64,000 bases of DNA from Oscillospiraceae bacterium (GTDB lineage Bacteria > Bacillota > Clostridia > Oscillospirales > Ruminococcaceae), in NCBI GenBank assembly GCA_021201135.1, contig JAJQGT010000006.1:223254-287253 (forward strand). The letters run 5' to 3'. Each line of letters opens with the position of its first letter. The stretch's first letter is position 1. Of the stretch, positions 1 to 64,000 are shown piece by piece. Position numbers and translations under genes: made by a program. Below the pieces are notes generated by a model that saw only the letters and a list, made by a program, of their open reading frames with translations, made no database searches and was not told where the DNA came from.

Positions 1-647
1 GTTGCGGCTGTTGTGGTTGCTTCTGTTACTACCGGGTCGTCATCAATAACTACTTCTTCTTCGGTTTCGCTGGTTGTGGTTACTTCGGCTTCAGCAGTGG
101 TAGTAACTGCTTCACTGTTATCATCGGAGTCACTGTCGTCATCGTCATCATTATCGGTGACAGCATTGGGATCATAGGTATTTCCCTCATCGTCTTCGAT
201 TACCAGGACGGTCGTGTTTCCGTTGACGGTAACAGCATTGCCGGAAGCATCTACGGCGTCGCTGATTTCAACGCTGATGTAGCACTGCGTATACTCATCG
301 GCAAGAGTCGTGAAAGTGATGGTAGCCAAAGTTCCGTTCAGTACACTTCCGCTACTGTTGCTGATAGAAAATGTTACGGTTCCATTGCTTGAACGAGGTG
401 TTGAAACCGTAGAGCTGTTGTAGCGTGACTTTACATATTTCAACTCACTTGAGTTATAAGTCAATGTTACAGTACCTGAAACAATTCCCACTTCGTCAGA
501 AATTGAAACTGTAACCGCAACCTCTTCGCCTTTCTTAGCGTTTGAAGTTGATGCGTTGACAGTTGAAACGGCAAAAGTGTTCACCGCCAGAACGGACATC
601 ATCACGGTTGCCAGTACGATACAGATTATTCTTTTTGTTTTCATCAT
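1..647 (-). CDS. Secreted cohesin-like domain protein (3' end outside window)
   Basis: This gene runs off the left edge; about 215 codons are visible. The start is ATG at 647 (a second in-frame ATG follows at 644), preceded by a GGGGAT-type ribosome site. Residues 1 to about 31 form a signal peptide (basic MMKTKR, then a hydrophobic stretch to NTFAVSTVNA). Residues about 32-150 are an all-beta region with the cohesin-like signature GEEVAVTVSISDE followed by GTVTLTYNSSELKYV. After that come an acidic linker (DDDDDSDSDD) and a Thr/Glu-rich tail, typical of cell-surface linkers. In ruminococci and clostridia such domains bind dockerins or anchor enzymes at the surface. A dockerin, further cohesin or anchor may follow beyond the window. 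Its divergent neighbour is an AraC regulator. The cohesin call rests on fold-like sequence patterns only. Confidence 0.72.
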   Translation of the reverse strand, partial: MMKTKRIICIVLATVMMSVLAVNTFAVSTVNASTSNAKKGEEVAVTVSISDEVGIVSGTVTLTYNSSELKYVKSRYNSSTVSTPRSSNGTVTFSISNSSGSVLNGTLATITFTTLADEYTQCYISVEISDAVDASGNAVTVNGNTTVLVIEDDEGNTYDPNAVTDNDDDDDSDSDDNSEAVTTTAEAEVTTTSETEEEVVIDDDPVVTEATTTAA

Positions 648-694
648 TATACATCCCCATCCACAGATTTACTGCTGAGATTAGCTTTTCATAC

Positions 695-723
695 ATTTTA
701 GCACATCACGGACAATTTTGCAA
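695..723 (-). promoter_or_regulatory. Promoter of the cohesin-like gene
   Basis: On the minus strand TTGCAA (718-723) lies 17 bp from TAAAAT (695-700), about 50 bp upstream of the start codon at 647. One copy of a 12-bp direct repeat falls in its spacer. Confidence 0.55.
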
Positions 724-759
724 TAGCAAACTCACAAATCATGTTTGACATCACGGACA
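703..759. repeat. Pair of 12-bp direct repeats between divergent genes
   Basis: ACATCACGGACA occurs at 703-714 and again at 748-759, 45 bp apart. The first copy lies inside the promoter spacer of the cohesin-like gene. Directly repeated half-sites between an AraC-family gene and its divergent neighbour are the usual layout for AraC-type binding. The assignment to this regulator is inference. Confidence 0.5.
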
Positions 760-807
760 TTTTCACCTGAGATTGATTGATTCTCACCCAAAATACCTGA
801 TATCCAC

Positions 808-836
808 TTGACATTTTCAAAAAAATGTTTCATACT
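808..836 (+). promoter_or_regulatory. Probable promoter of the AraC-family gene
   Basis: TTGACA (808-813), a 17-bp spacer and a weak -10 CATACT (831-836), 40 bp before the start codon. The weak -10 would suit an activated promoter. Confidence 0.45.
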
Positions 837-875
837 GGGACCAGGTGAAGTGTTCTTACCAACGGGAGGCTTATT

Positions 876-1640
876 ATGATTGAAATATGCTTTATGCAAC
901 TCAATGCAACCCATCCGGAGGATTTTGTATACGGAGTAAGGAATGACTTCTGGTTGCTTCTGTATGTTAAATCTCCGGCGCTGTTTCATCTGCCCTCGGG
1001 CGATATTATCTGCCATCCCAACAGTGCAATCCTTTATCCCCCGAACGCCCTTGCTTACTATCAGGCGTATAACTGTCCTTATGTCAACGATTATGTGAGA
1101 TTCAGAACGGACGAAAGCTTCGTGACGGATGACAACGTCCCGACGGAGACTTTGGTTCAGCTAAATTCCCCCGAAAGCTTTCAGAAGCTCTTTGAGCTGT
1201 TGTCTATGGAGAATTATTTCAGGTTTGACTATTCTTCAATGTCAATATCAATGCTCTTAAGGATGCTTCTGTGGAAAATCAAAGAATCTGCACAGGAAGC
1301 CGAGATTACCGATCAGCAGAGAGCGCTTATAGATTTGAGATATGAGATAAGGCTTAAGCCATATTTCCATTGGACAGTGGACATTATGGCGGACAAGCTT
1401 CATTTAAGCTCCGGCTACCTCCAGAATATCTATAAAAAGCAATTTGGCGTCTCGTGTATGCAGGACGTTGTCAATATGCGAATAGACCTTGCAAAGAATT
1501 ATCTTGTAACGACCGATTTCAACTCCCAGAAGATAGCGAGCCTTTGCGGTTATCAGAATGTTGAGCATTTCTGTCGGCAGTTCAAAGCCGTTACCGGCAC
1601 TTCCCCACTGGCTTATCGAAAAAACGAACAACATGAGTAG
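876..1640 (+). CDS. AraC/XylS-family transcriptional regulator
   Basis: A 254-residue DNA-binding regulator. Residues about 155-250 carry the double helix-turn-helix of the AraC family: the first HTH around IMADKLHLSSGYLQNIYKKQFG and the second around QKIASLCGYQNVEHFCRQFK, ending in the family's typical TGTSPLAYRK. The N-terminal 140 residues are probably a small-molecule sensing domain, but the ligand is not evident. ATG at 876 follows GGGAGG by 6 nt. It is divergent from the cohesin-like surface protein across about 230 bp that contain paired direct repeats, so control of that gene, perhaps in response to plant-fibre sugars, is a reasonable inference. A terminator follows directly. Confidence 0.9.
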   Translation: MIEICFMQLNATHPEDFVYGVRNDFWLLLYVKSPALFHLPSGDIICHPNSAILYPPNALAYYQAYNCPYVNDYVRFRTDESFVTDDNVPTETLVQLNSPESFQKLFELLSMENYFRFDYSSMSISMLLRMLLWKIKESAQEAEITDQQRALIDLRYEIRLKPYFHWTVDIMADKLHLSSGYLQNIYKKQFGVSCMQDVVNMRIDLAKNYLVTTDFNSQKIASLCGYQNVEHFCRQFKAVTGTSPLAYRKNEQHE

Positions 1641-1652
1641 CGAAAACAAGAA

Positions 1653-1684
1653 AATCCCCGACCGAAGCAGTCGGGGATTTTTTG
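1653..1684. terminator. Bidirectional terminator between the AraC gene and tRNA-Cys
   Basis: Stem AATCCCCGAC (1653-1662) pairs perfectly with GTCGGGGATT (1670-1679), with a T run on the plus side and a T-rich run on the minus side. It can end both the AraC transcript and the tRNA-Cys transcript. Confidence 0.85.
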
Positions 1685-1756
1685 GAGGTGTCACCCGGAT
1701 TTGAACCGGGGGTCAAGGAGTTGCAGTCCTACGCCTTACCACTTGGCTATGACACC
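1683..1756 (-). tRNA. tRNA-Cys (GCA)
   Basis: A 74-nt cloverleaf on the minus strand with acceptor GGTGTCA paired to TGACACC, anticodon loop CTGCAAC (anticodon GCA), T-loop GGTTCAAATCC and encoded CCA. The discriminator is U73, the cysteine identity base. The anticodon stem has a U-U pair at 27-43. Confidence 0.95.
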
Positions 1757-1792
1757 GTATTCCGTCGGTCGCTTTTCGCAACCGACTTCAGT

Positions 1793-1821
1793 ATTATACA
1801 CGAGAATGCGTCATTTGTCAA
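1793..1821 (-). promoter_or_regulatory. Promoter of tRNA-Cys
   Basis: Minus strand TTGACA (1816-1821), 17-bp spacer, TATAAT (1793-1798): full consensus. A GTCGGT...ACCGAC hairpin (1764-1786) sits in the 5' leader of the precursor. Confidence 0.8.
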
Positions 1822-1824
1822 GAC

Positions 1825-2694
1825 CTATTTTTCTATAAGAGAAAGAATTTCCGCAGAAGTGAATTTATACGCTTTTCCGCAGAAATGGCACTTGACTTCC
1901 GTTGTCGCATCCTGCGAGAGCTCCCTGAGCTCCTTTTCTCCGAGACTCTTCAGAATCCTTTCGGTTCTTTCGCGCGAACAGTCGCAACGATAGCTCACTT
2001 TGAAATCATCAAGTACGTTCGGTTCGAGTCCATCAAGTGTCATAAGAGCGATATCCTCGGCGCTCATTCCCTGCTCCATAAGACTCGTAACGCTCGAGAT
2101 TTTCGAGATATTTCTTTCGATTATGTCTATTGACTCATCGGGTGCAAAAGGAAGAAGCTGTAAAAGAAATCCTCCGGCTCGTTTGACGGTCAGGTCGGGA
2201 TTTACAAGAACGCCAAGAGCGCAGACTGTCGGAGTCTGTTCGCTTTCGGCAAAATATTCGGTAATATCTTCGGCTATTTCTCCGCTCACGAGCTCTGTCT
2301 GTCCGATGTATGGCTCTTTCAATCCAAGGTCCTTTATAACCGAGAGCGTGCCATCAGTGCCCACTGCCCCGCCGACATTGAGTTTACCGTCGGGTCTTAG
2401 TGGAATTTCGACGATATTGTTATCGCAATAGCATTTTACATTTCCGAGGTAGTCGGATACGGCAGTCAGGCTTCCGGTTGGTCCCCCACCGTTGATTCTG
2501 AGGGTTACGCTGTCGCCCTCGTCCTTTAAGCCGAAGCCGACAAGCGAGGTTCCCATCGCAAGTCTGCCGAGAGCGGCGGTAACGACCGCGGAAGTCTTGT
2601 GAATTTTCTCTATTTCAGAGACTATGTCTGTTCCGTCAATAGCGGAGCAGACAACCGACGCATCTTTCGATATTGTTCTTACTATTCTTCCCAT
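1825..2694 (-). CDS. hslO: Hsp33 redox-regulated chaperone
   Basis: Hsp33 is a cytoplasmic holdase that is switched on when oxidation releases zinc from four cysteines. The predicted 289-residue protein has the usual length and the C-terminal zinc site as CxC (residues 237 and 239) and CxxC (269 and 272), in the stretches SYRCDCSRER and CHFCGKAYKF. The ATG at 2694 is chosen because AAGGAAG lies just upstream and the protein then begins MGRIVRTISKD, as in the family; an upstream in-frame extension to 2727 lacks support. It is the last gene of the yerC-methyltransferase-hslO operon, 16 nt after the methyltransferase stop. Confidence 0.95.
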   Translation of the reverse strand: MGRIVRTISKDASVVCSAIDGTDIVSEIEKIHKTSAVVTAALGRLAMGTSLVGFGLKDEGDSVTLRINGGGPTGSLTAVSDYLGNVKCYCDNNIVEIPLRPDGKLNVGGAVGTDGTLSVIKDLGLKEPYIGQTELVSGEIAEDITEYFAESEQTPTVCALGVLVNPDLTVKRAGGFLLQLLPFAPDESIDIIERNISKISSVTSLMEQGMSAEDIALMTLDGLEPNVLDDFKVSYRCDCSRERTERILKSLGEKELRELSQDATTEVKCHFCGKAYKFTSAEILSLIEK

Positions 2695-2710
2695 TTGTAT
2701 CTTCCTTAGT

Positions 2711-3469
2711 TTAAAGCTTACCTGCAACTATGAGCAGTCTGTCGGATGTTTTCTTCGGCGGCTTATGACCGATGCCGTCGTAGATTTCAAGCGGAATAAG
2801 CCCGGATTTTATGAGCATACCGAAAATCTTCATTACGGGATAGGCTTTTTCTCTGAATGATTCGGTATAACGCCTGATTTTATCTTCTCTGACAAAGAAA
2901 TCAAGAGTAATCAGCACACTTTCGTCGCTTTCTCTATAATCATTCTGCCAGCCCAAATAAACATCATCGGTATCAAAGATAAAACAGTTATTGCTGAGAA
3001 TACTTCTATGCTTGTATATTGTATTCATGTCAAAGACAAAAATGCCGCCATGCCTGAGATTCTTTGATACTCTTGAGAAAGTCTTAGAGACATCATCGGC
3101 GGATTTCAGGTGGTTGATGCCGTCAAGAGTCGATATAATCACATCCGCCTTATATGGTAAAGTCAACCTTGTCATGTCCTGACGGACAAATGAGGCTTTC
3201 AATCCGGCATCCCGTAGCTTTTTATCGGCAACCGTAAGCATTTCATAGGAACGGTCGATTCCGGTAACCCTATAGCCCTTTTTGGCTAGAAGCAAATCAA
3301 GAGTCCCCGTCCCACAGCCTATATCAACAACAGAGCCACGCTTCCTGTGCCTCTGCATGACGATTTCGTCTATCCTTCTGGCATAAGAAACATAGCTCAC
3401 GTTTTTTGTGAACCGATCATAGTAGTCGGCAAAGATGCCGTAGCTATCAGTTTTCGCTGTCGGATTCAT
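2711..3469 (-). CDS. SAM-dependent class I methyltransferase
   Basis: A 252-residue soluble methyltransferase. Motif I, VVDIGCGTGTLDLL, is the SAM-binding loop at about residues 50-63; an acidic residue ends beta 2 (VTGIDRS) and a motif II-like segment IISTLDGINHL follows. The C-terminal part resembles the YqeM/CypM-type small-molecule methyltransferases of Firmicutes, but the substrate cannot be read from the sequence. ATG 3469 has AAGGAAA in front and overlaps the end of yerC by 23 nt, so translation is probably coupled. An upstream extension to 3571 lies wholly inside yerC and is rejected. Confidence 0.85.
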   Translation of the reverse strand: MNPTAKTDSYGIFADYYDRFTKNVSYVSYARRIDEIVMQRHRKRGSVVDIGCGTGTLDLLLAKKGYRVTGIDRSYEMLTVADKKLRDAGLKASFVRQDMTRLTLPYKADVIISTLDGINHLKSADDVSKTFSRVSKNLRHGGIFVFDMNTIYKHRSILSNNCFIFDTDDVYLGWQNDYRESDESVLITLDFFVREDKIRRYTESFREKAYPVMKIFGMLIKSGLIPLEIYDGIGHKPPKKTSDRLLIVAGKL

Positions 3470-3755
3470 TTTCCTTGAGTCTGCCGAGGGCAATGTCATA
3501 TCCGCCGACTCCGTAGTTGACAGAACGATTGACACGGCTGATAGTAGCTGTCGAAGCACCGGTAGCGACAACTATATCTGCATAGATGTGCCCTTCTTTG
3601 AGCATCTTGGCAACCTCGAAACGCTGTGCAAGGGTGTCGACTTCGATAGCGGTGCACAAATCTGCGAAGAATTGCTCGCATTCGTCACGAGTTTCGAGAG
3701 TAAGGATAGCCGCATAGAGGTCTTCGATATGCTTTTTGTTGGATTTTGGATTCAT
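3447..3755 (-). CDS. yerC: YerC/YecD-type TrpR-related DNA-binding protein
   Basis: A 102-residue protein of the TrpR-like superfamily: an all-helical fold with a helix-turn-helix near residues 45-80 (EVAKMLKEGHIYADIVVATG followed by STATISRVNRSVNYG). It matches the YerC/YecD family of Firmicutes in length and in the ending GGYDIAL. The family's targets are largely unknown, and it is distinct from the tryptophan repressor proper. It is first in an operon with the methyltransferase and hslO. Confidence 0.85.
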   Translation of the reverse strand: MNPKSNKKHIEDLYAAILTLETRDECEQFFADLCTAIEVDTLAQRFEVAKMLKEGHIYADIVVATGASTATISRVNRSVNYGVGGYDIALGRLKENESDSEN

Positions 3756-3812
3756 GTTATCACCTTTTCAATGTCTTGTTCAAAATCTCGATTTTGTATT
3801 TCGTACAAACAC

Positions 3813-3841
3813 ATTTTAACATACTGAAAGTAAAAAGTAAA
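3813..3841 (-). promoter_or_regulatory. Promoter of the yerC operon
   Basis: Minus strand TTTACT (3836-3841), 17-bp spacer, TAAAAT (3813-3818), about 60 bp before yerC. Confidence 0.5.
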
Positions 3842-3879
3842 GACCTATATCAATATATTTGTGAAAGATTGACGAAATT

Positions 3880-4488
3880 TTAGTCCTGATTTTCCGTAAC
3901 TTCTTCGATAACTTCCCTGATTTCCTCTGTTCCCTCTCCGGACAATGCTGAAAACGGAATTACGGTTATCTGTGAAAAGCAAGGTATTTCATCCTTCAGA
4001 GCTTCAAGACGTGCCGCCCTCTCGGATTTGTTCAGCTTATCCGATTTAGTCAGGACAATGCAGAACGGAAGCTCGGTGTCGATAAGGAAGTTTATCATCG
4101 TAATGTCGTTCGCAGTCGGCGGATGCCGCATGTCTATAAGCAAAAATACTATTCCGATATCACGCTCGGGGTCGGAAAGGTATCCGGAAATAAGTTTATT
4201 CCATCTCGCCTTTTCGGACTTTGAGACTTTTGCATAACCGTACCCGGGAAGATCCACGAAATAGATCTCCCCGAGGCGGTAGAAGTTGATTGTTCTTGTT
4301 TTTCCAGGCTCGGAGCTGACTCGGGCAAGGGATTTTCTTGCGAAAATCTTATTAATCAGCGAGGACTTACCGACATTTGAACGCCCGACGAAGACGATTT
4401 CAGTTTTTTCCGGCTTCGGAAGCTGTTCAAACGTACCGTATGCCGCGTAGAATTCCGCGTTATCGAAGCGATGATTATCGTTTCCCAT
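3880..4488 (-). CDS. engB: Ribosome biogenesis GTPase YsxC/EngB
   Basis: EngB/YsxC is an essential small GTPase needed for late assembly of the 50S subunit. Motifs in order: G1 GRSNVGKS, G2 region GKTRTINFY, G3 DLPGYGYAK, G4 TKSDK, and a G5-like SALSGEG. With ATG 4488 the protein is 202 residues, the usual size; a GGGGGTG ribosome site lies 7 nt upstream. A longer reading from a TTG at 4518 has no spacing for a ribosome site. The start overlaps the end of lon by 14 nt; a lon-engB pair is common in Firmicutes. Confidence 0.95.
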   Translation of the reverse strand: MGNDNHRFDNAEFYAAYGTFEQLPKPEKTEIVFVGRSNVGKSSLINKIFARKSLARVSSEPGKTRTINFYRLGEIYFVDLPGYGYAKVSKSEKARWNKLISGYLSDPERDIGIVFLLIDMRHPPTANDITMINFLIDTELPFCIVLTKSDKLNKSERAARLEALKDEIPCFSQITVIPFSALSGEGTEEIREVIEEVTENQD

Positions 4489-6895
4489 CGAGTCGCACCC
4501 CCACGGGAGTTTTCTCAACCTGTTTGAAAGCCGCCGGGTTTATCGCCTTCCTCTGTTCAGTCTGTTCCCGAATTAACGCAACATCGAGGACATCTTCGAT
4601 AGTGTCGGCAAAGACGAAGTCCAATCCCTGCTTGACCTTGGCGTCGACTTCTTCAAGATCGGGCTTGTTGGCGGCTGGAATGATGACTGTTTTGATTCCG
4701 GCTTTGTATGCCGCCATTGTTTTCTCTCTGAGTCCACCTATTGCAAGGACTTTTCCGCGAAGCGTTATTTCTCCGGTCATAGCTACATCCGAGCGGACCT
4801 TGAGCCCCGAAAGCTCGGAGATTATCCCCGTTGCAAGTGTTACACCGGCAGAAGGACCATCCTTCGGAACAGCACCCTCCGGTGCATGGATATGGATATC
4901 TCGCTTCTGGTAGAAGTCACTGTCTATATCGTATTTATCAGCAACGCTTCTTGCATATGTCACGGCGATCTTCGCGCTTTCCTTCATGACATCGCCCAAA
5001 GAGCCTGTAAGCTCTATTGCTCCCTTGCCGGGAACCGAGAGAACTTCAAGAGGCATCAGAGTGCCGCCGACGGAAGTCCATGCAAGACCGTTGACTTCGC
5101 CGACCTGAGACTTATCCGATTTCAGGTCGCCCAGGTACTTTCTTGCACCGAGGTACTTTTCTATCATTTCGGGAGAGACAGTAACTCTATGGGATTCGCC
5201 TGTTACGATTTCCTTTGCGGCTTTACGGCAGACTGTCGCAAGAAGACGTTCGAGGCTTCTGACGCCAGCTTCCCTTGTGTAGTAATCGATAAGCTCGTAG
5301 AGTGCCGCATCCGTGAAGCGGATTTTATTGCCGTTCAAGCCGTTAAGTTTAACTTGCTTCGGAACGAGATGGCGTTTTGCTATCTCGAACTTTTCTTCGC
5401 GAGTGTAGCTCGGAAGCTCGATAACGTCCATTCTGTCAAGAAGCGGGGGTGAGATAGTGTCTATGTTATTTGCAGTGGTCACAAAGATAGCATGAGACAA
5501 ATCAAACGGTAGCTCGATATAGTGATCCCTGAATTCCTTGTTCTGCTCGCTGTCGAGAACCTCGAGCATTGCGCTTGCAGGGTCTCCCCTGAAATCGTTA
5601 GCCATCTTGTCGATTTCGTCAAGAAGTATGAGAGGATTACTTGAACCTGCCTGCTTGACGGCTGTTATGATTCTTCCGGGCATTGAGCCTATGTAGGTCT
5701 TTCTGTGACCTCTTATATCGGCTTCGTCCTTGACTCCGCCGAGAGAGACCCTGACATACTTTCTTCCGAGAGCGTCCGCAATGGACTTGCCGATTGAAGT
5801 CTTTCCGACACCGGGAGGTCCGACAAGGCAGATAATCTGACCCTTTACGTCGCTGTTGAGCGCTCTGACAGACAGGAGTTCAAGAATTCTTTCCTTGACC
5901 TTCTTCATGCCATAGTGGTCTTTGTCGAGCTGAGCGGATACTTTCTCTATATCAAGATTATCCTCCGTTTCAACATTCCACGGAAGCTCCAGAACGGTAT
6001 CGAGATAGCTTCTTATTACAGCCGCCTTCTGAGAGCCGTAGGGCATCTTCATCAGCCTTTCAGCCTCGGATATGAGTTTTTCGGTGCATTCTTCGTTGAG
6101 CTTGAGGCTGTATATCTTTTCGGCATATTCCTCCGCCTCTTCGTCGATATCGTCGGTTTCGCCGAGTTCGTCCTTGATGATGCGGAGTTCTTCGCGGAGA
6201 TAATATTCCCTCTGACCCTTGTCTATAGCCTCGCTGACCTTGGTATGTATATCGTTCTCGATTGACAATACCTGAGTCTCTCTTGTGAGAAGAGCCAGGG
6301 TTATTGAGAGCTTTTCACTGAGCGTGTTAGCCTCCAGAAGTTGCTGACGGTCTTCGGTGAGCATCGGAATATTGAAGACTATGCTCTCAAAAAGTGTTAC
6401 AGGGTCGTCTGCAGTCATGACAGCATGCTTGAGTTCATCAGGCATTCTCGGAACGACCGAAGAGTAAGCCTCAAACGCCGCCTTTACGACACGGCAGAAG
6501 GCGTCAATCTCCTCATCGGGGATTTTATCCTTGCCATAGTTTTTCATCGGCTTGACAACCGCATGAAGGCTGATTCCGTCGTCGGAATATTCGAGAAGCT
6601 TGGCTCTGTACAGACCCTCTACCCTGACTCTCGAAGCTCCTTCGCTTAGATTTATAATCTGCTTTATTTCGCATACTGTGCCTATTTTGTAGATATCATT
6701 TTCTGCGGGGTCTGAGATGTTAATGTCCTTCTGTGCGGTCATGAAAACGAGTCTGTCGCCGAGGAGTGCCTCCCGGAGAGCCGCCACGGATTTCGGTCTC
6801 ATAACGTCAAACTTCAAAGACATATGAGGCATGACGATAAAGTCTCTTGTTGCGACACACGGCAGACTCAGCTGAGTATTTCTTGTAGGTGCCAT
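4475..6895 (-). CDS. lon: ATP-dependent Lon protease
   Basis: Lon (LonA) degrades misfolded and regulatory proteins in the cytoplasm. The 806-residue protein has the complete LonA layout: N-terminal substrate domain (about 1-205), helical linker, AAA+ module with Walker A GPPGVGKTS and Walker B PLILLDEIDKM, and C-terminal serine-lysine peptidase with PKDGPSAG holding the catalytic Ser and GLREKTMAAYKAG holding the catalytic Lys. ATG 6895 is chosen because AAGGAGA precedes it; the upstream in-frame GTG at 6934 has no ribosome site. It is transcribed from its own promoter with a leader of about 100 nt, and engB is translationally coupled behind it. No CtsR or CIRCE box was seen. Confidence 0.97.
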   Translation of the reverse strand: MAPTRNTQLSLPCVATRDFIVMPHMSLKFDVMRPKSVAALREALLGDRLVFMTAQKDINISDPAENDIYKIGTVCEIKQIINLSEGASRVRVEGLYRAKLLEYSDDGISLHAVVKPMKNYGKDKIPDEEIDAFCRVVKAAFEAYSSVVPRMPDELKHAVMTADDPVTLFESIVFNIPMLTEDRQQLLEANTLSEKLSITLALLTRETQVLSIENDIHTKVSEAIDKGQREYYLREELRIIKDELGETDDIDEEAEEYAEKIYSLKLNEECTEKLISEAERLMKMPYGSQKAAVIRSYLDTVLELPWNVETEDNLDIEKVSAQLDKDHYGMKKVKERILELLSVRALNSDVKGQIICLVGPPGVGKTSIGKSIADALGRKYVRVSLGGVKDEADIRGHRKTYIGSMPGRIITAVKQAGSSNPLILLDEIDKMANDFRGDPASAMLEVLDSEQNKEFRDHYIELPFDLSHAIFVTTANNIDTISPPLLDRMDVIELPSYTREEKFEIAKRHLVPKQVKLNGLNGNKIRFTDAALYELIDYYTREAGVRSLERLLATVCRKAAKEIVTGESHRVTVSPEMIEKYLGARKYLGDLKSDKSQVGEVNGLAWTSVGGTLMPLEVLSVPGKGAIELTGSLGDVMKESAKIAVTYARSVADKYDIDSDFYQKRDIHIHAPEGAVPKDGPSAGVTLATGIISELSGLKVRSDVAMTGEITLRGKVLAIGGLREKTMAAYKAGIKTVIIPAANKPDLEEVDAKVKQGLDFVFADTIEDVLDVALIREQTEQRKAINPAAFKQVEKTPVGVRLDGKR

Positions 6896-7004
6896 TATCT
6901 TTCTCCTTATCAGTAAAATGCGTTGCGCAGACACAAATAGTTATTTCATAATTATTCAGAAGCAATATGTCCCGTAGCTTATACGGAATAATACTACTTG
7001 TCCT

Positions 7005-7033
7005 ATTATATCAAAAAGCTTTCTTATTTGCAA
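7005..7033 (-). promoter_or_regulatory. Promoter of lon-engB
   Basis: Minus strand TTGCAA (7028-7033), 17-bp spacer, TATAAT (7005-7010), about 110 bp before the lon start codon. Confidence 0.6.
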
Positions 7034-7104
7034 TAGTAAATAGAGGTACAAAATGTGACAGTTGTGCGGTTATGTTTTTGGTACAGAATTTGAAGAAAAA
7101 AGCC

Positions 7105-7133
7105 TTGACAAATTTAAGCCGGTGTGTTATTAT
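7105..7133 (+). promoter_or_regulatory. Promoter of tRNA-Arg(ACG)
   Basis: TTGACA (7105-7110), 17-bp spacer, TATTAT (7128-7133), about 25 bp before the mature tRNA end. Confidence 0.75.
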
Positions 7134-7165
7134 ATCTAACTGTGAGCGGAATACCGCTTGCAAAT

Positions 7166-7241
7166 GCGCCCGTAGCTCAGTGGATAGAGTGCCCGGCTAC
7201 GAACCGGTAGGTCGTGGGTTCGAATCCCCCCGGGCGCGCCA
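7166..7241 (+). tRNA. tRNA-Arg (ACG)
   Basis: A 76-nt cloverleaf: acceptor GCGCCCG paired to CGGGCGC, D-arm GCTCAGTGGATAGAGT, anticodon loop CTACGAA (anticodon ACG, A34 expected to become inosine), T-arm GGGTTCGAATCCC, encoded CCA. The outermost anticodon-stem pair (27-43) is a C-U mismatch. Confidence 0.96.
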
Positions 7242-7270
7242 ACCTCCGATTTTTCGGAGGTTATTTTTTT
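7241..7270 (+). terminator. Terminator of tRNA-Arg(ACG)
   Basis: AACCTCCGA (7241-7249) pairs perfectly with TCGGAGGTT (7254-7262), followed by a T-rich tract. The stem begins on the last A of CCA. Confidence 0.85.
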
Positions 7271-7310
7271 ATCTTTGCTCGAATTAGTTCATTTGTCCCC
7301 CGTTTCCCTA

Positions 7311-7339
7311 TTGACAACACTTCGAGAATATGATATATT
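7311..7339 (+). promoter_or_regulatory. Promoter of the leader ORF and CNNM transporter gene
   Basis: TTGACA (7311-7316), 17-bp spacer, TATATT (7334-7339). Transcription would start near 7346, leaving a leader of about 210 nt before the transporter gene. Confidence 0.6.
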
Positions 7340-7389
7340 TATCGCAACCGGATATTTTCGGCGAGTATTTATTAGGAGTGTGAGACTTG

Positions 7390-7476
7390 ATGGATGACAG
7401 TTCCGATGGGGATTGTGACCACAATACTGAGTATATAGTAGCATCTTGCGTCGTTTTAAACAGAATGATTGAGTAG
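7390..7476 (+). CDS. Candidate 28-residue acidic leader peptide
   Basis: A short ORF lies between the promoter at 7311-7339 and the CNNM transporter gene. The reading from ATG 7390 begins MDDSSDGDCD and ends NRMIE with TAG at 7474-7476. AGGAG at 7374-7378 is a good ribosome site for this ATG or for the adjacent TTG at 7387. Its amino end is unusually rich in aspartate. A perfect palindrome (7485-7500) and a short terminator-like hairpin (7499-7515) follow the stop codon, before the transporter start at 7556. This is the arrangement of ribosome-dependent leader regulation. Translation of the peptide is not shown and no homologue is known to me; chance occurrence remains possible. Confidence 0.45.
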   Translation: MDDSSDGDCDHNTEYIVASCVVLNRMIE

Positions 7477-7484
7477 GTATGGTC

Positions 7485-7515
7485 TTCACAACGTTGTGAA
7501 AGGCTGTGCCTTTTT
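7485..7515 (+). promoter_or_regulatory. Tandem hairpins in the CNNM leader (possible attenuator)
   Basis: TTCACAAC/GTTGTGAA is a perfect 16-bp palindrome at 7485-7500. It is followed by AAAGGC-TGT-GCCTTTTT (from 7499), a short stem with a T tract. The two share bases 7499-7500, and CACA in the first can pair with TGTG in the second, so the structures may be mutually exclusive. Confidence 0.45.
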
Positions 7516-7555
7516 GTGTTTCATACTGTTTTTACGAAAGGATCTTATACTAATC

Positions 7556-8887
7556 ATGGTTCAGGCAATTATATTGCAAATATTACTTATAGCGTTTAAT
7601 TCCGTCTTTTCCTGTGCCGAAATCGCCGTTATTTCCATGAACGGCACCAAGCTTAAACAGATGGCTCAGGATGGTGACAAAAGAGCAAAGAAGCTTCTTG
7701 CGCTTACTGAGGAGCCGTCCAAATTCCTGGCAACGATTCAGGTTGCAATAACCTTGGCAAGCTTGCTCGGCGGTGCTATCGCCGCTGACAACTTTGCGGA
7801 CCCTCTTACAGAGGCACTCATAAGCGTTGGGATTCCGGTTACAAGAGCTGTTCTCTACCCCGTTATCCTTGTTATCGTGACGCTTCTTGTGACCTATTTC
7901 AGCATAGTTTTCGGCGAGCTTGTCCCTAAAAGGCTTGCGATGAAGAAAACAGAGCAGATTGCTCTCGGGCTTTCCGGAGTAATGTATGTCATGTCGAAGA
8001 TATGTGCACCGCTTGTCTGGTTACTCACAAAGTCAACCAATGGGGTTCTCAGAATTCTGGGAATCGACCCCAACAGCGATGATGACGTTGTAACCGAAGA
8101 GGAAATCAAGCTGATGCTTGCCGAAGGCAACGAGCAAGGCACCATTATGGAGGAAGAAAGCGAGCTTATCAATAACGTTTTCGATTTCACCGACATGACC
8201 GCCGAGCAGGTCAGCACGCGTCGCAGAGATGTTATATTCCTCTATATCGAGGACGGCGAAGACGCATGGGCAAAAACGATTATGGAGAGCCGACATTCAT
8301 ATTATCCTGTATGTCAGGACTCGCCAGATAATGTCGTCGGAATTCTTGACACCAAGGACTATTTCCGTTCCGAGGACAGAAGCATCGACTACATGATGGA
8401 GCATGCCGTCAACAAGCCGTTCTTTGTTCCCGAGGAAATGCGTGCGAACGCTCTGTTTGCCGAGATGAAGAAATCTAGAAACTACTTTGCCGTAGTCCTG
8501 GATGAATACGGCGGAATGTCGGGTATTGTTACTCTTCACGACCTTATAGAGGAGCTCGTCGGCGAGCTTGAAGAGGAAGAAGCTCCCCCGAAGCCTGACG
8601 ACATCGCAGAGCTTGACGAAGACACATGGTGCATCCAGGGCTGTGCCGAGCTCGACGAGGTTGAGGAAGCTCTCGGGGTATCGCTCCCGACCGACACGTT
8701 TGACACGTTCAGCGGATTTATCTGCGAGATTATAAGCAGAGTTCCCGAGGAGGGCGAAAGCTTCCAGTGCGAATCCTGCGGGCTTGCGATTGACGTCAAG
8801 AATGTAAAGGATCACATGATTGACTACGCAATCGTCAAAAAGCTTCCTCCAGAGGTCAACGAAGACGAGGACGAAGACAAAGACTGA
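7556..8887 (+). CDS. CNNM/CorC-HlyC family transporter (hemolysin-like, CBS domains)
   Basis: A membrane protein of the CNNM family, which includes the Mg2+ exporters MpfA and CorB. The 443-residue protein has an N-terminal transmembrane domain (about 1-190, with NSVFSCAEIAVISMN and the family hallmark FGELVPKRLAM), two CBS domains (about 205-330, the second containing DEYGGMSGIVTLHDLIEELVG), an acidic linker, and a C-terminal CorC_HlyC domain with a very acidic end (EDEDEDKD). ATG 7556 begins at the first membrane helix; AAAGGA lies about 13 nt upstream, slightly far. A longer ORF from 7469 would run through the leader hairpins and is rejected. The Asp-rich leader ORF before it suggests control by divalent cations. 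Confidence 0.92.
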   Translation: MVQAIILQILLIAFNSVFSCAEIAVISMNGTKLKQMAQDGDKRAKKLLALTEEPSKFLATIQVAITLASLLGGAIAADNFADPLTEALISVGIPVTRAVLYPVILVIVTLLVTYFSIVFGELVPKRLAMKKTEQIALGLSGVMYVMSKICAPLVWLLTKSTNGVLRILGIDPNSDDDVVTEEEIKLMLAEGNEQGTIMEEESELINNVFDFTDMTAEQVSTRRRDVIFLYIEDGEDAWAKTIMESRHSYYPVCQDSPDNVVGILDTKDYFRSEDRSIDYMMEHAVNKPFFVPEEMRANALFAEMKKSRNYFAVVLDEYGGMSGIVTLHDLIEELVGELEEEEAPPKPDDIAELDEDTWCIQGCAELDEVEEALGVSLPTDTFDTFSGFICEIISRVPEEGESFQCESCGLAIDVKNVKDHMIDYAIVKKLPPEVNEDEDEDKD

Positions 8888-8939
8888 TGCATCGGACGCA
8901 TTTAAATTCAAATTCAACGAGAAAAATCTCAAAAATGAC

Positions 8940-8968
8940 TTGACAAACGGCGCATTTAGAGATAAAAT
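8940..8968 (+). promoter_or_regulatory. Promoter of tRNA-Ala
   Basis: TTGACA (8940-8945), 17-bp spacer, TAAAAT (8963-8968), 15 bp before the mature tRNA. Confidence 0.75.
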
Positions 8969-8983
8969 AATTCTCGTTGATAC

Positions 8984-9059
8984 GGGCTCGTGGCTTAGTT
9001 GGTAAAGCGCCGCGTTCGCAACGCGGAGAGCGTGGGTTCAAGTCCCATCGGGTCCACCA
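8984..9059 (+). tRNA. tRNA-Ala (CGC)
   Basis: A 76-nt cloverleaf with acceptor GGGCTCG paired to CGGGTCC, which contains the G3-U70 pair that is the alanine identity element. The anticodon stem CCGCG/CGCGG encloses TTCGCAA (anticodon CGC). T-arm GGGTTCAAGTCCC and encoded CCA. Confidence 0.96.
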
Positions 9060-9062
9060 ATA

Positions 9063-9088
9063 AAAAAATCCTCGGAAGAGGATTTTTT
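9063..9088. terminator. Bidirectional terminator after tRNA-Ala
   Basis: AAAAAATCCTC (9063-9073) pairs with GAGGATTTTTT (9078-9088) around GGAA. It can also end the AI-2E transporter gene on the minus strand, whose stop is at 9098. Confidence 0.85.
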
Positions 9089-9097
9089 GTTTTATAT

Positions 9098-10288
9098 TCA
9101 CGTATCCGCGTTTTCAATCGTCTCAATTTCTGGGACCTCGCCCGCTTCCCCACTTTCGCCGTTTCTCTTATCGACATCTGTCTTTAAAAGCTTGTATATC
9201 GCCGAGAACAACGGCACGCAAATGAGCATTCCGGGAATTCCGAATATTCCTCCTCCCACGCTGACGGCGGCGAGTACCCATACAGACGGAAGACCGATTG
9301 ACTTGCCTACTATCCTCGGATAAATGAAATAGTTGTCGACAAACTGCAGAACCAGAATGAAAAGGATGAATATCAATGCCTGAATCGGGCTCACTGTCAG
9401 TATCATGAATGCGCCGATTATCGTTCCTATCCATGCTCCTGCTATAGGAATGAGTGCAGTCAATCCGATCAGCGCACCTATCATGGTGGGATACGGAAGC
9501 TGTAATATCAGCATGCCTATGGTGCAGAGAGTTCCCAAAAGAACCGCTTCCGTGCACTGGACAACGATGTAGCCGTGATAGCTTTCGTTGAGAGTTCCCA
9601 AGATATAATAAATTCTGTCGTGCCACTTGGGCTTGAGATAGGCGTCTGCAAGCCTCTTGAACTGTGCTAAAAGCTTATCCTTTGCGGACAGGAAATAGAC
9701 GGAAAATACTATTCCAATTAAGGATGTTGACAAAACCGATACTACAGTAGGAGCGACGCTTGTAACAGTATCTACAGTTCCCTGAACATCGGCAATGCTC
9801 GCCGAAAGAAGTGAGATGATTCCAGCAATACTGCTAACATTTGAAGCAATATCATTCCAGTTTATACCTTCGAGCCATTCTATAATGCTGTCGGGAAGGA
9901 GTCCCACGACCGTCTTGTTCTCAAGGATTGAAAGAACCAGCGACGGAAGTTGATCTATGAAGGTCTTGATGCAGGAAACGAACTGCGGAATTACGAGCAG
10001 AAGCGCCAAAACGATAACGAGAATTATAGTCAGGTAGCCTAAGAGCATGCAGACCGGTCTGCGGCTTTTTGTCACAGAGCTTTTCTCACTGTTCGGAAAA
10101 TAGTGCCGCTCATAAAAGCTAGTTGGGATATTTACTACATATGCGATTATGAGCCCTGCGATAAGCGGATTGAGGGCGTTCATAGCAATGCCCAAAGCCG
10201 CAAATATGCTGTCAACGAAGTGGATTACCAGAAATGTTATAACTACGGTGACTACAACTTTGAAACAGGTTTTCCAATCGAGTTTCAT
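9098..10288 (-). CDS. AI-2E family transporter (membrane permease)
   Basis: A 396-residue polytopic membrane protein of the AI-2E/TqsA/PerM family, with about eight helices: two near the N-terminus, one pair around 90-125, a soluble segment, then a C-terminal bundle with the family-typical GALIGLTALIPIAGAWIG and FVDNYFIYPRIVG. Members export autoinducer-2 or act as cation/proton antiporters; the name does not prove the substrate. The C-terminal 30 residues are hydrophilic and acidic. ATG 10288 is chosen for the AAGGAGA ribosome site; the upstream in-frame extension to 10348 crosses the operator. It is divergent from the TetR gene across 124 bp that contain an inverted repeat, so repression by that TetR is likely. 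Confidence 0.9.
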   Translation of the reverse strand: MKLDWKTCFKVVVTVVITFLVIHFVDSIFAALGIAMNALNPLIAGLIIAYVVNIPTSFYERHYFPNSEKSSVTKSRRPVCMLLGYLTIILVIVLALLLVIPQFVSCIKTFIDQLPSLVLSILENKTVVGLLPDSIIEWLEGINWNDIASNVSSIAGIISLLSASIADVQGTVDTVTSVAPTVVSVLSTSLIGIVFSVYFLSAKDKLLAQFKRLADAYLKPKWHDRIYYILGTLNESYHGYIVVQCTEAVLLGTLCTIGMLILQLPYPTMIGALIGLTALIPIAGAWIGTIIGAFMILTVSPIQALIFILFILVLQFVDNYFIYPRIVGKSIGLPSVWVLAAVSVGGGIFGIPGMLICVPLFSAIYKLLKTDVDKRNGESGEAGEVPEIETIENADT

Positions 10289-10309
10289 ACAATTTCTCCT
10301 TTGTTGTTT

Positions 10310-10331
10310 GGACAAAAGCAATAGTTTGTCC
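10310..10331. promoter_or_regulatory. Inverted repeat, probable TetR operator (copy 1)
   Basis: GGACAAA (10310-10316), 8 bp, TTTGTCC (10325-10331): a perfect 7-bp inverted repeat between the AI-2E gene and the divergent tetR gene. The same architecture with one mismatch recurs at 12911-12932. Confidence 0.7.
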
Positions 10332-10353
10332 GTGATTCTTTGACACATGGTAC

Positions 10354-10382
10354 TTGAAAAGTTGTCGAAATTTTAGTACAAT
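10354..10382 (+). promoter_or_regulatory. Promoter of the tetR gene
   Basis: TTGAAA (10354-10359), 17-bp spacer, TACAAT (10377-10382), 30 bp before the GTG start. Confidence 0.65.
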
Positions 10383-10412
10383 AGTAACATTGCGACGAAG
10401 GGAGGAATATGA

Positions 10413-10958
10413 GTGGCAGATTCGAATATCACAAAGCGTGCTCTTGCATCTTCGCTGAAAGAATTGATGACCGAAGAGCCTTTTTCAAAAATCAGTGTAA
10501 CCGATATCTGTGAAAGATGTGGGATGAACAGAAAAAGCTTCTATTATCATTTCGAGGACAAGTATGATCTTGTAAACTGGGTTTTCGATTCCGAGTTTTT
10601 GCTTCTCGTCAGAGATAACTCAGCAAAGACGAGTTGGGAACTTTTTGATGTTCTCTGCTATTACCTTTACGACAACCGCAAGTTCTACAAGCCTGCGCTT
10701 CAAATTGAAGGTCAGAACTCGTTTTCCGACCACTTCAGAGAAATGCTTCGTGTAACGTTGCGCTCGAGCTTTGGCGAGCTTTTGAACGAATGTGAAGACT
10801 TTCAGCTCAATTTTTATGCCGACGCTCTTGCTTGCACAATCGAAAGATGGCTTACTTCAAAGAAATGTGACACACCTGACGAGTTCTTAAAGAAGATTGC
10901 GTCCTGCGCTCGCTCGTTTTCAAAAATATCAGACAAGATTCTTCCTCCGGAAAACTGA
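10413..10958 (+). CDS. TetR/AcrR-family transcriptional regulator
   Basis: A 181-residue regulator. The N-terminal HTH (about residues 8-50) shows the TetR pattern: KRALASSLKELMTEEPFSKI, then VTDICERCGMNRKSFYYHFEDKYDLV. The C-terminal domain resembles the DhaS/TetR_C_7-8 type in low-GC Gram-positives; the ligand is unknown. Translation starts at GTG 10413 behind AGGGAGGA; an ATG two bases earlier is in another frame. It sits next to an inverted repeat found again upstream of the radical SAM genes, so it probably regulates itself, the AI-2E gene and the radical SAM/patatin genes. Confidence 0.9.
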   Translation: MADSNITKRALASSLKELMTEEPFSKISVTDICERCGMNRKSFYYHFEDKYDLVNWVFDSEFLLLVRDNSAKTSWELFDVLCYYLYDNRKFYKPALQIEGQNSFSDHFREMLRVTLRSSFGELLNECEDFQLNFYADALACTIERWLTSKKCDTPDEFLKKIASCARSFSKISDKILPPEN

Positions 10959-10965
10959 ATTTTTA

Positions 10966-11004
10966 CCCGTCGTTCAGGCTAAGCCAGGAACGGCGGGATT
11001 TTTT
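10966..11004. terminator. Bidirectional terminator between tetR and the patatin gene
   Basis: CCCGTCGTTC (10966-10975) pairs with GAACGGCGGG (10988-10997), one G-T pair, then a T tract. The right arm lies inside the last codons of the convergent patatin-like gene. Confidence 0.75.
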
Positions 11005-11818
11005 CTGCATCTCTGATCCCCTTCTGATAAAGCTTATCAAGGGGTTCTTTTTCTTTCGTCAGAGTGTCGACACCGCAGGTGTCATCGGGAGCAAGAATGA
11101 GAACCTTGCCCTCTGCCTCTAATTTCTTTGCCGTTTCAAGCTGAGAATTATAGTGGTCTGCTCTGCCGCTGATTCTTTCGGCAGAGACGGGATATTCTTT
11201 TCTGATTCTTTTTGCTATTGCAATGTCGCGCTTCGGAAGCCTTAAGACATCACGGGGTTTACTGAGAATCAGAACCACTCTATCGCATCCCATAGAGATT
11301 GCTTTCTCAACCGGAACAGGGTCTCCGAGGGCTCCGTCAAAGTACGGCTCGCCATCAACATAGTACGGTTTGTTGACATATGGAATTGAGCAGGAGGCTT
11401 TCACTATGTCGAGATTGTCCTGACTGATATAGTCCTTGGTGAAGTATTTTGCTTCGCCGGTTATTGCATTCTCGGCTACAACCAATAGCTCTGTGGGGTT
11501 AGCCAATAAGGCATCAAAGTCAAAGGGATACTCCCCATCCGCATTACTGAGCTTTCCGTAAATATAGTCCATATCTATGTATGAGCCTTTCCTGACGAGA
11601 TTAGAAAGGCTCATAGATTCTTTTCTTGCATTATATTCAGTGTAGAACATGTAATTTCTGCATTTCTGTCCTGCAAGAAACGTGCAGATGTTTGCGGCAC
11701 CGGCAGAAACACCGATTCCCAAGTCAAAGTTTATGCCATGCTCCATGCAATAGTCCATAACGCCGCAGGCGTAGATACCTCTCATTCCGCCGCCGACATC
11801 GACAATACCCGTTTTCAT
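10979..11818 (-). CDS. Patatin-like phospholipase family protein
   Basis: A 279-residue serine lipase-like protein of the RssA/YjjU patatin group. It has the oxyanion-hole motif DVGGGMRG (about residues 7-14), the nucleophile elbow GVSAG (about 36-40) and the dyad aspartate in DGALGDPVP (about 160-168), so the Ser-Asp dyad is intact. These enzymes are lipid acyl hydrolases acting on membrane phospholipids or acyl-thioesters. No signal peptide is seen, so it should be cytoplasmic. It lies 21 nt downstream of the cluster-less radical SAM homologue on the same strand and is very likely co-transcribed with it, which hints that the radical SAM pair acts on a lipid or an acylated substrate. Confidence 0.9.
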   Translation of the reverse strand: MKTGIVDVGGGMRGIYACGVMDYCMEHGINFDLGIGVSAGAANICTFLAGQKCRNYMFYTEYNARKESMSLSNLVRKGSYIDMDYIYGKLSNADGEYPFDFDALLANPTELLVVAENAITGEAKYFTKDYISQDNLDIVKASCSIPYVNKPYYVDGEPYFDGALGDPVPVEKAISMGCDRVVLILSKPRDVLRLPKRDIAIAKRIRKEYPVSAERISGRADHYNSQLETAKKLEAEGKVLILAPDDTCGVDTLTKEKEPLDKLYQKGIRDAEKIPPFLA

Positions 11819-11839
11819 AATATTTCCCTCTTTCAGTTT

Positions 11840-12844
11840 TTACTTGACTGCTTTAGGATAGCACTTTTCAAAAATCTCTGCAAGCGCCTGATTTCTGAAA
11901 TTATACTCACGTTCGGAGTTACAAACGGAAATCAGCTTGCCGGATTCGTCGAATACAGCGATGCAAGAATCATCTGAAATTATTTCATCAACCATTCTGC
12001 ATGTTCCCGAGAATTCCATGGGAGTGCTTGCGGCAGTTCTTGTGTCTCTGAGTTCGCATACTTCTTTGTAAACGTCACTATAACCTGAGTAATCATCACC
12101 GGTTCTGACAAAGAAAGTCAGTACCGGATGAAGCTCATCCGCTGTGTTGAGAAGGTTCTCACACATAGGATTCTTATCGTACTCATACCACAACGAGTAG
12201 AGAGCTTTGTTACTTCTCAAATCCTCACATACTGCAATCGCTGAATCGGAATACTTGACACACAACATAAGATTCTTGATTTCGCTTGCCTGTGACAATA
12301 TCTCTTTTTCGATATTTTCGGCGTCCGAAAACAGCATAAAAGCACATTCCGTCTCATCGTCGAATATCTCCATGAGCTTTCCGGGAATGCTTCCGCAGAA
12401 GAAGACGTAGGTGTATATTCCCATCTTCTTTCCTTGTCTGATTGCTTCAGTGTATGCTTCCAGTGAGAATGATTTGTTATTAACATAGAATGTTATGACC
12501 CACGGGATATTATAACCACGTTCTTTTTCAAGATTTCTTATTGTTCTTGCACCGGCAGTAAAGCTGTTGTAGCCGATGTTCATTCCGAATTTTAGGATAT
12601 TTGCCGTTCCCACATTTTTGATTGCATCATGAATAAGTGCGTAATAAGGGCTGTTCTCGTCTTCGAGCATGGAATGAGCTATGCTCAGGAAATGCTTCTG
12701 AAACCTCCCTGCGGAGAGACCGAGTGCCAGATCGACGAGATTTCTTGATTCTCTGTCGGGATTGTCGCGCATGGCTTCAAGCTTCTTGCCGACATATGCT
12801 TCGATAATAGATTTTGCGTTGCTTTGAGTTGTTTTCTGTTCCAT
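11840..12844 (-). CDS. Radical-SAM-derived protein lacking the CxxxCxxC cluster loop (pseudoenzyme)
   Basis: This 334-residue protein would normally be called hypothetical. Aligned by eye with the divergent radical SAM enzyme at 13073-14431, it matches over most of its length. The N-terminal helical domains share NP..(N)LV and Y.L; IPW (113-115) matches VPW (104-106). SLEAYTEAIRQGKKMG matches SLETIDSIVKQGKELG, and ECAFMLFSDAENIEKEIL matches DCEFLAFTNGTLIDEDFC. Between IPW and SLE about 17 residues are missing, precisely the loop that carries CxxxCxxC in the partner, and the SAM-binding GGEP is changed to CGSIP. The first two SPASM-type cysteines appear kept (C282 and C294 or C308). It therefore cannot bind the usual cluster and may be a structural or regulatory partner. 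ATG 12844 has GAGGG just upstream. Confidence 0.7.
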   Translation of the reverse strand: MEQKTTQSNAKSIIEAYVGKKLEAMRDNPDRESRNLVDLALGLSAGRFQKHFLSIAHSMLEDENSPYYALIHDAIKNVGTANILKFGMNIGYNSFTAGARTIRNLEKERGYNIPWVITFYVNNKSFSLEAYTEAIRQGKKMGIYTYVFFCGSIPGKLMEIFDDETECAFMLFSDAENIEKEILSQASEIKNLMLCVKYSDSAIAVCEDLRSNKALYSLWYEYDKNPMCENLLNTADELHPVLTFFVRTGDDYSGYSDVYKEVCELRDTRTAASTPMEFSGTCRMVDEIISDDSCIAVFDESGKLISVCNSEREYNFRNQALAEIFEKCYPKAVK

Positions 12845-12910
12845 AAGAAACCCTCTTTCAAACAAAATTCAGACGTACTAATTATAAACTGCTGTCCTTT
12901 TTTTAAACAC

Positions 12911-12932
12911 GGGCAAATAAACTGTTTTGTCC
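12911..12932. promoter_or_regulatory. Inverted repeat, probable TetR operator (copy 2)
   Basis: GGGCAAA (12911-12917), 8 bp, TTTGTCC (12926-12932), in the region between the two divergent radical SAM family genes. Same half-sites and spacing as the copy at 10310-10331, with one mismatch in the left arm. Confidence 0.65.
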
Positions 12933-13072
12933 CGAAAAGTAACACTTTTTTGTGAGGTCCGATTTTACCACACTTTGTGCTTTTGTGTCCAATGACTTTT
13001 TTCTTTGCTTGAACTAAAATAATATAAAAGAAAGCGGAGAAATACTCTGCACACAAGAAAGGACAGATATAA

Positions 13073-14431
13073 ATGAAGAAAAATCTTCTTAAGAATTTCG
13101 GAATCAGGCAAGCATTCAACTACCTCGAGAAAAATCCCGAAGAGAATATTCCCAAGCTCGTTAATATGCTCGAGAAGAGCTATAACGGAGAGACATTCCA
13201 GAGGCAGATTGCAATTATCAAAAAAGCAGTCGAAGAAAAAAACAACTGGTATCAGCTCATGATGAAAATGTATGAGCTTGACCCGGGCGTTCGTAAAGCT
13301 GTTTTCGAAAATTTGCTTCTTAATGACAGTATAGACGGCTACGCCTATCAGCAGGAGATGTCGAAAAAGTATAACTGCAATGTTCCTTGGGCGATTCTTC
13401 TCGACCCCACGTCGGCATGCAATCTCCATTGTACCGGTTGTTGGGCGGCTGAGTACGGAAACAAGCTCAATCTGAGCCTCGAAACGATAGATTCTATCGT
13501 AAAGCAAGGCAAGGAGCTTGGTTGTTACATGTATATCTACACAGGCGGCGAGCCTATGGTAAGAAAGAACGATTTGATCAAAATTTGCGAGATGAATCCC
13601 GATTGTGAGTTCCTTGCGTTCACAAACGGTACGCTTATTGACGAAGATTTCTGCAAGGAGATGCTCAGAGTCAAGAACTTTGTTCCAGCTATCAGCCTTG
13701 AAGGCTTTGAGGATGCCAACGACTCGAGACGCGGCGAAGGCGTTTATGATAAGGTTCATAACGCTATGAAGCTGTTGAAGGATAACAAGCTTCCGTTCGG
13801 AATTTCTGCTTGCTACACATCGCATAACTGCGATGATATCACAAGCGAAGAATTCTTTGATATGATTATAGATGCAGGAGCACTCTTTATCTGGTTCTTC
13901 CACTATATGCCTGTCGGAAATGGCGCAGTAACAGAGCTTCTTCCCTCTCCCGAACAGCGTGAAAAAGTATGCAGAAGAATTAGAGATTATCGCAGTTCAA
14001 AGGCTATCTTCAGTATCGACTTCCAGAACGATGCGCAGTACATCGGCGGCTGTATCGCCGGCGGCAGAAAGTATCTACACATCAATGCAAAGGGCGATGT
14101 TGAGCCTTGTGTATTCATCCACTATTCAAATGTCAATATTCACGACTGCACGCTTCTGGATGCACTGAGGAGTCCCATCTTCCAGGCATACCATGATAAT
14201 CAGCCGTTTAATGATAACATGTTCAGACCTTGCCCGATGCTTGAAAATCCCGAAAAGCTGAGAGCCATGGTCAAAGAAACAAAAGCAAAGAGCACCGACT
14301 ATGAAAGCTACGAGAGTGCGGATCATCTTTGCGACAAGTGTGAAAGCTACGCCGAGAACTGGACACCTACAGCGGATAAGCTGTGGGACGAGGTTCAGAA
14401 GAAAAAAGCGGAGGCTAATGCCAAGGGCTGA
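13073..14431 (+). CDS. Radical SAM enzyme with SPASM-like C-terminus
   Basis: A 452-residue radical SAM protein. It has an N-terminal helical domain (1-100), then the radical SAM barrel with cluster motif C116-C120-C123 in SACNLHCTGC and the SAM-binding GGEP at 158-161. The C-terminal SPASM-like region has cysteines at about 327, 346, 387, 420 and 423 (CIAGG, VEPCVF, RPCPML, CDKC), likely binding one or two further iron-sulfur clusters. Such enzymes modify peptides, carbohydrates or lipids; the substrate is unknown. ATG 13073 follows AAAGGA. The gene is divergent from its cluster-less paralogue and a patatin-like lipase, with a shared TetR-type operator between them. No precursor-peptide gene was found beside it, so a RiPP role is less likely. 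Confidence 0.88.
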   Translation: MKKNLLKNFGIRQAFNYLEKNPEENIPKLVNMLEKSYNGETFQRQIAIIKKAVEEKNNWYQLMMKMYELDPGVRKAVFENLLLNDSIDGYAYQQEMSKKYNCNVPWAILLDPTSACNLHCTGCWAAEYGNKLNLSLETIDSIVKQGKELGCYMYIYTGGEPMVRKNDLIKICEMNPDCEFLAFTNGTLIDEDFCKEMLRVKNFVPAISLEGFEDANDSRRGEGVYDKVHNAMKLLKDNKLPFGISACYTSHNCDDITSEEFFDMIIDAGALFIWFFHYMPVGNGAVTELLPSPEQREKVCRRIRDYRSSKAIFSIDFQNDAQYIGGCIAGGRKYLHINAKGDVEPCVFIHYSNVNIHDCTLLDALRSPIFQAYHDNQPFNDNMFRPCPMLENPEKLRAMVKETKAKSTDYESYESADHLCDKCESYAENWTPTADKLWDEVQKKKAEANAKG

Positions 14432-14505
14432 CACACTCCATAATATTAGCAAGCACCACTTTCAATCATATTCTTTCCTTTGGCGGTATCCCAAGCCGCA
14501 AAAAC

Positions 14506-14541
14506 ATCGGAGTCGTATTTTAGCGGCTCCGATATTTTTTA
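14506..14541 (+). terminator. Terminator of the radical SAM gene
   Basis: ATCGGAGTCG (14506-14515) pairs with CGGCTCCGAT (14524-14533), one G-T pair, followed by ATTTTTT. Confidence 0.8.
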
Positions 14542-14549
14542 TGTAATCT

Positions 14550-17243
14550 TTATTCGACCGATTTAAGGGATTCCGCCATATCAATGGCTGATATCTTCTT
14601 TCGCAATATCAGATCGGTTATAATTGCAAACAGTACTACAAGTATAACCGTGAATACGAAGCTCCATGGGCTTATAATTACTTTGAACGAGACCATGTCA
14701 ACTCTTATCTGAGACATGACAAACGCATGTAAGAGTACTCCAAGAGGTAATCCTATGACTATTCCCATGAGAGTGAGAACAATATTCTCTCTGAAAACGT
14801 AATCATTAGTCTCACTCTTTCGGAAACCGATAACTTTGATAGTGGCAATTTCTCTTGCACGTTCGGAGATATTGATATTTCCTAAGTTGAACATGACTAT
14901 CAAAGCAAGTGCGGCGGCACAGAGAAGAATCAGCAGGACAACATAGTTGAGACTCTGCATCATGTTGTCGATCATCTGCCTTGTGTCGTTTACAACGGTA
15001 ACGGTGGAAATGCCATCCATGTTCAGAAGAGCCGCGGAAACACTATAATCGTCGGCATCATCATTGAGTCTGAGCATAAGTGTTGAAGGCTCATATTCTT
15101 CTCCGAAAATCTCTTCATAGGCTTCGCCGGTCATGTAGATATAGTGCTGTACATAATTTTCTACGAGTCCTGAAACAGTGGCTTCAGCTGTTTCGCCTTC
15201 GGTGGTATAGACGGTAATGCTGTCCCCAACATCAACACCGAGCATTGAAGCAAGCTTTTCCGAAACCAGAACCCCGCCATCGGTAGGCAGTGAAATCTCC
15301 TCATCATCTAAGTGGAGACTTATCACATCGCTGAAATGCTCATCATCCGAGATGATATAGTACGCAGTCTTGTAGACATCATTGGCGCTGACGTCTGTCG
15401 AATAGGACATTGAAGTTGCCTGAGAGGAAATTGTGCCTGAAAGCTCATCGGAAATGTTTGCAAGATCCTCTTCTGTAATCTCGTCAGAGAAATTAACTGA
15501 GATATCATAGGTCAGAATGTCGTCAAACTGGAAGTTACCCAAATTGGCGATTGAGTCATTGATTCCGAAGGCAGTGAAGACGAGCGCCGTACATCCGGCA
15601 ATTCCCATAAGCATCATTACCATTCTCTTTTTGAATCGGAAAATGTTGCGGACGGTTACCTTATGCATGAACTTGAGACGTGACCAGATTGGTGTTATCC
15701 TCTCGAGCCATATTCTCTTTCCTGCAGGTGGTGATTTCGGTCTTATAAGGTTTGCCGGTGGGCACTTGAGAGCGCTTCGGCAGGCTATAACAGTTGGACC
15801 CACAGAGCACAGAAGCGACAGCACAAGCGACACTGCGAAATATCCCGCATTGAATATGTAAACAAAGCCTTCGATGTTATAGAGTATGGTATACGCTTTG
15901 ACTATAACAAGAGGGAACAGGAAGCTTCCGGCAAAATATCCGACTACACTTCCTATCACGGCAGCAGTTCCGGAATAGATTATATACTTTGAAAGTATTG
16001 CACCCTTACCGTAGCCTAAAGCGCTCAGTATTCCTATCTGGGTTCTTTCATCGTCTACCATTCTTGTCATTGTGGTTGAGCATACGAGTGCCGCAATCAG
16101 GAAGAAGAATATCGGGAGAAGCCTTGCGACATTGCTGACAATCAGCGAGTCGCTCTCGAATGTCACATAGCCCGAATTGATACTTCTTGTGAAGGTATAG
16201 AGCTCGGGCTCTTCAAGATCGCCAAGCTCGGCTCTTGCGTCAGCGATTTCAGCCTCAGCATCGGCTACTTCAGATTCAAGCTCTGCAACACCATCCTCGT
16301 ATTCTGCAAGACCGTCGTAATACTCAGCCCAAGAATCTTCAAGGTGGATTCCAAGGCTTTCATACTCTTCAAGGATTGTAAGCGCGTCCTGTAGCTCCGC
16401 CCAAGCATCGTCAAGCTCCTGCTGGGCTTCTGCTCTGCTTTCTTCAAGCTCAGCCTCAGCGTCTGCGATTTCGGCTTCGGCATCTGAAACGATTCCGTCA
16501 AAGCGGGAATTTATTATTGCTTCGGTCTCATCCCCTACGAGTTCAGAAAACGAGTCTATCATGTCGTTGTACTCGTCGGTATAAGGGTCGTATTTCTCGG
16601 TGCTTGTAACGTATACTTCCGTGTAGTATTCGCTGTTGAAGCCTTCCTCGGGGATGATTATGAAGCCAGTAACACTTCCGCTTCCCAAGGACGTTGTGCC
16701 TCTCGAGATGTCCAGATACAACGGTGAGCGACAGATTCCAACTATTGTATACTCGGTGTATGCAAACGTATCAAGAGTGTCTTCGTCGTTGCTGTCAGAG
16801 ATGACTATGGTTGTGCCGATGTCATCTTCCGAGAATTCCTGTGAGTCAGCAAGGCCTTCGTTCGCTGATTCCGGCATACGACCCGAGATAAGCTGAGGCT
16901 CGTTTACACCCTCAGTCAGCATCATCGCGTGATAGACGTATTCATCACTGCCTATTTGGGTGATAAAATCGGCATTTATTGAGCCGACTGCGGTTTCTAC
17001 TTCGTCTATTTCCGAAATCTCTTCGATATCTTCGTCTTCGAAGCCTATGGTTGAAATAAGTCTCAGATCGTAAAGCTTAGTCTCTTCGAGATACTCAAAT
17101 TCGACTGCGAGCATTGAGGAACAGGTCTGCCGGAGCCCTGCAAAGAAAGCAACTCCGAGCATGATAATGAGCATTATGGCTATGTATCTGCCCATACTCC
17201 CGGCTATGCTTCTTCTGATGTTTTTACTATAAGCTTTTTTCAT
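14550..17243 (-). CDS. Large FtsX-like ABC transporter permease
   Basis: An 897-residue ABC permease with two FtsX domains. There is one helix near residues 15-35, a large extracellular domain that includes a Glu/Ala-rich coiled coil at about 250-350 (repeated AEAEIADAEAELEESRAE type heptads), a first three-helix FtsX bundle at about 370-500, a second extracellular domain, and a second FtsX bundle at about 780-890. Proteins of this layout do not import solutes; they act in lipid or lipoprotein handling, antimicrobial peptide resistance or mechanical coupling across the envelope. The ATPase gene lies 9 nt upstream on the same strand. The exact role is unknown. Confidence 0.9.
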   Translation of the reverse strand: MKKAYSKNIRRSIAGSMGRYIAIMLIIMLGVAFFAGLRQTCSSMLAVEFEYLEETKLYDLRLISTIGFEDEDIEEISEIDEVETAVGSINADFITQIGSDEYVYHAMMLTEGVNEPQLISGRMPESANEGLADSQEFSEDDIGTTIVISDSNDEDTLDTFAYTEYTIVGICRSPLYLDISRGTTSLGSGSVTGFIIIPEEGFNSEYYTEVYVTSTEKYDPYTDEYNDMIDSFSELVGDETEAIINSRFDGIVSDAEAEIADAEAELEESRAEAQQELDDAWAELQDALTILEEYESLGIHLEDSWAEYYDGLAEYEDGVAELESEVADAEAEIADARAELGDLEEPELYTFTRSINSGYVTFESDSLIVSNVARLLPIFFFLIAALVCSTTMTRMVDDERTQIGILSALGYGKGAILSKYIIYSGTAAVIGSVVGYFAGSFLFPLVIVKAYTILYNIEGFVYIFNAGYFAVSLVLSLLCSVGPTVIACRSALKCPPANLIRPKSPPAGKRIWLERITPIWSRLKFMHKVTVRNIFRFKKRMVMMLMGIAGCTALVFTAFGINDSIANLGNFQFDDILTYDISVNFSDEITEEDLANISDELSGTISSQATSMSYSTDVSANDVYKTAYYIISDDEHFSDVISLHLDDEEISLPTDGGVLVSEKLASMLGVDVGDSITVYTTEGETAEATVSGLVENYVQHYIYMTGEAYEEIFGEEYEPSTLMLRLNDDADDYSVSAALLNMDGISTVTVVNDTRQMIDNMMQSLNYVVLLILLCAAALALIVMFNLGNINISERAREIATIKVIGFRKSETNDYVFRENIVLTLMGIVIGLPLGVLLHAFVMSQIRVDMVSFKVIISPWSFVFTVILVVLFAIITDLILRKKISAIDMAESLKSVE

Positions 17244-17252
17244 ATCGGTCTG

Positions 17253-17957
17253 TCACCACTCAATATTCTCGACGGGAACGACATGGTCGTTCAGCTTGAC
17301 CGAATGAATGGTTCCGCTCTTGACACGAATGATTCTGTCCGCCATTGCTGAAAGAGCAGAGTTATGAGTTATGATGACAACTGTCATGCCGTCATTACGA
17401 CAGCAATCCTGCAAGAGCTTTAGGATGGATTTACCTGTCTCATAATCAAGGGCGCCGGTAGGCTCATCGCATAGTAGTAGCTTCGGCTTTTTGGCAAGTG
17501 CTCGGGCTATAGAAACTCTCTGCTGTTCTCCGCCGGAAAGCTGTGCCGGGAAGTTCTCGAGTCTGTGGGAAAGCCCGACAGCCGTCAAGGCTTCCTTTGC
17601 CGGGATCGGGTCTTTGCAGAGCTGAGAGGCAATTTCGACATTCTCAAGTGCTGTAAGATTCGGTATCAGGTTGTAAAACTGAAATACAAAGCCGATATCA
17701 TGGCGGCGATAGTTGACGAGGTCGTCTTTTTTGAGACTGCCGACGTCGTTACCGTCCATAATTACATTTCCGCTTGTAAGGGTGTCCATTCCGCCGAGGA
17801 TATTAAGAAGTGTTGTCTTCCCCGCTCCCGACTCTCCGACTATTACGCAGACCTCGCCTTTTTCAATCGTAAAGCTTGCTTCCGACAAGGCTTTTACTTC
17901 AACGTCGCCTGTTTTATATATCTTTGTTACTTTATCAAATTCAATAAATGAACTCAT
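17253..17957 (-). CDS. ABC transporter ATP-binding protein (MacB/LolD type)
   Basis: A 234-residue ATPase of the LolD/MacB class. It has Walker [10 protein letters not shown] (about 38-46), Q-loop FVFQFYN, signature LSGGEQQRV, Walker [13 protein letters not shown] and switch histidine ITHN, so it should be fully active. It energises the large FtsX permease 9 nt downstream. ATG 17957 follows AGGAGTG. No two-component genes are adjacent, unlike many bacitracin-type systems. Confidence 0.95.
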
Positions 17958-18040
17958 AGTATCACTCCTGATTTTTCTGTCAATTCTATTTTATCTTATT
18001 TAGATTTGTCTTTTATGAATGTATTGTGTGAGGGCGATGA

Positions 18041-18107
18041 AATAGGAAATGGAATTAATACATTTTATCTCCGACTGTCGAATTAAAATTATTTTGGATT
18101 TCCTATT
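18041..18107. repeat. Inverted repeat spanning the cysK upstream region
   Basis: AATAGGAAAT (18041-18050) is the exact reverse complement of ATTTCCTATT (18098-18107); the right arm touches the cysK -35 box. It could be a pair of regulator sites or coincidence. Confidence 0.35.
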
Positions 18108-18134
18108 GACAGAGATAGCAACTTGTGATATAAT
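18106..18134 (+). promoter_or_regulatory. Promoter of cysK
   Basis: TTGACA (18106-18111), 17-bp spacer, TATAAT (18129-18134): full consensus. A strong promoter of this kind is usually held by a repressor. Confidence 0.85.
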
Positions 18135-18148
18135 GCCTACAAAGCTGA

Positions 18149-18170
18149 TAGGTTTTAACTCAGTAAAACT
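18149..18170 (+). promoter_or_regulatory. Imperfect palindrome in the cysK leader, possible Rrf2 operator
   Basis: GGTTTTA (18151-18157), 6 bp, TAAAACT (18164-18170) lies between the predicted transcript start and the ribosome site. The octamer TAGGTTTT (18149-18156) recurs at 19606-19613 at the -35 of the Rrf2 gene. Confidence 0.35.
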
Positions 18171-18187
18171 CTAAGGAGGAAAATGTG

Positions 18188-19117
18188 ATGACAGTATACA
18201 ACAGCATAACCGATTTGGTAGGAGGAACTCCCCTGCTCAGACTCAATAACTTTTTGAAGTCAGACAATTACTGCGCTGATATTCTCGCAAAGCTTGAATA
18301 TCTGAACCCTGCGGGAAGCGTTAAGGACAGAGTCGCAAGAGCTATGATTGATAATGCGGAAGCAGGCGGCGAATTGAAAGAAGGCTCTGTAATCATTGAA
18401 CCGACAAGCGGCAACACGGGAATCGGTCTTGCGGCGATTGCGGCATCAAGAGGCTACAGAATTATTCTCACGATGCCGGAAACGATGAGCGTTGAGAGAA
18501 GAAGCCTTCTCAAGGCTTACGGTGCGGAAATTGTCCTGACAGACGGCTCCAAAGGCATGAAGGGCGCTATCGAAAAGGCTGATGAGCTTGCTAAGTCAAT
18601 TCCGAACAGCTATATTCCCGGGCAGTTTGTGAATCCCGCGAATCCTACAGCTCATTTTGAGACAACGGGTCCCGAAATCTGGAACGACACCGACGGCAAG
18701 GTTGATATCTTCGTAGCGGGTGTCGGAACCGGAGGAACTGTAAGCGGTGTCGGAAAGTACTTAAAGAGCAGAAATCCGGATGTTAAGGTAGTGGCGGTTG
18801 AACCTGCGGGCTCCCCTGTTCTTTCGAAAGGCGTTGCGGGAAAGCACGGTCTTCAGGGAATCGGTGCGGGGTTTGTGCCGGATACGCTCGACACAAGCAT
18901 ATATGACGAAATTATCACCATCACCGAAGATGAAGCTTATGAAGCCGGAAGAAAGCTTGCAAGGTCCGAAGGAATACTGGTTGGAATCACCTCGGGAGCC
19001 GCGGTTCATGCCGCTTCTATCCTGGCAAAGCGTCCCGAAAACGAAGGAAAAGTAATCGTTGTGCTTCTCCCCGACACCGGCGACAGATATCTGTCAACTC
19101 CGATGTTCGCGGAATAA
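18188..19117 (+). CDS. cysK: Cysteine synthase A (O-acetylserine sulfhydrylase)
   Basis: CysK is the cytoplasmic PLP enzyme that makes cysteine from O-acetylserine and sulfide. The 309-residue protein has the PLP lysine in [11 protein letters not shown] (about 35-45), the substrate loop TSGNTG (about 70-75), the phosphate-binding loop GVGTGGT (about 178-184) and the C-terminal ITSGAAV. The ATG at 18188 is 9 nt after AAGGAGG; the GTG immediately before is a less likely start. It is convergent with an Rrf2-type regulator that ends 19 bp away, a common pairing for cysteine metabolism in Firmicutes. Confidence 0.96.
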
Positions 19118-19120
19118 ACC

Positions 19121-19155
19121 AAAACCGTCTGCTGGATTACGGCAGGCGGTTTTCG
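19121..19155. terminator. Bidirectional terminator between cysK and the Rrf2 gene
   Basis: AAACCGTCTGC (19122-19132) pairs with GCAGGCGGTTT (19142-19152), one G-T pair, with T/A-rich flanks on both strands. The stop codon of the Rrf2 gene lies in the loop. Confidence 0.8.
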
Positions 19156-19556
19156 TTATTCATGATGTCCTGTAGCGTTATACCGTCAAGATAGTCGGTT
19201 ATCGCTTTGTATAGCCCCTGCCAGACAGGGAGAGTCGGGCAGATATCTTTGCGTTTGCACTCTATCGGGTCGCATTCGAGGCAGGAAACGGGGGCGAGAC
19301 TTCCCTCTGTAAGTCTTAAAATCTCCCCTACCGTGTATTTGTCGGGAGTCTGGGAGAGTCTGTAGCCGCCCTGATATCCTCTGTTGGTCCTGAGTACATC
19401 TGCGCCGTTAAATGCGGGGACTATCTGCTCGAGATATTTTTTCGAGATGTTCTGCCTTTCGGCAATGTCTTTGAGGGAAACATAGCCATCGCCCTGATTC
19501 TCGGCGAGATCAACGAGCATCCGAAGAGCGTATCTGCCTTTTGTCGATATTTTCAT
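19137..19556 (-). CDS. Rrf2-family regulator with four-cysteine motif (IscR/CymR-like)
   Basis: A 139-residue Rrf2 protein. It has a winged HTH at 1-60 (MKISTKGRYALRMLVDLAE, then SLKDIAERQNISKKYLEQIV), a dimerisation helix, and a cysteine segment CLECDPIECKRKDIC. IscR-type proteins use three such cysteines for a [2Fe-2S] cluster, whereas CymR, the cysteine repressor, lacks them. This protein could therefore sense iron-sulfur status, cysteine supply or both. ATG 19556 follows AGGTGG; the earlier GTG lies inside that ribosome site. It is convergent with cysK and shares an octamer with the cysK leader, which supports control of cysK. Confidence 0.9.
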   Translation of the reverse strand: MKISTKGRYALRMLVDLAENQGDGYVSLKDIAERQNISKKYLEQIVPAFNGADVLRTNRGYQGGYRLSQTPDKYTVGEILRLTEGSLAPVSCLECDPIECKRKDICPTLPVWQGLYKAITDYLDGITLQDIMNNENRLP

Positions 19557-19587
19557 AGTCGGTACCACCTGTATTTTCGATACTCTA

Positions 19588-19616
19588 ATAATAACATATA
19601 TTCAGTAGGTTTTCAA
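19588..19616 (-). promoter_or_regulatory. Promoter of the Rrf2-family gene
   Basis: Minus strand TTGAAA (19611-19616), 17-bp spacer, TATTAT (19588-19593), about 30 bp before the start codon. Confidence 0.65.
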
Positions 19617-19647
19617 TCTCTTTTTTATAAAAATCACTTGAAATAGA

Positions 19648-19680
19648 TTGCCGCACGGAGTGGATAGCCCCGTGCGGCAA
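19648..19680 (-). terminator. Strong hairpin after the MacB permease gene
   Basis: TTGCCGCACGG (19648-19658) pairs perfectly with CCGTGCGGCAA (19670-19680). The run after the stem on the minus strand is T-rich but interrupted, so termination efficiency is uncertain. Confidence 0.5.
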
Positions 19681-19719
19681 ACATATATGGATAGAGGTAC
19701 TGACTCTGACTGGCAAAAA

Positions 19720-21132
19720 TTATTCGTTCTTGATGGCTTCGAGTGCTGAAAGGCGGGTCGCTCTGATTGCGGGATAAAGTCCTGAGACTATACCTACTGC
19801 AATCGCCAAAAGCACTGCGACGCCGTCAAGCCATGGTGGAATTACGGAAAGCGCAGAGGTGGAGGCGTCAATTCCGAGCATCGACATTCCGCCTGCGCTT
19901 GCCAAGTAGTTTACAGCCGCTGAGGCTCCATAGCTGAATATTACGCCTAAAACTCCTCCGACAGCGCCGATTATGCCGGCTTCAATCAGAAACATGCTTC
20001 TTATGTCCGAAAGCTTGCACCCGAGAACCTTCATAATGCCTATCTCTCTGGTTCTTTCGTAGATGGACATTACCATTGTGTTGGCGATACTGATGGCCGC
20101 TACGATGAACGCTACGACGCCGATGGCACCTAGGATTGCTCTTAAGAACTTGGTCTGATCCTGAAGCTGGGTCAGGTATTCCATCGAAGAATAGGTCTCA
20201 TAGCCCATTTCGTTGAGCTTGGCTTCCACGCCCTGAACATACTTTGAATCTTCGACCAGAACGATCGCCTCATCGTAGATATTCTGGCGGTTGTCCTCAG
20301 TGCTTTCTATGTCCGTTGGTGTGTATTCATAGCCATAATACTTTGCTTGGTTTTCCTCAAACTCAAGGGCAAGGCTGAAAACACCGTTTACATCCATATA
20401 GGCATAAGTCTCATAGTTACCGCTTTCGTTATATGCAAGTATACCCACGCAGTTGCCGTCGACAAGATCAATCTTTGGTTTTGAAGTATCAACAGCACTT
20501 TCGCCATAGGACCAATACCATGTAAACTGGTATGTGTGATTACTGCCTACAGGGTTAAATGGCAATTCGTCGTCTTCTGTTATCGTCTTCCACCATATCT
20601 CGTCTTCCTCGCGCATTGTGTAGAAGTAAAAAGGCATGGCGTAGGTCATTACAAAGTTGGTTGTCCCTACATCGCTCTCGTCAAGAAGTCTGCCATAGAG
20701 TATTTCATAGCCCATATCTGCCATTGAAGCGGCGTCTATGCCTATAATCGACATTGAAGAGCACTTTTCGGTGTTGTCCATTATGAGATAACCCCAGTAG
20801 TAGTAATACGGGGAAACCACCTGAACATGGTCTATTTCGCTTATTTCTTCGATGGCGATGTTATCAAGAACAACGTTCGATTCTGTATAGACGTATGTAC
20901 CGCTGTCTTCGTCATACTGATACGAACCGCCATAGGAATAGATGGTTATCTGCTTAAGGTTTGAATAGGAGCTTATCTGGTCTTCGAAGCCCTTATTCAT
21001 ACCGATGCCTATCGAAAGCATTATAACGACTGCCGCCGTGCCGATTACAACTCCGAGGACGGTGAGCATACTTCTGGCTTTACGTCTTAGAAAGTTGGAA
21101 AGGGCAAATCTTACGATATCCGTTTTTCTCAT
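19720..21132 (-). CDS. MacB-type ABC transporter permease
   Basis: A 470-residue permease with the MacB layout: one N-terminal helix (RKARSMLTVLGVVIGTAAVV, about 14-40), a large extracellular domain (about 45-325, unusually Tyr-rich), then three helices carrying the FtsX core (ERTREIGIMKVLGCKLSDI and a final GLYPAIRATRLSALEAI). ATG 21132 follows AAGGAGGG. It is the last gene of a three-gene operon (ATPase, secreted partner, permease), where the secreted partner takes the place that a membrane-fusion protein holds in MacAB or YknXYZ systems. Substrate unknown; export or envelope-stress function is inferred. Confidence 0.9.
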   Translation of the reverse strand: MRKTDIVRFALSNFLRRKARSMLTVLGVVIGTAAVVIMLSIGIGMNKGFEDQISSYSNLKQITIYSYGGSYQYDEDSGTYVYTESNVVLDNIAIEEISEIDHVQVVSPYYYYWGYLIMDNTEKCSSMSIIGIDAASMADMGYEILYGRLLDESDVGTTNFVMTYAMPFYFYTMREEDEIWWKTITEDDELPFNPVGSNHTYQFTWYWSYGESAVDTSKPKIDLVDGNCVGILAYNESGNYETYAYMDVNGVFSLALEFEENQAKYYGYEYTPTDIESTEDNRQNIYDEAIVLVEDSKYVQGVEAKLNEMGYETYSSMEYLTQLQDQTKFLRAILGAIGVVAFIVAAISIANTMVMSIYERTREIGIMKVLGCKLSDIRSMFLIEAGIIGAVGGVLGVIFSYGASAAVNYLASAGGMSMLGIDASTSALSVIPPWLDGVAVLLAIAVGIVSGLYPAIRATRLSALEAIKNE

Positions 21133-21167
21133 AATCAGTCATCCCTCCTTATAGGGAAAAGCGGAAT

Positions 21168-23030
21168 TTATTCATCATCGTCGTCATCGTCATCATCAAG
21201 ACCGTCAAGAAGCGCCTTCTTTTTTCTGTTCCTGATAACAGCGACTACTACAACTATAATCACGATTACCACTATTCCGGCTCCGACGCCGATAGCAATC
21301 TTAGCAACGGTGCTGAGACTGCTTTCTGAAACGTCGCTTGAATCTGCATCTACAGCAAACTCGTCATCGAAATAATAATCATCGCCCATATAGCTTGAAT
21401 CATCGAAGTAGGTTGTCTCCTGCTCTTCACATATAAGGACATCGAATTCGTATTCGAGGGTGTGCTCTGCACCCGACTCATCCTCAAACGAGAACGTGAG
21501 GATTGCTGTCTTTGTCTCCCCTATTGCGTCCGGGTCATTCGGGTAAATCATGCCGCTGAAATAGTCATAGCTTGATGCACTGAGGGTGCCGTAGTATTCG
21601 GTTGCCATGTAGAAGTCTCCGCCGACACCGATTGTGAGGCTAGACATTGCAGTCTTAGACTTATTGAAGAACTGGAAGTAGATACTGCAGCCCTGAGAGC
21701 CATAACACTCCGTCGGCGGATCCCACTCCATAAGTTCAAATTTGATAGCCTGTGAAACCTGCAGGTTGATTGTAATCGAGTTACTGCTTGCGGAGTAGTT
21801 TGTGCCGTTGTCATACTCGAAATCATATTGAATGGTTATGGGATATGTACCCGCACCGGCTGTGGCACTGGTCTTAAGCTTGATTGAATACTCCATTTCG
21901 CCGTCGGTTGGTATTTCCTCTGTGTAGAAGGAAGTTGTTCCGTCGATAGCTGAGAAGATATTGGTGCTTGTGGTCGAATTACTGCTACTTGCGGTCTCGA
22001 CATCGACAGTCATATTCTTGATAGCCTTGTCGTGACTGGTGTTGCGGAGAGTGAAGGTAAGAGTGAACTCCTCTCCCGACTCGACTGTGTCGACATCAAT
22101 GGTATAGCCGGAAACGATAACCTTTGGTTCGAGAGACTTCTCGCCCGATACTTCGGTTGCTTCTGACTTTTCGGTGGCTCTCAAGTAGATATTGAAGTTC
22201 TCAGTGTGCTCGTTTCCGCTCGTGTCGGTATAGGTTACCGTTGCCTGTAGTGTGTGCTGAGCGGACGGATATTCCGGGAAGACGACCGGGAATGTTGCGG
22301 TGATAGTATCTCCGCCGACAACGGTTCCGCAATCGACGGTGTCGGTGTAGGTATTGAGAACGAGACCTCCGAGGCTTGAAAGAACGACTTTGACGTTATT
22401 TGCGGTGTAGCCGGTGTTGTTCTCCAAGCTTAATGTAAGCTTGGTTGACAGATTTGACTTGCCTTTGCCTTCGGGAATGGATGCTCCGGTCAGGGTGAAG
22501 CTTGGCGTGTCATTATCTTCGTTGAGGGTTACTTCGGAAGCTTCAACGTCGATATTGAAGGTTCTTGAATCGGTAACGACCGAGCCCGATTTTGATGTAC
22601 AGGTTACGGTGAGGGTAACCTGATATCTGCCGGATTCAAGGGAGCTGTCGGAAAGAACGGTTACGGAATTGTAGCCGCTGTGAAGCTCCTGCTCGGCAAG
22701 GTATCCCTCGAAGCTGAAACCGGTTCCCGATACGGAAGCCGTTACCTGAGCGGTTGAATCCCAGGTGGCATAGCTATATGTACCGTAGGTGTATTCATAG
22801 TTCAGGGTAGCATTACTTGAAAGAGTAAATCCTATTGTGAATGTGTCACCGGCGTTTATCGACTGACTGCTGACTGTGGGATTCTGGATGGTTACGCCGT
22901 ATGTAGTGGTGATTGTGGGAGTGTTGTTGACTGTGGTGTTGTCTTCGCCGTCTTCATCCGCAAAAACTCCCAACGGAAGAATGCTCATAACGAGTAAAAG
23001 GCTTAGCATAATGCTTATTATCTTTTTCAT
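21168..23030 (-). CDS. Secreted, C-terminally anchored partner of the ABC system
   Basis: A 620-residue protein with a signal peptide (residues 1-24, ending LPLGVFA). It contains several beta-sandwich repeats with the sequence style of CARDB/NEW3 or S-layer-associated domains: phrases such as ESGEEFTLTFTLRNTS and GKSNLSTKLTLSLENNTG recur. A hydrophobic anchor lies at about 577-600 (IAIGVGAGIVVIVIIVVVVAVI), followed by RNRKKK and an Asp-only tail. This gives an outside-facing protein fixed by one helix, encoded between the ATPase and permease genes. It probably docks on the permease extracellularly. It has no coiled-coil or lipoyl domain, so it is not a classical MacA. Confidence 0.75.
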   Translation of the reverse strand: MKKIISIMLSLLLVMSILPLGVFADEDGEDNTTVNNTPTITTTYGVTIQNPTVSSQSINAGDTFTIGFTLSSNATLNYEYTYGTYSYATWDSTAQVTASVSGTGFSFEGYLAEQELHSGYNSVTVLSDSSLESGRYQVTLTVTCTSKSGSVVTDSRTFNIDVEASEVTLNEDNDTPSFTLTGASIPEGKGKSNLSTKLTLSLENNTGYTANNVKVVLSSLGGLVLNTYTDTVDCGTVVGGDTITATFPVVFPEYPSAQHTLQATVTYTDTSGNEHTENFNIYLRATEKSEATEVSGEKSLEPKVIVSGYTIDVDTVESGEEFTLTFTLRNTSHDKAIKNMTVDVETASSSNSTTSTNIFSAIDGTTSFYTEEIPTDGEMEYSIKLKTSATAGAGTYPITIQYDFEYDNGTNYSASSNSITINLQVSQAIKFELMEWDPPTECYGSQGCSIYFQFFNKSKTAMSSLTIGVGGDFYMATEYYGTLSASSYDYFSGMIYPNDPDAIGETKTAILTFSFEDESGAEHTLEYEFDVLICEEQETTYFDDSSYMGDDYYFDDEFAVDADSSDVSESSLSTVAKIAIGVGAGIVVIVIIVVVVAVIRNRKKKALLDGLDDDDDDDDE

Positions 23031-23056
23031 GATTCATTGTCCTCTCTTTGCTTACT

Positions 23057-23935
23057 TTATACTGACTCGGCAGCCTTGATTATTTCGGAGGCTTCCGTGG
23101 AACCGACCGCTATTTGCTTTGAACGGTTATCTTCTACGTCGGAGATTACTCCGTCGGTGATGTGGTAGATTTTATCGGCATACGCCGCAATTTCGACATC
23201 GTGGGTTACTATGACCAAGGTCTGATGGTTCTCTCTTGACATAGAGACCATCATTTCCATTACTTCGATTGTGGTTCTTGTGTCAAGGTTTCCTGTGGGT
23301 TCGTCTGCAAAGACTATCTTTGGCTTCGCTACAAACGCTCTCGCTATGCCAACTCTCTGTTGCTGACCGCCGGACATCTGCGTTGGTTTGTGCTTCATTC
23401 TCTTCCCAAGTCCGACGAGCCGGAGCATTTCTTTGGCACGCTTGGTCCTGTCTTTACGTTTGACCCCCGCAAATGCCAGAGGCATACTGACATTATCTAT
23501 GGCGTTCTGAGTTGGGAGAAGATTGTACGACTGAAAGACAAAGCCCATGTTCTTTTGCCGGAACACTGCAAGCTTTCGCTCGCTCATCTTGTCCACTCGT
23601 TCGCCGAAAATTGTTACCGAACCCTTTGTGGGCTTCTCGAGTCCCGCCATCAGGTTCAGAAGCGTCGATTTTCCGGAGCCGGACGTTCCCAGAAGGCAGA
23701 CAATTTCGTCTTCATAGATCGTCAGGTTTACATTATATAAAGCTCTCACTTTTTCTTTTCCGATTACGAAAACCTTCGATAAATCCTGAATTATTATTGC
23801 CGGCTTTTTGGATTCGTTTTCCGCAGGAATTTCGGCTGTATTTTTCGCTTGCGTTTGTCTGATCGCCAGCCCGGCAATCTTGTCGGGAGTATTTGTTGAT
23901 ACTTCACGCAGGTTGAAGTTTAATCCGTCATCCAT
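23057..23935 (-). CDS. ABC transporter ATP-binding protein (MacB/LolD type)
   Basis: A 292-residue ATPase. It has Walker A GTSGSGKST, Q-loop FVFQSYN, signature MSGGQQQRV, Walker B IVFADEPTGNLD and IVTHD. It carries an unusual hydrophilic N-terminal extension of about 45 residues before the ABC domain and about 30 residues after it. ATG 23935 is preceded by AAGGAAGGAA. It heads the operon with the anchored secreted protein and the MacB permease. Confidence 0.94.
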   Translation of the reverse strand: MDDGLNFNLREVSTNTPDKIAGLAIRQTQAKNTAEIPAENESKKPAIIIQDLSKVFVIGKEKVRALYNVNLTIYEDEIVCLLGTSGSGKSTLLNLMAGLEKPTKGSVTIFGERVDKMSERKLAVFRQKNMGFVFQSYNLLPTQNAIDNVSMPLAFAGVKRKDRTKRAKEMLRLVGLGKRMKHKPTQMSGGQQQRVGIARAFVAKPKIVFADEPTGNLDTRTTIEVMEMMVSMSRENHQTLVIVTHDVEIAAYADKIYHITDGVISDVEDNRSKQIAVGSTEASEIIKAAESV

Positions 23936-23970
23936 CCACTATTCCTTCCTTTCTTCCTTGTGCTGTAAAC

Positions 23971-23999
23971 ATTATAGGTTATTTTCCGTTCAATTTCAA
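23971..23999 (-). promoter_or_regulatory. Promoter of the ABC operon
   Basis: Minus strand TTGAAA (23994-23999), 17-bp spacer, TATAAT (23971-23976), about 35 bp before the ATPase gene. Confidence 0.75.
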
Positions 24000-24012
24000 T
24001 ATTTACGGAGAA

Positions 24013-24031
24013 ATCTTAATCAAATCTTAAT
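24013..24031 (-). promoter_or_regulatory. 11-bp-spaced direct repeat, OmpR/PhoB-type operator
   Basis: On the minus strand TTAAGA-N5-TTAAGA (as ATCTTAAT at 24013-24020 and 24024-24031 on the plus strand) lies 14 bp upstream of the -35 box. An 11-bp period is the standard spacing of OmpR/PhoB-family response-regulator dimers. Confidence 0.55.
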
Positions 24032-24121
24032 AATTGAGTTGCACTGTCAAGGACTTTTTAACATTCTCAACACTAATACACATCAGCTTCCCCGATTATT
24101 GCATCCAAATAAAAAAATTTT

Positions 24122-24158
24122 TCAAAAAAATCAGCCGCTTTTTGGGCGCCTGATTTTG
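24122..24158 (-). terminator. Terminator of the GH30-like gene
   Basis: On the minus strand AAATCAG and CTGATTT, with CGC/GCG inside and a G-G mismatch, form a hairpin followed by a T run. Confidence 0.7.
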
Positions 24159-24163
24159 TGAGG

Positions 24164-25765
24164 TTATTCCTGAGTGTTGGTGTCTTCAGCAGAAGATTTC
24201 TTTTTCTTTGTCGGAACAATAAGGACTATAGCTATTACAACAACCGCAACTATTCCACACGCAATTACTACTATCGACCAGACATCAATATCGTTGCTTG
24301 ATGGCGTTTTAACAAACGGATTTGCTTCTTTTTCAACTGTCACTTCAACATAGTCGGGATTTGCGGGCATGTCGATAACGAATGTTGTTACGCTTTGTGC
24401 CGGAATGTAGTTTCGTACTTCTGAATAGGAAACCTCGTTCCAGTAGGAATACTTGAATCTGTTTTCGTTACCTATCGTCTGGTAACCAAACGAATCGGTC
24501 ACTGTGGCATCACCTAAGTCAAAAGTAATTTCATCATCGTCGTCAGTGTTGTTTACGACTATAATTACAAGCCTTGAGTCGTCAGGTGCCTTGAATGCAA
24601 CTATTGTTGAGTCCGAGTCATTCCCTACGTCAACACGCTTATAGCCGTTCTTGACGTACTTTGAAAAGTGCATCATTATGTAATGATTGCCGTTTCTCGA
24701 GATAGAAGCATTCTCACTTGAGCTGTCTATTTCGATAAGACAGTTACCTGTGTCTGCAATCCAGACGCCGTTCCAGTAGAGATAAGCGCTTATACCCTCA
24801 TAAATAAACTCGTTAGCCATCTTTTCTGCATGGTTTATGTATTCATTGTAGTACCATTCGGTCTGCCAGAGAGTATAGTCGCCATAGTAGAGATCTGCAA
24901 CTGCGGAATATGAAGATTTGGTATTGTCACTGCCGTAAAGATGATGTGCAATAACTTCAAAGGTATCGGCACCTCCGTTTTCGATAAGAGGCGTGATATA
25001 CGCTTCGAGTCTTGATGCAGTGTCAGCCATTACCTCTGCACCGGTTATACTCGGGGCATATTCTCCGAATGCTTCCTGAAATGCTTCGTAAACTGCGAGA
25101 TGAGCCTTCCAATAGGCACAGTGATACTCATCTTCGTCAGCACCGAAGTAGAACCCGGCTTCGTCTCTTGCATTGCCGTTTTCGTCTATCTGTAAACCTT
25201 GCAACTCGGTTTCGTTTGAAATCGAGAAGTAGTCAACGGGAATTCCGGCGTCAAAGAAGAGTTGAACCGATTCAACGCAAAACTGAGCCAATTCGTCATA
25301 CATATATTCGCCGTTTTCGTCTTTGGCAAGAGTGTAATATGTGTAGCCGTTGTCATCAAGCTCGGTGAATGCCACAAAATCGAGGTCACGGTCATACTGT
25401 CCCCAGCTTGTAACAAGAACTATCGGTTCGATTTCGCGTTCTACTGCCGCCGAATAGTAAGAATAATACGCCTGATAACCGTCGAGAGCGTTCTGGTATT
25501 CATCTCCTACATGATTGAGATCCCTGAATCTCAGGATATTGAACTCGGTATCACAGAAAATCCAGTCATATCCGGTTTCAGCGTTTACATTGGTCGTCAG
25601 CCAGTCTCCGTACCATGTGTAGGATGCGCCGAAACCGTCAATCGTCTGATAAGTTGAGTCCATATCTATCGTGACGAAGGTTTCCGCAAAAGCATTTATA
25701 CATAGAGAAGACAAAGATAACGCCACAGCCAGTACAAGTGAAAGAGCTTTTGATAATTTACGCAT
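24164..25765 (-). CDS. Surface-anchored GH30-like glycoside hydrolase
   Basis: A 533-residue extracellular enzyme. It has a signal peptide (about 1-27, ending INAFAE), a (beta/alpha)8 catalytic domain beginning TIDGFGASYTW, and a C-terminal beta domain (about 345-460) whose style matches the GH30 beta-sandwich. Candidate catalytic residues are Glu in YFSISNETEL (acid/base) and Glu in LWQTEWYY (nucleophile). A single C-terminal helix (about 491-516) followed by KKKK anchors it to the membrane. GH30 enzymes include glucuronoxylanases, glucosylceramidases and beta-glycosidases; specificity here is unknown, but a plant-fibre substrate fits the rest of the window. ATG 25765 follows GGGAGGG; an upstream TTG falls inside that site. 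Own promoter and terminator. Confidence 0.82.
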   Translation of the reverse strand: MRKLSKALSLVLAVALSLSSLCINAFAETFVTIDMDSTYQTIDGFGASYTWYGDWLTTNVNAETGYDWIFCDTEFNILRFRDLNHVGDEYQNALDGYQAYYSYYSAAVEREIEPIVLVTSWGQYDRDLDFVAFTELDDNGYTYYTLAKDENGEYMYDELAQFCVESVQLFFDAGIPVDYFSISNETELQGLQIDENGNARDEAGFYFGADEDEYHCAYWKAHLAVYEAFQEAFGEYAPSITGAEVMADTASRLEAYITPLIENGGADTFEVIAHHLYGSDNTKSSYSAVADLYYGDYTLWQTEWYYNEYINHAEKMANEFIYEGISAYLYWNGVWIADTGNCLIEIDSSSENASISRNGNHYIMMHFSKYVKNGYKRVDVGNDSDSTIVAFKAPDDSRLVIIVVNNTDDDDEITFDLGDATVTDSFGYQTIGNENRFKYSYWNEVSYSEVRNYIPAQSVTTFVIDMPANPDYVEVTVEKEANPFVKTPSSNDIDVWSIVVIACGIVAVVVIAIVLIVPTKKKKSSAEDTNTQE

Positions 25766-25798
25766 TGTATTCCCTCCCAAAATTTTATATCTGTGTTT

Positions 25799-25827
25799 AT
25801 ATTAACATACAAAAGTAACCGTGTCAA
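25799..25827 (-). promoter_or_regulatory. Promoter of the GH30-like gene
   Basis: Minus strand TTGACA (25822-25827), 17-bp spacer, TAATAT (25799-25804), about 34 bp before the start. Confidence 0.7.
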
Positions 25828-25860
25828 TTACAAAAGCTGAGAAGATTATTGATTTATCCT

Positions 25861-25895
25861 GAGAAAAGAAAAATCGCCGGCAAACTGCCGACGAT
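25861..25895 (-). terminator. Terminator of the purine permease gene
   Basis: On the minus strand ATCGTCGGCA pairs with TGCCGGCGAT (25873-25895 in window coordinates, one G-T pair), followed by TTTTCTTTTC. Confidence 0.8.
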
Positions 25896-25925
25896 CTTTC
25901 ATGAAAAATAATATAGAAAGGTGGA

Positions 25926-27356
25926 TTATGCTACAACGAAGAACTTGATAAGGAAAATAAGCGAGATGACGATTGTCAGCCAGGAAACCTCCTTGAACTT
26001 GCCGGTGCAGAGCTTGATTACGGTGTAGGTGATGAGACCCAAGCCGATTGCGTGACCGATAGAACCGGTTATCGGCATTCCAATGAGCATGATTGCCGCA
26101 GGAGCAAGCTGTGAGAAATCACTGAAGTCGAGATTCTTAAGTCCGGAGAGCATGAGAATTCCGACATAAATGAGTGCAGAAGACGTAGCCGCCGCAGGGA
26201 TTATAGCCGCGATAGGAGCAAGGAACATGCACGCCAGGAAGAGGATGCCGGTTGTGAGTGCGGTAAGACCCGTTCTTCCTCCTGCCTCAACACCGGAAGC
26301 GGACTCGACGAAGGTGGTAACGGTGGAAGTACCGGTCGCTGAACCAACGAGAGTACCGACTGAGTCGGAAAGGAGGGCTTCCTTCATCTGAGGCATGTTA
26401 CCGTTCTCATCAACCATACCGGCTCTTGAAGCGGTACCAACAAGAGTTCCGATGGTATCGAACATGTCAATCATGCAGAAGGTGATGATAAGAGTGATTA
26501 CAGTGAACCATCCGATATCAAACAGGGTCGAGAAGTTGAATTTGAAGAGTGTTGTTTCTGCCATGTCGCCGAAGGCAGGAAGGAACGATGCGCTTGCGAG
26601 GCTTGCGAACGGATTAACGCCCAGGAAAATAGCCTCTCCTGCCCAGTATACAACCGCACCGATGAGCATGCCCAAAAGCACGTTAGCCTTAACATTATAA
26701 TGCTTGAGGATAATCATCGCAAAGAGACCGACAAAGATTGTGACGACAGTGAGAACCATTGTCGGATATGCGGTATCGCCTACCATACTGTCTTTGAGTA
26801 CAGAGGGTGTAAGAGAACCGAAGAAGTTGCTGAATACATAATAGCAGTTTCCGGCATCGTCATATACGCCTACGTTCGAACCGAAGCCGATGTTAAGGAG
26901 CATAAGTCCGATTGCGGGAGCGATTGCAGTCCTGATTCCAACAGGGATAGCCTGAACAATCTTATCTCTGATATTGAAGATGGAGAGGAAGAAGAAAACT
27001 ACGCCCTCAATCAGGATTATGCAGAGACCGGCTTGGTATGCTTCAAGGTATGAGCAACTTGCCAAGGTTGCGATATTAGCGACTACAACGGCAAAGAAGC
27101 TGTTGAGACCCATGCCGGGAGCCATTGCGAAGGGCTTGTTGGCGAGGAATGCCATACAGATGGTACCAACGCCCGAGGCAATACAGGTTGCCATGAATAC
27201 GCCATTCCAAAGCTCTGTGCCCTCTGCGCCGAAATTCGTCAGCAGGTTGGGGTTCAGAGCGATGATGTAAGCCATCGTCATGAACGTTGTCAAGCCTGCG
27301 AGGATTTCGGTTTTTACCGTAGTGCCGTTTTCCTTCAGCTTAAAAAGTTTTTCCAT
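25926..27356 (-). CDS. NCS2-family purine permease (AzgA/PbuG type)
   Basis: A 476-residue membrane transporter for hypoxanthine, guanine or adenine uptake. AzgA/PbuG signatures: N-terminal ILAGLTTFMTMAYIIALNP, GMGLNSFFA in helix 3, then CMIDMFDTIGTLVGTASRAG and the C-terminal GTSTVTTFVESASGVEAGGRTGLTAL. About 12-14 helices. ATG 27356 is about 9 nt after AAAGGA; an upstream TTG extension is not needed. Transcribed from its own consensus promoter with a leader of about 95 nt. The leader holds a hairpin but not the conserved core of the purine riboswitch. Confidence 0.95.
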   Translation of the reverse strand: MEKLFKLKENGTTVKTEILAGLTTFMTMAYIIALNPNLLTNFGAEGTELWNGVFMATCIASGVGTICMAFLANKPFAMAPGMGLNSFFAVVVANIATLASCSYLEAYQAGLCIILIEGVVFFFLSIFNIRDKIVQAIPVGIRTAIAPAIGLMLLNIGFGSNVGVYDDAGNCYYVFSNFFGSLTPSVLKDSMVGDTAYPTMVLTVVTIFVGLFAMIILKHYNVKANVLLGMLIGAVVYWAGEAIFLGVNPFASLASASFLPAFGDMAETTLFKFNFSTLFDIGWFTVITLIITFCMIDMFDTIGTLVGTASRAGMVDENGNMPQMKEALLSDSVGTLVGSATGTSTVTTFVESASGVEAGGRTGLTALTTGILFLACMFLAPIAAIIPAAATSSALIYVGILMLSGLKNLDFSDFSQLAPAAIMLIGMPITGSIGHAIGLGLITYTVIKLCTGKFKEVSWLTIVISLIFLIKFFVVA

Positions 27357-27378
27357 TTTTATCAATCCTTTCGGTTTT

Positions 27379-27406
27379 GCAGAAGGAATTTCAGATTTCC
27401 GCCTGC
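27379..27406 (-). promoter_or_regulatory. Leader hairpin before the purine permease gene
   Basis: GCAG..GGAA..TTCC..CTGC forms an imperfect hairpin (27379-27406) just upstream of the ribosome site. No known riboswitch core was recognised. Confidence 0.35.
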
Positions 27407-27455
27407 TTTTGTTGACGAATTAATCACTTACAGTCACAAACTCATCACACAATAT

Positions 27456-27484
27456 ATAGTACACGATAGAAACACAAATGTCAA
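27456..27484 (-). promoter_or_regulatory. Promoter of the purine permease gene
   Basis: Minus strand TTGACA (27479-27484), 17-bp spacer, TACTAT (27456-27461). The stretch 27357-27661 holds this promoter, the leader hairpin and the divergent promoter at 27582-27610, and no gene. Confidence 0.75.
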
Positions 27485-27581
27485 CAGATTGGGGACATTT
27501 TTGAAAGTCAAAATAAAATAGAAATTTTGGGCAATAAAGAAATTGGATTTGTTCATTATTACCACAAACTCACATCTTGTA

Positions 27582-27610
27582 TTGCAATTTTGAGCTGTCC
27601 ATGTTATAAT
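27582..27610 (+). promoter_or_regulatory. Promoter of the proBA-containing operon
   Basis: TTGCAA (27582-27587), 17-bp spacer, TATAAT (27605-27610), about 50 bp before the first gene. Confidence 0.7.
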
Positions 27611-27661
27611 ACTATAAATGCGCAATGCTCTTATCAGCTTAGGAAAGGTGATAATATCAGT

Positions 27662-28099
27662 ATGGATATCGTATTAACTGCTTCTCTGCAATCAAGATTT
27701 GCTCCGCTTCCAAAGAATATGCACATTGTATTCTGCATAATTGCTACTGTTGTCTTCGTGGCGCTCTATATCAGAAAGCGGAAAATGGTTGATTTTCTCT
27801 GGCTTTTGGTCTGTGACTTGCCTCTTATATTGCAGTTCTATGGCGATTCAACGACTGCCACTGTAATAGGTGTCTGTGAAGTAATACTTCTGGTCGCAAT
27901 ATTTGTATTCCACTTGCAGGACAGAAAAGCCGCCAAGAATCAGACTGAGGATGATTCACAATCGGATGAAAGCGACAGCGGAGATGTCGACGACCTCAAG
28001 GATGTTGAGCAAGCTGTCAAGGTTGAACGTTCGAAGCTTGCCGGAAACGATGCCGATGACAACGTAATCTCTCAGGCGTTTGACAATTATAATACCTGA
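27662..28099 (+). CDS. Small membrane protein with acidic tail, unknown function
   Basis: A 145-residue protein that I do not recognise. Three hydrophobic stretches (about 19-36, 43-59 and 66-84) are followed by a hydrophilic, Asp/Glu-rich cytoplasmic-type tail (NQTEDDSQSDESDSGDVDD). ATG 27662 lies after AGGAAAGGTG; a longer ORF from 27527 covers the promoter and is rejected. Its stop overlaps the upstream-most possible start of the dehydrogenase gene, so it heads an operon with the dehydrogenase and proBA. The topology resembles small YhhN-like or accessory membrane proteins, without a firm match. Confidence 0.65.
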   Translation: MDIVLTASLQSRFAPLPKNMHIVFCIIATVVFVALYIRKRKMVDFLWLLVCDLPLILQFYGDSTTATVIGVCEVILLVAIFVFHLQDRKAAKNQTEDDSQSDESDSGDVDDLKDVEQAVKVERSKLAGNDADDNVISQAFDNYNT

Positions 28100-28116
28100 T
28101 GAACGGAGAATTGACT

Positions 28117-29073
28117 ATGCCGAGAGCTGTAATTCTTGACGCAGATACGGTTACGAGCGGCGATGTATCGCTTGAGCCGCTTACTTCTCTTATGGAGACT
28201 GCTGTTTTTGGATTTACCTCACCTGATGAAATCGCAACTAATATCGGTGATGCCGAGATAGTTCTTACAAACAAGTGCAGGATCACCGAGGATGTTTTTG
28301 AAAAGTGTCCGAATTTAAAGTTTATCGGGCTTTTTGCTACCGGCTATAATAATATCGAAATAGATGCCGCAAAAAAGCACGGATGTGTCGTTTCCAATGT
28401 TCCCGGGTACTCGTCCGATGCTGTTGCACAGCATACATTTGCACTGATTCTCAATCACTTTTCGAAGATTCATGAGTATGACGACTATGTTCAGAGCGGA
28501 AGCTGGGGCAAATCAAAACTGTTTACACACTTTGAGATACCTCTCAATGAGCTTTCGGGCAAAGCTATCGGAATAATCGGATACGGAGCTATCGGAAGGG
28601 CGGTTGCAAGGATAGCTCTGGCGTTCAATATGAAAGTTCTGGTATATACAAGAACTACGCCAAGCGATTGTGGTGGCGTCACCGTCTGCAATTTCCCCGA
28701 TCTTCTCAGAAATTCGGACATTGTAACTCTGCACTGCCCTCTTAATGTGGGTACTAAGGAGCTCATAAATGCCGATACTCTTTCGATGATGAAGCCGACC
28801 GCACTTTTGGTGAACACTTCCCGTGGCGGAGTTATAAACGAAAGAGATTTGGCGTATGCTCTGAAATCCGGCAAGATTGCATCTGCCGCAATAGACGTTC
28901 TTACAATTGAGCCTATATCGCCGGATTGTCCCCTACTCGGACTTCCGAATTGCGTTATAACCCCACATGTGGCATGGGCTCCGATTGAAACGAGAGTAAG
29001 ATTAATCGGGCTTGTGGCGGACAACATAAAAGCGTATCTAAGCGGCAACCCCACAAACAACGTTGCAGGATAA
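28117..29073 (+). CDS. D-isomer 2-hydroxyacid dehydrogenase (glycerate dehydrogenase-like)
   Basis: A 318-residue NAD-dependent oxidoreductase. Its N-terminus, MPRAVILDADTVTSGD, resembles hydroxypyruvate/glycerate dehydrogenases (VILD.....GD.S.EPL). The Rossmann motif is GIIGYGAIGRAVA (about 147-159). The catalytic triad is visible as Arg in NTSRGGVINE, Glu in TIEPISPDCP and His in ITPHVAWAP. It interconverts a 2-keto and a D-2-hydroxy acid, perhaps hydroxypyruvate and glycerate. ATG 28117 is chosen for GGAGAA upstream and family match; the ATG at 28099 would overlap the previous stop. It is followed by proBA. Confidence 0.9.
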   Translation: MPRAVILDADTVTSGDVSLEPLTSLMETAVFGFTSPDEIATNIGDAEIVLTNKCRITEDVFEKCPNLKFIGLFATGYNNIEIDAAKKHGCVVSNVPGYSSDAVAQHTFALILNHFSKIHEYDDYVQSGSWGKSKLFTHFEIPLNELSGKAIGIIGYGAIGRAVARIALAFNMKVLVYTRTTPSDCGGVTVCNFPDLLRNSDIVTLHCPLNVGTKELINADTLSMMKPTALLVNTSRGGVINERDLAYALKSGKIASAAIDVLTIEPISPDCPLLGLPNCVITPHVAWAPIETRVRLIGLVADNIKAYLSGNPTNNVAG

Positions 29074-29097
29074 TTTAAAGAAAAGGTTTTGATACTT

Positions 29098-29886
29098 ATG
29101 TCAGATAAACTCAAGCGAGTAGTCATAAAAGTGGGCACCTCTACCCTCACCCACCCTTCAGGACAGCTTAATATCCGCCATGTTGAGGAGCTTGTCAAGG
29201 TAATCTCGGATATCAAGAATTCCGGCGTCGATGTGATTCTGGTGACATCGGGAGCAATCGGATTGGGTGCGGCAAGACTTGGATTCAAAGAACGTCCGAA
29301 GGACACTCCCACAAAGCAGGCGTGCGCCGCTGTCGGGCAGTGCGAGCTCATGAACATATACGAAAAGCAGTTCAATGAATACGGGATTATCGCCGCTCAG
29401 GTGCTTCTTACAAAGTTTGTACTGACCGACGAGAGAAAAGAGAATGTTATCAACTCGTTGGGAAAGCTTATTGAATGCGGCACTATTCCGATTGTCAATG
29501 AAAACGACGTTGTGGCTATTGATGAGTTGGAGCTTGAGGTTGGTGAAAACGATTCTCTTGCCGCGATTGTCGCCGTTATAACGAAAGCCGATACTCTTAT
29601 CATAATGTCTGACATTGATGGGCTCTATGAAGCCGACCCGAAGAAGAATCCCGACGCAAAGCTTATCTCCGAGATTACAGAGATTTCGGACGACCTCCTT
29701 GAGATGGCTGGCGGTGAAGCCTCGGGACTCGGAACAGGCGGAATGGCGACAAAGCTAAGAGCGGCAAAAATTGCGCTCAATGAAGGTATAGATATGATGA
29801 TTATAAACGGCAAACGCCCGACCAATCTTTACGACGTGTTTGACGGAAAGAAAATCGGAACGCTGTTCTCATCTAAGAAGGAGTGA
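29098..29886 (+). CDS. proB: Glutamate 5-kinase
   Basis: ProB phosphorylates glutamate, the first step to proline. The 262-residue protein is the short form made only of the amino-acid kinase domain; the C-terminal PUA domain present in many ProB proteins is absent. Motifs: VVIKVGTSTLT (ATP), LVTSGAIGLG, IVNENDVVAIDE (substrate), and the ATP-binding GTGGMATKL. ATG 29098 is preferred over the TTG at 29089. The proA ribosome site begins at the end of this gene; the two enzymes act as a complex that channels gamma-glutamyl phosphate. Confidence 0.96.
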   Translation: MSDKLKRVVIKVGTSTLTHPSGQLNIRHVEELVKVISDIKNSGVDVILVTSGAIGLGAARLGFKERPKDTPTKQACAAVGQCELMNIYEKQFNEYGIIAAQVLLTKFVLTDERKENVINSLGKLIECGTIPIVNENDVVAIDELELEVGENDSLAAIVAVITKADTLIIMSDIDGLYEADPKKNPDAKLISEITEISDDLLEMAGGEASGLGTGGMATKLRAAKIALNEGIDMMIINGKRPTNLYDVFDGKKIGTLFSSKKE

Positions 29887-29893
29887 CAAAGGT

Positions 29894-31141
29894 ATGGATT
29901 TTGAAACTATCGGATTAAACGCTGTTGAGGCGAAGAAGGAGCTTTCCTGCTCATCGGTAACTCTGAGGAATTCCGCACTCATGCTTATTGCCGATTCTCT
30001 TGAAAAGCATAAGCGTGAGATCTTGGAACAGAACAGAATTGATGTCAAGAATGCCGAAAAAGCAGGTATGAGTGATACCATGACCGACAGGCTCTATCTG
30101 AATGAGAAGAGAATTCTTGATATAGCTGACGGTGTAAGAAAGGTTGCGGCTCTCCCCGACCCTGTCGGCATTGTCGAAGGCGGAGAGATAAGACCGAACG
30201 GTCTTAAAATCACAAAGATAAGTGTTCCGATGGGTGTTATCGGAATCATATACGAATCACGACCGAATGTCACCGTTGACGCCGGAGTTCTGTGCATCAA
30301 GAGCGGCAATGCCGTAATACTCAGAGGCGGAAAAGAAGCTATTTACACAAACACAATTCTTGCGATGATTATGCGTGATGCTATCAGCGAAGCAGGACTT
30401 CCCAAGGATTCGGTTCAGCTTGTCGAGGACGTTACAAGACAGTCATCCGAACAGATGATGAAGGCAAACGGGGTTATTGACCTGCTTATCCCGAGAGGCG
30501 GCGCAGGGCTCATAAATTCCGTTATTCAGAATGCTACTGTTCCCGTTATCCAGACAGGAACCGGAAACTGCCACATCTATGTCGATTCTTCCGCAAGCAT
30601 CCCGATGGCTGTTGATATAGTCGATAACGCAAAGACATCAAGACCTTCGGTTTGCAATGCCGCCGAGACGCTTCTTGTCCATAAGAGCATCGCAGAGGAC
30701 TTTCTGCCGGCACTCAAAAAGAGGCTCGACAAATCTCATGTCGAGCTGAGAGGTTGCGAATTGACGCAGATGATTCTTGGAAAGTCTGTTGTTCCGGCGA
30801 CCGAGGAAGATTACGGAAAAGAGTTCCTTGACTATATTCTCGCTGTCAAGGTTGTCGACAATATATATGAAGCTATCGAGCACATACAGAAATATTCTTC
30901 GGGACATTCCGAGTGCATAGTAACCGAAAGCGTTTCCGCCGCAGAGGAATTCCAGAAGAGAATTGATGCCGCCGCCGTTTATGTCAACGCTTCGACGAGA
31001 TTTACCGATGGTTACGAATTCGGACTCGGAGCGGAAATAGGAATCTCAACCCAGAAGCTTCACGCAAGAGGACCTATGGGACTTAAAGAGATGACAACTT
31101 ATAAGTATATCATAACGGGTAATGGGCAGATAAGAGAATAG
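29894..31141 (+). CDS. proA: Gamma-glutamyl phosphate reductase (glutamate-5-semialdehyde dehydrogenase)
   Basis: ProA reduces gamma-glutamyl phosphate to glutamate semialdehyde with NADPH. The 415-residue protein has the full family length. Catalytic Cys lies in KTSRPSVCNAAETLLVH (about 245-262), with PNVTVDAGVLCIKSGNAVILRGGKE typical of ProA and the C-terminal EIGISTQKLHARGPMGL. ATG 29894 begins 7 nt after the proB stop and uses the AAGGAG that overlaps it. It is followed after 15 nt by a membrane protein gene, which is not a usual pro operon member. Confidence 0.97.
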   Translation: MDFETIGLNAVEAKKELSCSSVTLRNSALMLIADSLEKHKREILEQNRIDVKNAEKAGMSDTMTDRLYLNEKRILDIADGVRKVAALPDPVGIVEGGEIRPNGLKITKISVPMGVIGIIYESRPNVTVDAGVLCIKSGNAVILRGGKEAIYTNTILAMIMRDAISEAGLPKDSVQLVEDVTRQSSEQMMKANGVIDLLIPRGGAGLINSVIQNATVPVIQTGTGNCHIYVDSSASIPMAVDIVDNAKTSRPSVCNAAETLLVHKSIAEDFLPALKKRLDKSHVELRGCELTQMILGKSVVPATEEDYGKEFLDYILAVKVVDNIYEAIEHIQKYSSGHSECIVTESVSAAEEFQKRIDAAAVYVNASTRFTDGYEFGLGAEIGISTQKLHARGPMGLKEMTTYKYIITGNGQIRE

Positions 31142-31156
31142 CACTGAGGTTTCACT

Positions 31157-32137
31157 ATGAGCACAGAAACAGATAATAGAAACGAACAGCAAATCGAAAG
31201 CACTGAAAATCAGGTTGCTACCGATGATTTGACCAGCATCGCGGATGCTGCAGGGATTATTGAAGCTATCCCCGAGGAAAAGCCGGTTGAATCAGCACAA
31301 GAACCCAAGCAGACGGACGATGGCAATAAAAAATCCAAGAGGAAAAAGAAGCTCAAAGAGATTTCTGAGACTGCTGAGAAAGAACGCAAGGAGCTCGACG
31401 AGCAGGTCAAGGAAATTCTGGACGACGCTCTAGATGAGGACACCGAGAGTCTCGGCGTTAATGAGGATGAACAGGAAACTTCCGCTGTCAATATAAGCCT
31501 TTCGCAGATTCTGACGGCTGTTTTCGGATTGGTTGTGCTCGGCTTTGCGATATTCGGAATCGTTACCGCCATAATAGATTATCATGCGTATGCAGAGTCA
31601 AAAAACGACAATTCGGCGCTGATAAGCTCTCTTGAGCGGCTTGTCCTTCCTCTTTCGGCGGCTGATGTTCCCTCCTTTGAGAACACATCTCTTCTGAATC
31701 AGGACGTTATCATAACAGCGGCTTGCTGGGACGTTATTTTGAATCCTTCCTCAACATACACATCTGAGAATGGATATTATTCGATTTCCTACTTCGAGAT
31801 TGATTCGAGAATCATCAAGCTGTTCGGTTCAGGGCTTAGCTATACCCACGGAACCGTCGGCGATGAAGAGCTGAGTTTTGAATATGACGAGAGCACAGGA
31901 ATGTATTTGATTCCGGTAAGTCCTCGCTCCATGGCGTATTACGCTGTTGTTCAGGATATAGAGACAACCGATGACGGTTACACAATTCAGATTGCCTACT
32001 ATATGCCGATTAATAATTGGACTTCTACCGATGCCTCTCCTGAAAAGATTATGACATGTACAGTTGTAAGTACGGGACCAAGCTACACTATCTCTTCACT
32101 TCAGGTAAGTGAAATTGTCAACGGAGCGGAGTACTGA
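31157..32137 (+). CDS. Single-pass membrane protein of unknown function
   Basis: A 326-residue protein, not recognised. Residues 1-115 are highly charged, with a basic patch NKKSKRKKKLKE near 58 and a coiled-coil-like acidic stretch (about 70-105). One transmembrane helix spans about 116-141. The remaining 185 residues would be outside and look like a compact alpha/beta domain (DVIITAACWDVILNPS, SYFEIDSRIIKLFG). The topology suggests an anchored extracellular sensor or cell-wall protein. It is 15 nt after proA with no promoter between, so it is co-transcribed, and a terminator follows. Confidence 0.65.
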   Translation: MSTETDNRNEQQIESTENQVATDDLTSIADAAGIIEAIPEEKPVESAQEPKQTDDGNKKSKRKKKLKEISETAEKERKELDEQVKEILDDALDEDTESLGVNEDEQETSAVNISLSQILTAVFGLVVLGFAIFGIVTAIIDYHAYAESKNDNSALISSLERLVLPLSAADVPSFENTSLLNQDVIITAACWDVILNPSSTYTSENGYYSISYFEIDSRIIKLFGSGLSYTHGTVGDEELSFEYDESTGMYLIPVSPRSMAYYAVVQDIETTDDGYTIQIAYYMPINNWTSTDASPEKIMTCTVVSTGPSYTISSLQVSEIVNGAEY

Positions 32138-32150
32138 TTTCAATAATTAT

Positions 32151-32180
32151 TGCCGCAGGATTCTCCTACGGCATTTTTAT
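32151..32180 (+). terminator. Terminator of the proBA operon
   Basis: TGCCGCAGGA (32151-32160) pairs with TCCTACGGCA (32164-32173), one C-A mismatch, followed by TTTTTAT. It overlaps the 3' end of the convergent spoIID-like gene. Confidence 0.7.
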
Positions 32181-33157
32181 TCGGAGGAAACTATCTCGAC
32201 TCCAGTGAAATAGAAGCCGATAATATCCAAGTAGCTATAGCCTTCTTCCGCCATTTTGTTTCCGCCGTATTGCGAAAGCCCGACGAGATGCCCGCTTCCC
32301 GAAACGCTGAAGGTGAACCTGTCGAATTCTTCCGAATAGGACACGGTGAATCTCGCCGACGGAAGATTAAGCCAAAAGGCAAGCTGTTTGCCCGTTACGG
32401 TTATGTCTTTATCAAGAGTAATCTCCATGACATAGCCTGTGTCGGTTGTGTCGGTTATGACTATCCAATCAGATGGGTTACCTAGCAAAGTGATGCTTTC
32501 GTCATGAGTGGTTGTCCTTGCAAAAATCTCGTCGGATGTATAACTGATTTCGGTTATATAGTCGCTGTCATAATTGCTCACAACGCTTTGAAGATACGGA
32601 ACGTCTTCACCCAGGACCGTCAATGCGCTCTCGCTTATGCCACCGTTTGAAACGCAGTAAGCAGGCGCTATGATACTGCCGTTATAGGTGATGTACTCCC
32701 CTGCTACCTCGCCGACCGCACTTCGGACTTTTTCAATATAATCGGATTCGCAGAGAAGGCGGACATATTTGTTTATATCGGTACTGATATCACAACCGAA
32801 AAGGTCTTCCGTTGGATTTGACTCTTCTTCAATACGCCTGCCCAAAATATATGTGTACATCAGAACAGCCTGAGCTTTGATAAGTTCAGGCTCTGCATCC
32901 ATTTGAAGAGTTCCCAAAACCGAATATGTAAGATAATCCTCGATAGAAAGCGTTGTTACCGCTTCGGTGGTTATATCATAGACATAGACTTCTTCGATGA
33001 GTGGATAAGCAGAGGTGGAACTGTCCGCAAAAGCTTCTACAGTCTCTTCATCCGCTTGAAAGAAATATGCAGAGCCTTCGGAAATAAGCACCGTGATAAT
33101 CGGAAATGCTACGAGTGCTATTGTCACAAATATAAGTCCCCTGAGTACATTTTTCAC
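32177..33157 (-). CDS. SpoIID/LytB-domain protein with degenerate active site
   Basis: A 326-residue membrane-anchored protein of the SpoIID family; genuine SpoIID is a peptidoglycan lytic transglycosylase needed for engulfment. One helix lies near residues 5-28. The family core IEDYL...(18)...KAQAV and the C-terminal GSGHLVGLSQYGGNKMA are clear. In the first motif, however, the catalytic Glu of ..GEMP.. is replaced by Thr83 (SVLGTLQMD), and the usual FHSTSGG is YCVSNGG, so lytic activity is doubtful. The start is GTG 33157, behind GAAAGG, because the protein then opens with its membrane helix; the ORF extension to 33250 is unsupported. Confidence 0.85.
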   Translation of the reverse strand: MKNVLRGLIFVTIALVAFPIITVLISEGSAYFFQADEETVEAFADSSTSAYPLIEEVYVYDITTEAVTTLSIEDYLTYSVLGTLQMDAEPELIKAQAVLMYTYILGRRIEEESNPTEDLFGCDISTDINKYVRLLCESDYIEKVRSAVGEVAGEYITYNGSIIAPAYCVSNGGISESALTVLGEDVPYLQSVVSNYDSDYITEISYTSDEIFARTTTHDESITLLGNPSDWIVITDTTDTGYVMEITLDKDITVTGKQLAFWLNLPSARFTVSYSEEFDRFTFSVSGSGHLVGLSQYGGNKMAEEGYSYLDIIGFYFTGVEIVSSE

Positions 33158-33179
33158 GTCTATCAGCCTTTCTGTCTTG

Positions 33180-33208
33180 ATAATACGAGAATAGCACTGT
33201 CGGGACAA
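33180..33208 (-). promoter_or_regulatory. Possible promoter of the spoIID-like gene
   Basis: Minus strand TTGTCC (33203-33208), 17-bp spacer, TATTAT (33180-33185). A match to sporulation sigma factors was not established. Confidence 0.35.
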
Positions 33209-33253
33209 GTATATTGTCGAAATGTAGGAAACGAAATAATTTGGCTCCAAGTA

Positions 33254-33282
33254 TTGATTTTTTCGAGGGCATGATGTATAAT
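33254..33282 (+). promoter_or_regulatory. Promoter of tRNA-Arg(CCT)
   Basis: TTGATT (33254-33259), 17-bp spacer, TATAAT (33277-33282), 24 bp before the tRNA. Confidence 0.75.
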
Positions 33283-33306
33283 GTCATGGTACCAAAAATC
33301 AGATAT

Positions 33307-33383
33307 GTTTCCGTAGCTCAGCTGGATAGAGCGACCGCCTCCTAAGCGGTAGGTCGGGTGTTCGAATCACCTCGGGAACGCCA
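33307..33383 (+). tRNA. tRNA-Arg (CCT)
   Basis: A 77-nt cloverleaf: acceptor GTTTCCG paired to CGGGAAC, anticodon stem ACCGC/GCGGT around CTCCTAA (anticodon CCT), T-arm GGTGTTCGAATCACC, encoded CCA. Confidence 0.96.
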
Positions 33384-33389
33384 TAAAGT

Positions 33390-33421
33390 AAAACCGCCAG
33401 GAAATCAATCCTGACGGTTTT
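33390..33421 (+). terminator. Terminator after tRNA-Arg(CCT)
   Basis: AAAACCGCCAGGA pairs with TCCTGACGGTTTT, one C-A mismatch, followed by TTGTT. It also lies just beyond the end of ychF on the other strand. Confidence 0.8.
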
Positions 33422-33444
33422 GTTGTTTGCAAGCAAATTTATAT

Positions 33445-34539
33445 TTATACGTTGAATCTGAACAGAACGACGTCGCCGTCCTGCATGACGTATTCCTTGC
33501 CCTCGGAGCGGATAAGTCCCTTCTCCTTCGCGGCAACCATGCTTCCACACGCTTCGAGATCTTTGAATGCAATTACTTCGGCTCTTATAAAGCCTCTCTC
33601 AAAGTCGGTGTGAATCTTTCCTGCCGCCTGAGGAGCTTTTGTGCCCTTCTTTATCGTCCAAGCTCTGCATTCGTCCTTCCCTGCTGTCAGGAACGAGATG
33701 AGACCCAGAAGCGAATAGCCCTCTTTGATTACTCTGTCTAAACCCGAAACCTCCAAGCCCAGATCCTCAAGGAAGAGCTGTCTGTCCTCTTCGGACATGT
33801 CGGAAAGTTCGGCTTCTATTTCTGCGCAAATCGGCAGGACTGCCGAATGCTCGGCTTCTGCGATTTCTTTTACAGTGAGGTAGTGCTTCGAGGTATTGAT
33901 GTCTGCACGGAAGTCGTCTTCCGAGAGATTTGCGGCATAGATGACTGGCTTCTGGGAAAGAAGCGGGGTCGAACGAATCATTTCCCTTTCGTCATCTGTG
34001 AAGGGATAGCTTCTTGCGGGTTTGCCCTCGGTCAGGTGAGCAAGCAGAGCCTCTGTCAGGTCGATATCAGCCTGATATTTCTTGTCGCCCTTTACCATCT
34101 TTTTAGCTTTGTCGAGGCGACGCTCGAGGACTTCAATATCGGCAAATATAAGCTCCAGATCTATCGTTTCGATATCGCGCTTCGGGTCGACAGAGCCCTC
34201 AACATGGATTATATCGTCCGATTCAAAGCACCTGACAACGTGGATGATGGCATCACATTCGCGGATATTGGCTAAGAACTTGTTGCCAAGACCCTCACCC
34301 TTAGAGGCTCCCTTGACGAGTCCTGCTATGTCGACGAACTCGAGCGTTGCAGGAGTGAATTTAGTTGGGTTATACATCTTGGCGAGCTTGTCAAGTCTTT
34401 CATCTGGAACGCTGACGACGCCGACATTCGGCTCTATTGTACAAAAGGGATAGTTCGCCGATTCAGCACCGGCGTTTGTAAGCGCATTGAAAAGTGTACT
34501 CTTTCCTACGTTAGGAAGTCCTACCATGCCTAATTTCAT
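33445..34539 (-). CDS. ychF: Redox-regulated ATPase YchF (Obg family)
   Basis: YchF/OLA1 is a universally conserved P-loop protein of the Obg family that prefers ATP to GTP and associates with ribosomes. The 364-residue protein starts MKLGMVGLPNVGKSTLFNAL (G1). It has DIAGLVKGASKGEGLGNKF (G3), the altered G4 region YAANLSE (in place of NKxD, as expected for ATP preference), and ends with the TGS-type domain containing GFIRAEVIAFKDL and GDVVLFRFNV. ATG 34539 is 21 nt after the trpS stop, so it is probably co-transcribed with trpS. Confidence 0.97.
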   Translation of the reverse strand: MKLGMVGLPNVGKSTLFNALTNAGAESANYPFCTIEPNVGVVSVPDERLDKLAKMYNPTKFTPATLEFVDIAGLVKGASKGEGLGNKFLANIRECDAIIHVVRCFESDDIIHVEGSVDPKRDIETIDLELIFADIEVLERRLDKAKKMVKGDKKYQADIDLTEALLAHLTEGKPARSYPFTDDEREMIRSTPLLSQKPVIYAANLSEDDFRADINTSKHYLTVKEIAEAEHSAVLPICAEIEAELSDMSEEDRQLFLEDLGLEVSGLDRVIKEGYSLLGLISFLTAGKDECRAWTIKKGTKAPQAAGKIHTDFERGFIRAEVIAFKDLEACGSMVAAKEKGLIRSEGKEYVMQDGDVVLFRFNV

Positions 34540-34560
34540 TGTATTTGTTACCTGCCTTTG

Positions 34561-35583
34561 CTATCTGTAATCAACGAAGCCGACCTTGCGGGAAGCCTTG
34601 GTGAGAATCTTGTTTGAAAGTCTGAAAGCGCGCTGTGCGCCGTCGGTATAGCACTGCTTGAGATAAGCCTTATCGGCAATAAGCTTCGAATATTCGGTTC
34701 TTACAGGCTCCAGGCTGTCTGCAACCACTTCGCCAACCGCAAGCTTGAAATCACCGTAGCCCTTGCCAGAGAATTCGCTCTCGATTTCATCCATATTCTT
34801 GCCGGTGACGCATGAATAGATAGTCATTAGGTTGTTGATGCCGTCCTTGCCCTCGGCATATCTTACCTCGGTGTCGCTGTCGGTTACCGCACGCTTGAAC
34901 TTGCGGATAATTGTGTCCTTATCGTCTAAGATCAATATGCAGGCATTGGGATTATCATCGGACTTAGACATCTTCTTGGTCGGGTCCTGAAGGCTCTTGA
35001 TTCTGGCGCCGGTCTTCGGAATATAAGCTTCCGGAACTGTGAACATGTCGCCATAGCGCTGATTGAACCTTACAGCGATGTTTCTTGCGAGCTCGAGATG
35101 CTGTTTCTGGTCCTCACCGATAGGAACCAAATCAGCATTATAGACGAGAATATCAGCCGCCATTAGCACAGGATAATTGAAAAGACCGGCGTTAACGTCA
35201 TCGGGGTGCTTTTGGGATTTGTCCTTGAACTGGGTCATGCGTGTGAGCTCGCCGAACTGAGTGCAACAGGACAGAATCCAACTGAGCTGTGCATGATTGG
35301 GATTGTGACTCTGGATGAAAACTATTGACTTTTCGGGGTCAAGTCCGCACGCCAAGAGAAGTGCATAGCACTCGATCGTCTGCTTTCTGAAGGTCGCAGG
35401 GTCACGCTTGACCGTCAGTGCATGTTCATCTACTATCGAATAAATGCAGTCGTACTCATCCTGAAGTGGTCCCCAGTTCTTGATTGCTCCTAAGTAGTTA
35501 CCGAGGGTGAAGACGCCTGTCGGTTGTATCCCACTGAATATTACTTTCTTAGCAACGCTAGTTGCTTCGCTTGATTCTGTCAT
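34561..35583 (-). CDS. trpS: Tryptophanyl-tRNA synthetase
   Basis: Charges tRNA-Trp in the cytoplasm. A class I synthetase of 340 residues. The HIGH-like motif is in QPTGVFTLGNYLGA (about 20-33), the KMSKS loop is DPTKKMSKSDDN (about 203-214), and the catalytic core has GEDQKQHLELARN. ATG 35583 follows GGAGGA. No T-box leader precedes it: only 31 nt separate it from the upstream surface-protein gene, so it may depend on that gene's promoter. Confidence 0.97.
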   Translation of the reverse strand: MTESSEATSVAKKVIFSGIQPTGVFTLGNYLGAIKNWGPLQDEYDCIYSIVDEHALTVKRDPATFRKQTIECYALLLACGLDPEKSIVFIQSHNPNHAQLSWILSCCTQFGELTRMTQFKDKSQKHPDDVNAGLFNYPVLMAADILVYNADLVPIGEDQKQHLELARNIAVRFNQRYGDMFTVPEAYIPKTGARIKSLQDPTKKMSKSDDNPNACILILDDKDTIIRKFKRAVTDSDTEVRYAEGKDGINNLMTIYSCVTGKNMDEIESEFSGKGYGDFKLAVGEVVADSLEPVRTEYSKLIADKAYLKQCYTDGAQRAFRLSNKILTKASRKVGFVDYR

Positions 35584-35614
35584 GATGATTCCTCCATATA
35601 TGATATTTTATATA

Positions 35615-37384
35615 TTATCCGTAGATTGTCAAGCCGTCCGATACGGTGAGTGTCAGTTCGCTTCCGCCGGAATAGGTGCCGCCGGTACATATATTGTCGA
35701 TGCTTTCGCCGTTCTTATAGGTTCCGCCATAGCTTATGGTAACGGTCTCACCTGTTACGAGCATTGAAGAAGAGAACAGAACGTTCTCAACCGGCTTAGC
35801 GGTTTTGAAGACGAATTCTTCGCTTCCGCAAGAGATTCTGATATAAGAGCCTGTGGAAACTGCGCTTGCAAACGAGACTGAAATAGTGTTCTGAGAAGCA
35901 GAGCTCGGATTATTCGCAGTTGAAGCGTAACCAAGCATAAGGACAGTCCCGCCATCGACGGTGAAGTTATTCTCATACTTGAGACCGCCGTCGGAATTGC
36001 CGTTTACTATAACAGTTCCGCCGCTGATTGTGATATCGCCTTTGGAGTCGATAGTATCGTCATTTGAGCTGATGTAAACATATCCGCCCGCGATATTGGC
36101 ATTTCCGTCCGTTGCGTCCTCGTTTGAAGCATTGATAGCGTTTGACTTGGCATTTATGTAAACTGTACCGTCGCTGACGAGGACGCTCTCGCCCTCCAAG
36201 CCTTCGCTTGATGTGGAGATTACAGTTGTTCCGCCGGTTACAGTTACCGAGCTGTCACTGTGGACGGCATCGTCTCCCGACGAGAGATTCAATACTCCGC
36301 CGTTAATTGCAATGTCCCCAGCCGCATGAATCGAATCGTCTGCGCTGTCTATAACAATGCTACCGCTGTCGATAGTGACAGACCCTTGAACACACTTCAG
36401 CCCCTTTGCACTGTCTTCCGTGGTTTCGTATGCTCCGCCTGCTGTGACAATACTGATTGAGCAGTTTGAAACTGTTATCCCGGTCTCTGTCTGAACGCCG
36501 TCGTTTCCGGCTGTCAGAGTGATATTTGAATCGGTGAAAGTTGCATATCCAAGAGTTGCGTCGGTGTCATTAGTGGAGCGGAGTGCGTCCTTTCCGGCTG
36601 TAACATTAACAGTGGAATTCTGAATCGTCAGGCTGTCCTTGCCGTTGATGCCGTTGCCGACAGCACTAACGGTCACATTGGTATTGATTATTTTGAGTGT
36701 ATCTTTGCCGATGATGCCGGCGGCATAGTTGCCGTTTACGATAAGTGAGCCGGTGCCTCTTATGATTAAATCATCTTTTGCAAATATTGCGGCATTCGGT
36801 TCTTCGGAAGCTTCATCGCAGAACGAAAGCGAGAAGTCATAGCTCGTGCCATCAGAGATAGTATTCTCGGTGTTACCGTACAAAAGAATTGTGCACGTTC
36901 CGGCTTGGTAGACATAAATCGCCGAGCCGTTGGAACATGTAATATTTGCACCGTTCAGAATAAGAACTACATTCTGATTAACGGCATTTATGATTATTCT
37001 TCCGTCGTCAAGAGTTCCCGTGAATTCATAAGTACCCTCACGGGTGATGATTATATCCTTGTCTTCAAGGGTAACCCCAGAATCGTCGCCCGAAATGCTC
37101 ACAGAAGAGCCTGAGAGGGTGATAACCGTGTCTCCGCTTTCGTCTGTAGTCTGAACTGCCTGAGTGGCGTCCGTAAGGGCGTTTTCGTTCAATAGCTCTT
37201 TGTAAGTGCCGGTACCGTCGGTTTCTCCGTCAGCGGATGATACTCCGGAATTAAGAATTCCCTCTGTATCACTTCCGCCGAGGTCGAGAATCCATAAAAC
37301 CGCCACAATGAGCACTACGAGTATGATAACTATTATCGCTATAGTCCCGGCTATAGATTTTGATGTTCCGTTTTTCTTTGACAT
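35615..37384 (-). CDS. Membrane-anchored beta-helix carbohydrate-binding protein (DUF4353/Cthe_2159-like)
   Basis: A 589-residue protein with an N-terminal membrane anchor (about 10-34) and a long parallel beta-helix. The helix is made of repeats of about 20 residues with the pattern GDxxIxGGxxxIxSxDDAVHS. The repeats, with calcium-binding-like Asp pairs (SSGDDAVHSDSSVTV, SSNDDTIDSKGDITI), match the carbohydrate-binding family typified by Clostridium thermocellum Cthe_2159, which binds acidic sugars and resembles pectate lyases without known lyase activity. An extracellular role in binding plant polysaccharide is inferred. It has its own promoter inside the 3' end of the upstream gene and lies just before trpS. 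Confidence 0.82.
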   Translation of the reverse strand: MSKKNGTSKSIAGTIAIIVIILVVLIVAVLWILDLGGSDTEGILNSGVSSADGETDGTGTYKELLNENALTDATQAVQTTDESGDTVITLSGSSVSISGDDSGVTLEDKDIIITREGTYEFTGTLDDGRIIINAVNQNVVLILNGANITCSNGSAIYVYQAGTCTILLYGNTENTISDGTSYDFSLSFCDEASEEPNAAIFAKDDLIIRGTGSLIVNGNYAAGIIGKDTLKIINTNVTVSAVGNGINGKDSLTIQNSTVNVTAGKDALRSTNDTDATLGYATFTDSNITLTAGNDGVQTETGITVSNCSISIVTAGGAYETTEDSAKGLKCVQGSVTIDSGSIVIDSADDSIHAAGDIAINGGVLNLSSGDDAVHSDSSVTVTGGTTVISTSSEGLEGESVLVSDGTVYINAKSNAINASNEDATDGNANIAGGYVYISSNDDTIDSKGDITISGGTVIVNGNSDGGLKYENNFTVDGGTVLMLGYASTANNPSSASQNTISVSFASAVSTGSYIRISCGSEEFVFKTAKPVENVLFSSSMLVTGETVTISYGGTYKNGESIDNICTGGTYSGGSELTLTVSDGLTIYG

Positions 37385-37415
37385 TCTATTCTCTCCTTTG
37401 TATTTTCACAATCTC

Positions 37416-38288
37416 TTACTGTGTATTATAACTTTTATTTTGCCGGTCGTCAACCTTATTTTCGTAAATCTCATTGAAGTCGTAATGCACGCCCTTTGTT
37501 TTATATCCGACTACTGTGTCGAGGCAGACGTTATGAATGCTGTTGAAAATACTCTTGTAAATTCTCGGATTATCTTTCTGAAGTCTTTTCAGAAGATTCT
37601 TGACTTCTTGTCTTTTTGAAGAGTTATCGCAAGCGTCGCAGTTCTCGGTAAAACGGCAGGCGCACCGGATGAATTCGAGATTGTTATATTCCTTCCATGC
37701 GATTATATCATCCTCATGAACGCAATAGAGCGGTCGTATAAGCTCCATTCCCTCAAAGTTCTTGGAATGAACCTTCGGAGGCATCGCCTGAAGCTGAGAG
37801 CTGTAGAACATGCTCATGACGGTTGTTTCCACTACGTCGTTGAAGTGATGCCCAAGAGCAATCTTGTTGCAACCGAGCTCTTTTGCCTTGTTGTAGAGAT
37901 GTCCCCTCCTCATTCGGGCACAGAGGTAGCACGGGTTACGATATGTATTGTTCGCAACCTGAAAGATATTCGTCTCGAACATGGTTATCGGAATATTCAG
38001 AAGCTCGGCATTTTCAATGATTTTTTGTCGATTGAGCTCATTATAGCCCGGATCCATCACGAGAAAAGTAAGCTCAAACGGAACCTCGCTGTGACGTTGC
38101 AATATCTGCAAAAGCTTTGCCATCAGCATCGAATCCTTGCCGCCGGAAATACATGCGGCTATCCTGTCGCCCGATTCTATGAGCTTGTAATTGCGGACAG
38201 CTGTCATAAATGGACTCCATATGTCGCTTGAAAAAACAGTTTGGATGCTCCGCTCTATTTCCTGATATGGCAATAAATCTTTAGCCAT
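37416..38288 (-). CDS. TtcA-like PP-loop tRNA thiolation protein
   Basis: A 290-residue ATP-pyrophosphatase-type enzyme of the TtcA/TtuA group. It has PP-loop ISGGKDSM (about 46-53), an internal pair CYLCARMRRG (CxxC, about 124-133), the GHHFNDVVETT motif, and two C-terminal CxxC-type pairs in RCACRF and ENCDACDNS. TtcA makes 2-thiocytidine at tRNA position 32 using an iron-sulfur cluster held by cysteines of this type. Its ATG overlaps the mnmA stop as TAATG, so the two thiolation enzymes are translationally coupled. Substrate assignment is by family only. Confidence 0.87.
   Translation of the reverse strand: MAKDLLPYQEIERSIQTVFSSDIWSPFMTAVRNYKLIESGDRIAACISGGKDSMLMAKLLQILQRHSEVPFELTFLVMDPGYNELNRQKIIENAELLNIPITMFETNIFQVANNTYRNPCYLCARMRRGHLYNKAKELGCNKIALGHHFNDVVETTVMSMFYSSQLQAMPPKVHSKNFEGMELIRPLYCVHEDDIIAWKEYNNLEFIRCACRFTENCDACDNSSKRQEVKNLLKRLQKDNPRIYKSIFNSIHNVCLDTVVGYKTKGVHYDFNEIYENKVDDRQNKSYNTQ
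37425..37453 (-). promoter_or_regulatory. Promoter of the beta-helix protein gene, inside the TtcA-like gene
   Basis: Minus strand TTGACG (37448-37453), 17-bp spacer, TATAAT (37425-37430), within the last codons of the TtcA-like gene. Confidence 0.65.
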
Positions 38289-39385
38289 TATCTATTCTCT
38301 CCAATCGCTTTGGTTATGGTTCCGCCACCGACAACTGTATCTCCCTGGTATAAGACAACCGCCTGCCCTTTTGTGACGGCTCTCTGAGGCTCATCAAATA
38401 TAAGCTTGAATCTGCCGTCATCAAGCGGCTCAACCGTTGCCAGAAATTCTTTCTGGCGGTATCTCGTCTTTGCCGTGACTCTCAGTTTGTCTGTAAGCTT
38501 ATCGAACAAAATCCAATTCACATCGTCCGCAATAAGACCGGTGCTGTAGAGCATACTCTCCGTCCCGACATAGACGATATTGTTATCCATATCCTTATCA
38601 TAAACATATACAGGTTCGCTGTAGGAGATGCCCAAGCCTCTTCTCTGACCTATCGTGTAGCCGACTGAGCCGTGGTGCTTGCCGACAACTTTGCCATCGG
38701 AAAACTTGAAATCACCTTCGGGGTAACTCTTGCCGGTGTACTTCTCCATAAAAGTCTCGTAATCTCCGTCAGGTACAAAACAGATATCCTGACTGTCATG
38801 CTTATGAGCGTTCAGGAAGCCTTCACGTTCTGCCAAAGCTCTGACTTCGGCCTTTGTCATCTCACCAAGCGGGAATTTTATATGTTCGAGTTGATTCTGG
38901 GTAAGAGAATATAAGACATAGCTCTGGTCTTTCGTCCGGTCAACAGCTTTTTTCAGGAGGAATCTGCCGTCACTTTCTTCGATTCGGGCGTAATGACCGG
39001 TGCAGATATAGAAAAGTCCCCTTCTTTCGGCGTGCTCTATAAGCTTACCGAATTTCATATAACGGTTGCAATCAATGCAGGGGTTCGGGGTTCCGCCGTT
39101 TTCGTAGGTTCTGATAAACTTATCTATGATCTTCTCTTTGAAGTCGGCTGTGAAATTTGCGACTTCAAATGGAATGCCAAGCCTTTGAGCGCATTCGGCG
39201 GCATCTTCAACGTCTTTCTCGGTACAACAGGTGTGAAGCTCACTTGAACTCGAAACGTTACCATCATAGAGACGCATTGTGGTGCCGAGGCAGTTGTAGC
39301 CTTTTTTCAGCATAAGAAACGCCGCGACAGAGCTGTCAACTCCGCCGCTCATGGCTATTAAAACTCCGTTTCTGTCAAGCTCCAT
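38288..39385 (-). CDS. mnmA: tRNA-specific 2-thiouridylase MnmA
   Basis: MnmA puts sulfur on the wobble uridine (U34) of tRNA-Lys, tRNA-Glu and tRNA-Gln. The 365-residue protein has the PP-loop AMSGGVDSSVA (about 12-22), catalytic Cys in TPNPCIDCNRYMKFG, a second Cys in HDSQDICFVPDG, and the C-terminal barrel with RYRQKEFLATV. ATG 39385 is chosen because GGAG precedes it by 10 nt and the protein then begins just before the PP-loop, as in homologues; earlier starts at 39424 or 39436 overlap the HD gene and lack a good site. Confidence 0.96.
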   Translation of the reverse strand: MELDRNGVLIAMSGGVDSSVAAFLMLKKGYNCLGTTMRLYDGNVSSSSELHTCCTEKDVEDAAECAQRLGIPFEVANFTADFKEKIIDKFIRTYENGGTPNPCIDCNRYMKFGKLIEHAERRGLFYICTGHYARIEESDGRFLLKKAVDRTKDQSYVLYSLTQNQLEHIKFPLGEMTKAEVRALAEREGFLNAHKHDSQDICFVPDGDYETFMEKYTGKSYPEGDFKFSDGKVVGKHHGSVGYTIGQRRGLGISYSEPVYVYDKDMDNNIVYVGTESMLYSTGLIADDVNWILFDKLTDKLRVTAKTRYRQKEFLATVEPLDDGRFKLIFDEPQRAVTKGQAVVLYQGDTVVGGGTITKAIGENR

Positions 39386-39410
39386 AGGCTCTACACTCCG
39401 AAAAATAATA

Positions 39411-39989
39411 TCAGTATTTCTCATACTCACTTTCACAGCTTCTCATCGCCAGAATCGTCTTTTCTATAAGCTCATCCAGTGTCCAACTGAGCATATCTGC
39501 ACCGTTCTGAATGACTTCACGGGAGCATCCGGCGGCAAAGTTAAGAGTTTTGAACTTCTTCTTGACGGATTTGAGCTCAAGGTCCTGAACGCTCTTCGAC
39601 GGTCTCATTATGGCGACTGCTCCGATTAAACCGGTGAGCTCATCGGTTGCATAGAGCACCTTCTCCATCTCATGCTCAGGCTTTATATCAACTGTCAACC
39701 CGTAGCCGTGGCTGGCTGTACCGTGAATGATTCTCTCATCCAAGCCCCGCTCACGCATTATCTCCTGACTTTTGATGCAGTGCTGGTCGGGGTACATTTC
39801 AAAATCGAGGTCATGCAGAAGTCCAACTATTCCCCAAAGGTCAACTTCGTCGCCGTACCCTAAAGTTTCGGCAAAGTATCTCATTACGCCTTCAACGGTT
39901 ACAGCGTGACGGATGTGGAACGGCTCTTTATTAAATTCGTTCAGAAGCTCCCAAGCCTCGGCTCTTGTGTAATTCAATTTCTCGCTCAT
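39411..39989 (-). CDS. HD-domain hydrolase
   Basis: A 192-residue metal-dependent phosphohydrolase. It has the first His in FHIRHAVTVE, the HD pair in GLLHDLDFEMYPDQH and a later conserved Asp in YATDELTGLI. The closest style is that of small clostridial hydrolases (IHGTASHGYG) often annotated only as HD superfamily. It heads the operon with mnmA and the TtcA-like gene, which suggests a nucleotide or tRNA-related substrate, but that is inference. ATG 39989 follows AAGGAGA. Confidence 0.85.
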   Translation of the reverse strand: MSEKLNYTRAEAWELLNEFNKEPFHIRHAVTVEGVMRYFAETLGYGDEVDLWGIVGLLHDLDFEMYPDQHCIKSQEIMRERGLDERIIHGTASHGYGLTVDIKPEHEMEKVLYATDELTGLIGAVAIMRPSKSVQDLELKSVKKKFKTLNFAAGCSREVIQNGADMLSWTLDELIEKTILAMRSCESEYEKY

Positions 39990-40042
39990 AGCAATTTCTC
40001 CTTTATAAAACGAAAAACCTATCAAAAAAATAGACTTTAGAC

Positions 40043-40071
40043 ATTATAGCGCATAGCGTGGCTCTTGTCAA
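40043..40071 (-). promoter_or_regulatory. Promoter of the HD-mnmA-ttcA-like operon
   Basis: Minus strand TTGACA (40066-40071), 17-bp spacer, TATAAT (40043-40048): full consensus. Confidence 0.85.
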
Positions 40072-40084
40072 GAATTGTAGCATA

Positions 40085-40112
40085 AAAAAGCGAGGCAGAA
40101 ATACTGCCTCAC
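40085..40112 (-). terminator. Terminator of the DUF1538/PII-like operon
   Basis: On the minus strand GTGAGGCAG pairs with CTGCCTCGC (40090-40112; end pair G-C/T-G), followed by TTTTTT. Confidence 0.85.
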
Positions 40113-40124
40113 TTGTGATAATTA

Positions 40125-40829
40125 TCAGGCAATTCCGGCAACGTTATCGACGGGCATCGAAACAACAAGTCCTTTCGCCGGAGAATTTAATCCACAGCTC
40201 TCGCCTATCGCCTTCATGATTGGAAGCTTGTCCTCCTGCGAAGAGATTATCATGATAATCTCGCGCTCCGGCTGAACCGGAACTCCCCAGAATTCGTAGG
40301 TATCTTCATTGACGGCTTCCCTTGCATGCAAGACAGTTCCGCCGGTGGCACCGGCATCCCTTGCGGCATCCATTACATCCTCCGAGTAGCCTTGATTTAC
40401 TATTGCCATTATAAGTGCGTGTCTTGGCTCGGGCATTTCGTATACATTCCTTTCTTTGCCTATAAGCTTTTCTGCGTCATCGGCATATTGTGAATTCAGC
40501 TTTTTTAGACGATTGAGGAGCACTCCGCTACCTCCCGACAAAACGGTGCTGAATGCGATACCGCTGTTGGGGGAGTTGAGAATCAGCTCTTTATTCAGCT
40601 TTTGAAGCATCTTGTCGGACATCGGCTTCGGGAGAATACTGATTAAAATCATCCTGTCGACGTTTCCGAGACCTAATATTTCCTTAATCTCGCTTGAAGC
40701 GGTTCCCTTGCCGTGGAAGCGGTAATAAAGAGGAATTCCGCTCTGCCTGAACAGTGAATTTGCCTTGTCAGCAAGCTTCGGGTTTGATATCATAAACAGC
40801 ATTCTGAAAGCCAGACGGTCATTCTCCAT
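40125..40829 (-). CDS. PII-like nitrogen-regulator-family protein
   Basis: A 234-residue protein of the P-II (GlnB-like) superfamily. Its second half has the recognisable GATGGTVLHAREAV (beta 2-T-loop region) and EREIIMIISSQEDKLPIMKAI of the ferredoxin-like fold. The first half looks like a second, diverged copy, so the chain may be a tandem. Such proteins bind nucleotides and control a partner transporter. The start ATG 40829 overlaps the end of the DUF1538 gene by 11 nt, so the two membrane pieces and this protein form one unit; DUF1538-PII-like pairs are common in Firmicutes. Confidence 0.82.
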   Translation of the reverse strand: MENDRLAFRMLFMISNPKLADKANSLFRQSGIPLYYRFHGKGTASSEIKEILGLGNVDRMILISILPKPMSDKMLQKLNKELILNSPNSGIAFSTVLSGGSGVLLNRLKKLNSQYADDAEKLIGKERNVYEMPEPRHALIMAIVNQGYSEDVMDAARDAGATGGTVLHAREAVNEDTYEFWGVPVQPEREIIMIISSQEDKLPIMKAIGESCGLNSPAKGLVVSMPVDNVAGIA

Positions 40830-41817
40830 CCTTTCCCACCTCCTCAAAATCTATAATCTCATCAAAATCTTCAATGACATCCGGCTCTGTAATTGCGACA
40901 GCTGCCTTTTCCGCCTTCTTCTGCTTCAGCTTATACGAAAGTCCCATAAGCTGAACGGCTATAAGCGGTGTAAGAGCAACGAGAGCTACCACACCGAAGG
41001 CATCTGTCATTATATTCCCGCCGAGGGCTTCACATGCTCCTATACTGAGCGGAAGAAGAAATGTGCTTGTCATAGGTCCGCTGGCAACGCCGCCGGAGTC
41101 GAAGGCTATACCCACAAATATATCAGGCACGAATCTCGACAAGATTATTGCTATCAGATAACCGGGTATCAGGACATACTGAATCGGTATGCCCGAGATT
41201 ACTCTAAGCATCGAAAGTCCAACCGAAACAGATACGCCGATTGACATGCAGGTGTTCATTTGCTTTGCGGAAACGACACCGTTTGTGACATCCGAAACCT
41301 GTTTGTTGAGAATCTGGATTGCTGGTTCTGCTTTTACTATGTAGTAGCCTATAAGCATTCCGAACGGTACGAGAAGCCATTTTATGTTTGATGAGGCGAG
41401 ATCTCGTCCGATAACCGTACCTACCTGCGAGAAGCCGACATTGACGCCTGTAAGGAAGAGCACCAAGCCTATGAAAGTATAGACAAATCCGACGAGAATC
41501 CTCTTAATCTGTCTTTTACGATAACGGTGGCTGATAAGCTGGAAGATTACGAACATACCGAGTATCGGCAGTATAGATATCAGAACTTCCTCTATATACT
41601 CGGGAAGCGCAAACAGAAACTCCTTTGCGGCGTCCTGAGTTGTGACTGCCGTTGAAAGCTCAGTTGACGCATATTCTGCTCCGGTCGGCTTATAAAAGAT
41701 TCCCAAGATAAGAACGGCAATTATTGGTCCTATGCTTGATATAGCCACAAGACCGAAGCTGTCGTCAGAAGCATTTTTATCGCTTCTGACGGAAGCCATG
41801 CCGACACCCATCGCCAT
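40819..41817 (-). CDS. DUF1538 membrane protein, C-terminal part (frameshifted gene)
   Basis: This is the downstream part (332 residues from the first ATG) of a DUF1538 multi-helix membrane protein. Its first residues, MAMGVGMASVRSDKNASDDSFG, continue directly the sequence that is interrupted at 41832 (..FDAGGVTTGP, stop). If one base is restored at the CC-ATAACC junction, the frame reads TGP-ITVPFI-MAMGVG, as expected for the family. The remaining part has several helices and a second copy of the motif FDSGGVASGPMTSTFLLPLS. There is no ribosome site before the ATG, so this fragment is unlikely to be translated alone. Either a pseudogene or a sequence error. The PII-like partner gene follows. 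Confidence 0.75.
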   Translation of the reverse strand: MAMGVGMASVRSDKNASDDSFGLVAISSIGPIIAVLILGIFYKPTGAEYASTELSTAVTTQDAAKEFLFALPEYIEEVLISILPILGMFVIFQLISHRYRKRQIKRILVGFVYTFIGLVLFLTGVNVGFSQVGTVIGRDLASSNIKWLLVPFGMLIGYYIVKAEPAIQILNKQVSDVTNGVVSAKQMNTCMSIGVSVSVGLSMLRVISGIPIQYVLIPGYLIAIILSRFVPDIFVGIAFDSGGVASGPMTSTFLLPLSIGACEALGGNIMTDAFGVVALVALTPLIAVQLMGLSYKLKQKKAEKAAVAITEPDVIEDFDEIIDFEEVGKDGE

Positions 41818-41831
41818 TATGAACGGGACGG

Positions 41832-42365
41832 TTATGGACCGGTTGTAACACCTCCGGCATCAAATGAGACTGCCAAAAATTCAGACGGTACAAAGAATGA
41901 AAGCACTATGACTATTGCATAGAGAATTAACAAAAGATTTGAAAGCTTGATTCGCTTGCCGATTCTCACAACAGCAACCGAGAATAGTCCTCCCATTCCG
42001 ACAGCGACTGCCCATATGAGAACCCGATTCGGAATTGAGGGAACCTGATTCGCCAAGACCTGCAAATCAGGCTCGGCAAGAGTTATGATTGTGCCCATGA
42101 CAAAGCTCGTCACCAATGCGATGACTGTTTTACTCGACTTTGAAATCATTACGCCTATGCCCTCGCCGAGAGGTGTCATTGCCATTTCAGCACCGAGCTG
42201 GAAGAAGCCCATGCCGACAATAAGCATGACCGCTCCCGCCAGGAACATTACGAATGTTCCAAGCTCTACGGGAACCAAAACTATGCTCAGAACGAGCACG
42301 ATTATTGTTATAGGTAAGACGGAAGCAAACGCCTCCATCGTTTTTTCTCTTACTTTAGGGTTCAT
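41832..42365 (-). CDS. DUF1538 membrane protein, N-terminal part (frameshifted gene)
   Basis: 177 residues with about five helices, starting MNPKVREKTMEAF behind GAGG and ending at a TAA immediately after SFDAGGVTTGP. Intact members continue into a second DUF1538 repeat of about 330 residues, which is present in another frame at 40819-41817. One missing base, in the Pro codon, explains the break. The family's function is not established; a role in transport regulated by the adjacent PII-like protein is inferred. Own promoter at 42426-42454. Confidence 0.75.
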   Translation of the reverse strand: MNPKVREKTMEAFASVLPITIIVLVLSIVLVPVELGTFVMFLAGAVMLIVGMGFFQLGAEMAMTPLGEGIGVMISKSSKTVIALVTSFVMGTIITLAEPDLQVLANQVPSIPNRVLIWAVAVGMGGLFSVAVVRIGKRIKLSNLLLILYAIVIVLSFFVPSEFLAVSFDAGGVTTGP

Positions 42366-42425
42366 TTACCTCGCCCTCTCAAATTGCTTCAATCACCTTC
42401 CGGAATTACGATTCATAATACAGTA

Positions 42426-42454
42426 ATAATACAGGACGGATGATTTTTTGTCAA
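42426..42454 (-). promoter_or_regulatory. Promoter of the DUF1538/PII-like operon
   Basis: Minus strand TTGACA (42449-42454), 17-bp spacer, TATTAT (42426-42431), 60 bp before the start. Confidence 0.75.
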
Positions 42455-42519
42455 GGCGAAAACGGTAAACAGTTTTTCGAAAATGGTTAGAGTGATTCTT
42501 CTGATGCGTGTAATAATGC

Positions 42520-42548
42520 TTGACAAAATATTGATTAGATGCTACACT
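42520..42548 (+). promoter_or_regulatory. Promoter of the GtrA-like gene
   Basis: TTGACA (42520-42525), 17-bp spacer, TACACT (42543-42548), 40 bp before the start. Confidence 0.65.
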
Positions 42549-42588
42549 TGGATTGAAAGTGACGATATTCTGAGTGAGGCGAGAATTT

Positions 42589-43002
42589 ATGAAAACCAAA
42601 GAAGAAATAATCCGGGCATCGAAATTTGTGCTGTTCTCAATCAGTGCCGGTGTGATTCAGATTGTTGTGTTCACGATTCTGAACGAGGGCTTTTTGCTGA
42701 ATTACTGGGTTTGCTATCTTATAGCACTTGTGGCATCGGTACTATGGAACTTCACCTTCAACCGAAAATTCACCTTCCGCTCTGCAAATAATATTCCGAT
42801 AGCAATGGTGAAAGTAGCGGTTTTCTATCTTGTTTTCACTCCTCTTTCGACCATCGGAGGAAATGCTCTTGAAGAAATTGGAGTCAATGAGTACATAGTT
42901 CTCGCCGTGTCGATGATACTGAACTTTGTTTTAGAGTTTCTTTACGACAGGTTCTTTGTGTTTGGGGACAGCATAGACAGTGCTGTCAGCGATAAAAAGT
43001 AA
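42589..43002 (+). CDS. GtrA-like family membrane protein
   Basis: A 137-residue protein with four transmembrane helices and the GtrA/DPMS signature: KFVLFSISAGVIQIVVFTIL at the start, WNFTFNRKFTF between helices 2 and 3, and EFLYDRFFVF at the end. GtrA-type proteins are thought to flip undecaprenyl-linked sugars used in polysaccharide or teichoic acid decoration. No glycosyltransferase is adjacent, so the partner is elsewhere. ATG 42589 is preferred over the upstream ORF start at 42574. A strong terminator follows. Confidence 0.88.
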   Translation: MKTKEEIIRASKFVLFSISAGVIQIVVFTILNEGFLLNYWVCYLIALVASVLWNFTFNRKFTFRSANNIPIAMVKVAVFYLVFTPLSTIGGNALEEIGVNEYIVLAVSMILNFVLEFLYDRFFVFGDSIDSAVSDKK

Positions 43003-43007
43003 AAATT

Positions 43008-43037
43008 AACGAGGTAGTGGAAACTACCTCGTTTTTA
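43008..43037. terminator. Bidirectional terminator between gtrA-like and GH3 genes
   Basis: AACGAGGTAG (43008-43017) pairs perfectly with CTACCTCGTT (43024-43033), with a T tract on the plus side and an A-rich left flank serving the minus strand. Confidence 0.88.
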
Positions 43038-43039
43038 TA

Positions 43040-45241
43040 TTACTTGATTTTCTCGTTAAGCTCTGATACAAACCTGTCGAGCATATCTACGCTGAGGATT
43101 CCTCCGCTGAAGCCGATGAGCTTCGACAGTGGCAAGTCGATTGAAAGTGCAGATATGTCGAGCTTTAAATCTTCCGTAAGAAGTTTATTTAGGGCTTCTT
43201 TCGAGATTGGATTGGCATTGAGCTCATATACTCTCGAATCGGTCGTGAAGAAAGTTTTGCTTGTGCGCAAGCTGTTGACTTTGACGGAAGCCATAAGCGG
43301 CAAGTCTCTTGATGACGGACCAACAAGGATATTATAAACGGTGGTGTCAACCTGCCAGTCGTGGGATTCGACATCGTAGTAAGCGAAACTGCGCTTGTTG
43401 AGGGTCATGGTGACGATCTTCTCTTCCCCCGGATCAAGAGAAATCTTCTTGAAGCCCTTAAGCTCACTTACGGGTCTTGAAACTGACGGATATGTAGGCT
43501 CGACATAGAGCTCGCATATTTCTTTTCCGGCAACACTGCCGGTATTTTTAATTTTGAAACTAACTTCGAAAGTATCGGATTCGGAAATGTCTGTTGCCGA
43601 AAGCTTCATGTCACTATACTCGAAATCAGTATAGCTGAGACCGTAGCCGAAGGGGTACATGACATCAAGCTTTTTCTTGTCATAGTATCTGTAGCCGACA
43701 TATACACCCTCGCTATAGGTTGCAGTTCCCTTCTCGGGGAAACTGAGAGCAGTAGGATTATTTTCGAGCTTTAATGCCCAAGTCTCTGAGAGCTTTCCGC
43801 ATGGGTTTGCGTCGCCGAACAGGAGATTAACACATGCTTTTGCGACTGCTTGTCCCCCGGTGTACATTGCAAGTATTGAATCGGCATTCCCACTCCATTC
43901 CATCTCTATGGGAGAGCCTTGGAAGAGAACGACCACAATAGGCTTTCCAAGCGCACAAAGCTTATTGAAGAGTTCAATCTGATTCAATGGCAGAGACATT
44001 GTCCATCTGTCGAAGCCTTCGCTTTCCATTCTGAAAGGCAGACCCATGCACATTACAATTTTATCTGACTTCTCGGCAACCGCAACAGCTTCCGAAATGA
44101 GATTATCGTCGATTGAGTCGTCTTCCGTTTTAAAGCCTCTGGCATATGTATAGTCGATATTCTTATCGTCAAGCGCTTGCAACAGATTCGAGACCTCGGT
44201 CGCATTGACACAGCTACTGCCGCCGCCCTGATAGCGGATTTCTTCGGCAAAAGCACCGATGAGCGCTATCTTGTCGGACTTGTCAAGAGGCAGGACGTTA
44301 TTGTTGTTCTTAAGCAGAACTGCGCTTTCTTCGGCTGCTCTCATGGCGAGCTCATTGTGGGCTGTCATATCAGTTTTATAATCAGCAATTCTGCCGGCAA
44401 TCCCCTTCTCTACGAGCTCAATTATTCTCAGGACGTTCTTGTCAAGCTCTTCCATAGAGAGTTTACCGGACTTCACAGCCTCGACTATTGCGGCGTCCGC
44501 TGACGGAACGGGTCCGGGCATGCGGATATCGAGACCGGTTTTTACGCCGTCGACCGGTTCGTTTGCGGCTCCCCAGTCGGAAACGACTACGCCCTCATAT
44601 CCCCAATCATCACGGAGAACGTCGGTGAGGAGATACTTGCTTTCGGAGCAATAATCTCCGTTAAGACGGTTGTATGCGGACATTATCATCCAGGGCTTTG
44701 CCTCTTTGACGGCTTCCTCGAAGCTTGAAAGATAAATCTCTCTGAGAGTCCTCTCATCGATAACAGCATTGACTGAGAAGCGGTCGGTTTCCTGATTGTT
44801 GGCGGCAAAGTGCTTGATGCAGGCTCCGACTCCCTTTGACTGCACTCCCCTAATATGTCCGGAAGCCATTTTTGTAGCGAGCAGCGGGTCTTCCGAAAAA
44901 TATTCGAAATTTCTTCCGCAAAGAGGAGATCTCTTGATATTGACTCCCGGTCCCAGAATGACCTGAACATCGTTTGCAAGGCATTCTTCGCCGAGAGCCT
45001 CGCCAATCTTATAAATCAAGTCCTCATCCCAGCTGTTTGCGACAGTCGCACTTGACGGAAAGCAGGTTGCGAGAACTGTCCCGCCGTTCTCCTCTTTCCT
45101 CAAGCCATGAGGACCGTCGCTCATCATAATGCTCTCGAGCTTCCCCTCAATGTCAACCGTCCTCCAACAGTCCTTGCCGGACGTCAGAGACGCCTTTTCC
45201 TCGAGCGTCAGACTATTAAGTATTTCCATAGCTTTTGTCAT
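43040..45241 (-). CDS. Glycoside hydrolase family 3 (beta-glucosidase-like)
   Basis: A 733-residue cytoplasmic GH3 enzyme (no signal peptide). It has the N-terminal barrel starting MSDGPHGLRKE, with KHFAANNQETDR and the catalytic nucleophile Asp in GVVVSDWGA (about 220). The alpha/beta sandwich has VVVLFQGSPIEM and GQAVAKACVNLLFGDANPCGKL, and the C-terminal domain is fibronectin type III-like, with KNTGSVAGKEICELYV. Activity is probably on beta-glucosides, possibly xylosides, from imported cello- or xylo-oligosaccharides. ATG 45241, with ribosome site GGAGG. Own promoter and terminator, so monocistronic. Confidence 0.94.
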   Translation of the reverse strand: MTKAMEILNSLTLEEKASLTSGKDCWRTVDIEGKLESIMMSDGPHGLRKEENGGTVLATCFPSSATVANSWDEDLIYKIGEALGEECLANDVQVILGPGVNIKRSPLCGRNFEYFSEDPLLATKMASGHIRGVQSKGVGACIKHFAANNQETDRFSVNAVIDERTLREIYLSSFEEAVKEAKPWMIMSAYNRLNGDYCSESKYLLTDVLRDDWGYEGVVVSDWGAANEPVDGVKTGLDIRMPGPVPSADAAIVEAVKSGKLSMEELDKNVLRIIELVEKGIAGRIADYKTDMTAHNELAMRAAEESAVLLKNNNNVLPLDKSDKIALIGAFAEEIRYQGGGSSCVNATEVSNLLQALDDKNIDYTYARGFKTEDDSIDDNLISEAVAVAEKSDKIVMCMGLPFRMESEGFDRWTMSLPLNQIELFNKLCALGKPIVVVLFQGSPIEMEWSGNADSILAMYTGGQAVAKACVNLLFGDANPCGKLSETWALKLENNPTALSFPEKGTATYSEGVYVGYRYYDKKKLDVMYPFGYGLSYTDFEYSDMKLSATDISESDTFEVSFKIKNTGSVAGKEICELYVEPTYPSVSRPVSELKGFKKISLDPGEEKIVTMTLNKRSFAYYDVESHDWQVDTTVYNILVGPSSRDLPLMASVKVNSLRTSKTFFTTDSRVYELNANPISKEALNKLLTEDLKLDISALSIDLPLSKLIGFSGGILSVDMLDRFVSELNEKIK

Positions 45242-45282
45242 ATTGATAACCTCCGTGTGGGTATATGTTTTCAGTAACGCAT

Positions 45283-45311
45283 ATTATAACATCGTAAAGA
45301 CAAGTTGTAAA
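45283..45311 (-). promoter_or_regulatory. Promoter of the GH3 gene
   Basis: Minus strand TTTACA (45306-45311), 17-bp spacer, TATAAT (45283-45288), about 40 bp before the start. No obvious CcpA site was noted. Confidence 0.75.
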
Positions 45312-45315
45312 GCGG

Positions 45316-46062
45316 TTATTTCTCTGCTGTGAAGAAAAATCTTCTGAATCGCAAGATTACTTTACCGTCACCCATAACCCGATAAGTTTTCCTGACTTTC
45401 TCGAGAATTTCATTTTCAAATTTCAAACTGTCCTCTTCGCTAAGCAACGCCAGATACGGGCGTATATGAGTGCCTTTGACCCATTCGAGCAAAGCTTCGT
45501 GATTCGGCAAATCATGATAGTAAATCGTTTCCCAAGTCTGAACGCTACTTGAACAGCCGGAAAGAATCTCGTAATATTCTTCCGGCTCAAGCGTCCATTG
45601 CCTTGAAATGCTATTCAGCTTAAATTCCGAAACAACTTCTCTTATAATCCTGAACAGCGGCTCTTCCCCGTTCATCGGAATCTGTGCGGCAAGCATACCG
45701 CCGTCATTAAGCTTGCTCATGAGATATGGAATAAAATCTTTATGGTCAGGAATCCACTGCAAGCAAGCATTTGAAAATAACAAATCGTATTCATCGGCAA
45801 TTTCTCTTGCGTCTCCCAAATCGAAGTCAATATCAGGATAAGCTCTCTTTGCCTTGTCTATCATATCCTGCGAAGTGTCAATTCCCAGAATACGAGCACC
45901 CGGAAAAACAGCCTTAAGCACCGCCGTACTATTCCCGGGACCGCAACCGATGTCAAGAACTGTCCGAGGATTTCTATCCTCTATTCTTTTAGCCAAGTCA
46001 ATCGCCGGTTGGGTTCTTTGAGCTTTGAATTTTAAGTATTGGTCCGAACTCCAGTTGAACAT
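45316..46062 (-). CDS. Trans-aconitate 2-methyltransferase-like SAM methyltransferase
   Basis: A 248-residue class I methyltransferase. The N-terminus MFNWSSDQYLKFKAQRTQPA and motif I VLDIGCGPGNSTAVL are those of the Tam family. The motif DLLFSNACLQWIPDH and NGGMLAAQIP-type segments (here DGGMLAAQIP) also agree. Tam esterifies trans-aconitate, a citrate-cycle by-product; some homologues have other substrates. ATG 46062 follows AGAGGTGA. It begins 10 nt after the stop of the upstream coiled-coil protein and shares its promoter. Confidence 0.88.
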   Translation of the reverse strand: MFNWSSDQYLKFKAQRTQPAIDLAKRIEDRNPRTVLDIGCGPGNSTAVLKAVFPGARILGIDTSQDMIDKAKRAYPDIDFDLGDAREIADEYDLLFSNACLQWIPDHKDFIPYLMSKLNDGGMLAAQIPMNGEEPLFRIIREVVSEFKLNSISRQWTLEPEEYYEILSGCSSSVQTWETIYYHDLPNHEALLEWVKGTHIRPYLALLSEEDSLKFENEILEKVRKTYRVMGDGKVILRFRRFFFTAEK

Positions 46063-46072
46063 GGTCACCTCT

Positions 46073-47239
46073 CTATTCCTCAATCATGCCAATGTATAAC
46101 GTTTCTTTGTCAAAAAGAACAGTCATATCTTTGTTATACATAACATTAATAGTGTCAATTTGCTCGATAAATGGGCGCACACAACTGCTTTGTCTGTCGA
46201 CGAGTTGTTGCAATGTCTCTTGCTCTCTTCTGCCGCTGAAATCACTTAGCCTTTCTCCCGCTTCGATAAGATTCTCGTCAAGTTGGGAATCTCTGATGTG
46301 TGGAATAGAAGCGACTGTTTTTCCAACAAATTTGCTTGCTCCTGATAAGCCTTTAATCATCTTAGACTGCAATGAAGTTTTCGTTCTATCTTCCAGAATC
46401 GAATAAGCCTTAGAGTAAAGTTCACGGTATTCAATGGCGAGACCATCAATTTTGTTAGAAATCGAGCTGAGATATGAGCTGTCATAGTTCTCTTGTAAAA
46501 GCACTTCAAGAAAATATGCAAAACTGAAAAGATACAGTGATAACTGATAATCCTTAAATTCATCCTGAACCTGTTGTAGTTGCTTTTTTACATTTTGGTC
46601 ACTATGGATTATGTCTTTCTTATCAATATGCTTCTTTATCTGCTCTCTGTAGAAATCAATTCGCTTATTACTTTCTTGGCGAATATCCAACGCCTTGATA
46701 TGATTCGCAGTCTTGTATTTGTCACTATTCCAATTATGCTTGTAGTTGTTGAACACATCAACGAGAAAATCTAAATCGCCTTTTATAGATGATTTTTCTT
46801 TTTGAACGATATAATTCATCATCTCTTGCTGTGTTTCCTGAATGATATCAAGCTTTTTGTTGATATTTGCGAGTGTTGCGGCGGCAAACATAGTAGTTGG
46901 ATTAAAGGCTATAGGCGATAAGTGTGCCTGATTAGCAATAGTATTTGTGCTGTCAGACAACGCTGTTCCCAAAAAATCCGAGCTTCCACTGAATTGTGCT
47001 AAATGAGTGCCTGCCGGAATGGTTACTCTATAGAGTCCGCTTACAGCTTGCCCTCCGTTAGCAATTTGCTGTATTGCATTAGCCATGGGTTCAAAGCCAA
47101 CGCCAAGAGCACTGATTTGTGATAAAGGCATTTTACAATAAGTTTGCGTCAAAATTCCACTATCATATTTTATCGGTGTGATTTCACCTGATGCCATTGT
47201 TTGAAGTATATTGTTTTCTTTTTGCGCAAGCTCGTTCAT
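46073..47239 (-). CDS. AT-rich coiled-coil protein of unknown function
   Basis: A 388-residue protein that I do not recognise by function. Residues about 30-110 form a Gly/Ala-rich segment (KMPLSQISALGVGFEPMANA, then SGLYRVTIPAGTHLAQFSGS). There is a short hydrophobic run near 115-130, then a long helical region with coiled-coil character (about 125-330: NINKKLDIIQETQQEMMNYI, KRIDFYREQIKKH). The gene is visibly richer in A/T than its neighbours, suggesting later acquisition. It has a full-consensus promoter and is coupled to a Tam-like methyltransferase. Three ATGs lie in a row at 47245-47237; the third (47239) has the best spacing from GGAAAGGG. Confidence 0.7.
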   Translation of the reverse strand: MNELAQKENNILQTMASGEITPIKYDSGILTQTYCKMPLSQISALGVGFEPMANAIQQIANGGQAVSGLYRVTIPAGTHLAQFSGSSDFLGTALSDSTNTIANQAHLSPIAFNPTTMFAAATLANINKKLDIIQETQQEMMNYIVQKEKSSIKGDLDFLVDVFNNYKHNWNSDKYKTANHIKALDIRQESNKRIDFYREQIKKHIDKKDIIHSDQNVKKQLQQVQDEFKDYQLSLYLFSFAYFLEVLLQENYDSSYLSSISNKIDGLAIEYRELYSKAYSILEDRTKTSLQSKMIKGLSGASKFVGKTVASIPHIRDSQLDENLIEAGERLSDFSGRREQETLQQLVDRQSSCVRPFIEQIDTINVMYNKDMTVLFDKETLYIGMIEE

Positions 47240-47270
47240 CATCATTTCCCTTTCCGAACATTATGAACTA

Positions 47271-47299
47271 ATTATAAACTTATTGTCGGAAGTTGTCAA
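47271..47299 (-). promoter_or_regulatory. Promoter of the coiled-coil gene and tam-like operon
   Basis: Minus strand TTGACA (47294-47299), 17-bp spacer, TATAAT (47271-47276): full consensus, about 30 bp before the start. Confidence 0.85.
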
Positions 47300-47315
47300 T
47301 ACAAGCGGAAAGAAA

Positions 47316-47355
47316 ACTCATAAAATAAGACCGAGCCTTTATTCTGCTCGGTCTT
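47316..47355 (-). terminator. Terminator of ymxH
   Basis: AAGACCGAGC (47327-47336) pairs perfectly with GCTCGGTCTT (47346-47355); the minus-strand transcript continues TATTTTATG. Confidence 0.82.
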
Positions 47356-47360
47356 GATGA

Positions 47361-47684
47361 TTATGCAAATACTGTCTGGGATTCGTTGTCGGTTGACGGT
47401 TTGGCGATAAAGCCGAGGCGGGGTTGTTGGTCGCGCCATGAGAGCTTTTCATCTGATGAGATTAAAACAGTGTCCCGTCCCACCAGATCAATATCTGAGT
47501 ATCTGATTATCATATCGCTGTCTCTTCCTAAGATGCCGAAAAGCCGAGGTCTCCCGTAGACTATCACCGAGACCACCGAAGCGCCGTCGGTATCTATTTC
47601 TATATCGCTGATTTTCCCGAGCATGGTGCCGGTTTTCGTTTCTATAATTTCTTTGTGCTTAAGCTCAGTCAATGTGCATTTCAT
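47361..47684 (-). CDS. ymxH: YlmC/YmxH-family PRC-barrel protein
   Basis: A 107-residue PRC-barrel protein of the YlmC/YmxH family, widespread in endospore-forming Firmicutes. The barrel core LKHKEIIETKTGTMLGKISDIEIDTDGASV and IRYSDIDLVGRDTVLI are clear. The C-terminal 25 residues are extra and hydrophilic. The precise role is unknown. The start codon at 47684 directly follows the T tract of a hairpin whose right arm contains the ribosome-binding GAGGTGAG, so translation or transcription may be conditional on that structure. Confidence 0.9.
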   Translation of the reverse strand: MKCTLTELKHKEIIETKTGTMLGKISDIEIDTDGASVVSVIVYGRPRLFGILGRDSDMIIRYSDIDLVGRDTVLISSDEKLSWRDQQPRLGFIAKPSTDNESQTVFA

Positions 47685-47719
47685 AAAAAACTCACCTCAG
47701 TCAAATAATATGACTGAGG
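47684..47719 (-). terminator. Hairpin overlapping the ymxH ribosome-binding site
   Basis: On the minus strand CCTCAGTCA pairs perfectly with TGACTGAGG around TATTATT (47695-47719), followed by TGAGTTTTTT and then the ymxH ATG. It can terminate the upstream transcript or mask the ribosome site. Confidence 0.65.
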
Positions 47720-47747
47720 CGGGCGTTTTATTATTCCGGAAACATTT

Positions 47748-48524
47748 TCAGTCGTTAGAGGCGGAAGTCTGACAGCCGCAGGTGGCGTCCTCAAGGCTCT
47801 TCGGGAAGAATTCGTTTGACGGGAAACTGATTTTCTCGAACAGCTCGCAGGGGCTTTCCGTGTTGGAAACACATTCCTTGCTCGGTACAGAATAGTCGTA
47901 AGACGGAACCATGATGGGTACTGTCCTTGCAAGAGAGACTATCGAGAACACGCCGAGGGTCACATAGATAGCCTTTCTTGAAGCCGAGAGTACGGCATTC
48001 TCCACACCTGTGTCCATAATGCAAGCCGGTGACGGGACGGCTACGAGACGGATGCCGAGAACAATCGGGTCGGCGACTGCCAAGGTTGCCTTCGGCGGAT
48101 TGCTGTAGCTGCAACCGGTCGATGTTACTGCACCGTTGTCGCTCGAGGTGAAGTATTTGGTGCCTCCGTCGCTTCCGTAGAGAATTACCTTCTTTGTGAA
48201 TGTTGCCGTTCCCGTAACGGTTTCAGCCGGTGAAGATGCCGAAGCCGCAAGGTCGATTTCAACGTTGAAGGTGTAAGTAATGTCGACCGAGTAGAAGCCT
48301 TTATTGAACGGTATCGGCTCAACCGAGAAGTATACGCTTGTCACCTCGGCGCATCTTGCCTTTGCGTAATTTGCCTCGTTCACAAGCTTGATAGACTCAA
48401 AATCCGCAAACGAAACTTCCAGATCCTCAAGGCAATCCCTGTCGGAGCAACTGTCGAATATCCGCTGAGCTTCAATGGTTACCGCTTCCTTGAAGCCATA
48501 TGGGTTAGATCCGAAATCAGCCAT
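47748..48524 (-). CDS. Conserved clostridial cysteine-containing protein, unknown function
   Basis: A 258-residue soluble protein starting MADFGSNPYGFKEAV. It has an early CSDRDCLEDL motif, a central beta-rich domain (SVDITYTFNVEIDLAASA, TATFTKKVILYGSD) and a Cys-containing end (ATCGCQTSASND). I have the impression of similar proteins in other Clostridia but no established function. Cysteine pairs at both ends and the adjacency to ymxH are compatible with a spore-coat or envelope role, which is only an inference. ATG 48524 with AGGAGG upstream; a hairpin separates it from ymxH. Confidence 0.7.
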   Translation of the reverse strand: MADFGSNPYGFKEAVTIEAQRIFDSCSDRDCLEDLEVSFADFESIKLVNEANYAKARCAEVTSVYFSVEPIPFNKGFYSVDITYTFNVEIDLAASASSPAETVTGTATFTKKVILYGSDGGTKYFTSSDNGAVTSTGCSYSNPPKATLAVADPIVLGIRLVAVPSPACIMDTGVENAVLSASRKAIYVTLGVFSIVSLARTVPIMVPSYDYSVPSKECVSNTESPCELFEKISFPSNEFFPKSLEDATCGCQTSASND

Positions 48525-48612
48525 TGTATATCCTCCTATTAAGTATTAAAGTTATGAAACTTCTCTACATATTATTCGGATATGGGAGTTTTAGTGACTG
48601 ATGATTTCGACG

Positions 48613-48658
48613 CAAAAAAAGTACAGGACGAGAGCCTATATGGTTATATCCTGTACTT
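48613..48658 (-). terminator. Terminator of polC
   Basis: AAGTACAGGA (48619-48628) pairs perfectly with TCCTGTACTT (48649-48658), followed on the minus strand by TTTTTTT. Confidence 0.88.
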
Positions 48659-48663
48659 ATAGT

Positions 48664-51600
48664 TTAAAACAACGTCATCTGAGATTCGAGAGGCATATCG
48701 CCGAACGCACCGAGTGCTACGAGCGAATCGATGGTCGACTTTGAAACACCCGCCTGACCTCTGAACTCTTCAACTGTTATGAAGTTGCTGTTCTGCGCCG
48801 CCTCATAGATGGCAAGAGCCGCACTCTCGCCTACTCCGGATACAGAGATAAAGGGCAGTCTGATTTTTCCGTCCTCTATCTGATAAATCTTGTAGTGGGA
48901 CTTATGTATATCAACCGGCAGGAATTCGATTCCTCTGCAGAGAGCCTCGTTTATAATCATAAGGGTGTCAAGTACGCCGTCTTCCTTATCGGTGCGGTCG
49001 CCCTTCTGGCAATACTCTTCAATCTTGTTCTTTGCGGCACGTTTGCCTCTGACAGCGGTTTCTGCATCGAAATCTTCTCCTCGGACGGTGAAGATTGCGG
49101 CATAGAACTGAAGCGGATAGTGAACCTTATACCAACTGAGACGGATTGCGGCGGTAACATACGCCGCGGCATGCGCCTTCGGGAACATATACTTTATCTT
49201 CATACAGCTGTCGATGTACCACTCGGGAACATCGTGGTCTCGCATCTCCTGCTTCATCTCATCGGTCAGGAGCTTTGGAGCGTTGCCCTTTCTGACGATC
49301 TCCATTATCTTGAATGAAAGACTTGGGTCCATGCCGTGATAGATAAGATAGGTCATGATACTGTCACGTGTTCCTATAACCTGGTCAATGGTGCAGGTGC
49401 CGTTTTTGATAAGCTCGGAGGCATTACCAAGCCATACGTCGGTTCCGTGGGAAAGTCCTGAAATCTGAAGAAGGTCGGAGAAGGTTTTCGGCTTACATTC
49501 CTTAAGCATTCCACGGACAAATCCGGTACCCATTTCGGGAATTCCGAGTGTACCTGTGTTGCAGAAGATTTCTTCTTCATTAACTCCCAAAGCTTCCGGA
49601 GATGTAAACAGCGAATAAACAGCCGGATCACTCATAGGGGTTTCGGTGATAACGGTGCCGGTCATGTCTTCAAGATACTTATAAAGCGTCGGAACATCAT
49701 GCCCAAGCTCGTCAAGCTTCAGGATGGTATCATGAAGTGAGTTGAAGTCAAAGTGCGTGGTGACAATATCGGAATCGGCTTTATCCGCCGGATGCTGAAC
49801 GGGTGTAAAATCATAAACGTCATATTCGCTTGGGATAACGACCATTCCGCCCGGATGCTGACCGGTCGTGCGCTTTGTGCCGGTACAGCCCTTTGCAAGC
49901 CGCTCTATTTCAGCAGTCGGAAGCTTGATGCCCTTGTTTTCCATATAGCGCATGACATAGCCATAAGCGGTCTTATCTGCAACAGTCGAAATAGTTCCGG
50001 CTTTGAATACCTTATCAGAGCCGAAAAGCTCTTCTGTGTACTTATGCGCACTTGCCTGATAGTCTCCCGAGAAGTTAAGGTCGATATCGGGAGATTTGTC
50101 GCCATTGAAGCCAAGGAACGTTTCGAACGGAATATCGTGACCGTCACGGTGCATGGGTGTACCGCATTCGGGACAATTCTTCTCGGGAAGGTCAAAGCCT
50201 GAACCGATTTCACCGTTAGTGAAGAATTCGGAGTGTTTGCACTTTGGGCAGACATAGTGCGGAACAAGAGGATTTACCTCGGATATTCCCGCCATAGACG
50301 CTACGAATGATGAACCTACCGAACCACGGGAGCCAACCTGATAGCCGTGCTCAACGGAATTTGCGACAAGTCTTTTTGCAATGACATAGAGGACAGCGAA
50401 GCCATGCTTGATGATTGAATCAAGCTCTTTATCAAGACGCTTCGATACGATTTCGGGGAGCGGGTCGCCATAGATTTCACGAGCTCTTCTCTGGCAGATT
50501 TCAACGAGCTCTTCGTCCGCACCGTCGATATGAGGCGTGAATGTGCCCTTCGGGAAAGCTCTCAAATCCGGGTCGGTCATATCGGCGATGAGATTGGAAT
50601 TGGTGACTACAACCTCATATGCCTTTTCCTCACCGAGATATGCAAAATCAGCGAGCATCTCTTCTGTAGTCTTCAGGTAAAGAGGAGATGGAACGCTTGA
50701 CGGCGTATGGGTCACACCTGTAAGAATAGAACGATAGATAGCGTCTGAGGCATCGAGGAAATGAACATCACCCGTTGCCACAACAGGAATCGAAAGCTCC
50801 TCGCCGAGCTTAACTATAGTTCGATTGAACTCTTCTAATTGTTCTTCGCTTGTGACACTGCCGTCGTTGAGCATAAACGCATTATTCTCAATGGGCTGGA
50901 TTTCAAGATAGTCATAGAACCGGGCAATTTCGCAAAGCTCGTCCCAAGGCTTGCCTTGGAATACCGCCCTGAAGAGCTCCCCTCCCTCGCAGGCAGAGCC
51001 GACTATGAACCCTTCACGGTGCTTGATTAGTTCAGACTTCGGTATTCTCGGGGTCTTATGATAATATTTAAGATTCGAATCGGATATGAGTATGTAAAGA
51101 TTCTTAAGTCCGACCTTGTCCTTGGCAATGATTGTCTGATGGAACGTCGGAAGCTTTGAAGTATCGGTTTTGGCGACGGCGGCATTTACGCCCTCTATAG
51201 TTAGGTCTTTATCCTTCTCAAGAAGCCTCTCCGAGAGCTTCATGAATATGCCGGCATTGATTTCGGCATCATCACAGGCTCTGTGGTGATGGAAATCGCC
51301 CAAGCCAAGATTTTTCGCTACATAGTCAAGTGTGAATTTTCCTAAATGTGGAAGCATTGCTCTTGACATAGCAACGGTATCCAAGTACGAAAAATCGAAT
51401 TTCTTTCCGCAACGCTTAACGGCAGTCTTGATGAACGAAGTATCAAAAGACGCGTTATGTGCAATCAGAACCGGATTATCTCCGCAGAACTTCATAAACT
51501 GGTCGAGAGCCTCATCTTCGTTAGGGGCATCCGCTACCATTCTCTCGACTACCTGTAAGCCCTTGACCCGGACAGCGCCGATTTCGATTATCTTTTCGGT

Positions 51601-52929
51601 TACAGCTGAAAGTCCCGTGGTTTCAAGGTCAAATACGATAAACTCATCTGTGAGCTTTCTTTCATCGTGACCAAAGTAGATGTTTGTCTCGTCATTCACC
51701 TGGTAGGCTTCAACGCCGTATATAACCTTGAAATTGCCGCCTTCCTTGCGGATCTTGTCAACCTCGTACATGGCGTCCGGGAAGCCCTGAACAACGCCGT
51801 AGTCGGTGATTGCGATTGCGGGCATTCCCCAGTTGTAGGCACGCCTTACAATCTCATTTGAAGGGGCTATACCATCCATGATGGACATATTCGAGTGACA
51901 GTGAAGCTCAACACGCTTTACGGGAGCGTTGTCGGTTCTCTTAACTCTTGAAACGGCGCTTATATCGCGAGGCTTGATGTTCGTCTCGTTGTCATATGTA
52001 TCGAAAGTTATATCGCCGTTGATTATTACCGTCATGCCTTTTTTGAGCATTTCAAGCAATGCTTCGCCCTTGGCAGTAAGCTCGATTATTTTAACGACTA
52101 TAGAGCTCTTATAATCCGTCATCTTGACTGTGATTATGAGGCGCTTGTTGTCCTTGGTGGCACGGGAATCTATGTCGAAAATATCGCCCAAAACAGTAGT
52201 CTTTGTGTTTACGGCGGCATTATAAACCTCCGGAATCGGCATGACTTCAATCTTACCAGTGATACGCTTGCCCATTATAAGAGTAGCCTCCGGCAAAATA
52301 TCGTCCGACGGCGGTTCAATTTTGTATGTATCTGTCGGGACAGAGTAAGATTTATCTTTTTTCTGGCTCGGAGCGGCGACCATACGCTCGCTGACAAGCT
52401 TGTCGAGTTCTGCATCACGCGAAGGAGCATTAAACTCGGACACAGGAGCCTCGCCGACAGGCTGAGAATCGCCGGTAATCTCGACTGTGATATTTCTTGA
52501 GAACCAGGAATTTATAATCTTTGGAAGCACATCGGTTACACCGGCATTCTTAATAAAGTTTTCGCCGGAATTCTTTAAGTGAATTTTAAGGACATCACCG
52601 TCAAGCTTATAATCCGCTCCGTCGAAGAAGCCATTCACGGGAAGACGCTTTTTGAGCTCGGAAATAACCGTAGGCATCATTTCTTCCGTGAGCATATGAG
52701 GCTCAAAGCGTGGGCTTATATAAACTTCATTGATGCCTAGAGCACGCTTGAGACCGTATTCAAAGGCTTCAAGGTCGGTTGATGTTACAGAGCATGAAAA
52801 CTTGACCACAACAGCAACCTTTGTGTGGTCTTTAGAGAAACCGAGTCTCTGAATCTCTCCCGATTTAATCGACTCGGGTATTATATTTCCGTATGCGCTG
52901 AAAAAGTCGCCTACTGTTTTGAAGCCCAT
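48664..52929 (-). CDS. polC: DNA polymerase III alpha subunit, PolC type
   Basis: PolC is the replicative polymerase of low-GC Gram-positives with its own proofreading exonuclease. The 1421-residue protein shows, in order, an N-terminal domain, an OB fold (about 215-310), a PHP domain start [15 protein letters not shown], the inserted DnaQ-like 3'-5' exonuclease ([13 protein letters not shown] to HRACDDAEI), the PHP remainder, the zinc-binding CPKCKHSEF...CPECGTP, the palm with [15 protein letters not shown] holding catalytic aspartates, and the tau-binding C-terminal end. ATG 52929. It lies 26 nt after ispG and ends the long core operon before a strong terminator. Confidence 0.98.
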
Positions 52930-52955
52930 TTACACACCGTTCTTTCGCCCTTGAT

Positions 52956-53990
52956 TCAGAGCTTGTCTATTTCACCGAGAAGCGCCGTGAATGCGTCTTC
53001 CTCGGAATACTTTCCTATAATTTCGTCCTTTTTGAAGATGACGACCGAGCCGTCTCCTCCAGCCAGACCGATATCGGCTTCTCTTGCCTCGCCTGGACCG
53101 TTTACAACACATCCCATGACTGCAACCGTTATGTCTTTATCGACATTTGCAAGAGCCTTCTCAACCTTATTTGCTAGCGAAATCAAATCTATCTTCGTTC
53201 TGCCGCAGGTCGGGCAGGAAACGAGCTTGACTCCGCCTCTTAAATTCAGAGCTTTCAGAATCGAGATTCCGGCTTCGACTTCCTTGACAGGGTCGTCGGT
53301 CAGAGATACTCTTATAGTCTCCCCTATTCCGTCTGCCAGAAGCGAACCGATTCCGATTGAGGACTTGACAAGTCCCATGTTATATGTACCGGCTTCGGTA
53401 ACTCCCAAGTGAAGCGGGTAGTCGGTCATCTCTCGCATAAGCCGATAAGCGGCAATATTGCGCTTTACATCGGAGGATTTGATAGAAATAACTATATCAT
53501 TGAAGTCAAATCTTTCAAGGAGCTCAATATGCTTCATTGCGCTTTCGCAGAGGGCATCGGGAGTCGGAGAGCCGTATTTTGCAAGAATATCTTTCTCGAG
53601 TGAACCCGAATTAACGCCGATTCTTATCGGAACGTTATGACTTCTGCAACAATCGGCGACTGCCTTGACCTTATCCATATCACCGATGTTTCCGGGATTG
53701 ATTCTTATCTTGTCAATGCCTCTTTCACAGGCGGCGATTGCAAGGCGATAGTTGAAATGAATATCAGCAACAAGGGGAACCGAAATTTCATTTTTAATTG
53801 CAGGAATAAGCGCAAGGGCTTCTTCGTTGGGAATAGATGCCCTGATTATCTCACAACCGGCTTTTTCAAGAGCTACAGCTTGCCTGACGCTTCCCTCTAT
53901 GTCATCGGCTCTGGTATTGAGCATCGACTGGACGTAGATTCTGCCGTCGCCGAGCATTAGATTTCCGATTTTGACTTTTCTGACAGCCAT
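52956..53990 (-). CDS. ispG: 4-hydroxy-3-methylbut-2-en-1-yl diphosphate synthase
   Basis: IspG (GcpE) catalyses the penultimate step of the MEP isoprenoid pathway with a [4Fe-4S] cluster. The 344-residue bacterial two-domain form has the TIM barrel (VQSMLNTRADD, VADIHFNYRLA, IRINPGNIG) and the cluster domain with cysteines in VSCPTCGRTKIDL and AVMGCVVNGPGEA. ATG 53990. It lies between rseP and polC in the same operon, 14 nt after rseP is approached and 26 nt before polC. Confidence 0.97.
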   Translation of the reverse strand: MAVRKVKIGNLMLGDGRIYVQSMLNTRADDIEGSVRQAVALEKAGCEIIRASIPNEEALALIPAIKNEISVPLVADIHFNYRLAIAACERGIDKIRINPGNIGDMDKVKAVADCCRSHNVPIRIGVNSGSLEKDILAKYGSPTPDALCESAMKHIELLERFDFNDIVISIKSSDVKRNIAAYRLMREMTDYPLHLGVTEAGTYNMGLVKSSIGIGSLLADGIGETIRVSLTDDPVKEVEAGISILKALNLRGGVKLVSCPTCGRTKIDLISLANKVEKALANVDKDITVAVMGCVVNGPGEAREADIGLAGGDGSVVIFKKDEIIGKYSEEDAFTALLGEIDKL

Positions 53991-54004
53991 TATGACACCG
54001 TCCT

Positions 54005-55060
54005 TTAAAACAGCTTTATTATGTCGTTCACAGTGACAACGAGCATCAGAAGAAGCATTGCCGCCATTCCGATAAAGTGAACCATTCCCTCGTGCTCAGG
54101 CTTGACGGGCTTTCTTCTGATTCCCTCGATAATGAGGAAAATAGCTCTTGAACCGTCGAGCGCAGGAATCGGAAGAAGATTGAATATGCCGACATTGATG
54201 GTTATATAAACGACAAAGGTCATGAGGGTTTCAAGCATTTCCGTGAACGCTACGCCTTGTGAAGTGGTGCTGACAACCTCGCCTATCGCGTCGACAATTC
54301 CGACTGGACCCGATAAATCGTTAATCGAGTAGTTGCCTTTAAGCAAATCAGCAAGTGAAAGCCATATCATTCTTGAGACAGAGACGGTTTTTCTTGCAGA
54401 GTAGCTTATAACCGAAGCCGGAGTGACTTTCTCGCCGACAACCATAAAATCAATATAGAGCGTTGAAGTACCATCTTCGGCTACAGCTGATTCAAATGTG
54501 ACACCTGAGAGCGCAACCTTTTCACCGTCACGGACAACGACCATATCAAAAACTGCGTCTTCGTCAATCTGGAACTCATAGGATATATCGGTATCGGTGT
54601 ATATCTTCCGACCGTTTACCTCAACTATTTTGTCGCCGACCTCAAGACCGGTCATGTGCGACGAAGCATCTTCGGTGTAAAACTGAGCAACGGTAGTGGA
54701 AACTATAGCATCGGAGCATGCTGTTACAATAACCAGAATCAGAAACCCAAGAACTATGTTCATAAACGGTCCCATAAGGACCACGAGGAGTCTCCGCCAG
54801 ACCGGTCTGTTGCGGAAAGCCCGAGGGTCATCGCTCGACTCGTCCTCTCCTTCCATTGAGACGAAGCCGCCGATGGGAAGGCATCTTATTGAGTATGCCG
54901 TTTCCTTTTTGCCCCAGGAGACTATCTTCGGACCCATACCTATAGAAAACTCGTTTACTCTTATTCCCATAGCCTTTGCCATGGCAAAGTGCCCGAGCTC
55001 GTGGATTATGATTATAACGCCGAAAATAATAATCGCTACTAAGATATAGACTATGGTCAA
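54005..55060 (-). CDS. rseP: Site-2 protease RseP/RasP
   Basis: An intramembrane zinc metalloprotease that cleaves anti-sigma factors and signal-peptide remnants. The 351-residue protein has the zinc motif HELGH in the first helix (about 19-23), one PDZ domain (about 115-190, GLEVGDKIVEVNGRKI) and the second zinc-site motif NLLPIPALDGSR near the C-terminus, with four helices. The start is assigned to TTG 55060 because AAAGGA lies 8 nt before it and the protein then opens with its membrane helix; the ORF extension to 55126 lies in dxr. It begins just beyond the dxr stop. Confidence 0.95.
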   Translation of the reverse strand: MTIVYILVAIIIFGVIIIIHELGHFAMAKAMGIRVNEFSIGMGPKIVSWGKKETAYSIRCLPIGGFVSMEGEDESSDDPRAFRNRPVWRRLLVVLMGPFMNIVLGFLILVIVTACSDAIVSTTVAQFYTEDASSHMTGLEVGDKIVEVNGRKIYTDTDISYEFQIDEDAVFDMVVVRDGEKVALSGVTFESAVAEDGTSTLYIDFMVVGEKVTPASVISYSARKTVSVSRMIWLSLADLLKGNYSINDLSGPVGIVDAIGEVVSTTSQGVAFTEMLETLMTFVVYITINVGIFNLLPIPALDGSRAIFLIIEGIRRKPVKPEHEGMVHFIGMAAMLLLMLVVTVNDIIKLF

Positions 55061-55064
55061 GGTA

Positions 55065-56216
55065 TCAATCCTTTCTGATTTTGCTTGATACAAAATCCCT
55101 CGCCGATTTGTCTGCCATAAGAACATCGCTCAGGCTGTTTACGGTCTTATGCTCTATGCTGTCAAACGCACATTCAGCAAGCCTTGCTATGTCGTTGAAA
55201 CCGATTTCACCCCTCAAAAAGCTTGCTACGGCTACCTCATTGGCGGCGTTTACAATCGCCGGTGCTGTAGTATCGGCAATTTCTGCGGCTTTTATACAAA
55301 GCCCGAGGCATCTGAACGTCTCGATATCCGGCTTCAAAAAACTCAGGGTTCCGTAATCGGTCAAGGATAATCTCTTGACGCTTGATTCGGGACGATTCGG
55401 ATACAAAAGCGCATACTGAATAGGAATTCTCATATCCGGGACGCCGAGCTGAGCGATTATAGAGCCGTCGTTGAATTCAACTGCCGAATGGACAACGCTT
55501 TCTCTGTGGACTACAACTTCGATTTGTTCCGGCTTTACTCCGAAAAGCCACATTGCCTCCAAAAACTCAAAGCCTTTGTTCATCAGGGTTGAGGAATCAA
55601 TCGTTATCTTTGCACCCATGTTCCAGTTCGGATGCTTCAGGGCGTCCTTAGCTGTCATATTTTCAAGCTCTGCATAGCTTTTTCCGAAGAACGGTCCACC
55701 CGATGCTGTGAGTATTATTTTATGCAAGTCTCTGCGGTTTCCGGATTCCAGAGACTGGAATATAGCTGAATGCTCGCTGTCGACGGGATAGAGCTTAACG
55801 CCCTTTTGCTTTATGGCCTCGGTTACAAGCATTCCGCCGGCAACCAAAGTCTCTTTGTTTGCAAGAGCTATGTCTTTTCCGACGTTTATCGCCGCAAGCG
55901 TCGGCTCAAGCCCGACCATGCCGACTACCGAATTCAGAACAATATCCGATTCAGGTTCACAAGCCGCTTCGCAGAGTCCGTCCATGCCTGATAACACGGT
56001 TATTCCGGTTCCATTCAATTCGTCTTTGAGTGGTTCGGCATATTCCTTGTCATAAATGCACACAAGCTTCGGCTTGAATTCAAGCGCTTGCTCCGAAAGA
56101 AGCTTCCAGTTTGATTTTGCGGAAAGAGCGGTTACGGAAAGACCGTGACGTCTTATAACATCAAGAGACTGAACGCCGATTGAACCGGTTGAACCTAAAA
56201 GAGATACTTTCTTCAT
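55065..56216 (-). CDS. dxr: 1-deoxy-D-xylulose 5-phosphate reductoisomerase
   Basis: DXR makes MEP from DXP with NADPH, the first committed step of the MEP pathway. The 383-residue protein has the NADPH motif GSTGSIGVQSLDVIRRH at the start, the metal and substrate loop PVDSEHSAIFQ (about 150), ILTASGGPFFGK, and the metal-binding NMGAKITIDSSTLMNKGFE (about 200-219). ATG 56216. Next to rseP and cdsA in the conserved clostridial order. Confidence 0.97.
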   Translation of the reverse strand: MKKVSLLGSTGSIGVQSLDVIRRHGLSVTALSAKSNWKLLSEQALEFKPKLVCIYDKEYAEPLKDELNGTGITVLSGMDGLCEAACEPESDIVLNSVVGMVGLEPTLAAINVGKDIALANKETLVAGGMLVTEAIKQKGVKLYPVDSEHSAIFQSLESGNRRDLHKIILTASGGPFFGKSYAELENMTAKDALKHPNWNMGAKITIDSSTLMNKGFEFLEAMWLFGVKPEQIEVVVHRESVVHSAVEFNDGSIIAQLGVPDMRIPIQYALLYPNRPESSVKRLSLTDYGTLSFLKPDIETFRCLGLCIKAAEIADTTAPAIVNAANEVAVASFLRGEIGFNDIARLAECAFDSIEHKTVNSLSDVLMADKSARDFVSSKIRKD

Positions 56217-56232
56217 CTATATCAACCTCAAA

Positions 56233-57057
56233 TCAGAATATGCCGATGCCCAAAGCACAGAGCGCCATGAACGGAGCTACAAATACCACGCTGTCAAATC
56301 TGTCGAGAGCTCCGCCGTGTCCGGGAAACAGATTACCATAGTCCTTGACGCCGCAGTGACGCTTGACTACGGACGCAAACAGGTCACCTGTTACGCCCAA
56401 AAGTGCACAGCCTGCACCCAGAAGTGCCATGAGTATGTAATTAACCTGTGCCTCAACCATTACCAAATCAACGACAAGTCCGAATATTACAAACAGTATT
56501 ATATCGGTGAGAATACCGCCGATAAAGCCTTCGACCGTTTTCTTTGGGCTGATTTTCGGGCAGAGCTTGTGCTTGCCCAAGAATGTTCCTGCAAAGTACG
56601 CTCCCGTATCGTCAAGCCATGCTCCGCAAAATGTGAGAATCAACGTGAGAAGCCCGAACTGCTCGCTTGAAGCCTCAATAGCACAGAGACTTGACATTGC
56701 AAATGCAATCAACAGCGAATAGAGTGCGACCGTCGAATATACGCCGACATCGGTCTTTTCGTAGCCGATGAAGACATCCAGGGCATATAGTATGATATAT
56801 GCAAATATAACGGCTAAATATATGTAAAAACCGTCGCCCACTGAAAGAAACCTGACTGCAAACGGGAAAAATACGGAGAGGCACAGACTTCCAATAAACA
56901 AAGCGCTCTTTAAAAGCTTGGTTGCACGGAAAAGCTCGAACATCATTACAGCGGTTAGAGCGGCTACGGCAATATTGAGCACTATTGTGCTGTGAAAGCA
57001 GAGAACAACCGCTAAAAGAGCAAGTGATACAACAGCCGTTATTATTCTTGTTTTCAA
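56233..57057 (-). CDS. cdsA: Phosphatidate cytidylyltransferase
   Basis: CdsA makes CDP-diacylglycerol, precursor of all phospholipids. A 274-residue membrane protein with about eight helices and the family signature near the C-terminus, HCGVKDYGNLFPGHGGALDRFDS, plus the earlier KISPKKTVEGFIGG. The initiator is TTG at 57057, preceded by AAGGGA at good spacing. Between uppS and dxr. Confidence 0.95.
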   Translation of the reverse strand: MKTRIITAVVSLALLAVVLCFHSTIVLNIAVAALTAVMMFELFRATKLLKSALFIGSLCLSVFFPFAVRFLSVGDGFYIYLAVIFAYIILYALDVFIGYEKTDVGVYSTVALYSLLIAFAMSSLCAIEASSEQFGLLTLILTFCGAWLDDTGAYFAGTFLGKHKLCPKISPKKTVEGFIGGILTDIILFVIFGLVVDLVMVEAQVNYILMALLGAGCALLGVTGDLFASVVKRHCGVKDYGNLFPGHGGALDRFDSVVFVAPFMALCALGIGIF

Positions 57058-57073
57058 TTTATGTCCCTTCTTT

Positions 57074-57796
57074 TCAGTTCATAACTCCGCCGAAGCGTCT
57101 GTCTCTGGATGTATAATTTTTAAGAGCATCTATCAGTTCGTTTTTCCCGAAATCGGGCCAAAGTGTCGGGCAGAAGTAAAATTCAGCATATGCGCATTGC
57201 CATGTCAAGAAGTTTGATATTCTCTCTTCCCCACCGGTTCTTATAAGCAAATCAACAGGAGGGATATCTTTAGTATCCAGAAATGAATTTATAAGCTCGG
57301 GAGTTATCTGTTCTTCGGAAATATAGCCTTCTTTCGACAAAGAAGCGATTTGCTTCACAGCCCTTGTTATTTCATCGTGACTGCCGTAATTAACGGCAAT
57401 CAGAACGGTAAGACCGGTGTTGTCCTTTGACCCTTCCTCATTTTCAGCCATCTTCTTCTGGAGACCATCGCTCAGCTTTGTTCTGTCTCCGATAAATATC
57501 AGTCTTGCATTTTCTTCGGTATACTGCTTGAGAGTGTCAAGCTGTTCATCAAATAAATCCATCAGCCCTTTTACTTCGTCATCAGGGCGGCTCCAGTTTT
57601 CTGTGGAAAATGCGTAGAATGTGGCGTATTTAATGCCGAGGTCTTTGCATGCTCTTATAGTGGTTTTGAGAGCCTTTGCACCCTCGCGGTGACCGTAATT
57701 TCGGGGCATAAGGCGCTTTTTCGCCCATCTGCCGTTGCCGTCCATAATAAATGCAACATGCGTCGGTATTTTAAGCTGTTTTATCTCATCTGCCAA
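57074..57796 (-). CDS. uppS: Undecaprenyl diphosphate synthase
   Basis: UppS condenses isopentenyl diphosphate units on farnesyl diphosphate to make the C55 carrier lipid for cell-wall synthesis. The 240-residue cis-prenyltransferase has HVAFIMDGNGRWAKKR with the catalytic Asp, GHREGAK, FSTENWSRP, and the C-terminal DLLIRTGGEERISNFLTWQ...AYAEFYF. The start is TTG 57796, preceded by AGGAGTG; the ORF extension to 57835 enters a hairpin. It follows frr in the operon. Confidence 0.96.
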   Translation of the reverse strand: MADEIKQLKIPTHVAFIMDGNGRWAKKRLMPRNYGHREGAKALKTTIRACKDLGIKYATFYAFSTENWSRPDDEVKGLMDLFDEQLDTLKQYTEENARLIFIGDRTKLSDGLQKKMAENEEGSKDNTGLTVLIAVNYGSHDEITRAVKQIASLSKEGYISEEQITPELINSFLDTKDIPPVDLLIRTGGEERISNFLTWQCAYAEFYFCPTLWPDFGKNELIDALKNYTSRDRRFGGVMN

Positions 57797-57824
57797 GCAA
57801 ATCACTCCTGTAGGTAAACAATCA

Positions 57825-57854
57825 AACAGTCTCACCCCGAAGGGTGAAACTGTT
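57825..57854 (-). terminator. Stable hairpin between frr and uppS
   Basis: On the minus strand AACAGTTTCACCC and GGGTGAGACTGTT pair around TTCG, one G-T pair. The following run is only moderately T-rich, so it may be a partial terminator or an mRNA processing/stability element. Confidence 0.5.
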
Positions 57855-57873
57855 CAGGGTATTTTGATTAAAA

Positions 57874-58428
57874 TCAGACGGAAAGAATTTCTTTTTCCTT
57901 GACTGAAACCTGCTCGTCAACCTGTGCAATATACTTGTCGGTGAGCTTCTGGATGTCCTTGTCGAACTGCTTTACATCGTCCTCGGTGACATCGCCGTTC
58001 TTCTTCATGGTCTTTATCTTTTCATTTGCGTCGCGTCTTATCGAGCGAACGGCAACCTTTGAATCCTCACCAAGCTTTCTTATATCCTTTGTTAGATCCT
58101 TACGGCGCTCCTCGCTGAGCTGTGGGAAGGTCAGTCGGATGACGGTACCGTCATTAATCGGATTGATTCCGAGGTCGCTCGCCTGAATTGCCTTTTCGAT
58201 GGCTTTAAGGGAGGACTTGTCCCACGGCTGGATTACAAGAATTCTTGCGTCCTGAACCGAGATAGCCGCCATCTGATTGATAGGAGTCTGGGTTCCGTAG
58301 TAGTCAACCATGATTCTGTCAAGAACAGCAGGATTAGCTCTGCCGGCTCTTATTGCCGCAAAATCGGAAGCCAGAACCTTAAGGGTTTTCTCCATCTTTT
58401 CCTTAGCGTTATTCAAAGTATCTTTCAT
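57874..58428 (-). CDS. frr: Ribosome recycling factor
   Basis: RRF splits post-termination ribosomes together with EF-G. The 184-residue protein has the usual size and signatures: RAGRANPAVLDRIMVDYYGTQTPINQMA, then SDLGINPINDGTVIRLTFPQLSEERR. ATG 58428 follows AAGGAAGG. Between pyrH and uppS. Confidence 0.98.
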   Translation of the reverse strand: MKDTLNNAKEKMEKTLKVLASDFAAIRAGRANPAVLDRIMVDYYGTQTPINQMAAISVQDARILVIQPWDKSSLKAIEKAIQASDLGINPINDGTVIRLTFPQLSEERRKDLTKDIRKLGEDSKVAVRSIRRDANEKIKTMKKNGDVTEDDVKQFDKDIQKLTDKYIAQVDEQVSVKEKEILSV

Positions 58429-58450
58429 TATGATTCCTTCCTTTCAGTTG

Positions 58451-59155
58451 TCAGTAAAGTATTGTTCCGACATCTTCGCCCATAACGGCATCATAGATGT
58501 TGTCGGGATTTTCGAGGTTGAATACGATTACGGGGATTTCGTTTTCCTTGCACATGGAAGCGGCTGTAGCATCCATTACCCCCAAGTGCTTTGAGACTAC
58601 GTCGTCGAGGTCAAGCTTGTCATACTTGACGGCATCGGAATACTTATGCGGGTCTTTATCATATACGCCGTCGACCATAGTGGCTTTCAGCATTACGTCC
58701 GCCTCAATTTCAGCCGCACGAAGAGAAGATGCCGTGTCGGTCGAGAAGAACGGGCTTCCCGTTCCGCAACCGAAGATGACTATTCTTCCTTTTTCGAGAT
58801 GTCTTACTGCCTTGTTCCTTATATAAGGCTCGGCAATCTGGCGCATTTCAATAGCTGTCTGGACTCTTACTTCAGCACCCAACGCTTCAAGACTGTCGGC
58901 AACCGCCAGAGCGTTCATCGCCGTTGCGAGCATACCAATGTGGTCGGCTCTTGTTCTGTCCATCGCGCCGCTTGAACGTCCACGCCAGAAATTGCCGCCT
59001 CCGACGACTATTCCTATCTGAACTCCGGCATCATAGCACCTCTTGACACTATGGCAAATATTTCCGATTGTGTCGAAATCAAGTCCGGTCTTCTTATCAC
59101 CGGCAAGAGCTTCTCCGCTCAGCTTTAAAAGAATACGCTTATACTTCGGCTCCAT
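58451..59155 (-). CDS. pyrH: UMP kinase
   Basis: PyrH phosphorylates UMP to UDP. The 234-residue amino-acid-kinase-fold protein has [44 protein letters not shown] and [18 protein letters not shown] 59155 follows GGAGAG by 8 nt; the upstream GTG (59164) is a poorer start. It heads the operon pyrH-frr-uppS-cdsA-dxr-rseP-ispG-polC. The rpsB-tsf genes that often precede it are not present here. Confidence 0.97.
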
Positions 59156-59227
59156 AAACAGCACTCTCCAATATATTTATTTGTTTTGTTTACATATGGC
59201 GTAGCAAGTCACTGCCAACCACATCTA

Positions 59228-59256
59228 ATTTTAACCTAAATTCGCTCCAAAGTAAA
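59228..59256 (-). promoter_or_regulatory. Promoter of the pyrH-polC operon
   Basis: Minus strand TTTACT (59251-59256), 17-bp spacer, TAAAAT (59228-59233), about 70 bp before pyrH. Confidence 0.5.
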
Positions 59257-59286
59257 TAGGTTTCACGCAAATCTCATGAATAAATT

Positions 59287-60270
59287 TTACTCGGTTCTGA
59301 CAGGTCGGAGCATCAGCTCATTAATTGCCACACTTGGCGATTTGCCCTCAAACAGCACTTTATTGACTTCTGTCGTTATCGGCATATCTACCCCATATTT
59401 ATTTGCAAGCTCCAATGTTGCCTTGGCGCAGGCATAGCCCTCTACTGTACCGATTCTTCTGACGGCTTCCTCGGGCTCGACGCCCTGACCGATGAGAAGT
59501 CCGGCACGATAGTTGCGGGAGTGCATGCTTGTGCAGGTTACAACCAGATCGCCTAATCCTGCAAGACCGCTGAAGGTGTCCTGTTTGGCACCCATTTCCA
59601 CACCGAGACGGGTGATTTCGCTCAAGCCTCTTGTCATGAGAGCGGCTTTTGTGTTGTCACCAAATCCGAGACCTCCGACGACTCCCGAACATAGGGCAAT
59701 TACATTCTTGACAGCACCGCCGACTTCACAGCCGATAACATCGGAATTGACATAAAGTCTTAATACATCATCGGAAAAGCTTGACTGAATCAGACGAGCG
59801 GCTTCTTCATCCTCGGAGGCAACTGCGACCGCTGTCGGCATTCCTCTGCCGAGCTCTTCCGCATGCGACGGTCCCGAAAGAACGGCTATCCTGTTATCGG
59901 GAAAGACTTCCCCGATGACTTCGCTCATACGCTTCAAAGATCCGTCTTCAAGCCCCTTCGCACTGCTCACGATTATACTGTTTTTATTGACGTAAGGTTT
60001 TGCCTGTTCACAGACAGAGCGGACGAATTTCGAAGGTATTCCGACTACTACTATGTCCCTGTCCGATGCGCAGGATATATCCTCGCAGAGATTGACCGAC
60101 TTCGGAATCTGAACGCCCGGAAGCTTTGCTCTTAATTCCCCCGTTCTTCTTATCGTGTCGAGCTCATCTTTAAAGGCACTCCATACGGTCACATCGTGAC
60201 CGAGTCGAGAAGAAGTGCATGCAAGAGCAAGCCCCCATCCGCCCGAGCCTAAGATTGTGATACTTGTCAC
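59287..60270 (-). CDS. gpsA: NAD(P)-dependent glycerol-3-phosphate dehydrogenase
   Basis: GpsA makes sn-glycerol 3-phosphate for phospholipids. The 327-residue protein has the Rossmann motif ILGSGGWGLALA (about 6-17), VSSAKGLE, LSGPSHAEE, the catalytic Lys in GGAVKNVIALCSG, and RNYRAGLLIGQG. The start is GTG 60270, which overlaps the plsY stop as GTGA, so the two phospholipid-entry enzymes are translationally coupled. Confidence 0.97.
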   Translation of the reverse strand: MTSITILGSGGWGLALACTSSRLGHDVTVWSAFKDELDTIRRTGELRAKLPGVQIPKSVNLCEDISCASDRDIVVVGIPSKFVRSVCEQAKPYVNKNSIIVSSAKGLEDGSLKRMSEVIGEVFPDNRIAVLSGPSHAEELGRGMPTAVAVASEDEEAARLIQSSFSDDVLRLYVNSDVIGCEVGGAVKNVIALCSGVVGGLGFGDNTKAALMTRGLSEITRLGVEMGAKQDTFSGLAGLGDLVVTCTSMHSRNYRAGLLIGQGVEPEEAVRRIGTVEGYACAKATLELANKYGVDMPITTEVNKVLFEGKSPSVAINELMLRPVRTE

Positions 60271-60941
60271 TTGTTATCTCCCTGCTTTCTGAATGTGAAT
60301 TTTGATTCCGTATGGTTTCTGAGACGCTGAATATTCGGCATATGCCTTACAAAGCAGAAGATTCCCATAGCAAGGGCTATAATTGCGTGTATAGCCGTAT
60401 AAATATTGAGCTCGCCGAGCATTATCAGGTCGGCTAAGATGTAGCATATCGGGTAAGCCACACAGCATGTGATGGAACTGAGAGACACATATCTTGTTGC
60501 AATAAATACAATAAGAAATGCAATCAGAGCCAACAAAAATGCTAACGGATTTATACATATAGTGCAAACAGCCGCAATTAAAATTCCCTTTCCGCCTTTG
60601 AAGCCGTAGAAAATCGGGAAGCAATGTCCCATCACGGCGAACATCGAAGCAACCATGCAGGCAGTCATGACATTGTGCTCATCACCAGAAAATAATCCTG
60701 ACGAGAAAAGCACAGCTCTTGTTCCGAAAACAACCACAATGCCCTTAAGGACATCAATAATCAGGGTCATTGCCGCACTGATGCCGCCGAAGGTACGGTA
60801 TACATTCGTAAGTCCTGCGTTATGACTACCGTAATCCCTGATATCCTGTCTTTTGATAAGACGAACGGAAATAATTGCGGAGTTGAGGCTTCCTATCAGA
60901 TAGGATATAACCGCAACCACAAGTAAAGCCAGATAGTACAA
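60267..60941 (-). CDS. plsY: Glycerol-3-phosphate acyltransferase PlsY
   Basis: PlsY transfers acyl groups from acyl phosphate to glycerol 3-phosphate in the membrane. The 224-residue protein has about five helices and the three PlsY motifs: YLIGSLNSAIISVRL with DYGSHNAGLTNVYR, GHCFPIFYGFKGGKG, and the C-terminal loop before RHMPNIQRLRNHTESKF. The start is TTG 60941 behind AGGAG. It follows der after 14 nt and is coupled to gpsA. Confidence 0.96.
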   Translation of the reverse strand: MYYLALLVVAVISYLIGSLNSAIISVRLIKRQDIRDYGSHNAGLTNVYRTFGGISAAMTLIIDVLKGIVVVFGTRAVLFSSGLFSGDEHNVMTACMVASMFAVMGHCFPIFYGFKGGKGILIAAVCTICINPLAFLLALIAFLIVFIATRYVSLSSITCCVAYPICYILADLIMLGELNIYTAIHAIIALAMGIFCFVRHMPNIQRLRNHTESKFTFRKQGDNK

Positions 60942-60955
60942 TTTGTCAGCTCCTG

Positions 60956-62287
60956 TTATTTAGTGTCCTGATTGTCTCTTTCACGGACGATAATGCGAAT
61001 AGGTGTTCCTTCAAGTCCTCCGAAGGTGTCCCTTATCTGGTTCTCAAGGTATCTGCGATATGAGAAGTGGAACAGCTCCGCCGAATTTACAAACATAACA
61101 ATTGTAGGCGGATTGGTCGAAGGCTGAGTCATATAGTATATTTTCAGGCGCTTGCCCTTGTCCGACGGCGGCTGTACTCTGTTGACGGAGTAAGCCAGAA
61201 TGTCGTTGAGCTTGCCTGTGGATATTCTCATTGAATTGTTTGCATAGACGCGGTTAATAAGCTCGAAAAGCTTGTCCACACGCTGTCCCGTCTTTGCGGA
61301 AATGAATATAAACGGAACATAGTCCATAAAGCTGAGCTTCTCCTTGAGATTATCGGAAAACTCCTTCATGGTGTTGGTGTCCTTTTCGATTATATCCCAC
61401 TTGTTGACGGCAACTATGCAAGCTTTGCCCTGTTCATGGGCATAGCCGGCAACTTTGGAGTCCTGTTCCGTGAATCCGACAGAGGCATCTATTACTATAA
61501 CGGCGACATCAGCTTCATCAACCGCCATATATGCTCTGAGGACGCTGTAGTGCTCGATATTTTCGTATACTTTCGATTTCTTTCTTATACCGGCAGTGTC
61601 GACAAAAGTATATTTTCCCCATTCGTTTTCAACTTCGGCATCCGTAGCATCTCTGGTGGTTCCTGCAATGTTGGAAACTATCGCTCTTTCCTCACCGACG
61701 ATTCTGTTGATAATGGAAGACTTACCGACGTTGGGCTTACCGATTACAGCGACACGAATACTGTCTTTATCTTCGTTTCCATCGCTCTCGGGGAGATTTT
61801 CCAAAACTCTGTCAAGTAAATCACCGGTGCCGTAGCCATGAACAGATGAAACCTCAACCGGGTCGCCAAGACCGAGGTTATAGAATTCATAGAATTCCGG
61901 CTCGGGAGGACCCAATCTGTCGCATTTATTGACGCAGAGTACAATCGGTTTTCCCGACTTCTGGAGCATCGACGCTACTTCATAGTCGTTTGCCGTTACT
62001 CCGGAACGGATATCGGTTACCAAGATGATTACGGAAGCTTTATCAATCGCAATCTGAGCCTGACGTCTCATCTGGACGAGTATGGTATCTGTTGTTTTTG
62101 GCTCAATTCCTCCCGTGTCCACGAGCATAAATTCACGGGTACGCCACTCGCACTTTGAGTAAATTCTGTCTCTTGTGACACCCGGGGTGTCGTCGACTAT
62201 CGAAAGTCTCTTGCCTATAAGCTTATTGAATAATGTGGATTTTCCTACGTTGGGTCGCCCCACAACGGCGACAATCGGCAAAGCCAT
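60956..62287 (-). CDS. der: Ribosome-associated GTPase Der/EngA
   Basis: Der has two tandem GTPase domains and a KH-like C-terminal domain and is essential for 50S maturation. The 443-residue protein shows first-domain G1 GRPNVGKSTLFN and G3 DTGGIE, second-domain G1 GKPNVGKSSIIN, G3 DTAGIR and G4 NKWD, then the KH domain (HFSYRRYLENQIRDTFGGLEGTPIRI). ATG 62287 follows AAGGAGG. It begins the der-plsY-gpsA operon. Confidence 0.98.
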   Translation of the reverse strand: MALPIVAVVGRPNVGKSTLFNKLIGKRLSIVDDTPGVTRDRIYSKCEWRTREFMLVDTGGIEPKTTDTILVQMRRQAQIAIDKASVIILVTDIRSGVTANDYEVASMLQKSGKPIVLCVNKCDRLGPPEPEFYEFYNLGLGDPVEVSSVHGYGTGDLLDRVLENLPESDGNEDKDSIRVAVIGKPNVGKSSIINRIVGEERAIVSNIAGTTRDATDAEVENEWGKYTFVDTAGIRKKSKVYENIEHYSVLRAYMAVDEADVAVIVIDASVGFTEQDSKVAGYAHEQGKACIVAVNKWDIIEKDTNTMKEFSDNLKEKLSFMDYVPFIFISAKTGQRVDKLFELINRVYANNSMRISTGKLNDILAYSVNRVQPPSDKGKRLKIYYMTQPSTNPPTIVMFVNSAELFHFSYRRYLENQIRDTFGGLEGTPIRIIVRERDNQDTK

Positions 62288-62325
62288 GCTCCGCCTCCTT
62301 AAATTCAGAATATAATGGTAGAAGT

Positions 62326-62366
62326 TATTAAAAAATCAGAGAAGGAAATGCTCCTTCTCTGATTTT
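62326..62366 (-). terminator. Terminator of yceD-rpmF
   Basis: A perfect 15-bp stem (62332-62346 with 62352-62366), loop of 5, followed on the minus strand by TTTTTTAATAA. Confidence 0.9.
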
Positions 62367-62392
62367 GAAGAAGACAAAGCTTCGTTTAAAGA

Positions 62393-62575
62393 CTATGCTT
62401 CCTTCTCGATAACCATGGTACCCTTATAGTAGCCGCAGTTACTGCAAACCTTGTGCGGTGAGGTTAAAGCACCGCAGTTGGAGCACCTTGAAAGTGCGGG
62501 AGCTTCAAGCTTCCAAACGCTTGAACGTCTTTTGTCTCTTCTTGCTTTGGAGACTTTTCTCTTCGGTACTGCCAT
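62393..62575 (-). CDS. rpmF: 50S ribosomal protein L32
   Basis: A 60-residue large-subunit protein starting MAVPKRKVSKARRDKRRSS. It carries the zinc-ribbon form of L32 with CSNCG twice (about residues 32-36 and 45-49), the zinc-containing variant rather than the cysteine-free one. ATG 62575 follows GGAGGTG. Co-transcribed with the DUF177 gene, the usual arrangement in bacteria. Confidence 0.97.
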   Translation of the reverse strand: MAVPKRKVSKARRDKRRSSVWKLEAPALSRCSNCGALTSPHKVCSNCGYYKGTMVIEKEA

Positions 62576-62632
62576 TTTCAGCACCTCCTCCTTGACAAAT
62601 TATGACATAGCTACTTTGCTTTGCACAAATGA

Positions 62633-63103
62633 TTATTGGTCACTTTCGCAATCGCAATCACCGTCGTTGAGATTTTTGCCGCATGTCGGGCAAATGCCCT
62701 TGCAATCTTCGCGGCAAAGAATTTTGGTCGGCACTGAAAGTAGCAAATCTGAGATAGCTAACTCATTAAGATCAAGAGTTTCGCCGGAGCAATAGACATA
62801 CTCATCATCGTCGGGAAGATTTTCGTTATCTTCGTCGCCTCTCACGAGGATATGAGTATAATCCTGATTATACCGGCGGGTGAATTCAGCCAAGCATCGG
62901 TCGCAGATATGGGAAACAGTGTAGTCGAGATTATAGGAAAGAGTTACGATTCCGGCTCGGCAGACTGTTTTTCCCCGTAAGGTTACGGGAGTGATGAACT
63001 CCCCTACTCCTTTATACTTGTCCATATCGCTTTGGGGAATGTCGATTTCGACAGGACGTTCGCCGTCCTCCCCGTCAAACAGCGGCTTAAGCTTCAGCAG
63101 CAC
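62633..63103 (-). CDS. DUF177/YceD family protein
   Basis: A 156-residue YceD-family protein, usually encoded with rpmF and linked to large-subunit or 23S rRNA processing. The conserved segments HICDRCLAEFTRRYNQDY and the C-terminal CREDCKGICPTCGKNLNDGDCDC (two Cys pairs) are clear. The start is GTG 63103, 4 nt after GAGGTG and about 18 nt after the predicted transcript start. The longer ORF to 63193 spans the promoter and is rejected. Confidence 0.88.
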   Translation of the reverse strand: MLLKLKPLFDGEDGERPVEIDIPQSDMDKYKGVGEFITPVTLRGKTVCRAGIVTLSYNLDYTVSHICDRCLAEFTRRYNQDYTHILVRGDEDNENLPDDDEYVYCSGETLDLNELAISDLLLSVPTKILCREDCKGICPTCGKNLNDGDCDCESDQ

Positions 63104-63127
63104 ATTACACCTCAGAATATCACAAAC

Positions 63128-63156
63128 ATTATACTTTAGCGAGCGCAGAATGTCAA
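63128..63156 (-). promoter_or_regulatory. Promoter of yceD-rpmF
   Basis: Minus strand TTGACA (63151-63156), 17-bp spacer, TATAAT (63128-63133): full consensus. Confidence 0.85.
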
Positions 63157-63251
63157 TAGTTTTGAAAAATTTTGATTCCTCGCCCGATAACACACTTCAT
63201 CTCCGCCGCAAAACAATGATTCACGGCGGAGAAGCACGCTTACAAAAGAAT

Positions 63252-63659
63252 TCAGTTGTCGAGACGCTTTACGATGCTCTCGGGAAGATTCTCCTTGTCC
63301 TCGGAAACCGTGAAGACGATAAGGATGTCGGGAGCAACAGCCTCAATCTTTTCGAAGAGGTCTTCAAGCTCGTCGTAGTTTCTGCCGCCAATCTTAAGAA
63401 TTCCGTCAACAAAAATCTCGGATATATCATAGTTTGCGGCAATAGTTCCGGTGATGAAGCCATAGAACTTGTCGTAACTGTCAATCTTGTAGCCATCGAC
63501 ATCAACGAGTCTGACACTGTAAGGAATGTCATAGGTGAGCTGCATGCTCTTTTCGATGCAGACTATGTTTCCCTTGGTGTTGGCGACTGCGTCCTTGATA
63601 AGGTCAAGCAGTATCTTGGTTTTGCCGGATCCCTTTTTGCCGGTGATCAGTTTAATCAT
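63252..63659 (-). CDS. Small P-loop NTPase-like protein, unknown function
   Basis: A 135-residue soluble protein starting MIKLITGKKGSGKTKILLDL, a Walker A motif, with a Walker B-like EIFVDGILKIGG near residue 80. Proteins of this size and start are common beside pgi in Clostridia and are sometimes labelled PilT-like without experimental support. ATG 63659 follows GGAGTG. A GC-rich hairpin (CTCCGCCG/CGGCGGAG, 63201-63231) lies downstream and may end its transcript. Function unknown. Confidence 0.8.
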   Translation of the reverse strand: MIKLITGKKGSGKTKILLDLIKDAVANTKGNIVCIEKSMQLTYDIPYSVRLVDVDGYKIDSYDKFYGFITGTIAANYDISEIFVDGILKIGGRNYDELEDLFEKIEAVAPDILIVFTVSEDKENLPESIVKRLDN

Positions 63660-63745
63660 AGTAACACTCCGTTTCCGCCCTTTCGGGCTGTTTTTGCTTT
63701 ATTCTGCGGGATGGAATCAACCATACCGATAGAATCGTTAATAAT

Positions 63746-64000
63746 TTATTCTGCCTTGAGCTTTTCTTCAAGCTCGGACTTGCGATCCTCATAGCCCGGT
63801 TTTCCAAGAAGAGCGAACATATTCTTCTTGTAGCTCTCAACACCCGGTTGATTGAACGGATTTACGCCGAGCATATAACCGGAAAGTGCACAAGCCTTCT
63901 CGAAGAAGTAAACCATCTCGCCGAAGTTGTATTCGTCAAGCCTGTCTACCTCGATGATGAGGTTCGGAACCCCGCCTTCGGTATGAGCAAGAACCGTTCC
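63746..64000 (-). CDS. pgi: Glucose-6-phosphate isomerase, C-terminal part (5' end outside window)
   Basis: The last 84 residues are visible, on a frame open to the right edge. They include [28 protein letters not shown] and [14 protein letters not shown], the conserved C-terminal helix region of clostridial Pgi, with the catalytic-site Lys in ESYKKNMF. Pgi interconverts glucose 6-phosphate and fructose 6-phosphate. Stop codon at 63746-63748. Confidence 0.93.

Follow-up and report, generated by a model that had tools for sequence, protein, structure and literature searches.

A disarmed radical SAM paralogue maintained beside a radical SAM enzyme and a TetR-family gene in Bacillota

Kinase and protease pseudoenzymes have been studied in depth. 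Pseudo-radical-SAM proteins are already known as a kind, and our literature searches returned little on cluster-less radical SAM proteins beyond family names. Among the NCBIfam families, TIGR04347 (pseudo_SAM_Halo) is a named pseudo-SAM/SPASM protein, and TIGR04150 (pseudo_rSAM_GG) of the GG-Bacteroidales cassettes is reported as paired with TIGR04148 or TIGR04085 in a cassette that includes a peptide precursor (PMC4573289). Here we analysed a 64,000-nucleotide stretch of an Oscillospiraceae genome (contig JAJQGT010000006.1, positions 223,254 to 287,253; the window), in which a pseudo-radical-SAM protein, PS, is encoded divergently from a radical SAM/SPASM-like enzyme, EN (Table 1). The initial annotation had called such a pairing rare, a word that needs care given the two NCBIfam pseudo-rSAM families. 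The window's genome gave no TIGR04150 match at E ≤ 0.001, and of 20 PS proteins scanned not one matched TIGR04150 or TIGR04347 at E ≤ 1; EN matched TIGR04347 weakly (60.2 bits, cut-off 525). Among the papers listed by the literature searches, none was recognisable as dealing with the PS family.

Table 1 Features of the PS-EN locus, in positions of the window.
Feature	Position	Strand	Basis or remark
Operator-like palindrome upstream of TetR gene	10310..10331	.	10/10 core bases of GGACA-N12-TGTCC
TetR-family regulator (TetR_C_8, DhaS-like)	10413..10958	+	Tail towards patatin and PS
Patatin-like phospholipase with DUF6363	10979..11818	-	Downstream of PS, same strand, 21-base gap
PS, pseudo-radical-SAM protein, 334 aa	11840..12844	-	ORF and homology to EN
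Operator-like palindrome in PS-EN gap	12911..12932	.	9/10 core bases of GGACA-N12-TGTCC
EN, radical SAM/SPASM-like enzyme, 452 aa	13073..14431	+	Pfam and motifs
Terminator-like stem-loop 3' of EN	14506..14533	+	Consensus match only

Both open reading frames of the initial annotation are present, with the positions and lengths given in Table 1. EN matches the radical SAM superfamily model PF04055 at 62.6 bits (cut-off 29.5) and carries CxxxCxxC (C116, C120 and C123) and GGEP (158-161); its score against SPASM PF13186, 21.3 bits, lies just below the cut-off of 21.5, and its nearest solved sequences, among the matches listed, are SkfB and an anaerobic sulfatase-maturating enzyme. For PS, none of the 20 members scanned had a Pfam match at E ≤ 1, reached the PF04055 gathering score or gave a credible NCBIfam match, and the PS profile had no sequence match in the PDB at E ≤ 1. 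PS is nevertheless a disarmed paralogue of EN. BLASTP aligns the two over ~190 residues (E = 2e-9), and profile-profile comparison extends the homology to PS residues ~12-327 (probability 99.9, E = 1.5e-35, 319 columns), bearing out the alignment by eye from the N-terminal domain through the barrel. Compared separately, the barrels reach E = 5e-25 (reversed control, 0.26) and the N-terminal domains E = 2.1e-14. Among ten control comparisons (two reversed profiles, two cross-domain and six unrelated neighbour families), nine had a probability of at most 0.2; the exception, N-domain against reversed N-domain, scored 41, which makes the barrel the cleaner of the two matches. By this comparison, and by the AlphaFold model described below, PS has the partial (beta/alpha)6 barrel of the radical SAM superfamily. 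Neither outcome named in the initial annotation as a refutation occurred: the pair is conserved in other genomes, and no different fold was predicted, a test of fold that is only indirect because the one usable AlphaFold model was built with EN rows in its alignment.

An AlphaFold model of PS from near copies only had a pLDDT of 41.5 and was uninformative, whereas adding EN rows to the alignment raised the pLDDT to 58.2, with blocks in 121-240 at 70-88 and the N-domain mostly below 60. Because EN rows are in that alignment, the model's matches to radical SAM structures are no independent proof. With low to middling confidence, the model suggests an N-terminal helical domain (~1-115), a loop-trimmed barrel (~116-280) and a hairpin (~290-310).

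The two-domain layout is common to both proteins. PS, however, is without several features of EN, itself a member of an unnamed clostridial radical SAM/SPASM-like subfamily: CxxxCxxC, GGEP, two further loops and the C-terminal cysteines. CxxxCxxC was found in 0/49 PS ORFs (sets of 43 and six). The initial annotation had PS missing exactly the CxxxCxxC loop; that loop is indeed gone, and the gap left behind measures 15-17 residues in different alignments (EN 117-131, or 17 columns), but so are two further loops (EN 217-225 and 276-285) and nearly all of EN 370-452, including the auxiliary-cluster cysteines near the C-terminus. GGEP is also gone, as proposed, but its replacement by CGSIP is peculiar to the window copy: near copies have CESIP, CKGIP and others at this position, and more remote PS proteins show yet other residues flanking a short gap.

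PS has a long history, has been maintained by selection and has been passed on together with EN and the TetR gene. Its dN/dS of 0.06-0.15 indicates purifying selection (nine comparisons, several with saturated dS), and the gene is intact in 10/10 copies of the window lineage. A branch with 100/100 support parts PS from EN, each on its own side, in both a careful tree of 63 rows and a quick tree of 78 rows, and PS forms a single phylum-wide clade. The long-branch PS rows L054, L056, L058, L060 and L109 were included in the quick tree and left out of the careful one; both trees were built without PS rows L003, L004, L006, L008, L009, L011 and L112, EN row L113 and EN ORFs shorter than 400 aa, and the careful tree also without eight further EN rows. 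The PS of L112, weak and short at 290 aa, counts among the 34 loci and lies outside the 35 rows used for N-domain conservation. That PS might be a decaying, functionless duplicate or a mis-called ORF could be read from its lack of a Pfam or credible NCBIfam match and from the fast evolution of its barrel; the selection, intactness and single clade just described already contradict this reading, to which we give next to no credence.

Conservation is unevenly spread between the two domains. PS and EN have similar identity in the N-domain (0.47 vs 0.45), whereas in the barrel PS falls to 0.26 and EN reaches 0.73 (15 pairs, three of them near copies). Eighteen of the 26 PS positions conserved in at least 93% lie within the N-domain, and the PS-specific residues R31, R34 and D38 are present in 35/35 rows. 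These figures bear on whether PS is an enzyme with a new, non-radical chemistry in its emptied barrel. The barrel homology has been kept, as judged from the profiles and from a model with EN rows in its alignment, but fast evolution and few conserved residues in the barrel, with most conserved positions in the N-domain, make this very unlikely.

The PS-EN pair is old. Among loci with enough sequence, and with L003-L011 left out of all synteny counts, PS and EN lie head-to-head at 13/29, and in genomes of other classes of the phylum at 5/6; the recurrence of the divergent pair elsewhere, together with the low dN/dS, upholds the suggestion that a pseudoenzyme is maintained beside its active relative. 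Within the family, EN is present in 12/20 PS genomes versus 9/177 others (odds ratio 28, p = 5e-9, counted by hand and with no account taken of kinship in p). PS and EN distance matrices correlate at r = 0.88 (21 pairs, 0/2000 permutations as high), a match confounded by genome kinship, and the PS, EN and TetR trees largely agree, with the window group branching in matching order in the TetR tree.

The initial annotation further suggested an active/inactive heterodimer, in which PS would be a subunit or scaffold that EN needs for activity or to bind its substrate. The phylum-wide recurrence of the divergent pair, the agreeing trees, the odds ratio and the single control region for both genes favour such an arrangement, and a physical PS-EN complex would explain the strong co-occurrence and matching trees equally well. 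As stated, however, the heterodimer is unsupported. Co-occurrence is not obligate: EN was not found in 13 of an initial 34 PS genomes (these 13 being drafts, 89-100% complete), or in 14/40 after six from other classes were added. EN is broken while PS is intact in 3/10 copies of the window lineage and in L164; conversely, EN occurs without PS in 9/21 EN genomes of the family. The sample consists of draft genomes, many near copies being metagenome assemblies, so some EN absences or breaks may be gaps or errors. Conservation of the PS N-domain is also independent of EN (0.44 in EN-less versus 0.42 in EN-bearing genomes). We therefore consider the heterodimer unlikely, whereas a facultative PS-EN complex is possible. 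That some relatives have the disarmed copy alone makes a separate function for PS probable.

The TetR-family regulator of the window scores 127.9 bits against TIGR02366, just below the cut-off of 129. A dedicated TetR gene often adjoins PS and lies tail-to-tail with it at 22/31 loci with enough sequence, and the PS-adjacent TetRs form one group that mirrors the PS tree. The palindrome GGACA-N12-TGTCC is the most shared one upstream both of PS (9/34 loci, next best 4) and of the TetR gene (7/36, next best 3); its PS-EN copy has one mismatch in the window and is perfect in 9/9 near copies (L003-L011). It also precedes a gene for a calcium-type P-type ATPase in several relatives, while at 3/11 loci (L053, L056 and L100) the neighbouring ATPase gene is without a preceding motif. 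Single 9-of-10 sites are weak, because copies of this quality occur within coding sequences too (L047 has several). In the window's genome, six sites have at most one mismatch: two in this module, three inside genes and one intergenic without a clear target. A longer operator pattern, searched in 14 genomes, was only partly above its reversed control (e.g., 5 vs 5 in G134, 2 vs 4 in G272), and we do not claim a wide regulon. A sigma-70-like promoter scan gave 7 sites versus 7.0 expected and was not used. At many loci outside the window lineage (e.g., L103 and L105-L111) the motif is unrecognisable, so there gene order is the sole basis for shared control.

These data strongly suggest that TetR would control its own gene and the divergent PS/EN promoter through the GGACA-N12-TGTCC operator, and with this operator in common PS and EN would be made under the same condition. 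PS might itself be a ligand sensor or co-factor of TetR (an anti-repressor or co-repressor), with EN among the genes controlled by the circuit. PS adjoins TetR more often than it faces EN, the adjacent regulators form one group, some loci that have lost EN, e.g., L050 and L052, still combine PS, TetR and operator, and in L046 the operators are present although the stretch examined has no TetR. Yet TetR regulators normally bind their own ligand directly, 9/31 PS loci have no tail-to-tail TetR, and L127 has a TetR of the PS-adjacent type beside EN with no PS within the stretch. We judge such a co-factor role to be decidedly doubtful.

Our preferred reading, in which our confidence is evenly balanced, is that PS arose from the enzyme, is controlled together with it and binds or regulates without catalysing, and that it is not an obligate EN subunit. 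PS appears to have kept the N-terminal helical domain, whose role in EN is probably to bind substrate or partner, and this retention makes PS most likely a non-catalytic binding protein; a binding role for the domain is a guess from conservation alone. PS may sense, hold or present a ligand or target handled by EN, or regulate that pathway, even where EN has been lost. More broadly, and with somewhat less assurance, we propose that PS may be the first member of an as yet unnamed family in Bacillota, made up of repurposed radical SAM proteins, in which the helical front domain, with its charged R31, R34 and D38, would be the working part and the barrel a disarmed scaffold, and which would bind or sense on its own within a TetR regulon that includes a radical SAM enzyme, itself dispensable, and in several lineages a calcium-type P-ATPase.

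The PS family has no Pfam match, offers many natural pairs of an enzyme with its disarmed twin as well as cases of natural enzyme loss, and comes with a predicted operator; it renders the question of what a dead radical SAM protein does testable. The locus also draws attention to a clostridial radical SAM subfamily that is uncharacterised, for which the TetR offers a ready inducer screen.

Among known enzymes, the lipid-joining radical SAM enzymes Mss and Tes were considered for EN because a patatin gene (window lineage, L042 and L112) and a DegV-type gene lie nearby; the former is present in 9/9 near copies and L042 and near PS in L112, the latter in L042, L108 and L113. Mss is reported in Clostridia (PMC13274423). 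No Tes chain was among the EN sequence matches listed from the PDB, and we do not claim EN as a membrane-spanning lipid synthase. SuiB (5v1s) and SkfB (6efn) are peptide-modifying radical SAM/SPASM enzymes with 12% identity to PS, in a comparison that used the PS model with EN rows (pLDDT 58); PS, unlike both, is without the cluster and GGEP loops. As a linked precursor peptide would be expected if EN were a RiPP maturase, we looked for small ORFs in nine PS-EN gaps (first four ORFs each) and saw none in common, in contrast to the TIGR04150 cassette with its peptide precursor; a precursor encoded elsewhere in the genome is possible. In its arrangement, however, TIGR04150 resembles PS, being likewise a pseudo-rSAM protein encoded beside a radical SAM protein.

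Comparison of the 334-residue pseudo-radical-SAM protein (PS) with the adjacent 452-residue radical SAM enzyme (EN) bore out the relatedness that the initial annotation had read by eye along both domains. The two matched by BLASTP at E = 2e-9, and hhalign of a 20-PS alignment against a 13-EN alignment gave a probability of 99.9 and E = 1.5e-35 over 319 columns at 16% identity, with per-domain E-values of 2.1e-14 for the N-terminal helical domain and 5e-25 for the barrel. Nine of ten controls stayed at a probability of 0.2 or less, and the N-terminal domain against a reversed N-terminal domain gave 41. EN was the sole other PS match in the window's genome at E ≤ 10. None of the 20 scanned PS matched Pfam at E ≤ 1, no PDB chain matched the PS profile at E ≤ 1, and NCBIfam returned five scattered matches (E 0.035-0.22, one member each), all to unrelated families. 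A fully supported branch separates PS from EN in both trees (78 rows; 63 rows at 100/100). A second, shorter EN-related radical SAM family (frames of about 353-404 residues; E 1e-62 to 1e-74 against EN) was observed in the window's genome (G000:C20:67861-68793) and 15 others of the family sample; it seemingly lacks most of the N-terminal domain, since most matches start only at EN residue 80-102.

PS had been described as missing exactly the CxxxCxxC loop. The cluster loop (EN 117-131) is gone, but so are two further loops, EN 217-225 and 276-285, and almost the whole of EN 370-452, each absent in at least 80% of PS across 15 paired loci; judging from the general layout of the radical SAM family, the two further loops would be on the barrel's substrate side. 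CxxxCxxC was found in none of 49 PS ORFs (two sets, 43 and 6) and in 50 of 53 EN ORFs, the three without it being fragments. EN residues C327, C346 and C387, invariant across the 13-row EN alignment, were not matched by any of the conserved positions in PS. Over 15 pairs, N-terminal domain identity was 0.47 for PS and 0.45 for EN, and the PS barrel (0.26) was far looser than that of EN (0.73). Positions conserved in at least 93% of PS fell within the N-terminal domain in 18 of 26 cases, against 19 of 191 for EN; R31, R34 and D38 were present in all 35 PS rows, and EN differs there. The dN/dS ratio was 0.06-0.15 for PS (nine comparisons) versus 0.02-0.03 for EN (six), with dS saturated in several.

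The module lies on contig C9 of a 2.3-Mb draft genome (G000). Among named relatives, those closest to PS come from draft genomes of Oscillospiraceae and Ruminococcus. PS and the patatin-like gene, on the same strand with a gap of 21 bases, are probably co-transcribed; PS and EN are transcribed divergently. A large ABC permease and an ATPase, forming a transporter pair (window 14550-17957), point to the EN end and are kept at this place in the window lineage.

Genes of the PS-EN module, in window positions
Gene	Position	Strand	Place in module
TetR-family regulator (TetR)	10413-10958	+	first gene
Patatin-like phospholipase	10979-11818	-	between TetR and PS
PS	11840-12844	-	between patatin and EN
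EN	13073-14431	+	last gene

Gene order was counted over the window and 33 further PS loci (34 in all, without near copies), requiring at least 1.5 kb upstream for EN (n = 29) and at least 2 kb downstream for TetR (n = 31). The divergent PS-EN pair recurs beyond this genome, which the initial annotation had named as support for its reading: EN stood head-to-head with PS in 13/29 loci, and TetR of the window kind tail-to-tail in 22/31. Among six genomes of other classes, EN was head-to-head in five (broken in one, L164) and not found in one, and TetR lay within the sequence covered in five. DegV-type (fatty-acid-binding-like) genes adjoin EN in L042, L108 and L113 by protein grouping (DegV match checked for L042), and FtsH protease genes adjoin the module's TetR at L099:11145-13019 and L100:4843-6666 (FtsH_fam above cut-off).

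Distances of PS and EN were correlated (r = 0.88 over 21 pairs; r = 0.87 over 18 pairs without near copies), with none of 2000 permutations as high in either case. A set of 27 rows with a branch support of 95 took in all 23 PS-adjacent TetRs; one of its four other members adjoins EN without PS (L127). G472, a genome of another family, nests within the window's group in all three trees (PS, EN and TetR) even though its PS and EN lie on different contigs, which suggests that the set was transferred as one unit.

In the family sample (197 genomes; status of 29 PS-profile matches sorted by hand, EN of window type counted at ≥ 650 bits), PS was present in 20 genomes and EN in 21. Both occurred in 12 of the 20 PS genomes, and EN in 9 of 177 without PS (odds ratio 28, p = 5e-9, treating genomes as independent despite kinship). 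This sample includes two more genomes of the window's genus, and neither gave a match for PS or for EN. In the class sample, 82/391 genomes matched the PS profile at E ≤ 1e-6, mostly via EN-length frames, and 14, including the window's, did so at E ≤ 1e-60 through frames 333-407 residues long; in the phylum sample, 7/398 matched at E ≤ 1e-45, of which one is the window's and the other six belong to other classes.

PS also occurs where EN is missing or damaged. In the 34 PS genomes, EN was head-to-head in 13, near but not head-to-head in one (L058), elsewhere in seven and not found in 13. Within the window lineage (ten sequences), PS was intact in all, and EN was broken or without a start in three (L005, L009, L011) beside an intact PS. 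These breaks are possibly errors, the sequences being mostly metagenome assemblies, but the damage differs in kind: a short deletion, single-base deletions and a missing 5' end. The broken EN of L164 likewise adjoins an intact PS. At EN's place in L045 (9577-9960), a 127-residue ORF has an EN-like start and then different sequence, which we take to resemble part of S-adenosylmethionine synthetase; it is either an EN remnant or an assembly join. PS from EN-less genomes (12 rows; N-terminal domain 0.44, barrel 0.27) showed the same pattern as PS from EN-bearing genomes (23 rows; 0.42 and 0.23).

A candidate operator, GGACA-N12-TGTCC, is perfect upstream of TetR in the window and has one mismatch in the PS-EN gap. 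In the near copies (L003-L011), the gap copy was perfect in 9/9 and the TetR-side copy in seven of the eight having TetR on the contig; it was not found for L006, whose TetR ORF start is over-long. When every perfect palindrome with 5-base arms and a spacer of 4-16 was surveyed, this motif was the most shared upstream of PS (9/34 loci, next best four), where 280/334 palindromes were confined to one locus, and, counted separately, upstream of TetR (7/36, next best three). It was missing from loci of several other families. A motif copy matching at least 9/10 bases stood at or before the start of a P-type ATPase gene in eight (L041, L046, L047, L049, L050, L052, L099, L104) of the 11 listed loci holding one, perfect in six and often common to a divergent TetR; the best models for three scanned ATPases were calcium types, two above the PMCA cut-off and the third just under. 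We infer that TetR binds this putative operator. The PS-EN gaps of L107 and L108 lack the motif and have in common palindromes whose arms read GTGTAAAG and TTTACAC; these may represent a divergent form of an operator for this type of regulator. Another TetR gene adjoins a 703-residue, presumably YhgE-like, membrane protein (L151:1323-4280), upstream of which lies a similar palindrome, TTTAGACA-N12-TGTCTAAA.

Given the predicted operator, a signal would release TetR, PS and EN would be produced together, EN would perform radical chemistry on a substrate, and PS, unable to hold a cluster in the known way, would bind something via its conserved helical domain. The initial annotation had proposed an active/inactive heterodimer or a regulator. 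Because PS persists without EN with its front domain kept alike, its role is likely independent of EN, and the broken EN genes beside intact PS also speak against an obligate pair; PS may nevertheless form a facultative complex with EN, or act on TetR. The best fit appears to be a role in binding, sensing or presenting EN's ligand.

Pseudo-radical-SAM proteins beside radical SAM proteins are already known: TIGR04150, named pseudo_rSAM_GG, is similarly encoded, and PMC4573289 reports it next to further radical SAM proteins in clusters of Bacteroides. Neither TIGR04150 nor TIGR04347 matched any of the 20 PS members scanned. Unlike TIGR04150, PS is found in Bacillota and is linked to TetR instead of a peptide precursor.
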